A stretch of DNA of 36,986 nt from assembly GCA_031254105.1 (NCBI GenBank), contig JAIRVB010000025.1, forward strand, positions 1 through 36,986, read 5' to 3'. A program made the translations under genes and the position numbers. Each line of letters starts with the position of its first letter. The first letter of the stretch is position 1. This stretch comes from Chitinispirillales bacterium. GTDB lineage: Bacteria; Fibrobacterota; Chitinivibrionia; Chitinivibrionales; Chitinispirillaceae. The notes under the pieces were generated by a model. The model worked only from the letters and a program-made list of their open reading frames with translations. It did no database searches and was not told the origin of the DNA. Positions 1 to 36,986 of this stretch are shown in pieces.

Positions 1-2
1 GG

Positions 3-104
3 CTAATTGTATTTGACCGTGATACAAAGAAAGCTTGGGAAGAAAAGATTTATATGAGAAAAGAATCTTTAGAGGGAAAAGTAATTACCGTAGCGGGATG
101 CTAA
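3..104 (+). CDS. 3' end of a gene, possibly AAA-ATPase/PD-(D/E)XK family protein (partial)
   Basis: An open frame runs in from the left edge and ends at TAA 102-104, giving a 33-residue tail that ends in VITVAGC. The pattern FDRD-x(4)-WEEKIY followed by EGK-x-I-x-V-x-GC resembles the C-terminus of a widespread family of predicted AAA ATPases with a PD-(D/E)XK nuclease-like C-terminal domain. This is recalled family similarity on a very short stretch, so the family call is tentative; the reading frame itself is clear. A gap of about 60 bases separates it from the next operon. Confidence 0.5.
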   Translation, partial: LIVFDRDTKKAWEEKIYMRKESLEGKVITVAGC

Positions 105-165
105 TGATAATTGCACAAATTTCCAGCTATCAAAAATTTAATAAAGTATAATGGGAGGTGAGTTT

Positions 166-1557
166 ATGGATAAAAAAACGGCTGAGACGCCAAATTGCAT
201 GGACCGCCGCGAGTTTTTGAAACTTGTGGGAACAACAGCTGCTGCGGGCGCCGCGATTGCAACTCTGGGTGGATGCGGCAGTAATTCAAAAACACAGAAC
301 AGAATAATTCCCACCGATAAAATGACCTACCGTACCGACCCAAAGAACGGCAACCGCCTTTCACTTTTGGGATTTGGTATGATGCGTCTGCCCCGCATTC
401 AGCGCAAACGCGGCGAATCGCTTCCCGACACAAATGATCTCGACCAGGAAACTGTAAATGAACTCGTGGACTACGCAATCGCGCACGGTGTTAATGTTTT
501 TGATACTTCACCTCTGTATTGCAAGGGATTCTCCGAAAAAGCAACCGGAGAGGCGCTCTCGCGGCATCCGCGGGATAAGTATTATATCGCTACCAAGTTG
601 TCTAACAGCCGTCCGGCGGGGGCGGAGAGCCGTGACAACTCTATGAGAATGTATCACAAGTCATTTGAAGATTTGAAAGTTGACTATATAGACTATTACT
701 TCGTGCATAATGTCGGCAGTCATGAGGCCTGGAAGAGGCGTTACCTTGACAACGGCATGCTTGACTTTCTGTTTAAGGAGAAAGAGGTGGGGCGGATACG
801 AAATTTGGGCTGGTCGTTTCATGGCGATGGGGAATTTTTTGAGTATATGGTCAAGGAGTATCCTTGGGATTTTGTAATGATACAACTCAACTACCTTGAT
901 TGGAGCAATATAACGGAGAGGGCGAACGTAAACGCGCGGCGGCAGTATGAGTTGGTTATTGAGCGCGATATTCCTGTGTGGATCATGGAGCCGTTATTGG
1001 GGGGCGCGCTTTCCATGCCGCACTACAAGGCGCGGGAGCTTATGGTGCAGGCTGACCCCGTTGCGAGCGCGGCGTCGTGGGCTTTCAGGTTTGCGGGAAG
1101 CCTGCCGAATGTAACAACTGTTTTAAGCGGCATGATGTTTATGGATCATTTACAGGATAACATAATCACATACTCGCCGCTTGAGCCGATTAACGACAAT
1201 GAGAAACAGATGCTTGAAAACGCTGTCGACATTATACTTCACAACCGCATGATCGTCTGCACCGCCTGCCAGTATTGTATGCCCTGCCCCTATGGGATTG
1301 ACATTCCTGAAATATTTACACATTACAACCGCTGTCTGAACGAGGGTAATTTCCCGGACGACAGGCAGAGCGAAGATTACAAAAGAGCGCGCCGCGCGTT
1401 TTTGGTGGGGATGGACAGAAGCGTTTCTCCGGTGCGTCAGGCCGATAGATGCATCAACTGCGGGTTATGCGTATCGTCATGCCCGCAGAGAATACCGGTC
1501 CCGCAGGAGATGCGGCGCATTGACGCCTTTGTTGAAAAGTTAAGGAGGGATGTATAA
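166..1557 (+). CDS. Tat-exported aldo/keto reductase with two C-terminal 4Fe-4S motifs
   Basis: A 463-residue predicted oxidoreductase. The start is ATG 166 because GGGAGGTG at 153-160 is a good ribosome site for it; the upstream in-frame ATG at 151 overlaps that site. Residues 12-37 form a twin-arginine signal (MDRREFLK, then an Ala-rich hydrophobic run) ending in LGGC, a plausible lipobox, so a Tat lipoprotein is likely. The aldo/keto reductase barrel keeps the usual tetrad candidates: Asp113 and Tyr118 in FDTSPLY, Lys144 in IATKL and His181 in YFVHN. The C-terminus has CTACQYCMPCP and CINCGLCVSSCP, ferredoxin-like cysteine clusters. It overlaps the next gene by one base (TAATG). Combining a reductase barrel and FeS clusters in an exported protein suggests reduction of an unknown extracytoplasmic substrate; that role is inferred. 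Confidence 0.88.
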   Translation: MDKKTAETPNCMDRREFLKLVGTTAAAGAAIATLGGCGSNSKTQNRIIPTDKMTYRTDPKNGNRLSLLGFGMMRLPRIQRKRGESLPDTNDLDQETVNELVDYAIAHGVNVFDTSPLYCKGFSEKATGEALSRHPRDKYYIATKLSNSRPAGAESRDNSMRMYHKSFEDLKVDYIDYYFVHNVGSHEAWKRRYLDNGMLDFLFKEKEVGRIRNLGWSFHGDGEFFEYMVKEYPWDFVMIQLNYLDWSNITERANVNARRQYELVIERDIPVWIMEPLLGGALSMPHYKARELMVQADPVASAASWAFRFAGSLPNVTTVLSGMMFMDHLQDNIITYSPLEPINDNEKQMLENAVDIILHNRMIVCTACQYCMPCPYGIDIPEIFTHYNRCLNEGNFPDDRQSEDYKRARRAFLVGMDRSVSPVRQADRCINCGLCVSSCPQRIPVPQEMRRIDAFVEKLRRDV

Positions 1558-3065
1558 TGTTGAAAAAAATTCGTATTATTACAGCCGCGTTTTTTATTGC
1601 CGCGTTGACGCTTTTATTCCTTGATTATACGGGAATCGTGCATTCTTATTTGGGATGGAGCGCGAAGGTTCAATTTGTTCCGGCTCTCCTTTCCATAAAT
1701 ATTTTTCTTATAGCCGTATTGATAGTAATAACTTTGCTTTTAGGACGTTTCTACTGTTCGGCGGCATGTCCTTTGGGAATTTTTCAGGACGCAGTTTCGC
1801 GGATAACAAACATCGGCAAGAAAAACAGATTTGGCTACCGTGCGCCGCGCAAAGCGTTTGTCGGTTTGCGGTTTGCCCTGCTTGGCATATTTGTTTTTGC
1901 CGTAATAGGTCACATCAGCATTATTATGATATTTATAGAACCCTACAGCGCTTATGGGCGTATGGTATCGCAGATATTCGGCCCTGTTTACCAATGGGGA
2001 AATAATGTTCTCGCCCATTTCGCCGAACGCGCCGGCAGTTACGCGTTTTACAGTGTTGACATATGGTTGAAAAGTGCTGGCGCGCTTATTGTTGCCGCGC
2101 TTACTTTTGTTGTTGTCGGGATATTCGCGTGGAAAAGCGGGCGGGGATATTGCAATACCATTTGTCCGGTTGGAGCGTGTCTTGCCATCATCACTAAATT
2201 TTCGTTTGTAAAACCACCAATCAACAAAGAAAAGTGCATCGGCTGCGGTCTTTGCGCTAAAAACTGTAAAGCGGGCTGTATTGATCCCGTTAAAAAGGAA
2301 GTTGACTATTTGAGATGCGTTTCATGCTGTAATTGTATTGAAAAATGCCCCAAAAAAGCGATAACGTTTGCTTTACACAATCCATTCGGAGCAAAAAGCG
2401 TGAAAAACATGAAAAATGATTCCGACAAGCTGACAAATGACGGCGCTGCCCGCCGCGGGGTGATTTCTACCGCAGCCATTCTCGCGCTCGGTTTTATTAC
2501 CCGTCCGTTTGCCGCCATATATCAGTTCGACGGCGGTCTTGCTCCGCTTGAGAATAAAAAGGCTTCAAACAGAAAAACGCCTGTAATTCCCGCAGGCTCA
2601 GGCAGCATGAGACATTTCAGCAGACACTGTACCGCTTGTCAACTATGCGTTTCAGCCTGCACGAATCAGGTTTTGCGCCCGTCAAAAAATTTACAGCCGC
2701 ACATGTCTTTTGAGCGCGGTTATTGCCGCCCTGAATGCGTAAAGTGTTCGCAGGTTTGTCCGACAAAAGCGATACGCCCTATCACCATTGCCGAAAAATC
2801 GGCGACCCAGATAGGTTACGCAGTTTGGCGGATGGATTTGTGCGTGAACATCACCGGCAGCGTAAGCTGCGATTTATGCTCATACAAATGTCCGTCAGGC
2901 GCGATAACACTGATACATCAAAGCTCCGCCGACCTCTCTTCGCCAAAAATCCCGATGATAGACACAAACCGCTGCACAGGCTGCGGCGCGTGTGAGAATT
3001 TGTGTCCGGTTCGACCGCAAAGCGCAATTTATGTTGAAGGGGTTGACACTCACAGAACTGTATAA
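1557..3065 (+). CDS. NapH/NapG-like membrane polyferredoxin (multi-4Fe-4S)
   Basis: A 502-residue membrane iron-sulfur protein. The N-terminal part has about four to five membrane segments (about 7-22, 41-62, 104-128, 175-192) and the two NapH/CcoG-type motifs YCSAACP (C67, C71) and YCNTICP (C199, C203), followed by two ferredoxin motifs around C227-C237 and C254-C264. At 299-321 an Arg-Arg followed by a hydrophobic stretch looks like an internal Tat-type signal. After it come four more Cys clusters (C358-C368, C390-C401, C429-C445, C473-C483) like a NapG domain. The layout suggests a NapH-NapG fusion that wires electrons across the membrane to the exported reductase encoded upstream. The fusion and electron direction are inferred; the motifs are visible. 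Confidence 0.85.
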   Translation: MLKKIRIITAAFFIAALTLLFLDYTGIVHSYLGWSAKVQFVPALLSINIFLIAVLIVITLLLGRFYCSAACPLGIFQDAVSRITNIGKKNRFGYRAPRKAFVGLRFALLGIFVFAVIGHISIIMIFIEPYSAYGRMVSQIFGPVYQWGNNVLAHFAERAGSYAFYSVDIWLKSAGALIVAALTFVVVGIFAWKSGRGYCNTICPVGACLAIITKFSFVKPPINKEKCIGCGLCAKNCKAGCIDPVKKEVDYLRCVSCCNCIEKCPKKAITFALHNPFGAKSVKNMKNDSDKLTNDGAARRGVISTAAILALGFITRPFAAIYQFDGGLAPLENKKASNRKTPVIPAGSGSMRHFSRHCTACQLCVSACTNQVLRPSKNLQPHMSFERGYCRPECVKCSQVCPTKAIRPITIAEKSATQIGYAVWRMDLCVNITGSVSCDLCSYKCPSGAITLIHQSSADLSSPKIPMIDTNRCTGCGACENLCPVRPQSAIYVEGVDTHRTV

Positions 3066-3109
3066 AAAATCGATTAACATTTATCCTTTAACTTACAGGA
3101 CGGTGTAAA

Positions 3110-3685
3110 ATGAAAAAACAGGCATTCTTAACATTTATCTTTATCCTGTTAGCTGTACATACAGGTTTACACGCACAAACGAAGAACGACAAAATTCTTG
3201 TCGCGTATTTTTCGTGGAGCGGAAACGCTAAGGCGCTCGCCGGACAAATAGCGCAGAAAACCGGCGGCAATCTGTTCGAGATTAAAACCATAAAGCCTTA
3301 TCCAGCGGTTTACGATGAATGCACAAAAACAGCCAGACGGGAATTAGATGAAAACGCCCGCCCCGCTATTTCGGGAAGCGTCGCCGATATGAAACAATAC
3401 GAAACTGTATTCCTGTGCTATCCGAACTGGTGGGGAACAATGCCGATGGCGCTTTTTACCTTTCTTGAATCCTACGATTTTTCGGGCAAAACGATTTATC
3501 CTTTAGTTACTCATGGAGGCGGCAGCTTCGGGCGCAGTCTTGACGATATACGAAAGTCAGCTCCAAAAGCTGTCATCGGCGAGGGACTTTCCATAAGCGC
3601 AATGTCCAGAAACCACGAAGGCCCCGCTGTAGTAAAAATACCGAATGACAACGTTGCTTCCTGGCTCCGTAAGATTGGAATGTAA
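3110..3685 (+). CDS. exported flavodoxin-like protein
   Basis: A 191-residue protein with a clear signal peptide (MKK, hydrophobic core, ending near LHAQ at about residue 23) followed by a flavodoxin domain. The FMN phosphate loop is AYFSWSGNAKALA (T/S-rich loop of the flavodoxin_4 type), and the later motifs LCYPNWWGTMP and THGGGSFGRS match FMN-contacting loops of this family. A ribosome-site-like AGGACGG lies upstream of ATG 3110. It sits 44 bases after the polyferredoxin gene, so it is probably the third gene of the operon. Flavodoxins are normally cytoplasmic; a secreted one implies a periplasmic electron carrier between the membrane FeS protein and a reductase. Lipoprotein anchoring is not obvious. 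Confidence 0.87.
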   Translation: MKKQAFLTFIFILLAVHTGLHAQTKNDKILVAYFSWSGNAKALAGQIAQKTGGNLFEIKTIKPYPAVYDECTKTARRELDENARPAISGSVADMKQYETVFLCYPNWWGTMPMALFTFLESYDFSGKTIYPLVTHGGGSFGRSLDDIRKSAPKAVIGEGLSISAMSRNHEGPAVVKIPNDNVASWLRKIGM

Positions 3686-3708
3686 TCATTCAAGCAGACA
3701 TTCTACCC

Positions 3709-3732
3709 GCTGACAAATAGGAATTTGTCAGC
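3709..3732 (+). terminator. hairpin terminator after redox operon
   Basis: A perfect 10-bp stem, GCTGACAAAT against ATTTGTCAGC, closes a four-base AGGA loop 24 bases after the flavodoxin stop. The following T-run is short and interrupted, so it may be a weak or factor-assisted terminator. Confidence 0.55.
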
Positions 3733-3908
3733 TTAAAATTTCTATCGCTAATTCAAAAGCGGCAACCACCCTCTCTACAATCATTTTTTTCCGCTTTTTC
3801 AGTTATGGGATAAAAAAAATTGCTCGCCTTTCCTTTACTTGTGCGCCATCAGGGCATAGATACGAAAAACCTGCCCGGCGGGTTAAATATTGTCAATCAT
3901 TTTATTAA

Positions 3909-4034
3909 AAGACAACCATCAAGCAAACACTGGCATACACACTGATGTTAGCGCTGTTAGCTTTATTTCTCAGTTTTATTCTTACATCTGTAATTTCCAA
4001 GTCAAACGCCTTACGTTTAAAACAACAGAGTTAA
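3909..4034 (+). pseudogene. possible remnant encoding a membrane segment
   Basis: The 426-base gap between the flavodoxin and the LuxR regulator holds the hairpin at 3709-3732 and this 41-codon open frame without a proper start. It encodes a strongly hydrophobic run (TLMLALLALFLSFILTSVI) followed by a basic tail (SKSNALRLKQQS). That composition looks like a single membrane helix of a lost protein. No ribosome site is seen and no family is recognised. Chance cannot be excluded. I see nothing else in 3733-3908 or 4035-4111. Confidence 0.25.
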
Positions 4035-4111
4035 TCATAAAATATGGCTTAAAATGAACTTCAATTAAAGTAACATGGTGATAGTGTTTTTGAAGAAATT
4101 TTCTGGAAAAA

Positions 4112-6649
4112 ATGAATTTTTATGATATAATAAAACGCATGGACATCAAACCAATACGTCCGGAAGCGCCCAGAATCGAACTGATGAAGCTTTTGAATAC
4201 GCTTGCGGAAAAACGGGTCATTTACATACACGCGCCTGCGGGGTACGGAAAAACTTTTTCAGTAAAGCTGTGGCTCAGGCAGAAGGGGGCTTTAAACGCG
4301 TGGATAGCGCTTGGGGATAAGCAGATCAACAGGCAGGGGGGCTTTTATAAAATAGGCACCCTGGCGCTTTTAATGCTTCAACCGGAAAACAGCGCATTAA
4401 AGGAGATATATGAACATCCCTCGTTCAACAGCGCGCCTTATGAGTTTGCGGCGCGCGCCGTCAAAAATTTAAAAGCGGGAAAAAGAGAACGTTTTATCGT
4501 ATTGGATGATCTTCATTTAATACGCGAAGAGGAAAATCTGAAAACATTGCCAACATTTATCAATCTGCTTCCGAAAGGTTTTACAGTATTCGTTTTAAGC
4601 CGCTCCGCCCCTCCCGACAGCTTTTCCGAGCTTGTCATAAAAGACCGCGCCGCCATTGTTGACAACGAAGCGCTGAAGTTTACACATGATGAAATCAAAG
4701 AGTATTTCAAAGAGTGCGGGCGGCCCCTGTCGCAAACCGAAGCGTTAGGGATTTATTCCCGCACAGGCGGTTGGGCGATCGGCATAAACGCGCTGCTTAT
4801 GGCAAACACTACAGCAATTCATAAAAAAATCACGGAACGCCATTTTAACGTCTTTTTAAGAGATAAGGTCTGGGCGCTATGGGATAAGCCGCTTCAGGAT
4901 TTTATGATGAAAACATCGGTTGTGCCTGAACTTACCCCAAAATGCGCCGCCGCGCTTACAGGCGCGCAGAACAGCAAAAAAATACTTGAAGAACTTTTAT
5001 GGGAAAACGCTTTTGTAAATATTGACGCTTCGGGAGTGTACAGGTTTCATGATCTGTTTCGTGATTTTTTGTTAGGTATGTTAAGTGACACAGGGGAATC
5101 TGTTGTAAATAAGCAGTTTAAAAAGTGCGCAGATTGGTTTTACGAGCAGAAGGATTATTATAGGGCGGTCGAATACTATGTAAAGTGCAAAGATCACAGC
5201 GGCATATCCAAGGGGCTTTTGTCTTTATATTATTATAATTCGTTTAACACCTCCCTCGAAAATATGCTCTCTATTATCCGTTTGTCAGTTGACGATACGA
5301 TAGTCGAAAAATACCCTTTTCTATTGGAGCTTCAGGCGTGGGCCGTGTTTGTAGAGGGACGCGCCGGCGAGTTTGAAAAATATGTGGACCAGTATTACAA
5401 AATGTATCCTCAAATTGTGCTGCAAAATCCGGTATCGGAAGCGATGTTTATACTTATCCGTCGCGCGGATTACCGTCATAATTATTTTCAGGATACAAAG
5501 ACCTATCACAAAGCTCCTTTTAAAAGATTTGGAAAGATACCCGCTTCGATGATCTCGCTCAACATGCCGTTTTATCACAGAACATCCCGCGATGATTCCG
5601 AATACGCTTTTGAAAATGACAAAGGTAATGAACTGCTCGACAAAAGTATCGGCGTACTTATGGATGCTGAGTTTGTCATTATCAAAAACTGTATTCTCGC
5701 GGGAATTCAATATGAAAAAGGTTATTTGACAGAAGCGTATAAGTTCGCGCTTGCCGCCAATTCAAATATACGTGATGAGTTCTCCCCTGAACTTAAATTT
5801 TGCGCAAAAATGATCTTAGCGAGCGTTTACGCAGGCCTGAAGCAGCTACCGGACGCCGAAAAAATTTTAGACAGCGTAACTGAGATGATAGAGCGGGATA
5901 AAGCCTATTATCTGACCGTTAATTTTGAAGCGTATAATTACCGCCTCCGGCTTCAGGACGGCGATGAGGAGGCGGCAGCCGAGTGGCTTGAGAAAGCGCC
6001 CAACGCTCTCGCCGAACAGATCAAACTTTACAGACTGTACTGCTGTCTCACTACCGCGCGCGCCCAGATTTGCATCGGCGAATACAACAGCGCGATGTTA
6101 TTTTTACAAAAGATATTAGCTTTGGTTGAGGCGTACAGGTGGCCGATTGACATTATCGAAACACATATTTTGCTTGCGGTTACCTGCTGGAAAAAAGGCA
6201 GAGGGCATCAAAAAGACGCGATAGAATTTTTAGAGAAGGCGGTTGCCGTGGCGCAAGGTTACGGCTATACGCAAGTTTTTGTCAATGAGAGCGCTGATAT
6301 TGCCAATATGATGCAGAAGATACAGTTCCGGCGCCTGCAAAAAAATTACGAAGGCCCGCTTTCAAGAGCGTTTGTCAAACATCTGCACTTAGCAGTGTTG
6401 GTTGAGGCGAAACGGTTTAAGGGGCTTACAGGCGGCAAAGTTTCCAAGAATCTTAAATTCACAGCCCAGCAGCTTAATGTAATGAGGCATTTAGCCAGCG
6501 GCCACAGTTATAACGAAATCGCGCAAATAATGGGAATCACATACAACGGAATTAGAGCGCACATGAAGTTTATCTGTAAAAAACTTGACGCTCCAAGCAG
6601 CTTTGAAGCTGTTGTAAAGATAAAGGAACTGAGGATATTTGACAAGTGA
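4112..6649 (+). CDS. MalT-like STAND ATPase, LuxR-type transcriptional activator
   Basis: An 845-residue regulator of the large MalT/LAL type. Near the N-terminus are Walker A (APAGYGKT, 41-48) and Walker B (FIVLDDLHLI, about 128-137), followed by a winged-helix/arm region, a helical TPR-like middle (about 330-740), and a C-terminal LuxR helix-turn-helix (about 780-840, FTAQQLNVMRHLASGHSYNEIA then GIRAHMKFICKKL). Such proteins switch on ATP and inducer binding and activate nearby genes. ATG 4112 is used; ATG 4139 (MDIKP) is an alternative, and neither has a strong ribosome site. It stands 3' of the redox operon on the same strand, separated by a hairpin, so control of that operon is possible but unproven. 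Confidence 0.85.
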   Translation: MNFYDIIKRMDIKPIRPEAPRIELMKLLNTLAEKRVIYIHAPAGYGKTFSVKLWLRQKGALNAWIALGDKQINRQGGFYKIGTLALLMLQPENSALKEIYEHPSFNSAPYEFAARAVKNLKAGKRERFIVLDDLHLIREEENLKTLPTFINLLPKGFTVFVLSRSAPPDSFSELVIKDRAAIVDNEALKFTHDEIKEYFKECGRPLSQTEALGIYSRTGGWAIGINALLMANTTAIHKKITERHFNVFLRDKVWALWDKPLQDFMMKTSVVPELTPKCAAALTGAQNSKKILEELLWENAFVNIDASGVYRFHDLFRDFLLGMLSDTGESVVNKQFKKCADWFYEQKDYYRAVEYYVKCKDHSGISKGLLSLYYYNSFNTSLENMLSIIRLSVDDTIVEKYPFLLELQAWAVFVEGRAGEFEKYVDQYYKMYPQIVLQNPVSEAMFILIRRADYRHNYFQDTKTYHKAPFKRFGKIPASMISLNMPFYHRTSRDDSEYAFENDKGNELLDKSIGVLMDAEFVIIKNCILAGIQYEKGYLTEAYKFALAANSNIRDEFSPELKFCAKMILASVYAGLKQLPDAEKILDSVTEMIERDKAYYLTVNFEAYNYRLRLQDGDEEAAAEWLEKAPNALAEQIKLYRLYCCLTTARAQICIGEYNSAMLFLQKILALVEAYRWPIDIIETHILLAVTCWKKGRGHQKDAIEFLEKAVAVAQGYGYTQVFVNESADIANMMQKIQFRRLQKNYEGPLSRAFVKHLHLAVLVEAKRFKGLTGGKVSKNLKFTAQQLNVMRHLASGHSYNEIAQIMGITYNGIRAHMKFICKKLDAPSSFEAVVKIKELRIFDK

Positions 6650-6794
6650 AATAAAAATTCAACTTTAAAATAGTAATGAGGAATGCATTCATAATCTCTT
6701 GTTTTTGATGTTGATAGAACGATACTGTTTGCTAAGTTGCTGTATTTTGGTGAGTATCACTGTGTTAATAAGGCAATTCAATTAGTACGGTATA

Positions 6795-6965
6795 TTATTT
6801 TGAAATTGAACCAGTATCCCCGCACTGCTTGTCCGTACAATTTCCCCTTTGAGGGCAGCAGGCGCAGCCGTCTTCGCCGCGCCTTTTTTTCCGAACTATG
6901 CATACAACAGCGCATATAACAGCTACAGCAATTCCGAAAAGAGCAAGATAATCCACAAAGCTCAT
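6795..6965 (-). CDS. FeoB-associated Cys-rich membrane protein
   Basis: A 56-residue ORF on the minus strand, starting one base after the feoB stop (TAG-T-ATG). It encodes one N-terminal membrane helix (about residues 4-24), a basic stop-transfer RKKRR, then a Cys-rich tail with C34, C36, C37, C43 and C48. This is the architecture of the short FeoB-associated Cys-rich proteins found after feoB in many anaerobes, thought to assist ferrous-iron transport. It is the third gene of the feo operon. The only longer ORF here, on the opposite strand, has no merit. Confidence 0.82.
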   Translation of the reverse strand: MSFVDYLALFGIAVAVICAVVCIVRKKRRGEDGCACCPQRGNCTDKQCGDTGSISK

Positions 6966-6966
6966 A

Positions 6967-8973
6967 CTATAACCCTAACAGCCGTCCGGTTTGATACACT
7001 GTAAACGCGGCAAGCCAGGCAAATCCGGTTTGATAAAGAATAACCAAAATAGTTCCTTTCAGACTGCCAAGTTCACGATTTACCGTTGCGACTGCCGCTA
7101 CGCATGGCGTATATAACAATGTAAACACTAAGAAACTTAACGCGCTCAATGGCGTAAACAATGTGTGCAGAATTTTGCCAAGTTCAGCCCCGCTCGCTCC
7201 GGTAAGCACCGCCAATGTACTTATGACCGCTTCTTTCGCCATAAACCCTGTAATAAGCCCTGTCGAAACACGCCAGTCTGAAAACCCAAGCGGAGCAAAT
7301 ATCACGTTTATTCCCTGACCTATGGCGGCAAGCATACTGCTTGCGCTGTCGTCAACATAATTTAATCCGGTATCAAAGGAGTGTAAAAACCATATTACAA
7401 TAGTTGCCAGAAAAATAACAGTAAACGCTCTCTGGACAAAATCCTTCGCTTTGTCCCACATAAAACGGAACACTGTTTTGGTAGACGGGAATCTGTAATT
7501 TGGAAGCTCCATGACAAAAGGAACAGGCGCGCCCCTAAAAACCATCATATTCATAATAAATCCGGTGAGGACAGCCGATAGAATTCCGATTACATACAGA
7601 CCGATCATAACAGGAACCATGTGTTTCGGAAAAAGCGCGGCGGCAAAGAGCGCATAGACCGGAAGTTTTGCGCTGCAGCTCATAAACGGGGTAAGTAAAA
7701 GGGTCATTTTTTTGTCCCGCTCACTCGCAAGTGTGCGCGTAGCCATTAACGCAGGTACGGTACAACCAAAACCCATCAGCATGGGAACAAAGCTGCGTCC
7801 CGAAAGACCGATCTTGCGCATCGGTTTGTCCATGACAAACGCTACCCTTGCCATATACCCGCTGTCTTCAAGAATAGACAAGAAGAAAAACAGCGTTACT
7901 ATAATAGGTACAAAGATTATAACAGCGCCAACTCCGGCAAAAATGCCGTCAATAATTAACGACTGTATTACCGGATTTAATCCTGAAGCTGAAAGGGCGG
8001 CTTGCGCAATCCCCCCAATACTTTCTATTCCATCCTCCAACAGCCCGCTGAGCGGAACGCCAATCACGCCAAAAGTAAATCCGAAAACCGCAAGCATAAT
8101 GCCTAAAAAAGCAGGTATAGCCCAGATCTTATGTGTCAATAAACTGTCAAGTTTGACGCTGCGCCGGTATTCGCGGCTTTCCTTGACTTTAACGACACAA
8201 CCTGCGCAAACTTCTTCAATGTACTGATAGCGCATATCAGCCAGAGCCGCTTCCCTGTCGGTATTAAGCGCGGTCTCCATCTCTTTTACAGCGTGTTCGA
8301 TAGTTTCCGTTTCGTTTTGGTCAAACCGTAAAATTTCAAGCAGCGGCTCATCGCTTTCGACAAGCCTTGTTGCGGCAAAGCGCGTAGGGATGTCCTGTTT
8401 TTGAGCGTGATCTTCGATAAGGTGCGCGACAGCGTGAATTGTTCTGTGTACCGCGCCGGAGCAGAAATCTATACGCTCAGGTTTTTTACATTTTTTAGCG
8501 GTATCTACCGCCTGCTGCACAAGTTCGGACAAGCCCTCTTTTTTCTTCGCCGACACTGGTACAACGGGTATACCCAAAGCTTCCCTCATACGCGCAATAT
8601 CAATGCTTCCGTTGTTGGCTAATACTTCATCCATCATATTAAGCGCCAGTATCATTGGGATCTGCAATTCGATAAGCTGCAGGGTGAGGTAGAGGTTGCG
8701 CTCAATATTCATCGCGTCTACAATATTGATAATTGCGTCAGGTTTCTGTTTGAGCAGAAAATCACGAGTTATCATCTCTTCGCTTGTGTATGGCGACAAA
8801 GAATAAATGCCTGGCAGGTCAACGATAGAAACATCTTTACGGCCAATAATTTTTCCAATCTTACGGTCAACCGTCACGCCGGGGAAGTTGCCTACATGTT
8901 GGTTTGAACCTGTAAGCTGATTGAACAGCGTGGTCTTGCCGCAGTTTTGATTTCCCGCAAGCGCAAATATCAT
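6967..8973 (-). CDS. feoB: ferrous iron transporter FeoB
   Basis: A 668-residue Fe2+ transporter. The N-terminal GTPase-like domain has G1 GNQNCGKTT (7-15), the G3-type DLPGIYSL and the G4-type NMMDE. A GDI-like helical spacer follows (about 165-265), then the membrane domain from about residue 285 with the two Gate regions, including GFGCTVPALMATRTL and the C-terminal LLYTPCVAAVATVNRE with conserved cysteines. Length is normal for the shorter FeoB forms. Its ATG overlaps the end of feoA by four bases, so the two are coupled, and the small Cys-rich gene follows one base after its stop. Iron uptake under anoxic conditions is the established role. Confidence 0.96.
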   Translation of the reverse strand: MIFALAGNQNCGKTTLFNQLTGSNQHVGNFPGVTVDRKIGKIIGRKDVSIVDLPGIYSLSPYTSEEMITRDFLLKQKPDAIINIVDAMNIERNLYLTLQLIELQIPMILALNMMDEVLANNGSIDIARMREALGIPVVPVSAKKKEGLSELVQQAVDTAKKCKKPERIDFCSGAVHRTIHAVAHLIEDHAQKQDIPTRFAATRLVESDEPLLEILRFDQNETETIEHAVKEMETALNTDREAALADMRYQYIEEVCAGCVVKVKESREYRRSVKLDSLLTHKIWAIPAFLGIMLAVFGFTFGVIGVPLSGLLEDGIESIGGIAQAALSASGLNPVIQSLIIDGIFAGVGAVIIFVPIIVTLFFFLSILEDSGYMARVAFVMDKPMRKIGLSGRSFVPMLMGFGCTVPALMATRTLASERDKKMTLLLTPFMSCSAKLPVYALFAAALFPKHMVPVMIGLYVIGILSAVLTGFIMNMMVFRGAPVPFVMELPNYRFPSTKTVFRFMWDKAKDFVQRAFTVIFLATIVIWFLHSFDTGLNYVDDSASSMLAAIGQGINVIFAPLGFSDWRVSTGLITGFMAKEAVISTLAVLTGASGAELGKILHTLFTPLSALSFLVFTLLYTPCVAAVATVNRELGSLKGTILVILYQTGFAWLAAFTVYQTGRLLGL

Positions 8974-9218
8974 ACAGATGTCTCCGCCATTTCCGCAACT
9001 TCCTCTATGATGATTTTTTCAGCGTCCGCAAGCCGCAATGTAAGAACATATCCCCGCAAGAGCAATTCGATGGGATCACCCATCGGCGCTCTTTTTTTGA
9101 CAGTTATGGTGGTGCGCGGCGTGATCCCCATATCCAAAAGCCGCCGTCTGAGTACCTTTTCGCCACCCACAGTTACAACGCGCCCGCTTTTGCCGACGCT
9201 TAAGTCTTTCAAGGTCAC
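8970..9218 (-). CDS. feoA: FeoA SH3-like ferrous iron transport protein
   Basis: An 82-residue FeoA. The start is taken as GTG 9218 because GGGAGG lies six bases before it; the longer TTG frame from 9239 would place that ribosome site inside the gene. The sequence shows the FeoA pattern: LKDLSVGKSGRVV, then RRRLLDMGITPRTTITVKKRAPMGDPIELLLRGYVLTLR. FeoA binds and supports FeoB. The stop overlaps the feoB start. Expression is probably controlled by the TTAG/CTAA palindromes in the region upstream. Confidence 0.93.
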   Translation of the reverse strand: MTLKDLSVGKSGRVVTVGGEKVLRRRLLDMGITPRTTITVKKRAPMGDPIELLLRGYVLTLRLADAEKIIIEEVAEMAETSV

Positions 9219-9354
9219 TCTATCCTCCCAAAATCTCAATTATATGTCAATTATAGTCATTCCGCTTAAAAAACTTTATTAACGCGGAGATGATTAATCT
9301 TTCTTTTTTGCATTCTGAATCATTATTTTGAATTATTATGTTTCCGGCAATTTA

Positions 9355-9376
9355 TAACTTAGTACGGGCTAAGTTA
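9355..9376. promoter_or_regulatory. inverted repeat, candidate metalloregulator operator 1
   Basis: A perfect 8-bp inverted repeat, TAACTTAG and CTAAGTTA, around a six-base centre. It lies just downstream of the predicted feoA start point. The TTAG/CTAA arms resemble DtxR/IdeR/MntR-type boxes, and a gene of that family is divergent at 9532. Binding is inferred. Confidence 0.5.
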
Positions 9377-9381
9377 CATAT

Positions 9382-9399
9382 TGTTAGAATTAACTAACA
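9382..9399. promoter_or_regulatory. inverted repeat, candidate metalloregulator operator 2
   Basis: A perfect 6-bp inverted repeat, TGTTAG and CTAACA, around AATTAA, centred 25 bases from operator 1. It overlaps the expected feoA transcription start, where a bound repressor would block initiation. A further half-site, TTAGGTGTTAG read on the minus strand, lies at about 9417-9427. Confidence 0.5.
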
Positions 9400-9405
9400 T
9401 TATAA

Positions 9406-9433
9406 ATTATTATAGACTAACACCTAATGTCAA
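9406..9433 (-). promoter_or_regulatory. predicted feoA promoter
   Basis: On the minus strand TTGACA (9433-9428) and AATAAT (9411-9406) are separated by 16 bases. The spacer contains TTAGGTGTTAG, resembling half of a DtxR-type box. The 313-base feoA-dtxR gap otherwise holds the two palindromes, the dtxR promoter and AT-rich DNA. Confidence 0.45.
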
Positions 9434-9468
9434 TAGCTTTATAAGAATTTTCATTTTTCCGTTAATTA

Positions 9469-9497
9469 TTGATTTAACAATACTAATATGATATTAT
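9469..9497 (+). promoter_or_regulatory. predicted promoter of DtxR-family gene
   Basis: TTGATT (9469-9474) and TATTAT (9492-9497) are spaced by 17 bases, 34 bases before the TTG start at 9532. The promoter does not overlap the TTAG/CTAA palindromes, so strong autoregulation through them is not evident. Confidence 0.45.
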
Positions 9498-9531
9498 TTG
9501 AGAGTGAAAATAACAATATAGGGAGACTGCT

Positions 9532-9930
9532 TTGAAATCTCATGAATCAGCGGAAAACTATTTAGAAACCATTCTGATGCTGAGTCATAGCGGGCAGCCG
9601 ATACGCTCTGTTGATATAGCAAAGGAACTCAACTATTCAAGGCCGAGCGTAAGTATAGCTATGAAAAATTTACGCGCGGACGGGTATATCACCATAGATG
9701 AAAGTAGTTATATCAAACTAACTGAAAGCGGCCGGGAGATAGCGCAGCGTATGTACGACCGCCACATGCTGATCTCAGATTGGTTGATTTTTTTAGGTGT
9801 GGACAGAGAAACCGCCGTAAATGACGCATGCAGGATGGAGCATACCATGAGCGAGCAAAGCTTTACAGCTATACAAAAACACATAGAAAATTGGAAACGA
9901 AGTATCTACAATCAGAAGCCGGAAAAATAA
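9532..9930 (+). CDS. DtxR/MntR-family metal-dependent regulator
   Basis: A 132-residue metalloregulator. It starts at TTG 9532, with GGGAG six bases upstream and no better start nearby. The N-terminal winged helix is typical (SAENYLETILMLS, VDIAKELNYSRPSVSIAMKNLRADGYI, then YIKLTESGREIA), and the dimerisation/metal-binding half has DRHMLISDWLIFLGV and ACRMEHTMSEQSF, matching the His and Glu-His ligands of MntR/DtxR relatives. It lacks the C-terminal SH3-like domain of DtxR, like MntR. It is divergent from feoAB, and the palindromes between them are candidate targets. Whether it senses Fe or Mn cannot be told from sequence alone. Confidence 0.88.
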   Translation: MKSHESAENYLETILMLSHSGQPIRSVDIAKELNYSRPSVSIAMKNLRADGYITIDESSYIKLTESGREIAQRMYDRHMLISDWLIFLGVDRETAVNDACRMEHTMSEQSFTAIQKHIENWKRSIYNQKPEK

Positions 9931-10092
9931 GAATCAAAATCAACAATAATAATAACTGACTTTTAAACGTTCATAATTTGTTGTACAGCATAATTGCGGA
10001 TTAATTTCCGTTACTTTACAGAGAGCAAAGCAGACTCAGACTTTTGAAAAAATACGGCGTTCATTCATGGAATGAACTCAGCTTCATATTAC

Positions 10093-10198
10093 AGCAATTT
10101 ACTCTTTTGTAGTCTGCAAACCATAATAAAGAATGTACATTTTCAAAATAAAATCTGATTATATTTTGTGGTTATGGACTACAAAAAGCGAAATTGCT
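10093..10198. repeat. long imperfect inverted repeat, arms of 22 bases
   Basis: The arm at 10093-10114 (AGCAATTT ... TTTTGTAGTC) is matched in reverse complement by 10177-10198 at 18 of 22 positions, with the four mismatches clustered in the middle. The arms enclose 62 AT-rich bases. This could be the ends of a small degenerate mobile element or a large RNA hairpin; no coding potential is seen inside. Confidence 0.5.
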
Positions 10199-10247
10199 AT
10201 AAGTCAACGCTGGAGAAACCGCGCCCTGCGGCGGGTGCTGTCCCGAT

Positions 10248-10349
10248 TTAATCAGGTTTTCCGCCAAGTGTAAATATCGCCGCGAGAGTTATTCCCAGAT
10301 TATAAAGAAGGAAAAAAAGCGAAAAAACATAAATAAGTTTAAATTGGAG
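10248..10349 (-). pseudogene. possible remnant encoding a C-terminal membrane segment
   Basis: A 33-codon minus-strand frame with no clear start encodes a hydrophobic run (IYVFSLFFLLYNLGITLAAIF) ending in TLGGKPD and a stop. It abuts the ribosome site of the methyltransferase on the other strand, as if an older gene had been cut off when that gene arrived. It is short and unrecognised, so this is tentative. Confidence 0.25.
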
Positions 10350-10354
10350 CTAAT

Positions 10355-11044
10355 ATGGGGAATATGAGAATTAACAGGATAAAAAATCATTTTGAAGAAG
10401 AAGCGGAAGAGTACGACATAATTATTCAAAAGCTTATTCCTTATTACAATCAAATGGTTGACGCTTTGGTTTCCGTTATTCCTTTTTCAGAGGAAAGTGT
10501 TTTCTCAACAATTGATTTAGGTTGTGGAACGGGTACAATATCCAAATCACTAAAAAATAAGTTTCCTAACGCAGGTATTACCTGCGTGGATATTTCGGTA
10601 AATATGTTAGAAATAGCAAAAAATAAAATAGGTGGGAATGTAAACTGTATTCAGGCAGACTTTAACGGTTTCGATTTTCCACAAAAGTATGATTTGATTG
10701 TATCATCATTAGCTTTGCATCATTTAGAGAATGATAACGATAAACTGGAATTTTACAAAAAAATCAATTTGTCATTAAATCAAGATGGAGTATTTATCAA
10801 CATTGATGTTGTTCTGGGTAACGACGGTTTTATGCAAGAGTTATATATGAAAAAATGGCAAGAATTTATGGAAAAAAATGTTTCAGTCGAGGAAATTGAC
10901 AGGAAATGGATACCTAATTATTATGCGGAAGATAGACCGGCAAAATTGATTACCCATTTGGATATGTTAAGAGAGAGCGGTTTTACTGATATTGATGTAA
11001 TATATAAATTTTATAATTTTACTGTTTATACCGCAAAAAAGTAA
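10355..11044 (+). CDS. class I SAM-dependent methyltransferase
   Basis: A 229-residue methyltransferase with the Rossmann motif I IDLGCGTGTISKSL (about 54-67), the acidic end of beta2 TCVDIS, motif D at QADFNGFDF and the motif LIVSSLALHHLEN. A GGAG lies just upstream of ATG 10355. The substrate is unknown. The gene is markedly more AT-rich than feoB or the pyrophosphatase nearby and sits alone between two gene-poor stretches, which suggests horizontal acquisition. ATG 10364 (MRINR) is an alternative start. Confidence 0.85.
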   Translation: MGNMRINRIKNHFEEEAEEYDIIIQKLIPYYNQMVDALVSVIPFSEESVFSTIDLGCGTGTISKSLKNKFPNAGITCVDISVNMLEIAKNKIGGNVNCIQADFNGFDFPQKYDLIVSSLALHHLENDNDKLEFYKKINLSLNQDGVFINIDVVLGNDGFMQELYMKKWQEFMEKNVSVEEIDRKWIPNYYAEDRPAKLITHLDMLRESGFTDIDVIYKFYNFTVYTAKK

Positions 11045-11149
11045 CAATATGTAACTACTTGAATAACAAACAAAAACATTACACACAATTTGCGCAGACG
11101 TTGTACAATCGATAAACCTAAAACGATACAATTTGTGCGAATAGATTCC

Positions 11150-11165
11150 TATCTGTCCACAGATA
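11150..11165. repeat. palindrome, copy 1 of a pair
   Basis: TATCTGT and ACAGATA flank CC, followed by AAATG. The same element recurs 87 bases downstream, including the trailing AAATG, so the pair is a direct repeat of a palindrome and a candidate protein-binding site. Confidence 0.5.
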
Positions 11166-11235
11166 AAATGTTAGCTCGAAAAACTCCTGCAGTTGATTTT
11201 TGTATTAAGAACGACACAGCTTTGCGGGCAGTTTC

Positions 11236-11253
11236 TTATCTGTTTACAGATAA
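11236..11253. repeat. palindrome, copy 2 of a pair
   Basis: A perfect 8-bp inverted repeat, TTATCTGT and ACAGATAA, around TT, again followed by AATG. Together with the copy at 11150 it may be an operator pair or paired hairpins upstream of the pyrophosphatase gene. Confidence 0.5.
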
Positions 11254-11518
11254 AATGCTTGTTTGAAAGCCTCTTGTTTTTATCTCATCTAAAGTGGCAA
11301 AGTATTTGCTGTACTAACTACCTGCCACTAATTCACAAGACGCTCCGAAAATATCCATTCAAATTCGTAAAAATTTTCAAAACACTATCACCCTGTTACT
11401 TTTATCATATTTTGTTTTATACTATATTTTAAGGCTGTTTCTCTTTGAAATGCATAGAAAACAACGGCAGCCGTAACTGGCTGTAATTATTTATTCTTAA
11501 ATTCTCTCAGGAGGTTGT

Positions 11519-13600
11519 ATGGAGTTAACATTATTATATGCGGTGTTAGGCACAGGTGTCGCCGCTCTGCTGTTTGCCTTGTACAAGAACATATGGGTTA
11601 ACAAACAGGACGCCGGAACCGACAGGATGAAAGAGATCGGCGCGGCTATCAGAGAGGGCTCCATGGCGTTTTTGATCCGCGAGTACAAATATTTAGCCGT
11701 ATTTATAGCGGCAGTCGGTATCCTTATCGCTGTTGGAAACCTGAGCGAAAAAAAACTTATGCTTACCGCTGTCTCTTTTGTGGTTGGTTCGGTCTGCTCG
11801 CTACTTCCCGGGCTTTTTGGGATGCGCGCCGCCACCTCCGCCAACATGCGTACAGCAAACGCAGCCCGCAAGGGACTTGCGCAGGCGCTTAATGTAGCGT
11901 TTGCAGGCGGTACGGTTATGGGTATGTATGTAGTGGGATTTGGCGTAGTAGGTATCGGTGTTCTGTTTTTGGGTTACTGGTTTGGCTTTGGCGGCCCCGC
12001 TCTTGGAGCCGGCGCCGAATCTACCGCGCTGCTGAAAGAAACAGTTCTTCCTATCCTGAGCGGTTTCATGATGGGCGCTTCCTCGATCGCTCTTTTTGCA
12101 CGTGTGGGCGGCGGTATCTATACAAAAGCCGCTGACGTAGGCGCTGACCTTGTAGGTAAGGTTGAAGCTGGAATCCCTGAAGACGATCCGCGCAACCCTG
12201 CCACTATCGCCGACAACGTAGGCGACAACGTAGGCGACGTTGCCGGTATGGGCGCTGACCTTTTTGAATCCTATGTTTGCGCGATAATCGGATCAATGGT
12301 TATCGGCGGCGCTATGGGCAACCCAAACTTGGTAATCCTGCCTTTAGTTTTGGCAGGGGCCGGTATTATAATTTCAATCCTTGGAACTTTCTTAGTACGC
12401 ACCAAAGAGGGCGGCAATCCTCAGACCGCTCTTAACAAAGGTACAATGGGAGCCGGTATCGTAATGGCCGCGCTCACCTATCCTATCGCTAAATACCTGG
12501 TGCCGAATGAAGCGAACGGCATCTTTATCGCGACTATCGCGGGTTTGGCCGCTGGTATTGTAATAGGTATGATAACAGAATACTACACCGCTGAGAGCAA
12601 AAAGCCTGTCGCGAAAATCGCCAACGCTTCTCTCACAGGCCCCGCAACAAACATACTCTCCGGCCTCAGCACCGGAATGGTGTCTACCGCTTTGCCAACT
12701 ATTGTTATCGGTATCACTATTTTTGGCGCGTACAAGGCTGCCGGACTCTACGGTATCGGTATAGCCGCTGTCGGTATGCTTGCGACAATGGGTATTCAGC
12801 TTGCGGTTGACGCTTACGGCCCCATAGCCGATAACGCGGGCGGTCTTGCTGAAATGGCCGGACTTGACAAAGAGGTGCGCAAACGTACAGATAAGCTCGA
12901 CGCTGTCGGAAATACCACTGCCGCTATTGGTAAAGGTTTCACCATCAGTTCAGCGGCTCTTACAGCTATAGTTCTGTTCTCAGCTTTCCGCGAAAGCTAC
13001 ATGGCACTGAGTGGTAAAGAACTCAATATTGGCGTTACGGGCGAAACGGGACCCTATGTAATGATCGGCCTTTTCTTGGGCGCGATGCTTCCGTTCCTCA
13101 TCTCATCCTATGTTATCGGCGCTGTAGGCCGCGCCGCTTTCTCAATGATCGAGGAAGTGCGCCGTCAGTTCAAAACTATCCCCGGCCTTCTTGAGGGCAC
13201 AGGCAAAGCCGACTACGCGCGCTGCGTTGATATTTCAACCGCCGCGGCTCTCAAGGAGATGATCGTTCCCGGAATGATCGCGGTAGTCACACCAGTTGCC
13301 GTAGGTCTTTTGGGCGGCGCTGAAATGCTCGGCGGCGTTCTTGTCGGTACAACAGTTTCCGGCGTTATGATGGCTCTTTTTATGGCCAACTCAGGCGGCG
13401 CGTGGGACAACGCCAAGAAGCACATCGAAGGCGGAGCTCACGGCGGTAAGGGTACCGAAGCTCACAAAGCCGCTGTTGTAGGCGACACTGTCGGCGATCC
13501 TTTCAAGGATTCAGCAGGCCCCGCGCTCAACAACATCATGAAGCTGCTTGCTAACGTGGCATTGGTAATTACGCCTCTGCTTGTTGCGTTAGGTAAGTAA
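11519..13600 (+). CDS. hppA: membrane-bound ion-translocating pyrophosphatase, K+-dependent type
   Basis: A 693-residue membrane pyrophosphatase that couples PPi hydrolysis to Na+ or H+ export. The hallmark [11 protein letters not shown] lies at 206-216, followed by [36 protein letters not shown]-terminal [16 protein letters not shown] completes the active site. The residue that marks K+ dependence in this family is Ala468 ([10 protein letters not shown]), where K+-independent enzymes have Lys. Glu250 in DLFESY sits where Na+-pumping enzymes such as that of Thermotoga carry their key Glu, rather than four residues later as in plant H+ pumps, so Na+ transport is a reasonable prediction. A perfect AGGAGGT ribosome site precedes ATG 11519. 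A strong terminator follows. Confidence 0.96.
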
Positions 13601-13666
13601 GTGGCCAAGACGGCGAACACTTGGGTTTGCATATTCATGCATGCCCATATGGATTAGGCAGGATAG

Positions 13667-13700
13667 AAAAGCGTAGGAGGGAAATCTCTTGCGCTTTTTT
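13667..13700 (+). terminator. rho-independent terminator of hppA
   Basis: A 13-bp stem (AAAAGCGTAGGAG against CTCTTGCGCTTTT, two G-T pairs) with a six-base loop, ending in a run of six T. It lies 66 bases after the hppA stop. The rest of the 262-base gap to the convergent VWA gene holds nothing I can support. Confidence 0.8.
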
Positions 13701-13862
13701 ATATGATATGGGGATAAATTATAATTCCTATCACGTCACCATTATGAAAGTGAGGACTGTTGCTCTTTCTTTTGGATTGGGAACAGGAACCAGAGCAATG
13801 AAGCGAGGTAATGAGTTTCCTGTGCAATTAGATTGTTCACAAATAAAAAACAATTATATCCT

Positions 13863-15806
13863 TTAATCAATGCCCCATTTTCTTCGCAGAGCTAACTCTC
13901 CCGTAAGCAAAAGCAGCATTGCCGCAAGCAGCAGCCAGGAACGGCTGATGCGAATAGTCTCCGTAACGGTGTTTTTTTCGGAACTTCCCAGATTCCACAC
14001 GGTAAATAAAGCATGCATGGCCGCGCTGTCTTTGAAGTCAAGCGGGCGGGCGAATTCACGCAGGTATTGCGTATTTTGTGCAAGTACGGAAAGTTCACTA
14101 ATATCGAGGTTTACAGTGAAGTTATCGCTGAAAAGAGCTTTTGTGCCGCTAATGTTAAGCTCTGAGGAGATGCTGTATTTACCTGGAGGCAGAGCTTGAA
14201 GTGAGAGAGGCTGCTTGTTCAAACCACTTGGGTAATAATTTAACACAGTATCTATGCTGATCTCTGCATTTTCAATTTTTAAAGATAATTTAATTGGCTC
14301 GAATACAGGTACGCCGGATGGAAAAGAGATTAAAAATCTGGCCGAATCAGTTTCATAGAGAGTCTGCGAAGGGTACAGGATCAATTGATCCGAAATGTTT
14401 TCAAACAAAAGTTCCTTCGCCGCAGAGAGCAGTATATTGGAAAAGCCAAAAAGCTCACTTTCCGCTCTGTCTGAAGACATAGGCCAGAAATCCCACCTCC
14501 AGATCCCTTTTACGGGGCAGAATAGTGATTGTATTCCTCTAAACCGGCCTGAGAATAGGAGCGGTATGGTCTGAGGGTTAGCTGCGCCTGAACTTATGGC
14601 TCCGTCAATAATGGTTGTTCTTCCATTTAATGAAAATTGTTTGCAGTTGATTATTTCCTGCGGCGGGGGTAGCGCGCGTAAATCAAGATTACTGGTTGAA
14701 ATACGTTTGTCAACCTGTCTGCCTGAAACTGAAGGCCCGTATTGGGCTATTGAACTGCATGGGAGAGTGCCTGAAAATACTATAACTGCATGGCGGGGGA
14801 GTTCGCGTATCAGCCTGATTGCTGTACTATCCCAATCGAATAAAAAAAGAATATCGGGCGAGAATGATTTTTCTTTGAAAGAGCTGTTGGATATAAGAGC
14901 CGAAGATATATATCTGCGGTCAAGAGTAGGTTTAGCGCTATATATTGAATATGTTAAATGCTGCGGTATCGTCTGATGTACGAAGCTTGAAACAAAGGGC
15001 GGTGTCGCGCTGTCAAGCAGCGCTTCAACGGTGTAAAGCTCTTTTCCCGGACGCGGATTGCTTGTTTTGAATTGAACCGTGCGGGTAAAGTAGCCTATGT
15101 CAATTTTTTCGGTTTCGGTTTTTACAATACGGTCCTTTTTCTTTAACAATAGTGTCAGATTTCCGCTGGATTGAGCGTACCCGCTTGCATCTATGTTGAT
15201 TGTAAATAAAGAATCACAAGATGAGGTTTCGGGAGCGGTAATGGTTGTTTTTACAAATGAATTCGGAACGGCATCGGGCAGTGTAAGAAAGTGGATAAAG
15301 CTGGTTGGGAAAATGTCGCTGCTTCTGCGCGGATTTGTCCAGTGCCCATCACTTATGATAATCATATCGCGGAAAAAACCTCTTTCTCTACTTTCAATGG
15401 TTGATGGAAATACGCTTCTTGAATCTGAAAAAGAGATATGAGCTGATTGCTCGCGTAAACGCGTTGAATCACCGAAAAAAAAATATTCAAAATTGATGCT
15501 CCCTTTCAAATGTTTTTCCATAAAGGAGAGCGTGTCAAGAAACGGCAGAACTGAAGACTCTGTAGAAAAATTTTGCATGCTTAGCGATGCGTCTATAAGC
15601 ACAGGTATCTTAAGTTTGCCTGATTCAAACCGTTCAAACTGGATTACAGGCTCTAAGAAAGCGAGTAACAGCCCAAGTATCCAGCCGGTTCTCAAAGCGA
15701 TCAGCATACTTTTTTTTGCCAGCGGAAGCACGCCTCGCACATAACGCAGCATTGAAATCAAAATCCCCGCACCCAAAAGCAAGCTGACTAAAAAAGTTGG
15801 TTGCAT
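13863..15806 (-). CDS. membrane-anchored VWA-domain protein
   Basis: A 647-residue protein with two N-terminal membrane helices (about 4-20 and 33-51), an immediately following von Willebrand A-like domain (IPVLIDASLSM at 67-77, giving the DxSxS MIDAS motif Asp72, Ser74, Ser76, and later MIIISDGHWTNP), a long beta-rich region, and one C-terminal helix (about 622-640) ending RRKWGID. This three-helix layout is seen in BatA-like and related surface VWA proteins of Gram-negative bacteria. Its ATG lies inside the end of nadB (19-base overlap), so it is translationally coupled. Function is unknown; a link to NAD synthesis is unlikely beyond co-transcription. Confidence 0.72.
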   Translation of the reverse strand: MQPTFLVSLLLGAGILISMLRYVRGVLPLAKKSMLIALRTGWILGLLLAFLEPVIQFERFESGKLKIPVLIDASLSMQNFSTESSVLPFLDTLSFMEKHLKGSINFEYFFFGDSTRLREQSAHISFSDSRSVFPSTIESRERGFFRDMIIISDGHWTNPRRSSDIFPTSFIHFLTLPDAVPNSFVKTTITAPETSSCDSLFTINIDASGYAQSSGNLTLLLKKKDRIVKTETEKIDIGYFTRTVQFKTSNPRPGKELYTVEALLDSATPPFVSSFVHQTIPQHLTYSIYSAKPTLDRRYISSALISNSSFKEKSFSPDILFLFDWDSTAIRLIRELPRHAVIVFSGTLPCSSIAQYGPSVSGRQVDKRISTSNLDLRALPPPQEIINCKQFSLNGRTTIIDGAISSGAANPQTIPLLFSGRFRGIQSLFCPVKGIWRWDFWPMSSDRAESELFGFSNILLSAAKELLFENISDQLILYPSQTLYETDSARFLISFPSGVPVFEPIKLSLKIENAEISIDTVLNYYPSGLNKQPLSLQALPPGKYSISSELNISGTKALFSDNFTVNLDISELSVLAQNTQYLREFARPLDFKDSAAMHALFTVWNLGSSEKNTVTETIRISRSWLLLAAMLLLLTGELALRRKWGID

Positions 15807-17446
15807 GTCATTAGACCAGTTGTGTGAGGAGCCTTGCGGCGGTTAGAGATTACGGTATTCTTTTTCCAGCTGCGATCGTTTTGATTAGGATAATCGGTTG
15901 TGTAGTGCAACCCACGGCTTTCTTTACGTTTGAGAGCGGAGGTGATAATGAGCTTTGCGGTTGTCACTATGTTTCTCAACTCAAGAAGCTGAGGGGTGAT
16001 TTTGGTGCGTTTGTAAAAATCCTCGATCTCTCTTTCGAGGAGATTTATTCTTCGTAGCGCCCTTGTAAGCCTCAAGTTAGAGCGGACTATGCCAACGTAA
16101 TCCCACATAACGCTCTGAATCTCCTGTTGATTATGCAAGAGCAGAATCCATTCTTCAAAATCATTTGTGCCGCTGTCATCCCATTGCGGAATCTCTTCCA
16201 TGTTTACGCTGCGGCATTTATTAATTCTTTCAGAAGCATTGGCTACTGCTCTGTATGAAAACACAAGCGCTTCCAGTAAGGAGTTTGAAGCAAGCCTGTT
16301 TGCTCCATGTACTCCAGTGCATGCGGTTTCGCCACATGCGTAAAGATTTGTTATGTCAGTATTTCCCCAATAATCAACCAAAACTCCGCCGCATATATAA
16401 TGAGCTGCAGGTACAACCGGAACTAAATCTCTAGTAATATCTATACCAAACTTTATACACTGGTTATAGATATTTGGAAAGTGCGCAATAGTGGTTTGAG
16501 CGTTTTTGTGCCTTACATCAAGATATACGCATGGCAGTCCGAAAACTTTCATCTCATTGTCAATTGCTCTGGCTACAATGTCTCTTGGTGCAAGTGATCC
16601 TTGGGGATGATATCTTTGCATGAATTCCTGTCCAAGAGCGTTACGCAGCACAGCCCCGTAGCCCCGCAGGGCTTCAGAGATAAGGAAGGAGTCCGCTCTT
16701 TCATGGAAGAGCGTTGTCGGGTGAAATTGAATAAATTCCATGTTTGCAACTTTGGCGCCCGCTCTGTAAGCCATCGCTACGCCGTCTCCGGTGGCGATTG
16801 ACGGATTAGTGGAGTGAAGGTATACCCGCCCGGCTCCGCCGCTTGCAAGGCATGTTATTTTTGCCTTAATTGAGAAAATTGATCTGTTGACAGAATCAAG
16901 AACATAGGCCCCAAAGCACTCGTACTGGTTTGGCGCATTCTTTACATGATGACCAGTGATGAGTTCTATCGCGCAATGATTCTCTAAGATAGAAACGTTT
17001 TTCAGACCCCGCAGCTTTCTTAAGAGTGTCATCTCAAGTTCTCTGCCAGTGAGGTCTTTTGCGTGTACTATCCTATTGGCGCGGTGTCCGCCCTCTCTGC
17101 CAAGATGAAGTTTGTATGGATTGGCGGTAGACTTCTCATCAATAGAAAACTGCGCTCCGTAGTCAAGCAGCTCATGTATCCTTGCGGGTCCCTCCTCAAC
17201 CATAATTTTTACGGCTTTCTGGTCGCAAAGTCCGGCTCCTGCCACTGTGGTATCGTCTATGTGGCTTTCAAAACTATCATTGTTATTAAGAACGCAGGCA
17301 ACGCCGCCCTGAGCGTAGTTGGTATTGGAGTCGCTGTCCTGTTTTTTGGTAATTAACACAACAGAACCATGTTTTGCTGCATGTATGGCAAAGGATATTC
17401 CCGCTATTCCGCTTCCAATGACCAAAAAGTCGCACGTTCTGTTCAT
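15788..17446 (-). CDS. nadB: L-aspartate oxidase
   Basis: A 552-residue flavoprotein catalysing aspartate to iminoaspartate, the first step of de novo NAD synthesis. It shows the FAD dinucleotide motif VIGSGIAGISFAIHA (about 9-23), the family patterns NYAQGGVACVL, HLGREGGHRANRIVHAKD, QFHPTTLF, SEALRGYGAVLRN, PRDIVARAID, AAHYICGGVLVD and the C-terminal FAD contact GANRLASNSLLEALVFS. In anaerobes the flavin is usually reoxidised by fumarate. ATG 17446 has AGGA upstream at a long spacing. It lies 108 bases after kpsF, with no clear terminator between them, and overlaps the VWA gene. No nadA or nadC is in the window. Confidence 0.95.
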   Translation of the reverse strand: MNRTCDFLVIGSGIAGISFAIHAAKHGSVVLITKKQDSDSNTNYAQGGVACVLNNNDSFESHIDDTTVAGAGLCDQKAVKIMVEEGPARIHELLDYGAQFSIDEKSTANPYKLHLGREGGHRANRIVHAKDLTGRELEMTLLRKLRGLKNVSILENHCAIELITGHHVKNAPNQYECFGAYVLDSVNRSIFSIKAKITCLASGGAGRVYLHSTNPSIATGDGVAMAYRAGAKVANMEFIQFHPTTLFHERADSFLISEALRGYGAVLRNALGQEFMQRYHPQGSLAPRDIVARAIDNEMKVFGLPCVYLDVRHKNAQTTIAHFPNIYNQCIKFGIDITRDLVPVVPAAHYICGGVLVDYWGNTDITNLYACGETACTGVHGANRLASNSLLEALVFSYRAVANASERINKCRSVNMEEIPQWDDSGTNDFEEWILLLHNQQEIQSVMWDYVGIVRSNLRLTRALRRINLLEREIEDFYKRTKITPQLLELRNIVTTAKLIITSALKRKESRGLHYTTDYPNQNDRSWKKNTVISNRRKAPHTTGLMTCNQLF

Positions 17447-17533
17447 CTAACTAATTCCTGTTTAAATAATAATTCAAAGTCAAGAGTGCCGGAATAAAAC
17501 CAGATGCTTATTTCTATACATATGCTGCTTGTT

Positions 17534-17566
17534 TTATTTCTGCATACTGAATTATTATTTCTGCAT
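17534..17566. repeat. 12-base direct repeat spanning kpsF stop
   Basis: TTATTTCTGCAT occurs at 17534-17545 and at 17555-17566 with a 21-base period; the second copy includes the kpsF stop codon. It looks like a small local duplication. Confidence 0.5.
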
Positions 17567-18163
17567 TGCTTCAAGAGGTCCCCTGGCCATCTGCCCTAAG
17601 TATCCTCCATGGTGGCGTAAACCATACTGTTCACGTGTGATGCCCTTTTTTTCCATTAAAACAAGAGTAAGCGAATCACCTATGGCCATCATCACCTGAG
17701 TGCTTGAGGTAGGGGTAAGCCCAAGGCAGCAAGGCTCTTTTATTTCTCCCATGTTTATTACAACGCTGCATAACTCACGTATTGCCGAATCTGGATGACT
17801 GGTGATCCCTATTATGTGGCCGATACCAAAATGATGCGCAAGCTCGAGCATCTCTATTATCTCACGAGTTTTACCGCTTGTAGAGAGCGCAATAATACAG
17901 TCGCCGCAAGATAAAATACCTAAATCTCCGTGCGCTGCTTCTCCTGGGTGCAGATAAGTTGCCGGAGTGCCGGTCGAACAGAGTGTTCCAGCTAACTTGA
18001 CAGCCATATTTCCGGCTTTCCCCATTCCGGTAGTGATGACTTTCCCCTTGCAGTTGTATAGAATATCTACAGCCTTTTCAAAGTTATGATCAAGCGGAAT
18101 GTTTTTTATCGCCTGAGCTTCAGCTTCTATAATCTCTTTTGCTCTGGAAAGAATAGCGCTCAC
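17555..18163 (-). CDS. single-domain SIS arabinose-5-phosphate isomerase (KdsD/KpsF-like)
   Basis: A 202-residue sugar isomerase domain. GKVITTGMGKAGNMAVKLAGTLCSTGTPATYLHPGEAAHGDLG and ALSTSGKTREIIE are the SIS-fold sugar-phosphate site of KdsD/GutQ/KpsF enzymes, which make arabinose-5-phosphate for Kdo and hence LPS. The paired CBS domains of E. coli KdsD are absent, as in the short Bacteroides forms. GTG 18163 is chosen because AAGGAG lies seven bases upstream. A promoter is predicted at 18201-18228. It is the first gene of a run with nadB and the VWA gene. The last four codons (ATG CAG AAA TAA) are repeated just downstream at 17534-17545. Confidence 0.88.
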   Translation of the reverse strand: MSAILSRAKEIIEAEAQAIKNIPLDHNFEKAVDILYNCKGKVITTGMGKAGNMAVKLAGTLCSTGTPATYLHPGEAAHGDLGILSCGDCIIALSTSGKTREIIEMLELAHHFGIGHIIGITSHPDSAIRELCSVVINMGEIKEPCCLGLTPTSSTQVMMAIGDSLTLVLMEKKGITREQYGLRHHGGYLGQMARGPLEAMQK

Positions 18164-18200
18164 GTATGCGCTCCTTTTTTATTAAGATATTTTATCTATC

Positions 18201-18228
18201 AGTATATCAACAGATATGATTGTATCAA
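18201..18228 (-). promoter_or_regulatory. predicted promoter of kpsF-nadB-VWA run
   Basis: Minus-strand TTGATA (18228-18223) and TATACT (18206-18201), spacer 16, about 40 bases before the GTG start and its AAGGAG site. Confidence 0.5.
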
Positions 18229-18246
18229 TAAAATATACAATAATAC

Positions 18247-18268
18247 AAGGCGGGAGTTGCCGCTTTTT
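18247..18268 (-). terminator. terminator-like hairpin after the HTH gene
   Basis: A 7-bp stem (AAGGCGG/CCGCTTT, one G-T pair) around GAGTTG, between the HTH gene stop and the kpsF promoter. The run of five T is on the plus strand, so the minus-strand function is only probable. Confidence 0.35.
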
Positions 18269-18319
18269 GCACACCTTTGGCGAATGCAGTAAACATGGCA
18301 TTAAAGTAATCATTTACTT

Positions 18320-19042
18320 TTATTCGATGTCACTGCTTGCAGGCGGCAGATTAAAATTTTTATTTTCGAGTATATTTTTTATTTCAGTTATAGACCGGCT
18401 TAATTCTTTTTCCACTCCAACTATTCTTCCTTCTAACTGTCCAAGCCTGTAAGCGATGTCAGCTGACAGGAAAATATTAGATGGCGGCGCTTCAGTTGTA
18501 TCACCAAAAAACCATGATATATTTCTCCCCGAGATGCGGGCAATTTTTTGAATCTGAAGAACATCAGGATTTCTCTCCCTCCTGAGCCAGTCTTTAATGA
18601 TATCCTCCGTGACACCTATCATATCAGCAAGCTTAGCATTGCTGTTGCCGCGCGCCTTTAATTCGTTGAGAGCCTGTTCTGCACGGTCGAGCACAAGGCC
18701 GCTGTAATCTATGTGTACTGATTCAGGTGCGATTTTTTTAACATCCGCTACCGATTCGGGTACTATTTCGGGAGACTCGTAATTTCCTTCTGCCAGAGGT
18801 GATCCGATTCCATTTTGCAAATATTCAACGTTGACATTATATACAGCGGCGATTTTTTGAATATCCGTTAATGTTGGCTTGTAGCCCTTCCGTTTAGGAT
18901 TGCACCACTCCGCAACAAGTTTTCCATCGCGCCCGATTTTTGCCCCAAAACGTCCTTTCGCTTTAGAATCAGAACCTTCTACAGTACGGACAATTTTAGC
19001 AATCCTTTGTTTTAATAAAAGATTCTCGTTTGATTTCGTCAT
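18320..19042 (-). CDS. tandem helix-turn-helix (XRE-like) repressor-type protein
   Basis: A 240-residue DNA-binding protein. Residues about 28-78 (RFGAKIGRDGKLVAEW ... TLTDIQKIAAVYNVNVEYLQNG) and about 131-175 (NAKLADMIGVTEDIIKDWLRRERNPDVLQIQKIARISGRNISWFFG) each read as an XRE/Cro-type HTH, separated by an acidic linker. The C-terminus (about 195-228) is a predicted coiled coil. There is no LexA-type peptidase domain. It faces three small genes across a 157-base region with two CGTA-type palindromes, one overlapping its own -10, suggesting autorepression and repression of the divergent operon. Two HTHs in one chain is unusual for a phage-like repressor. The regulatory role is inferred. Confidence 0.75.
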   Translation of the reverse strand: MTKSNENLLLKQRIAKIVRTVEGSDSKAKGRFGAKIGRDGKLVAEWCNPKRKGYKPTLTDIQKIAAVYNVNVEYLQNGIGSPLAEGNYESPEIVPESVADVKKIAPESVHIDYSGLVLDRAEQALNELKARGNSNAKLADMIGVTEDIIKDWLRRERNPDVLQIQKIARISGRNISWFFGDTTEAPPSNIFLSADIAYRLGQLEGRIVGVEKELSRSITEIKNILENKNFNLPPASSDIE

Positions 19043-19065
19043 AATTTTCCCTATTCATAAAAAAA

Positions 19066-19079
19066 TCGTAATTATACGA
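19066..19079. promoter_or_regulatory. palindrome over the HTH gene promoter
   Basis: TCGTA-ATTA-TACGA. Read on the minus strand its centre is TATAAT, a consensus -10 about 30 bases before the HTH gene start. Its centre is 32 bases, about three helical turns, from the second palindrome. Confidence 0.55.
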
Positions 19080-19086
19080 AAAATAC

Positions 19087-19115
19087 TTGCACATGCTTAC
19101 GAAAATTCGTATATT
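19087..19115 (+). promoter_or_regulatory. promoter of three-gene operon with embedded palindrome
   Basis: TTGCAC (19087-19092) and TATATT (19110-19115) with a 17-base spacer. The perfect palindrome TACGAA-AA-TTCGTA (19098-19111) fills the spacer and enters the -10, an ideal place for a repressor. Confidence 0.6.
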
Positions 19116-19122
19116 ATAACTA

Positions 19123-19161
19123 AGATAGCTCACAAAGCTTTCGAAGCTTGGAAAGCTATCT
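19123..19161 (+). promoter_or_regulatory. hairpin at the predicted 5' end of the operon transcript
   Basis: Outer stem AGATAGCT/AGCTATCT (8 bp) encloses AAGCTT/AAGCTT around TCG. The transcript should start near 19122, so the hairpin would form the very 5' end of the mRNA and may protect it. Confidence 0.45.
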
Positions 19162-19199
19162 GTTAAAGAATATAAAACAATTAAAAGGAAAGGTGGTAT

Positions 19200-19367
19200 A
19201 TGGTAATTCACGAAACTGTACCGGATGAGTTCGGTCAACGTAAGCATAATCTTGGACGCACGTATAACGGCGAGAAAATTACTTGGTTGATGATCATCAC
19301 CGAGGGGATGAAATCAATGGAAAAACTGGTAGGGGTGCAGGTTGCCGGGAAGGGAGAGGATAAATGA
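19200..19367 (+). CDS. small hypothetical protein, first gene of three-gene operon
   Basis: A 55-residue ORF, ATG 19200 to TGA 19367, with AAGGAAAGGTGG as a strong ribosome site. Its stop overlaps the next start (ATGA). The sequence begins MVIHETVPDEFGQRKHNLGR, contains TYNGEKITWLMIITEGMKSMEKL, and ends KGEDK. No family is recognised. Good ribosome site, tight coupling and a promoter upstream support it as real. It is too short to predict a fold beyond one helix around 27-44. Confidence 0.65.
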   Translation: MVIHETVPDEFGQRKHNLGRTYNGEKITWLMIITEGMKSMEKLVGVQVAGKGEDK

Positions 19368-19552
19368 CGCTGGAAGAATGGCTCCAGGCTCATGAGGATT
19401 ATATCTATAGCAGACAAAGGGTATCGCTCTTGAGAGACATTTTGCATGAATTCTCGCCTTATCGGGCAGAACTGATGGACGAATTGGAATTATTCAAAAA
19501 ATTCGGTATCGAAGATGTTTATTGGTGCGTAAAAGGAGAAAGCAATGAGTAA
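19364..19552 (+). CDS. small hypothetical protein, second gene of three-gene operon
   Basis: A 62-residue acidic, mostly helical protein (MTLEEWLQAHEDYIYSRQRV ... ELMDELELFKKFGIEDVYW). GGGAGAGG lies at good distance before ATG 19364, and the gene overlaps both neighbours (4 and 8 bases). No family is recognised. The coupling to its neighbours suggests the three proteins are made in fixed proportion. Confidence 0.65.
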   Translation: MTLEEWLQAHEDYIYSRQRVSLLRDILHEFSPYRAELMDELELFKKFGIEDVYWCVKGESNE

Positions 19553-19907
19553 AGAGATCATCACCATCCTTTCCGCTTTTGAAGCTATGGATCGTATAGG
19601 AGAAGTTCTCAGTGGATATGCCTGCCGTGCTGAGACTGCGGAGCGTGAGGTAGGCTACCTCAAAGAGCATTCTGCTGAGTTGGCGCAGAAAATCAAAAAT
19701 CTCGAGGGAAAACTTGACCGCGCAGAGCATGGCCTCAGTGTGACCCACAAGGAAAATGCGGAACTTACAGGGTGTAACATGGAACTTCACAAACAGAACA
19801 TGCAGCTGCAGGATCAACTCCGGCATGCCCAAGTAAACAATAATTTATGCGGAGAAACGGATATGCCCGAATGTTCTTCAGAAGAGATGTGCGTTGGTTC
19901 AGAATGA
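19545..19907 (+). CDS. coiled-coil hypothetical protein, third gene of three-gene operon
   Basis: A 120-residue protein with AGGAG seven bases before ATG 19545. Residues about 28-95 form a long predicted coiled coil (RAETAEREVGYLKEHSAELA, KIKNLEGKLDRAE, MELHKQNMQLQDQLRHAQ). The C-terminus carries three Cys in a short acidic tail (CGETDMPECSSEEMCVGSE), which might bind metal or form disulfides. No family is recognised. It overlaps the second gene by 8 bases and ends the operon; a GC-rich hairpin at 19932 follows. Confidence 0.7.
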   Translation: MSKEIITILSAFEAMDRIGEVLSGYACRAETAEREVGYLKEHSAELAQKIKNLEGKLDRAEHGLSVTHKENAELTGCNMELHKQNMQLQDQLRHAQVNNNLCGETDMPECSSEEMCVGSE

Positions 19908-19931
19908 GATCAAAACCGAAAAGGCAGTTGT

Positions 19932-19956
19932 TGGGGTGCGGATTAATCGCACCCCA
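19932..19956. terminator. GC-rich hairpin between convergent genes
   Basis: A perfect 9-bp stem TGGGGTGCG/CGCACCCCA around GATTAAT, between the coiled-coil gene and the convergent ykgJ-like gene. There is no T-run on either side, so termination would be factor-dependent; its loop and inner stem echo a second hairpin at 20598-20617. Confidence 0.45.
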
Positions 19957-20001
19957 CAGATTAATCAATAAGTTATATATATGGACGCTGCAGGTAGTTC
20001 C

Positions 20002-20580
20002 TTACATGAATGCGGACATATTATACAGATCCGTAAGCTGTACACGGTTTTGTGCCTGATCATGAATATTTTTACACATGCAAAACGCAAGATTGAGGTT
20101 CATTAGATTTTTAGTAATTTTGTCTGTATCAAGCGTAAGTTCTGCAGAGAACTCATCGGGCCGCAACGATGGAAAATTATAAGGACAGCTTGATGCATGC
20201 GAATTCACAAATTCATTGGAACGTAAGACAAGACCGTGAGTGCGGCAGATAAGCGGCCGCGCTTCATAAATCAGACAAACCTGCTCTCGCAAAAACGGAC
20301 ATTTTGAGTTATATTCTGTATCTTGATTTTTGATAAAAAAAGAATCTTTCTTTTGAAGATAAAGGCGGATAATATACGCTTCCAGCTGATTTACGCTTTG
20401 AAGTTCGCAGCAGATATCGCACCCTTTCCTGCAAGCGATCTCCTGTGAATAAGATTTATGTACCCGATTCCATATCTGATCACAAAAATCGCAGAGTTTG
20501 TGGTAGCTATCTTGTATTGTTTGAAAATGATTTGTATGCATACATTTTACTGTTGTCATGTGCGATATGTAAACTTGCAA
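20002..20580 (-). CDS. YkgJ-family cysteine-cluster protein
   Basis: A 192-residue protein with the YkgJ (zinc/iron-chelating CxxCxxCC) pattern: CRKGCDICC (about 49-57), then CPFLREQVCLIYEARPLICRTHG and a final C-rich region (SSCPYNF, FCMCKN). These proteins likely bind a metal or FeS cluster; their function is poorly known. The frame begins at TTG 20580, but ATG 20559 (MTTVKC) is an equally possible start; neither has a good ribosome site. It is convergent with the three-gene operon and read in the same direction as the gene upstream, from which a hairpin separates it. Confidence 0.75.
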   Translation of the reverse strand: MQVYISHMTTVKCMHTNHFQTIQDSYHKLCDFCDQIWNRVHKSYSQEIACRKGCDICCELQSVNQLEAYIIRLYLQKKDSFFIKNQDTEYNSKCPFLREQVCLIYEARPLICRTHGLVLRSNEFVNSHASSCPYNFPSLRPDEFSAELTLDTDKITKNLMNLNLAFCMCKNIHDQAQNRVQLTDLYNMSAFM

Positions 20581-20597
20581 TTTACCAAAACCTGTTG

Positions 20598-20617
20598 AGA
20601 CGCAATTAATCGCGTCT
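20598..20617. repeat. hairpin with ATTAAT loop upstream of ykgJ-like gene
   Basis: AGACGC/GCGTCT around AATTAATC. It lies between the heparinase-like gene stop and the ykgJ-like start, and shares the GCG-ATTAAT-CGC core with the hairpin at 19932-19956. It could end the upstream transcript. Confidence 0.4.
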
Positions 20618-20641
20618 TTGCTATAAATAAACTTTAATTTA

Positions 20642-22678
20642 TCAATCCAGTCCGATTGTTATTTTGCCATCCATGATGACAAGGCCTTTGAAAAATTCAC
20701 CAGTCATGCCTGTTGTCTTGAATTGCCGGGGCCCTTTACCGCCTCCAATATAAAAACCCACGCTGTAGACAACGTTGCCGACAGGAGCTTTTGAAGGCTC
20801 TACATGTACGGCTAACATGTCAAGACGGCAGTTTTTCCAGTAGGGGGGGGCATTGCGGTCTGCCCCGGGGAGATAGTAGAGGGTGTTATTTTTACCCCAA
20901 ACAAACTGAAACAGCAGCTCATTTTCGATGCTTGCCCATGGCGCCGGGCAGCTTACTTCGCGGTATTTGCGCTGTTCAAACAGAAAGGTCTCTCTTAATG
21001 ATCCGCTGGAAAATTCCAGCTTGTCTGAAGTCCAATGATCATTAACAAGGTAAACCGGAGAAAGATATTGGTCTAAAATGTCGAGATCTGCATTCGCTTT
21101 AATCTGATCCAGAACTAAAAGCCCATCTTCACCCCATGTAAGGATTCTTGTATCGCGGGTAAGAACCTGCCGTCCGCTTGCTCCATAGTATGCTATGCGT
21201 CCAGAGGTATCGAATCCGTTTTTTTGATAATTGTCATGATGGAACACCACTTCCCAGCTTTTTACGGCGTCATTAACAGAAGGTATTCCAAACATTGCGG
21301 CTTTAAATGGGGCAAGCATTTCAGGTCTACTGTGTATGTTTAGTCCAATCATAGGGTGAGAGCCTATCGCTTTCCATGCCATTGAACGTGTGGATCGTAC
21401 ATTTCTCCTGTAACATACTTCTATATATGGATAAATATGTCGGGTGTCAATAGCATTTTCCATCTGTCCGGCGGAGAAAAACCGCTCCTCTTTTGGAAAT
21501 GGCAAACTGGCAAGCAGCGCGAGTTCAATTCCTACCTGGCTTTGGAAAAAAAGTTCCCATCCTTCAAGTGTCTGTTCGAAGCCGAATACCCATGGCCCCT
21601 CGTTTTTTTTGTCTGATATAAGAGTTGTGTCTATCCAGGAGAGAAGCTTGCCGGTCATATGCATAGCTTTGGGATCGCTGTGCCACAGTCCCCAAGCAAG
21701 AGCAAAAGGGTGCGGTGTAAAAAGTGGTATATCATGCCCCCCGGGCGCAAAAATCATCCCGTTAGGCAGAGTGAAGCGCATGAGAATATCGTAGGTGCGC
21801 TGATGATTTTTGCGGTCAAGATAAGATGGGCGTTCATGTTTGTGAAATGCATAAGCTGCTGTTGCAAGTACAATCCACATCCCGTAGGAGAGTATCTCCG
21901 GGTGAAAAAATCCGTGATTTTCTGCGGTAAAGTCGTAAAACAGATTATTTGTGCTTACAGTGCGTGAGACTGAGCTTCCGAAATATTCGGAGTGGTCAGC
22001 GCTGTCATGAGCGCTTGAGGCGATGTTGGGCGCCCAGATTTTAAGCGACTCCTCCCAATTTTTCAAATTAGGGTGATGCGGATTCATATTTATCGCCCAT
22101 GCCATAACCATTGCGTCCTGAGCGTTTTCTTCAAGTTTGGTATCTACATAACAGCCGCTTGGCGGCAAAACACCGGTAAAACGATCTGCTTCATGTGCGA
22201 TAATCTCACGGATTCGTTTATGCGTATTTTTATCAAAAACACTTTCGCCCAAAACCGCTGTTACACCAAGAAGCGACGCCCATACGCTGCTTCTCCAGTT
22301 CTCTCCCCATCTTCTGCGCTCCAGAAACGCATCTACATCAAGGGCGCCGGTAATATGAGTATCGCATACCCACGTCACACCTTTTTTCAAATGGCTGGCA
22401 AGTTTATCTTTACTGATAATGGTTTTCAAGAGGTCGGTCTGATTAAGATAGATGTAGCTGCTCAGAAGGCAGAGAATATTTATGTGCGGCCGCAACACAT
22501 ATTCTATAACAGGGGATGATGAACCCACGGAGCGCATGTTATAACTTCTAGGATCAAGCGAACCAAAAAGTCCCCGCTGATCATCTATATCGCACCACGA
22601 TTTAATATAATAGGGAACAGCTCTTGAGAGGAGTTGCAAGATTTTTTGCGGTTCAATTTTCTCAGTAAAGTTGAGCAT
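20642..22678 (-). CDS. predicted alpha/alpha-toroid plus beta-sandwich protein, possibly polysaccharide lyase (heparinase-like)
   Basis: A 678-residue protein without a signal peptide. The N-terminal two-thirds is helical with repeated aromatic/His motifs (NWRSSVWASLLGVTAVLGE, TAENHGFFHPEILSYGMW, PNGMIFAPGGHDIPLF) such as line the cleft of alpha/alpha-toroid polysaccharide lyases and related glycan enzymes; the C-terminal third is beta-rich (from about 420, SRPEMLAPF, DTRILTWGEDGLLVLDQI). The NHGF-HPE and N-x-H pairs are plausible catalytic residues. The exact family is not recognised with confidence; heparinase II/III-like or DUF2264-like are the best guesses. The start is two bases after the stop of the small gene upstream, so they form an operon. 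Confidence 0.5.
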   Translation of the reverse strand: MLNFTEKIEPQKILQLLSRAVPYYIKSWCDIDDQRGLFGSLDPRSYNMRSVGSSSPVIEYVLRPHINILCLLSSYIYLNQTDLLKTIISKDKLASHLKKGVTWVCDTHITGALDVDAFLERRRWGENWRSSVWASLLGVTAVLGESVFDKNTHKRIREIIAHEADRFTGVLPPSGCYVDTKLEENAQDAMVMAWAINMNPHHPNLKNWEESLKIWAPNIASSAHDSADHSEYFGSSVSRTVSTNNLFYDFTAENHGFFHPEILSYGMWIVLATAAYAFHKHERPSYLDRKNHQRTYDILMRFTLPNGMIFAPGGHDIPLFTPHPFALAWGLWHSDPKAMHMTGKLLSWIDTTLISDKKNEGPWVFGFEQTLEGWELFFQSQVGIELALLASLPFPKEERFFSAGQMENAIDTRHIYPYIEVCYRRNVRSTRSMAWKAIGSHPMIGLNIHSRPEMLAPFKAAMFGIPSVNDAVKSWEVVFHHDNYQKNGFDTSGRIAYYGASGRQVLTRDTRILTWGEDGLLVLDQIKANADLDILDQYLSPVYLVNDHWTSDKLEFSSGSLRETFLFEQRKYREVSCPAPWASIENELLFQFVWGKNNTLYYLPGADRNAPPYWKNCRLDMLAVHVEPSKAPVGNVVYSVGFYIGGGKGPRQFKTTGMTGEFFKGLVIMDGKITIGLD

Positions 22679-22680
22679 TT

Positions 22681-22923
22681 TTAGTTAGATTTGCCTGTTT
22701 TTAGGGGACGTTCCATCGGGTAAATTATTACTCCGTTTTCCTGATCTGCGTCGATACACTTTTTGGCAAATTCGCGGGCGGTGTTGGAATCGTAGAGTAC
22801 CAGAAATGAATCCCCAAAAAACCTTGGAAGCCTGTCGCCCTTGAGCCACTCAAGATTTTCATTAACCAGATCCGTGAGAAACGTCTTTTTTGTGCCGGAG
22901 TATCCAATACCCAAATATGCCAT
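22681..22923 (-). CDS. small hypothetical protein coupled to toroid protein
   Basis: An 80-residue ORF beginning MAYLGIGYSGTKKTFLTDLV, with ENLEWLKGDRLPRFFGDSFLVLYDSNTAREFAKKCIDADQENGVIIYPM. No family is recognised; the pattern suggests a small alpha/beta fold. Its stop lies two bases before the start of the toroid gene, which supports translation of both from one message. There is no obvious ribosome site before ATG 22923. Confidence 0.55.
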   Translation of the reverse strand: MAYLGIGYSGTKKTFLTDLVNENLEWLKGDRLPRFFGDSFLVLYDSNTAREFAKKCIDADQENGVIIYPMERPLKTGKSN

Positions 22924-23266
22924 TGTTAACCGTTTTTTTAAGTTTTAGGCTGCTGTCGGCAGTTTTATACGCAAGATTATAAAATCTACATTATGTGAAG
23001 CAAAGTAACTGCCATTTAAAAATTAATTAATTGAACCTGCTTTTCAAAGAGCTTTCCGCTTAAAAATGATTGTGCATCAGTTTGGCTTTTGATTATTTTT
23101 ATTTCTCGTGATATATTTTCAAGGGTCCGATAGATCTGAGAGTGTGATAAATCGGTCCCATACTTATGTATAAATTCAGCGCAGACGATAAATCGTTACA
23201 GAATTGTACCAAAGATGTTTGCTAAATTTAGATATCAATCTATCACAGCGGTAATCATTATTAAAA
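22924..23266. other. 343-base gap upstream of tRNA-Ala
   Basis: No gene is supported. At 23123-23131 and 23151-23159 GGGTCCGAT faces ATCGGTCCC, an 8 of 9 inverted repeat with a 19-base loop. A small ACGAT-AA-ATCGT hairpin lies around 23183-23196. Neither has a recognised function. Confidence 0.4.
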
Positions 23267-23339
23267 GGGGTAGTAGCTCAGTTGGGAGAGCGCGGCGTTC
23301 GCAATGCCGAGGTCAGGGGTTCGATCCCCCTCTGCTCCA
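23267..23339 (+). tRNA. tRNA-Ala (anticodon CGC)
   Basis: A complete 73-nt cloverleaf: acceptor GGGGTAG/CTGCTCC, D stem GCTC/GAGC, anticodon stem CGGCG/TGCCG with loop TTCGCAA (anticodon CGC, reads GCG), T arm AGGGG-TTCGATC-CCCCT, discriminator A. The third acceptor pair is G-T, the G3-U70 identity element of alanine tRNAs. CCA is not encoded. Confidence 0.95.
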
Positions 23340-23544
23340 AATCTTTCATAAAATGCTTTTTATAAGTTAGCTCCCATCTTAGCGGCAACTTTGGTAGCCA
23401 AATCCTCGAAATCCGGTTTGGTATATTGCATTATCTTAAAATAAGTCCTCACACTTGAAAGCTCCGCACGGCAAACAGTAATTTTATATAGTTACAATAA
23501 CGGTTGCAAAAAGCCCTGATTCCGGGCAGATCCGGTGAAAAGAT

Positions 23545-25743
23545 ATGTCTAACAGACGATTTAAGTTAAATTTTGTTGATAGAAGAATTCTTCTTTTAGC
23601 GCTTTGTTTCTGTGTTTATACACAGGCTTCTTCAGGGCCTATTATTAACTACAGTCCTACTATTACGGTGAATAGTTTTTTAACAACCGGAGATACTGTA
23701 TGGGCCGCTTCAAGCGGGGGGCTTGTAATTCATGATTTAAGAACTGGAAATAATCAGCTTTTATCCAACTCAAAAATATTCCCCGATCCTTATCTTACCG
23801 CGATCTGCCGGGATGCAAACGGCAATTTATGGATAGGATCGCAAAAGGGGTATCTTTACAAGAGGACGCCAAAGGGGCAGTTCAGTGTTTATTCTAACTA
23901 TAAACACGCTGATTGGAGCGTCCTTTGTTTGTATACCTATAAAGAATTAATTATAGTGGGATCAAATAAAGGAGTAAGCCTTTTTGATCCTCAAAATGGG
24001 GTTGCTTTAAGAAACGCTACAGCTATCGGCAGCTTTTCAAATCCTAAAGTCAACAGCATCACAACATTTAAAGACACTTTGTTTCTGGGATGCGATGAGG
24101 GCGTGGCGTATCTTGACAGCCTTAATTTTGTACCGCTGAATCAGAGGAACTTTTATTATTCCGGTATATGGAAAACCTTTCCGCAAAGCCGCCCTGTGAT
24201 ATCTTTTGTAAATGTTGACGATTATGCCATATTTTTGCCGACTCCCTCTGCTATGTTTCGCGGACATGTATTTACCGCCGACAGCGCCGGGTGGATTCTT
24301 AATAACGGTGAGAGGTGGTCTCATGTAGCGACATCAGGAAAAATCGTCACTATGTACAATGAGAATGACAGACGGTTATGGATTGGGACTGATGAAAGGC
24401 ACTACTTTTCTTATGATGGGAACAGTCCGCCCCTGCAACATAAGATAGATGGACTTGCGTTGCGCAGAGGAACGCGTGTTTTTGCTAACTCAAACGGTGA
24501 TGTCTGGGTTTTGCCTATGCTTGACTATCGGACAACGTCGTGGCATCACGCCATATACAGATATGACGGACAAAGCTGGCTCCATTACAACCAATACACG
24601 CATGGAGACAGGTTCGGATATCTCGGTGACGGTAACGCTTACGGCATAGCGGCCGGTTCCGGAGGGACCGTGTGGGTTGGGACATGGGGTGGTAACGTGA
24701 AACATATTAATCCCGCCGCGAACTCCGTTGCGCAGTTAGTTATCGGTGACCGCGGTTTTCTTGATATCGGCTATTATACCGGTGGGGTAGCAAATAACAA
24801 TTGGGGTAAGGTTGACGCGCTTGCCGTGGATTCATCCGGATATTTGTGGGCATCAGCTTATGATCACTATTCCGGAAGCCTCATTTGCTATAACCCGCGC
24901 ACCCGTCCAAACTCGTCTGAGTTAGATCCCGTCAAAGCCGGCTACAGGTGGTTCTTCAACGAGCATCCGTACAGGACTGAGAATATAACGGAGTTGAGCG
25001 TTGATATCGACAACAGGATATTCGTGTTTGACCCTTCGCAGAATCGACTTACGGTCTTCAGCCATGACGGCGAACCGCTGAGGAACGGTATCAGGATCGA
25101 CACAAGCTATGCGCAGTTTGGCGCGGTATCGACGATCAGGAGCGCCTCTGACGGCACAACGTATATCGTTGTTGCCGGTGCGGTGCTGAAAATCGAACGC
25201 GGGTCGCTCAAGGTGGAAACCGTCGCAAGCGATATCCCGGGACTCTCAAGTTTGGCCGTTCAAGAGGGTGTCTTGTGGTTAGGCTCTGTGACAAACGGGG
25301 TTATGCGCTATAACCTTGACAATGGTGAGACGAAATGGATAGGCGAGGCGCAGGGGCTGCCGTCAAATGAGGTGATCTCTCTTGCGGTTGACAGCAGGAA
25401 CGGCTGTCTCTGGATAGTAACCGATGTTTCCGTGTCGCGCCTTGATATTGGACGGCAGGCGGCGGTAAGGAAGAAGGAAGATATGCGCGTGTTCCCAAAC
25501 GTCTTTTCCATAAGCAGAAGGGATCAGGGCGCATCGGCGGTGACCTTCGCCCGTCTTGAACCGAACTCTGTCGTATCCGTGTTCTCCGTGAACGGGGCGC
25601 TTATTGCGAAGGTAAACGCCGAATCCTTCTCGGCCAACGAATGGAGAGCCGCGTGGACGCCCGGACGGAATCTCGTGCCGGGCGCCTACATTGCGGTTGC
25701 GAAACCCTCCGGGAAAAAAGCGAAGATACTCCTGAAACCGTAA
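23545..25743 (+). CDS. secreted beta-propeller protein with C-terminal sorting-like domain
   Basis: A 732-residue protein with an N-terminal hydrophobic signal (RRILLLALCFCVYTQASSG). It has repeated propeller blades of the two-component-regulator type (TVWAASSGGLVIHD, GNLWIGSQKGYLYK, LIIVGSNKGVSLFD, GTVWVGTWGGNVKHI, GVLWLGSVTNGVMRYN). The last about 85 residues (VFPNVFSISRR ... VSVFSVNGALIAKV ... LVPGAYIAVA ... KILLKP) are a beta-sandwich like FlgD/T9SS C-terminal sorting domains. It resembles PorZ, the propeller component of T9SS, but that is only a possibility. It opens the glycan locus; its 3' half is visibly richer in GC than its 5' half. Confidence 0.75.
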   Translation: MSNRRFKLNFVDRRILLLALCFCVYTQASSGPIINYSPTITVNSFLTTGDTVWAASSGGLVIHDLRTGNNQLLSNSKIFPDPYLTAICRDANGNLWIGSQKGYLYKRTPKGQFSVYSNYKHADWSVLCLYTYKELIIVGSNKGVSLFDPQNGVALRNATAIGSFSNPKVNSITTFKDTLFLGCDEGVAYLDSLNFVPLNQRNFYYSGIWKTFPQSRPVISFVNVDDYAIFLPTPSAMFRGHVFTADSAGWILNNGERWSHVATSGKIVTMYNENDRRLWIGTDERHYFSYDGNSPPLQHKIDGLALRRGTRVFANSNGDVWVLPMLDYRTTSWHHAIYRYDGQSWLHYNQYTHGDRFGYLGDGNAYGIAAGSGGTVWVGTWGGNVKHINPAANSVAQLVIGDRGFLDIGYYTGGVANNNWGKVDALAVDSSGYLWASAYDHYSGSLICYNPRTRPNSSELDPVKAGYRWFFNEHPYRTENITELSVDIDNRIFVFDPSQNRLTVFSHDGEPLRNGIRIDTSYAQFGAVSTIRSASDGTTYIVVAGAVLKIERGSLKVETVASDIPGLSSLAVQEGVLWLGSVTNGVMRYNLDNGETKWIGEAQGLPSNEVISLAVDSRNGCLWIVTDVSVSRLDIGRQAAVRKKEDMRVFPNVFSISRRDQGASAVTFARLEPNSVVSVFSVNGALIAKVNAESFSANEWRAAWTPGRNLVPGAYIAVAKPSGKKAKILLKP

Positions 25744-25773
25744 ATGAGATCCTATTTTTTTGACGGAGAGAAC

Positions 25774-26754
25774 ATGATCAGGCAAATTATGTCAAAAATA
25801 GCAATAGAAAGAAATAAGAACTTTCGAAGCGCTGTTCTGTTTCCAGTTTATGACACATTCAAATCGCTGATGTCAAAAAAAATTCCAATACCTCCAATAA
25901 ATACGGATAATCTTACATCCTACGACGTTGACGTCCGAAAGGAAACTGAAAATCCGTTAGTCCGAGTTTACGTACTGACTTATAACAACGCGAAATTCGC
26001 CGGATATAATTTAAACGGGATTTTGATGCAAAAGACCGATTTCCCTTTTGAAATATATGTATATGACGACTGTTCCACCGATGGGACTTCGGATATAATA
26101 CGCTGGTACGCTCAAAAATATCCGAATATAACCGCCGATATATCACCGGTGAATTATTATAGTAAGGACAGAAAGCTATGGGATAAAAAACAGGCGGCGA
26201 TTGAAAAAAATCATAATTGTAAATACTTCGCCATAGCGGATGGAGACGATTACTGGATAGATCCATACAAATTGCAATATCAAGTAGGTTTTTTGGAAAA
26301 AAACAGCGATTTCAGTTTATGCAGCGGCGGCTATTTGACTAATAATATTTTTAACGGGAAGCAGGCCTTAACATTAGGGCTTACAGGAACCGCGGACGTA
26401 GGGATTGGATACTCGTTTGAGGTAAAAGCGATGTTAACGGCAAATTTTACCCGCGTATACAGAACTGCTTCGCTGCCGGAGTGTGAAGTCGTTGAGAAAT
26501 ATGATTACTGGAGAGACCTGCACGAATTGTATTATGCCTTGCTGAGCGGTAAAGGGTGTTTTATTCCAAGAGTATTCGGAGTTTACAACCAGCATCAAGG
26601 CGGAATTATGGGTGGATTGCCGCTTAAACGCCAGCTTGAAGTTTCTCTCAAAGTGCTTGAGGAACTTTACAGAGAAACTGGGGACGAAAGAATCAAAAAG
26701 CAGTGCCTTATCCATTTGAAACGGATAAGGGAAGTTTCAAAGAATGCGGAGTAA
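25774..26754 (+). CDS. GT2-family glycosyltransferase
   Basis: A 326-residue glycosyltransferase. Although the open frame begins with an ATG directly after the preceding stop (25744), ATG 25774 has GGAGAG six bases upstream and is preferred. The GT-A fold motifs are VYVLTYNNAKFAGYNLNGIL, EIYVYDDCSTDGTSDII and IADGDDYWIDPYKL (the DxD metal/nucleotide-sugar site is DGDD). It probably adds one sugar of the surface glycan. It overlaps the flippase gene by 11 bases. Confidence 0.85.
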   Translation: MIRQIMSKIAIERNKNFRSAVLFPVYDTFKSLMSKKIPIPPINTDNLTSYDVDVRKETENPLVRVYVLTYNNAKFAGYNLNGILMQKTDFPFEIYVYDDCSTDGTSDIIRWYAQKYPNITADISPVNYYSKDRKLWDKKQAAIEKNHNCKYFAIADGDDYWIDPYKLQYQVGFLEKNSDFSLCSGGYLTNNIFNGKQALTLGLTGTADVGIGYSFEVKAMLTANFTRVYRTASLPECEVVEKYDYWRDLHELYYALLSGKGCFIPRVFGVYNQHQGGIMGGLPLKRQLEVSLKVLEELYRETGDERIKKQCLIHLKRIREVSKNAE

Positions 26755-28192
26755 ACTCTCAAGCTCTTTTTTTTGGAAATATTTAGAGCGCAGCGGCTCG
26801 CAGGCGTCGCAATTCGCGGTTTCTATTGTCTTGGCGCGTTTACTCGCGCCTAACGACTTCGGCGTACTCGCGTTAGTTATGGCGTTTATCTCCGTTGCCA
26901 ATATTTTTGTGGAGAGCGGGCTTAGAAACGCGTTAGTGCAGAAAAAAGATGCGAATGATTCGGACTTCTCCACGGCGTTTTGGTTTTCGCTTTTGATCGC
27001 CGTTATCGTTTACGCGGTATTGTATTTTTCCGCGCCGCCCATAGCTGCGTTTTATAAAAACGAGGGCTTGACGTCTGTCATACGGGTTTTAGGGATAACC
27101 CTGTTCCTGGGCGTATTAGGTTCTGTTCAGGAAGCGTATATCATGAAGAATTTTTTGTTTAAAAAATTATTCTTCAGAAGCTTAGCCGCGGTTATCCCAA
27201 GCGGGATTCTCGGCATAACGCTTGCGCATTCCGGCTTTGGAATTTGGGCGCTGGTTTGGCAGCAGCTGGCAAACGCTTTTTTAACGTGCGTTTTTATGCT
27301 GTTCATGGTTCCCTGGAAGCCAGCTCTTGTTTTTTCCGTTATTAGCGCGCGAAAGCTCTTTAACTTCGGTTATAAACTTTTATTTTCCTCGTTATTTGGC
27401 GTGACGTGCGTTAATTTGACAAATTTGCTGATAGGAAAATTCTTTACTCCAGCTATGCTCGGATTTTACAATAGAGGGGAGCAGTTTCCCAAGCATATTG
27501 TATTGAATGTCAACGAATCCATAAACGCGGTATTATTTCCGCTTCTCGCGAACTCTCAAGACAATATTGAGCAGTTCAGGCAGATCATGAGAAGATGCGT
27601 AAAGGCTTCGTCTTTCATCATATTTCCGTTGATGGCGCTTTTGGCAAGTTCCGCAAAGCCTACGGTCGCTTTCGTTTTTGGGGAAAAATGGCTGCCTTGC
27701 GCCGCGTTTTTACAAGTCAACTGCCTGATTTTAGCGTTTTGGCCATTGCACAGCGCAAACCGGATTGCCATGAACTCACTTGGCAGAAGCGATATGTTTT
27801 TAAAATGCGAAATAGCGGGTAACATAATAGGAGTTTCCGCCATGGCATTAGCTCTTTACTTTTTTAAAACTCCTTTCGCCGTTATTTTATCGCAGGCGGC
27901 TATTATACCAATCGGATGCTGGATAAACTCTATTCCGAATAAAGAACTTTTGAACTATGGATTTTCAGATCAGATAAAAGATGTTTTGCCGATGCTGTTT
28001 TGTTCGCTTGCCGCCGGCCTTGCTGTTTTCCCGCTTTCACTTTTAGACGCACCGAATTTTGTGATAATACCTTTACAGGTTATTCCCGGTCTGTCGATTT
28101 ATTTGTTTTTGGCAAGAGTGTTTAAGATGGAAAGTTTGTATTATTTGACCGGTATTTTAAAGACGTCTCTAAAATATCGGGGAGCAATGTGA
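26744..28192 (+). CDS. Wzx-like polysaccharide flippase (MOP superfamily)
   Basis: A 482-residue integral membrane protein with about 12-14 hydrophobic segments. The start (FFWKYLERSGSQASQFAVSIVLARLLAPNDFGVLALVMAF) and the motif VESGLRNALVQKKD-x(5)-FSTAFWFSL match the WzxC/TuaB/RfbX group that flips lipid-linked oligosaccharides across the inner membrane. Coupled by overlap to genes on both sides (11 and 4 bases). It identifies this locus as a Wzx-dependent surface polysaccharide pathway; no wzy or wzz is recognised in the window. Confidence 0.9.
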   Translation: MRSKLSSSFFWKYLERSGSQASQFAVSIVLARLLAPNDFGVLALVMAFISVANIFVESGLRNALVQKKDANDSDFSTAFWFSLLIAVIVYAVLYFSAPPIAAFYKNEGLTSVIRVLGITLFLGVLGSVQEAYIMKNFLFKKLFFRSLAAVIPSGILGITLAHSGFGIWALVWQQLANAFLTCVFMLFMVPWKPALVFSVISARKLFNFGYKLLFSSLFGVTCVNLTNLLIGKFFTPAMLGFYNRGEQFPKHIVLNVNESINAVLFPLLANSQDNIEQFRQIMRRCVKASSFIIFPLMALLASSAKPTVAFVFGEKWLPCAAFLQVNCLILAFWPLHSANRIAMNSLGRSDMFLKCEIAGNIIGVSAMALALYFFKTPFAVILSQAAIIPIGCWINSIPNKELLNYGFSDQIKDVLPMLFCSLAAGLAVFPLSLLDAPNFVIIPLQVIPGLSIYLFLARVFKMESLYYLTGILKTSLKYRGAM

Positions 28193-29346
28193 AAGGGATA
28201 TATTCTTCAATCAATAAAAAACATCGAAAAAACCGCATTCTCAGAGCGGCATACTGGACGGTGAGAAACGCGGCTGTTTCAACCGCTAACGCGTTTTGGT
28301 ATTTGTATGAAATACCTGGTTCTCTGTTTGATGAATCGGTACGCATCCGTTTTGCGGGCAATTGGTGGCCCGGCGCCGCTAATCCTAAAGTTGATTGGTT
28401 AGGTATTTTCGGCGTACTTGACGGACAGCGGCAAAAATACCGTGTCGTAAAGAGTTACGCGCCTGCGATTGAGATTTTTTCAACGTATTCAGACAGGAAA
28501 ATATTAGAAAACTCCAAGGCGAAATGCAAGATTTTCTATACAGGAGAGAATGTTCATTCCGCCTGTGATAGATCCTTTTACGCTCAATACGCGGATAATT
28601 GCGTCAATGATGTTGATCTGTCTTTGGGATTTGACAATATCAGCGCTGAAAATTACATACGGTACCCAAACTGGGCGCCGCGCTTTTTTCCGTTAAACAG
28701 TTCAAAAGATAAAATAAAAACGATCTTGGACGATTTCAAGAAGAAACACCGCAAAACCAAATTTTGTTCACTTGTATCAAGCCACGACAAAAGCGGACTC
28801 AGAACAAAAATCTACAACGAAATATCCCAAATCGCCCCAATCGACTGCCCGGGAAAATTATTGCGCAACGATGATACCTTGCGCGATATATACAACAACA
28901 ACAAAAATGCGTATTTACAGCAATACAAATTCAACATCTGTCCCGAGAATACCATAAGCGAAGGCTATTGTACGGAAAAAATATTCGAGTGCCTGTATTC
29001 GGGTTGCATTCCGGTGTATAACGGCGGGAGCAGAGATCCCGAGCCCGGCATTATCAATTCAAATATTATTTTATGGTACGATTATTTTGATGAGGAAAGC
29101 AACAGGAGTACTTTTAATGAGATTAAAAAACTGCACTCGGATGATTTGCGATACCGGTCGTTTATGGAACAGCCGTTTTTTTGCGACGCTGCGGTTGACA
29201 AAATATATGATATGCTTCAGCGGCTCAACAATAAACTGCGATGTGTCTGCTCACCGCAGTTTTTGTACCCAACTCATGATATGAAAGAACCTTATTTGCG
29301 AAAAGCGGTGTTACGGCAAAAACAAAGAGAGGAACGAATAAGATAG
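28189..29346 (+). CDS. GT10 alpha-1,3/4-fucosyltransferase-like protein
   Basis: A 385-residue protein starting at GTG 28189, overlapping the flippase stop by four bases, with GGGGAG just upstream. The C-terminal half has the GT10 donor-binding signature FNICPENTISEGYCTEKIFECLYSGCIPVYNGG (from about residue 248), as in Helicobacter FutA and animal Lewis fucosyltransferases, and the N-terminal FAGNWWPG and IFYTGENVH fit the acceptor domain. The predicted reaction is transfer of fucose from GDP-fucose to a GlcNAc/Glc residue, giving Lewis-like structures. No GDP-fucose synthesis genes are in the window. Confidence 0.85.
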   Translation: MKGIYSSINKKHRKNRILRAAYWTVRNAAVSTANAFWYLYEIPGSLFDESVRIRFAGNWWPGAANPKVDWLGIFGVLDGQRQKYRVVKSYAPAIEIFSTYSDRKILENSKAKCKIFYTGENVHSACDRSFYAQYADNCVNDVDLSLGFDNISAENYIRYPNWAPRFFPLNSSKDKIKTILDDFKKKHRKTKFCSLVSSHDKSGLRTKIYNEISQIAPIDCPGKLLRNDDTLRDIYNNNKNAYLQQYKFNICPENTISEGYCTEKIFECLYSGCIPVYNGGSRDPEPGIINSNIILWYDYFDEESNRSTFNEIKKLHSDDLRYRSFMEQPFFCDAAVDKIYDMLQRLNNKLRCVCSPQFLYPTHDMKEPYLRKAVLRQKQREERIR

Positions 29347-29347
29347 C

Positions 29348-30340
29348 GTGAGAATAAAACTTTTTTTCCGGAAAGTTCACATAAAAATATTCCATAAATG
29401 TAGGTTTTTAAAATTTTTGTCAAAGTATTTTGTTAAATATGATATGATGGAGAATGAACACATAAAACATTTTGGTGAAAATTATCCTGATAATACTTTT
29501 TATGTTATTCGCAGAAAACCGCTCGGCGCGGGATTGTTGTCCAATGTTAATTGGGTATTGAGTCATGTAAATTATGCTGTTCTCAAAGGGTATATTCCGG
29601 TTGTCAATATGAAGGATTACAAAACATTATACAATGAAAACGTTCCGATTAAAATAGGAGCCGGAGAAACATCAAACGCTTGGGAATACTTTTTTGAACA
29701 ACCGTGCGGATATTCGCTTGAAAATATAAAAAATGCCAAAAATGTAATATTGGGTAGTTCCGAAAATCATTATATTGATGAGCTTCCAAATCCAATTGAC
29801 GAAAATGAAGACATATCAAAATACTATGATCTTATTTCAAAATATTGCAAATTTAATTTTGAAACTATTTCGGAAATTGAAAGTAAAAAAAGGCGCTTTT
29901 TCGGAAAAAACATACTCGGAGTTCTATATAGAGGAACAGATTATAAAACAGCCAAAGAACATTATACTCCGCCATCTATTGAATTGATGATTCAAAAAAC
30001 ACGAGACGTTTTTCAACAGGAAAAATTCGACCATATTTTTATCTGCACGGAAGATCAAAGCGCGGTAAATGAATTTTGCAAAGTATTTACCAAAGAAAGA
30101 ATTATCGTTTCCGAATCCAAACGGTTAAAAGAATATCATACCGGAAGGGTTCCCGAGATTATTTTAAAAAACTCTTCCAGCGCTTATAAGGCTGGGCTTG
30201 ATTATCTTACAGATATATATTTATTATCACAGTGTGACGGGATAGTTGCTTGTAAATGTAATGGGACGTCGTTTGCTTTGGCGCTTAATAACAATAAGTA
30301 TAGGTTTTCATATTTCTTCGATTTAGGTGTTAACTCTTAA
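29348..30340 (+). CDS. GT11/GT23-like fucosyltransferase-type protein
   Basis: A 330-residue protein, GTG 29348, one base after the GT10 gene. The central LGVLYRGTDYKTAKEHYTPP (about 191-210) matches the conserved Arg-containing donor loop (HxRxxDY-like) of GT11 alpha-1,2- and GT23/NodZ alpha-1,6-fucosyltransferases, and IFICTEDQSAVNEF and the C-terminal DIYLLSQCDGIVACKCNGTSFALAL are typical of that superfamily. The gene is strikingly AT-rich compared with its neighbours, suggesting separate acquisition. Linkage and acceptor cannot be predicted. Confidence 0.72.
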   Translation: MRIKLFFRKVHIKIFHKCRFLKFLSKYFVKYDMMENEHIKHFGENYPDNTFYVIRRKPLGAGLLSNVNWVLSHVNYAVLKGYIPVVNMKDYKTLYNENVPIKIGAGETSNAWEYFFEQPCGYSLENIKNAKNVILGSSENHYIDELPNPIDENEDISKYYDLISKYCKFNFETISEIESKKRRFFGKNILGVLYRGTDYKTAKEHYTPPSIELMIQKTRDVFQQEKFDHIFICTEDQSAVNEFCKVFTKERIIVSESKRLKEYHTGRVPEIILKNSSSAYKAGLDYLTDIYLLSQCDGIVACKCNGTSFALALNNNKYRFSYFFDLGVNS

Positions 30341-30392
30341 GCGGTAGATTGTATGAATAAAAGAGGTGTAAATCCCCGCAAAAATAACGATG

Positions 30393-30411
30393 ACGCGCAT
30401 ATTATGCGCGT
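30393..30411 (+). terminator. terminator-like hairpin inside the glycan locus
   Basis: ACGCGCAT/ATGCGCGT (8 bp) around ATT, followed by TT and a weak A/T tract, 53 bases after the previous stop. It may end the first transcription unit of the locus. Confidence 0.45.
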
Positions 30412-30432
30412 TTCAAAATAAAAAATTGACAT

Positions 30433-30461
30433 TTGGCAAGGCATTTTGCAAGGCATATAGT
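30433..30461 (+). promoter_or_regulatory. internal promoter of glycan locus with direct repeat
   Basis: TTGGCA (30433-30438) and TATAGT (30456-30461), spacer 17. GCAAGGCAT occurs twice within it (13-base period), and a second possible -35 TTGACA is at 30426. The -10 context CATATAGTATTTTA recurs before the Rrf2 gene at 36421. Confidence 0.5.
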
Positions 30462-30520
30462 ATTTTAATCCTAAAAAAGGAATTTTTGCGGTTCCATGAA
30501 TTTTACATCAGGTATTTGAA

Positions 30521-31324
30521 ATGACGGCTAAAGCATTCATTAAAAAAGTCATAAAATCCTTACTGCCTGTCGGCGTTTTTGTTTATTGGAGCGGATATAA
30601 ATCGTCGTGTTTCTTCAAAAAAAACAGAAAAAGAGTTGAAGCTGTCGCAAAATCATTTGCGGATGAACGCAGCAGGGAAGTTTACTTTGGGATTATCCGG
30701 GCCAGATGCGGAGAGGGTGAATTCGCCGATTTCTACACGAAGCAGACGCAATATTTTGAGAATGAATTCTTTGTATATGGCGATGATGAGTTTTTGATCG
30801 ATTGCGGGGCGTTTATAGGCGATACTATAGACGACTTTATAAAGTTCGTTCCCAATTACAGGGGCGTAATATCGTTTGAGGCATCTCCCAGATCTTTTGA
30901 AATTTTAAAAAACAGGTATGGAGATAACCCTAAAATCCAATTGATAAATAAGGCCGTTTGGAGTGGGATTGCGGAAGTAAATTTTACCGATTCGTCCGAT
31001 TATGACGGAGCGGGGAACAGAATCGGTATCAAGGGCGAACAAAATGTAATAAATGTTAAAACCACCTCTATAGACGCTCTGGAATTGCGGGAAAAGGTTA
31101 CTTTTATAAAAATGGATATAGAGGGCGCGGAGATGGAAGCGTTAAAAGGCGCTAAGAACACTATTTTACGGGATAGGCCGCGATTAGCCATCTGCATATA
31201 CCATTCGGACGAAGAGATGATCGCAATAGCAGAGTGGATCCGCAAGCTTATGCCGGAGTATAAACTTTACGTGAGGCACCACTGGCATAACATTTGGGAA
31301 ACGACTCTTTACGGGGTTATATAA
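30521..31324 (+). CDS. FkbM-family SAM methyltransferase
   Basis: A 267-residue protein with FkbM-family features: FLIDCGAFIGDTIDDF (motif I, about 91-106), VISFEASPRSFEIL, then TTSIDALELREKVTFIKMDIEGAEMEALKGA, the family signature. FkbM enzymes O-methylate sugars and other small molecules, often in polysaccharide loci. ATG 30521 lacks a strong ribosome site. The gene follows the internal promoter and is one base from the next gene. Confidence 0.87.
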   Translation: MTAKAFIKKVIKSLLPVGVFVYWSGYKSSCFFKKNRKRVEAVAKSFADERSREVYFGIIRARCGEGEFADFYTKQTQYFENEFFVYGDDEFLIDCGAFIGDTIDDFIKFVPNYRGVISFEASPRSFEILKNRYGDNPKIQLINKAVWSGIAEVNFTDSSDYDGAGNRIGIKGEQNVINVKTTSIDALELREKVTFIKMDIEGAEMEALKGAKNTILRDRPRLAICIYHSDEEMIAIAEWIRKLMPEYKLYVRHHWHNIWETTLYGVI

Positions 31325-31325
31325 A

Positions 31326-31987
31326 ATGAAAACAAACGATATTACCGTTCTTATAATAAATTACCAAACGCCCGATTTGCTGAGCGTCGCGGTAAACTCT
31401 TTTGTGAGTTTTTATCCTAATGCCGAAATCATAATTTTTGACAACGGAAGCAAGGACGGGTCGATAGATTTGATAAAAGAAATTTCTGAAAAGCGCCCCA
31501 ATATACGCCCATACTTCAGCGGCAAAAATATTTTTCACGGCCCGGCGATGGACTTTGCCCTGCGGCGTCCGGTAAAGACAAAATATTGTTTTATTTTAGA
31601 CAGCGATACGCAAACCGTTAAAGGCGGATTTCTCGAAGAGATGCGGGATATTTTGGAAGAACGCGAAGAAAATTACGCTATAGATCGCAAGGGTATGTAA
31701 ATAAAAGAGGACTCATTGACCCAAACGGAAAAATCAGGATAATTTTTATGCCGTTTATGCTTGTAAAAAGGGAAGTATATCTAAAATTTCATCCATTTAC
31801 TCATCACGGATTGTCGGTGATGTTTAATTATTGCGAGGCGGCAAAAGGTGGATACAAAATTTTAAATTATCCTGTAGATAATTACATAGGCTATTGCGGC
31901 GATGGAACCGCCTCAAGATTCGGATATGGGTTGGGAATAAAAAGCAAAATTATAGAAAAGTTGTATCGTTTGCGGGGTACGCGTTGA
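31326..31987 (+). pseudogene. GT2-family glycosyltransferase, interrupted by one-base frameshift
   Basis: The first frame (ITVLIINYQTPDLLSVAVNSF, IIFDNGSKDGSIDLI, CFILDSDTQTVKGGF) is a GT2 glycosyltransferase that stops at 31700. The conserved continuation (YVNKRGLIDPNGK, then IRIIFMPFMLVKREVYLKFHPF ... GDGTASRFGYGLGIKSK) lies in another frame from about 31694 to the TGA at 31987. Adding one base at 31691-31694 (after AAGGG) joins them into about 220 residues. Either a true inactivating deletion in a short G-run, or a sequencing error. The C-terminal part overlaps the next gene by four bases. Confidence 0.75.
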
Positions 31988-32841
31988 AAATAACAATATT
32001 GATTATTACGCGTATTGTAAAAAAACTGATGAGGAAGATTCTTCCCGAAAAACTTCTGACACCGCTCGTTGAGATAAACGGTAAAAAAAATGAGTGGCGT
32101 TACAAAAAAAGGAGAGGGGAAAAGGGAGTTTTATGCCTTTGCTGCGGAAAAACATTCGGGTCGTTTATGGATTTTGACATTGGCGCGGTATATGACGCGG
32201 AGCGGTATGCGAAAACGTACAGGAACAAAATATGCCCCTATTGCGGTTCGTTTCCTCGCCATAGAATTATTTGTTACTATTTCAATAAAAATAAAACGGC
32301 GCTGCCTGAAAAGGGGATAGTGATGTTCGGAGCGGAACGTTCGATAAAAAAATGGTTTGATCGAAACGGCTGTCGCTATACCACGGTAGATTTATTCGAT
32401 CGTACCGCCGACGTGAAAGTTGACATACAAAACATGCAATTCCCCGATAAAACTTGGGGATTAATCATTTGTAATCATGTACTTGAGCATGTTCCGGATT
32501 ATAAAATCGCGTTGCGGGAATTAAAGCGCGTATTAAAGGACGATGGTATTTTGGAATTAACGGTTCCTACGGATAAAAACTTGGAAACTGTTTATGAGGA
32601 TTCAAGTATCGTTAAGAAAAAAGATAAAATAAAGCATTTCGGGCAAAGCGATCACGTAAGAATGTTCGGTAATGATTTTGAGAAGATATTAATAGAAAGC
32701 GGTTTTTCCGTAGAAATTGTAAACGGGGATAATTTACCGGATGAAACAGCGGGAATTGTCGGTCCGGCAGATTATGACGACAATAGAGTTTATATATGCA
32801 GAACAGGGAATATTCAAAATGATGGGGGCAGCAGGTGTTGA
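31984..32841 (+). CDS. SAM methyltransferase with N-terminal zinc ribbon
   Basis: A 285-residue protein. The start is taken as TTG 31984, which overlaps the preceding TGA by four bases (TTGA); the longer open frame upstream is the GT2 gene read out of frame. ATG 32029 is an alternative. CLCCG (about 50-54) and CPYCG (about 84-88) form a zinc ribbon, followed by a class I methyltransferase with VDLFDRTADVKVDIQNM, LIICNHVLEHVPDYKIALREL and LKDDGILELTVP. The group is common in glycan loci. Its substrate is unknown. Confidence 0.78.
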   Translation: MKITILIITRIVKKLMRKILPEKLLTPLVEINGKKNEWRYKKRRGEKGVLCLCCGKTFGSFMDFDIGAVYDAERYAKTYRNKICPYCGSFPRHRIICYYFNKNKTALPEKGIVMFGAERSIKKWFDRNGCRYTTVDLFDRTADVKVDIQNMQFPDKTWGLIICNHVLEHVPDYKIALRELKRVLKDDGILELTVPTDKNLETVYEDSSIVKKKDKIKHFGQSDHVRMFGNDFEKILIESGFSVEIVNGDNLPDETAGIVGPADYDDNRVYICRTGNIQNDGGSRC

Positions 32842-33623
32842 AAATAACAGCCGCGATTACCACCCATAACCGCCTGGAACGGTTGAAAAAGGCGATAAAA
32901 TCGGTGGAAAGTCAGACGCTTTTACCCGATGAGCTGGTTATCATTGATGACAATTCAAGCGACGGCACAAAAGAATTTTGCGAAAGTCTGACGCTGGCTT
33001 TCAAATTGACATATATCAGAAACGACGAAAACAGGGGCGCCGGTTTTTGCAGGAACAAAGCTATTGAGACTGCAAGCGGCGAGTATATTGCGTTTTTGGA
33101 TGATGATGACGAATGGGAGCGCGAAAAATTGCGAGTACAGCGCGAAGCCGCGGAAAAAGAAAACGCAGATTTGATTTATACCGCGGTAAAATCATTCTCC
33201 GGCAATAGCCGTAAATTTCATTTTCACAGCCCCTTTCCCTTTCCGGCAAAAATCGCGATAACGCTTGGAAATTTCGCGGGAATTACTTCTACGATGATGA
33301 TAAGATCGGAAATTTTACAAAAAATCGGCGGATTCGACCTTATTCTTCCCGCATTGGAAGATTATGAGTTAGTGATCAGAATGATAAACGCCGGCGGGAA
33401 AATCAAAGGGATAAAAGTACCATTGGTAAAATATCAGCCGTCAAACAACGGAAACGTTTCCGGGTCTCCCAGGAATTTTTTCGCCGCGTCAAAAATTATC
33501 ATGTCGAAAACTTCCGCTTTGGCAAAGCCGCTGCAGTTTATCGGCTTGACAAGGATTTTTGCGGAAAGATCTCTTAAATCGGAAGAATTCCGCAAAAAAA
33601 TATTAAGAGGAGAAAACCAGTGA
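32835..33623 (+). CDS. GT2-family glycosyltransferase
   Basis: A 262-residue GT-A enzyme starting at GTG 32835, seven bases before the end of the preceding gene. Motifs are AAITTHNRLERLKKAIKSVESQT, LVIIDDNSSDGTKEF, RNKAIETASGEYIAFLDDDDEW (DxD site near residue 88) and the later GGFDLILPALEDYELVIRM, where an ED-Y motif is the likely catalytic-base loop. It probably extends the glycan after the DegT-derived sugar. It overlaps the next gene by four bases. Confidence 0.88.
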   Translation: MLKITAAITTHNRLERLKKAIKSVESQTLLPDELVIIDDNSSDGTKEFCESLTLAFKLTYIRNDENRGAGFCRNKAIETASGEYIAFLDDDDEWEREKLRVQREAAEKENADLIYTAVKSFSGNSRKFHFHSPFPFPAKIAITLGNFAGITSTMMIRSEILQKIGGFDLILPALEDYELVIRMINAGGKIKGIKVPLVKYQPSNNGNVSGSPRNFFAASKIIMSKTSALAKPLQFIGLTRIFAERSLKSEEFRKKILRGENQ

Positions 33624-34747
33624 CCTCCCCCTGTCAACAGATTCACGTAACCTCCCCGCTGCTTCCCTCTCTTGAGGAGCTCATCCCCTGTTTGCGGGAT
33701 ATTTGGGAGAGAAAATGGCTCACGAATAACGGTCATTATCATCAACTGTTAGAAAAGGCGCTTGGGGAGTATCTGGGCGTAGAGCACTTGAGTCTTTTCA
33801 CAAACGGAACTCTGACCCTTACGACCGCCTTGCAGGCGATGCAAATTAAAGGCGAAGTAATTACCACCCCGTACAGTTTCGTTGCGACCGCCCATTCGAT
33901 CCGGTGGAACGGATTAACGCCGGTTTTCGTGGATATCGAAGAGAAAAGCTGCAATATAGATCCTGAGCAGATCGAGCGGGCGATAACGCCGCTGACAACC
34001 GCGATAATGCCCGTACACGTTTACGGCAATCCATGCGATATCGAAGCTATTCAAAGTATCGCGAATCGCTATGGCCTGGCGGTTATTTACGATTCCGCCC
34101 ACGCGTTTGGGGTTAAAGTGAACGGCGGGAGCATCCTTAATTTCGGTGACATGAACTCGTTAAGCTTTCACGCTACCAAAGTTTATAACACTCTTGAGGG
34201 CGGAGCGCTGGTGTTGAAAGACCATCACACAAAGGAATGCATCGATTATTTGAAGAATTTTGGTTTTGAAGATGAGGTAACGGTAGTTATGTCCGGCATA
34301 AATTCCAAAATGGATGAGATGCGCGCGGCTTACGGCTTGCTGAATTTGAAGGGGGCGGACGACGCGATAACAAAAAGAAAGCGGATCGCCGAAACGTACA
34401 GAACTCTTTTGCGCGATGTGAAAGGCATTTCGTATTTTGATGATCTCCCAGGCGTTATCCATAACTATTCTTATTTCCCAGTTTTCGTGAATGAAAAGGA
34501 ATATGGGATGAGCAGAGACGGCCTCTACGAAAAATTACAGCGAAACGGCATTTTCGGCCGCCGTTATTTTTATCCGCTCATCAGCGATTTTTCCGTGTAT
34601 AGAGAACTGCCGAGCTCCGCGCCGGAGCGTTTGCCGGTCGCCCGAAAAATGTCGAAACAAGTAATTTGTTTGCCTATTTATGCGGATTTGAAGATTGAGG
34701 AAGCGGAGAGAGTAGCGGGGTTATGCTTGAAGAACTTAAAAAAATGA
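33620..34747 (+). CDS. DegT/DnrJ/EryC1-family PLP aminotransferase
   Basis: A 375-residue nucleotide-sugar aminotransferase, GTG 33620 in a GTGA overlap with the preceding gene. TNGTLTLTTALQAM (about 61-74) binds the PLP phosphate, IYDSAHAFG (D158) holds the pyridine N, and SFHATKVYNTLEGG carries the Schiff-base Lys187. Such enzymes aminate 4-keto- or 3-keto-dideoxyhexoses to give amino sugars such as Qui4N or viosamine. The ketosugar dehydratase is not in the window. The following WbqC gene is a frequent partner of DegT in O-antigen loci. Confidence 0.9.
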   Translation: MTSPCQQIHVTSPLLPSLEELIPCLRDIWERKWLTNNGHYHQLLEKALGEYLGVEHLSLFTNGTLTLTTALQAMQIKGEVITTPYSFVATAHSIRWNGLTPVFVDIEEKSCNIDPEQIERAITPLTTAIMPVHVYGNPCDIEAIQSIANRYGLAVIYDSAHAFGVKVNGGSILNFGDMNSLSFHATKVYNTLEGGALVLKDHHTKECIDYLKNFGFEDEVTVVMSGINSKMDEMRAAYGLLNLKGADDAITKRKRIAETYRTLLRDVKGISYFDDLPGVIHNYSYFPVFVNEKEYGMSRDGLYEKLQRNGIFGRRYFYPLISDFSVYRELPSSAPERLPVARKMSKQVICLPIYADLKIEEAERVAGLCLKNLKK

Positions 34748-34757
34748 GGCAAAAGCA

Positions 34758-35471
34758 ATGAAACTCGGAATTATGCAGCCGTATTTTTTACCGTATATAG
34801 GCTATTTCAGTTTGATAAAGCATGTCGACAATTTTATCCTTTTTGATACCGTTCAATTTATACGACATGGCTGGATAGAACGTAATAGAATTTTAAAGCC
34901 GAATAAAGGGTGGCAGTATATTCAAGTTCCTCTTATTAAAAAAGATGGTAGAAATACTTTGATTAAAGATGTTGAGATAAATAACAACGAAAACTGGCAA
35001 AACAAAATTCTGGCTCAGCTTAAACATTACAAGAAAAAAGCGCCGAATTATTTTAAAGTCATTTCATTATTGGATGACATTTTTTCGCAACGATATGAGG
35101 ATATTGTTAGCTTAAATAAGGTATCTTTGGAAAAAATACTTTTGTATTTGGGTATAGAAAAAAAAATAAAAGTGTTTTCTAAAATGGATTTACAAATAGA
35201 TGAAGTAAATGCTCCCGATGAGTGGGCCTTAAATGTTTGTAAGGCGATAGAAGGAGTAAATGAATACTGTAACCCGCCGGGCGGACAAGGTTTTTTTGAT
35301 AAATCGAAATATGATAAAAGTGGTATAAAATTAAAATTCCAAAAAGTAACCTTAACCGAATATAGCCAAAATAGAGATAAATTTGAAGCGGGATTATCCA
35401 TATTGGACGTTATGATGTTTAATTCCGCGGATGTAATATGTGAGATGTTGCAAGAGTTTGAACTGGTATGA
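34758..35471 (+). CDS. WbqC-family protein
   Basis: A 237-residue protein beginning MKLGIMQPYFLPYIGYFSLI, the invariant WbqC opening, with WIERNRILKPNKGWQYIQVPL, GRNTLIKDVEINN, and YCNPPGGQGFFDKSKY. WbqC proteins act in O-antigen amino-sugar modification; the precise reaction is not settled. The gene is AT-rich. It is 10 bases after the DegT gene and its TGA overlaps the start of a decayed ORF. Confidence 0.9.
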   Translation: MKLGIMQPYFLPYIGYFSLIKHVDNFILFDTVQFIRHGWIERNRILKPNKGWQYIQVPLIKKDGRNTLIKDVEINNNENWQNKILAQLKHYKKKAPNYFKVISLLDDIFSQRYEDIVSLNKVSLEKILLYLGIEKKIKVFSKMDLQIDEVNAPDEWALNVCKAIEGVNEYCNPPGGQGFFDKSKYDKSGIKLKFQKVTLTEYSQNRDKFEAGLSILDVMMFNSADVICEMLQEFELV

Positions 35472-35635
35472 TAAATATTGCGAGCAATATTGATAAAACC
35501 TTTTTGGATTCGTAGCGGCGAACATCGTTTGCTCCTGCGGAGTACCCGGCATGGGAGATGATTGAAAAAATGGACAGCATGCAATCCTATGTTAGCGTGA
35601 TACTGGAAAAGGATGGTATGTTAGATAAAAAATGA
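35468..35635 (+). pseudogene. decayed ORF coupled to WbqC, interrupted by TAG
   Basis: ATG 35468 overlaps the WbqC stop (ATGA). It reads MINIASNIDKTFLDS, then an in-frame TAG (35513-35515), then in the same frame 39 residues from RRTSFAPAEYPAWEMIEKMD to ILEKDGMLDKK and TGA 35635. A gene start in a coupled position and a plausible C-terminal tail suggest a gene with most of its body deleted. The family is not recognised. Confidence 0.45.
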
Positions 35636-35754
35636 TGTAAAAAAACCTTGCTATGATCAACGCCAATTAATTATATTACTGTATCTTAACTCGTTTATTA
35701 TGCATGGAGGTTTGTTGTACTGGCCTCCGGCAACTCAATCTAAATAAAAAGTAC

Positions 35755-35830
35755 TGGTCAGTAGCTCAGTCGGCAGAGCAAGTGGCTGTTAACCACTGGG
35801 TCGGGGGTTCAAGTCCCTCCTGACCAGCCA
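35755..35830 (+). tRNA. tRNA-Asn (anticodon GTT)
   Basis: Complete cloverleaf: acceptor TGGTCAG/CTGACCA, D stem GCTC/GAGC, anticodon stem AGTGG/CCACT with loop CTGTTAA (anticodon GTT), T arm GGGGG-TTCAAGT-CCCTC, discriminator G and an encoded CCA. tRNA-Ala at 23267 lacks encoded CCA, so the two genes differ in this. Confidence 0.96.
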
Positions 35831-35841
35831 TTACTTTCGTA

Positions 35842-35874
35842 ACCCTCTAAGAATCAATGTCTTAGGGGGTTTTT
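35842..35874 (+). terminator. rho-independent terminator of tRNA-Asn
   Basis: An 11-bp stem (ACCCTCTAAGA/TCTTAGGGGGT, one G-T pair), 7-base loop and five T, starting 11 bases after the tRNA. Confidence 0.85.
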
Positions 35875-35943
35875 AAATTTACAAAGAGCAGCCGTTTTTG
35901 GTACTTTTGCGTACCCTTGTGTATCCTTGATATCCCGCGAAAT

Positions 35944-36002
35944 TCACGCAGAAACGCCACTTTGCAAAATCAATCACGCGGAGGGTCACGCAAAAGTCAC
36001 GC
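35944..36002 (+). repeat. TCACGC direct repeats, three in tandem
   Basis: TCACGC occurs at 35944, 35974, 35986 and 35997; the last three are spaced 12 and 11 bases. They lie just past the tRNA-Asn terminator. Short direct repeats beside a tRNA 3' end resemble arm-type sites of tyrosine integrases or iterons. No integrase gene is in the window. Otherwise the 344-base stretch 35831-36174 holds the terminator and the presumed start of an insertion element. Confidence 0.45.
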
Positions 36003-36174
36003 AGAAATTTTGCTAACCGAGAGCTTGATTCTGATAGTAAGTAGTCGTCCCTTAAAAATATGTTTTTATTAATAATGTGAACAAAAAAGTGAAATAATTG
36101 TTTTAAAAATCCGCCGTTAAAGACTTATTTTATCTAAAAAACTTGCATATAATTTCTTTAATAGGTGCGTAAAA

Positions 36175-36366
36175 ATGGTTGGTAATAACGTAGATAAAAC
36201 CCAGCATAAACTTTTTTCTACCCTTGATGAACTTCTCAATCCCAAGCATCCTTTGTTTGCGTTGAGTAATCGGATTGACTGGTCAGAGTTTGATTCATGC
36301 TTTAAGGATTATTATTCGACTAAAGGTAGACCAGCTAAATCGATTCGTCTTATTGTCTCACTTTAA
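36175..36366 (+). pseudogene. N-terminal fragment of an IS5/IS1182-type transposase
   Basis: A 63-residue frame, ATG 36175 with AGGTG upstream. It reads DELLNPKHPLFALSNRIDWSEFDSCF ... GRPAKSIRLIVSL, the characteristic N-terminal region of IS5/IS1182-type transposases, then stops at TAA 36366. The rest of the transposase (several hundred residues and the catalytic DDE) is missing. Inverted repeat ends could not be identified. It is a dead insertion-element remnant. Confidence 0.75.
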
Positions 36367-36404
36367 TGTTAGGTGCTTTATGAAAAAGTAAATTCATTTT
36401 TCCC

Positions 36405-36433
36405 TTGATTTCCTATAAATCATATAGTATTTT
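36405..36433 (+). promoter_or_regulatory. predicted promoter of Rrf2-type gene
   Basis: TTGATT (36405-36410), 17-base spacer, TATTTT (36428-36433). The segment CATATAGTATTTTA (36421-36434) is identical to one at 30454-30467 in the glycan-locus promoter. Confidence 0.4.
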
Positions 36434-36465
36434 AGGGATTAAAGAAAAACACAGAGGTAAACCTT

Positions 36466-36897
36466 ATGAAAATATCAACAAAAGGCAGATATGCACTTAG
36501 AATGATGATTGACATTGCGGAAAACATGGGAGATGGGCGGATTCCGCTTAAAGATGTATCGGAACGACAGGGAATATCGGTCAAATATTTAGAGCAGATT
36601 GTAACAAATTTAACAAGAACGGGACTTCTGCGGAGCGGACGCGGAACAGGCGGCGGGTATACACTAACCAAAGCCCCCGAAAAGTATACTGTGGGTGAAA
36701 TTCTTCGCGCAATTGAGGGAAACCTCGCCCCTGTCGCTTGTTTAGAGGATGAAGTGAACGGCTGCGAACGCAAAGCCGAGTGCAGAACGCTTACATTTTG
36801 GGAGGGTCTGCATAAAACGGTCAATGAATATGTTGATTCGTATACCCTGCGTGATTTTATGAAAAACACCGCTGCAGAATGTGATTTTAATATATAA
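36466..36897 (+). CDS. Rrf2/IscR-family transcriptional regulator
   Basis: A 143-residue regulator. The winged helix reads MKISTKGRYALRMMIDIAEN, then PLKDVSERQGISVKYLEQIVTNL and GLLRSGRGTGGGYTLTKAP, the Rrf2 hallmark. Three cysteines, C92, C100 and C106 (VACLEDEVNGC-x(5)-C), fit the Fe-S ligand pattern of IscR-like members with a longer first spacing. It probably senses Fe-S or redox/sulfur status. It has its own promoter and stands alone, with no isc or suf genes visible to the window edge. Confidence 0.9.
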   Translation: MKISTKGRYALRMMIDIAENMGDGRIPLKDVSERQGISVKYLEQIVTNLTRTGLLRSGRGTGGGYTLTKAPEKYTVGEILRAIEGNLAPVACLEDEVNGCERKAECRTLTFWEGLHKTVNEYVDSYTLRDFMKNTAAECDFNI

Positions 36898-36903
36898 CTG
36901 ATG

Positions 36904-36978
36904 TTACGCAACCCCAGCCCGCAGGGGCGTAATACGCGAACATAGGGTGCAGCCCTATGTATACGAACACGAACGTGT
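36904..36978. repeat. cluster of three hairpins at window edge
   Basis: Three inverted repeats in a row: TTACG..CCCC/GGGG..CGTAA (36904-36932), ACATAGGG/CCCTATGT around TGCAG (36940-36960), and ACACG/CGTGT around AA (36967-36978). It starts seven bases after the Rrf2 stop and reaches the window end. The dense palindromes and GC-rich composition suggest a dispersed palindromic repeat unit; the first hairpin may also act on the Rrf2 transcript. Confidence 0.5.
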
Positions 36979-36986
36979 ACACCCCC

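Follow-up and report, generated by a model that had tools for sequence, protein, structure and literature searches.

What kind of genetic element is the four-gene module that separates ykgJ from kpsF in this window, by which we mean the whole stretch of 36,986 nucleotides analyzed? The module consists of a gene for a 240-residue HTH protein placed opposite three overlapping ORFs of 55, 62, and 120 codons (Table 1). An earlier note on this DNA had proposed a self-contained switch, perhaps a phage remnant, an anti-phage module or a stress module. Our preferred reading, which we consider fairly probable, is that a phage-like element left its immunity (lysogeny-control) region between ykgJ and kpsF, either stranded there or retained by the host. 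The evidence comes from the layout of the genes, the regulator, the control region, the neighborhood, and a second locus in the same genome, and is discussed below together with three other explanations.

Table 1. Features of the module and its control region, in coordinates of the window unless indicated, and the second locus on contig C23
Feature	Position	Strand	Description
Regulator (HTH gene)	18320-19042	-	240 aa
Regulator, first HTH	residues about 7-80		XRE-like, N-terminal
Regulator, second HTH	residues 128-178		HTH_3
Regulator, C-terminal helix	residues 193-227		long helix/coiled coil (predicted)
Palindrome op1	19066-19079		TCGTAATTATACGA; by its inferred placement, over the -10 of the regulator's predicted promoter
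Regulator's predicted promoter	19071-19076 (-10)	-	perfect -10 (TATAAT) inside op1, poor -35; read from sequence
Predicted promoter of small-gene operon	19087-19115	+	TTGCAC (19087-19092), 17 bp, TATATT (19110-19115); consensus match only
Palindrome op2	19098-19111		TACGAAAATTCGTA; within the 17-bp spacer, touching the -10 of the predicted small-gene promoter
Leader hairpin	19123-19160	+	-15.9 kcal/mol, z -3.85; at the inferred 5' end of the small-gene mRNA
Small gene 1	19200-19367	+	55 aa, no relatives found
Small gene 2	19364-19552	+	62 aa, helical by prediction
Small gene 3	19545-19907	+	120 aa, mostly coiled-coil-like sequence
G+C-rich hairpin	19932-19956	+	3' of the operon, possible transcript end, without a T run
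Second locus (L031 485-2250)	G000:C23, about 104.1-105.9 kb		divergent HTH_3 repressor with repetitive tail; DUF739, broken 62-aa relative, two ORFan small genes, weak HTH_17

Gene Layout and Coding Signal

The divergent operon of three small proteins described in the earlier note is present, with overlaps of 4 nt (ATGA) and then 8 nt between successive ORFs and with good ribosome sites (GGTGG, GGGAG/GAGG, and AAGGAG). In-frame scores per codon, trained on 22 other genes of the window, are 0.223 (55-aa ORF), 0.165 (62-aa ORF), 0.166 (120-aa ORF), and 0.148 (HTH gene). The highest score among 174 spurious ORFs (0.158) is below those of all three small ORFs, and antisense ORFs across the module reach at most 0.062. 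Because of these scores relative to spurious and antisense ORFs, all four ORFs of the module are very probably coding.

A Tandem-HTH Regulator

The regulator was thought to carry two XRE-like HTH domains and a coiled coil. The second HTH is well supported (Pfam HTH_3, 1.3e-6 when searched alone), and the first is weak in Pfam (0.026), yet is matched by the phage-repressor profile phrog_4 at 3.7e-5. The whole protein matches phage-repressor profiles well (phrog_8, 3.4e-14; phrog_4, 3.7e-12; phrog_2328, 6.4e-11), and its two halves do so separately, the N-terminal half more weakly. A peptidase (self-cleavage) domain was not found in the regulator, and comparison of the regulator with PDB sequences gave nothing credible. 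A model built without an alignment is too poor for use (pLDDT 39), and only its long C-terminal helix, the basis of the putative coiled coil, is at moderate confidence.

Within the family, the closest sequence relatives of the regulator are phage-type HTH proteins with 26-30% identity in the second HTH only. One of them, a phage-type regulator with a coiled-coil-like C-terminal tail, is found near a Bro-N gene and an HTH_17 gene in a related genus (L003 792-1872, G010:C59), in what is probably a prophage.

Palindromes and Predicted Promoters

The two palindromes reported earlier, built on CGTA and with starts 32 bp apart, are present and exceed chance by far. Each is the sole member of its class in the window, and whole-window shuffles average 0.02 for the class of TCGTAATTATACGA and 0.00 for that of TACGAAAATTCGTA. 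The 157-bp intergenic region holds four TACGA/TCGTA half-sites, a number reached by 1 of 20,000 dinucleotide shuffles. The half-sites of op1 and op2 are oppositely oriented, so the same binding mode of one dimer at both palindromes is not required.

Both promoters are placed by match to the consensus only, and a promoter scan is barely above expectation (11 versus 7.3 in shuffles). With this placement, the leftward transcript of the regulator would start at about 19064, the center of op2 would lie near -41 of that start, and the small-gene mRNA would start near 19122, where the leader hairpin begins. The palindromes would thus sit on both predicted promoters, as in phage operator regions. The presence of a candidate operator on each predicted promoter supports the view of the module as a compact, self-contained switch.

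The leader hairpin, which the earlier note does not mention, may have a stabilizing or regulatory role; a search of Rfam gave no match. Elsewhere in the genome, palindromes of the TACGAANNTTCGTA class occur at three further places, two of them within genes, and these occurrences do not point to a regulon. One intergenic site (L043 1501-1515, G000:C5:188435) carries TTACGAAAATTCGTA in an exact copy, about 320 nt ahead of a seryl-tRNA-synthetase-like gene, and could be a distant target or a chance occurrence.

Genomic Setting and History of the Locus

The order of genes around the module is 678-aa gene, ykgJ, module, kpsF, nadB, 647-aa gene, and the distance from ykgJ to kpsF is 1.8 kb. The flanking genes carry the Pfam domains CxxCxxCC, SIS, and FAD_binding_2 plus Succ_DH_flav_C, and we take them, on these domains and general knowledge, to be ykgJ, kpsF, and nadB, respectively. 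In three genomes of the sister genus g10, ykgJ and nadB are adjacent, with 32 (L040), 26 (L076), and 190 nt (L078) between the aligned parts; the order in L040 and L076 is 678-aa gene, ykgJ, nadB, 647-aa gene. In several other genera of the family kpsF precedes nadB, and in the genome of the same genus, G001, an unrelated divergent gene lies upstream of nadB and the module is absent. Judged by gene order, the module is an extra piece within a conserved gene run. The SIS-domain gene at 17555-18163 is kpsF-like and stands beside nadB in several genera of the family; searches of the g10 genomes and of the same-genus genome gave no close match to it.

The module was not found in other genomes of the phylum, 168 of which were searched with the regulator and the 120-aa protein and 150-151 with the 55- and 62-aa proteins. 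Lack of conservation of the small ORFs in relatives had been named in advance as a result that would count against the earlier proposal. The small ORFs are indeed not conserved, but it is the whole module that is absent, which favors a mobile or lineage-specific locus rather than non-coding ORFs. Either the module was inserted in this lineage or it is an old locus that has been lost more than once, and the data fit both histories. Next to the module there is no integrase, structural or replication gene, and its edges show no clear attachment-site or insertion repeats. Both flanks are conserved host genes without a surrounding phage or integrative element, so a phage-like element would fit here only as a remnant.

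The Small Proteins

In keeping with what had been noted before, none of the small proteins is recognized, and they have no full-length relative in the collections searched. Full-length relatives of the regulator are likewise absent from every collection searched. Besides the phylum genomes, the viral contigs and phages were searched with all four proteins, the genome contigs with the regulator and the 55-aa protein, and the plasmids with only the regulator and the 62-aa protein; at the sensitivity used, these gave only short or generic matches. The 120-aa protein shows composition-type matches only. The 55-aa protein matches a Ruminococcus contig (L074) over 17 residues, within the limits of a 696-aa ORF, and this match is attributed to chance; a match of the 62-aa protein (L029) was dismissed because it lies opposite a 519-aa gene. 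A model of the 62-aa protein is helical by prediction (pLDDT 80) and matches no PDB fold. None of the three small proteins matches an HTH family, as a Cro-like product of the first early gene would.

Short overlapping genes, an HTH partner, and palindromes of the autoregulatory type would also suit a host-owned regulatory, toxin-antitoxin or defense module, with the HTH protein as an antitoxin-like autoregulator and a toxin among the small proteins. Weak HTH matches to the antitoxin-type spr1629 (7.4e-5) and to the defense-associated RmrA (1.5e-5) point the same way, but they span the generic HTH only. The HTH gene, moreover, is divergent and outside the operon, and none of the small proteins matches a toxin, antitoxin or defense family. 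We regard this explanation as quite improbable. The anti-phage or stress role raised in the earlier note finds no support either, since the only PADLOC matches are to the regulator, over its generic HTH, and there are none to the small proteins.

A Second Immunity-like Locus

The last 23 residues of the 62-aa protein recur in a broken gene of the same genome, on contig C23 at about 105.2 kb. A search of the whole genome with the 62-aa protein gives a weak match (C23:105141-105251, E 0.0099) to a stretch encoding EPEFFKQIGLEDVYWKIETKNNQ-stop, which aligns with ELELFKKFGIEDVYWCVKGESNE-stop of the 62-aa protein. The alignment over 23 residues scores 69, which none of 20,000 shuffles reaches, and the two proteins have the common end FK(K/Q)(F/I)G(I/L)EDVYW. 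We consider the C23 gene broken because the reading frame of the copy lacks a usual start codon and the 32-aa ORF that precedes it is in a different frame. The stop codon of the copy and the start codon of the following small ORF overlap as ATGA. The pattern FK..G.xEDVYW was found 0 times in viral contigs, and a profile built from the two copies of the end gave no confirmed match.

The copy stands between a Cro-like gene (DUF739, 6.4e-14) and an HTH_17-like gene (0.001, under the curated cut-off). The C23 locus resembles the module in having an HTH_3 repressor that ends in a repetitive tail, probably a coiled coil, small overlapping ORFs that are divergent from it, and the common 62-aa end. 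It differs in its single-HTH repressor, in the presence of the DUF739 Cro-like and weak HTH_17 genes, and in its promoter region. The likeness covers only the last part of one protein of the module. Relatives of the 55- or 120-aa proteins are not detectable at the C23 locus, and no common ancestry with the locus is claimed for these two proteins; the resemblance of the 55-aa protein to the 32-aa ORF of C23 failed a shuffle test, with 1106 of 5000 shuffles reaching its score. Farther out at C23 lie an HSDR_N_2 gene and, close to it, two neighboring ORF6N genes of about 320 aa each (L032 1772-4261), the C-terminal parts of which are near-identical.

The recurrence at C23 bears on the simplest explanation, that the module is an ordinary orphan XRE regulator with a lineage-specific ORFan operon, without phage origin, and that the similarity to C23 arose by chance. 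Such an arrangement would account for the absence of phage structural genes nearby and of homologues from everything searched, and the genome has about 30 HTH_3 genes. The score of the C23 match, together with its place and strand in an immunity-like region, and the phage-repressor profiles on both halves of the regulator argue against it, and we consider it unlikely. The same profiles, the extra piece in a conserved gene run, and the recurrence of the 62-aa end speak for the phage remnant that the earlier note had suggested.

How an Immunity Switch Could Work Here

If the module is an immunity region, the 240-aa protein would be the repressor of the element. When occupying op2, it would lie over the promoter of the three early genes and hold their operon off. 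From the same site, near -41 of a promoter with a perfect -10 and a poor -35, it could activate its own gene. Binding to op1, over the -10, would shut off that gene at high repressor levels, much as at lambda OR. Early or switch functions, either Cro/antirepressor-like or accessory, would then fall to the small genes, and the third small protein would probably act via a coiled coil.

The opposite regulatory logic underlies another explanation, an induction module of a transcription factor (TF) and a small ORF (smORF), in which the HTH protein would switch the small genes on and one of their products would inactivate the repressor of a different phage or prophage. The layout is alike, since a DNA-binding protein is set against a counter-oriented, homologue-free small ORF in phage elements (PMC10432266), and the second phage-type repressor at C23 is a possible target. 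However, the position of op2, within the promoter spacer and touching the -10, is that of repression; the small genes are three, not one; and no complete prophage was identified in this genome. Activation of this kind seems improbable to us.

We therefore return to the immunity region as the preferred reading. On this reading the module would work like such a region, and it probably derives from one. Because neither a first gene of the Cro type nor a phage element around the module was found, we do not claim it as a complete member. If this reading is right, the module is a phage-type switch with three ORFans as early genes and with a repressor that is unusual in having a tandem HTH and no peptidase domain; as to the group from which it came, no related phage sequence was found in this analysis. 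The common end of the 62-aa protein would give an entry point to a family of small proteins from such switches, and the compact size of the module would allow it to be tested whole in a laboratory strain. A bolder extension, which we hold to be speculative and rather unlikely, is that the 62-aa proteins form a new switch-protein family in phage-like elements of this bacterial group, that the tandem-HTH coiled-coil regulator is non-cleavable and is induced via a small protein rather than by DNA damage, and that the host kept the switch after loss of the phage.

Comparison with Known Systems

The immunity region of lambda has three operators, a repressor with an HTH plus a peptidase domain, Cro, and replication and recombination genes that follow. 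The module resembles the lambda OR/CI-Cro system in having a divergent HTH repressor and early operon, palindromes on both predicted promoters, and matches to phage-repressor profiles, and its operator geometry would permit both autoactivation and autorepression. It differs in having two palindromes, not three, and a tandem HTH with a putative coiled coil, not an HTH with a peptidase domain, and it has no recognizable Cro and no replication or recombination genes downstream.

The TF-smORF modules also set a DNA-binding protein against a small ORF of unknown family; they resemble one another in logic but not in sequence. In those modules, a TF, in some cases of the XRE type, turns on a single smORF, which in turn inactivates cI (Silpe et al., 2023; PMC10432266), whereas in the present module the placement of the operators points to repression and the small genes number three. 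The study demonstrates that a regulator paired with a small protein that lacks homologues can form a real induction switch (Silpe et al., 2023).
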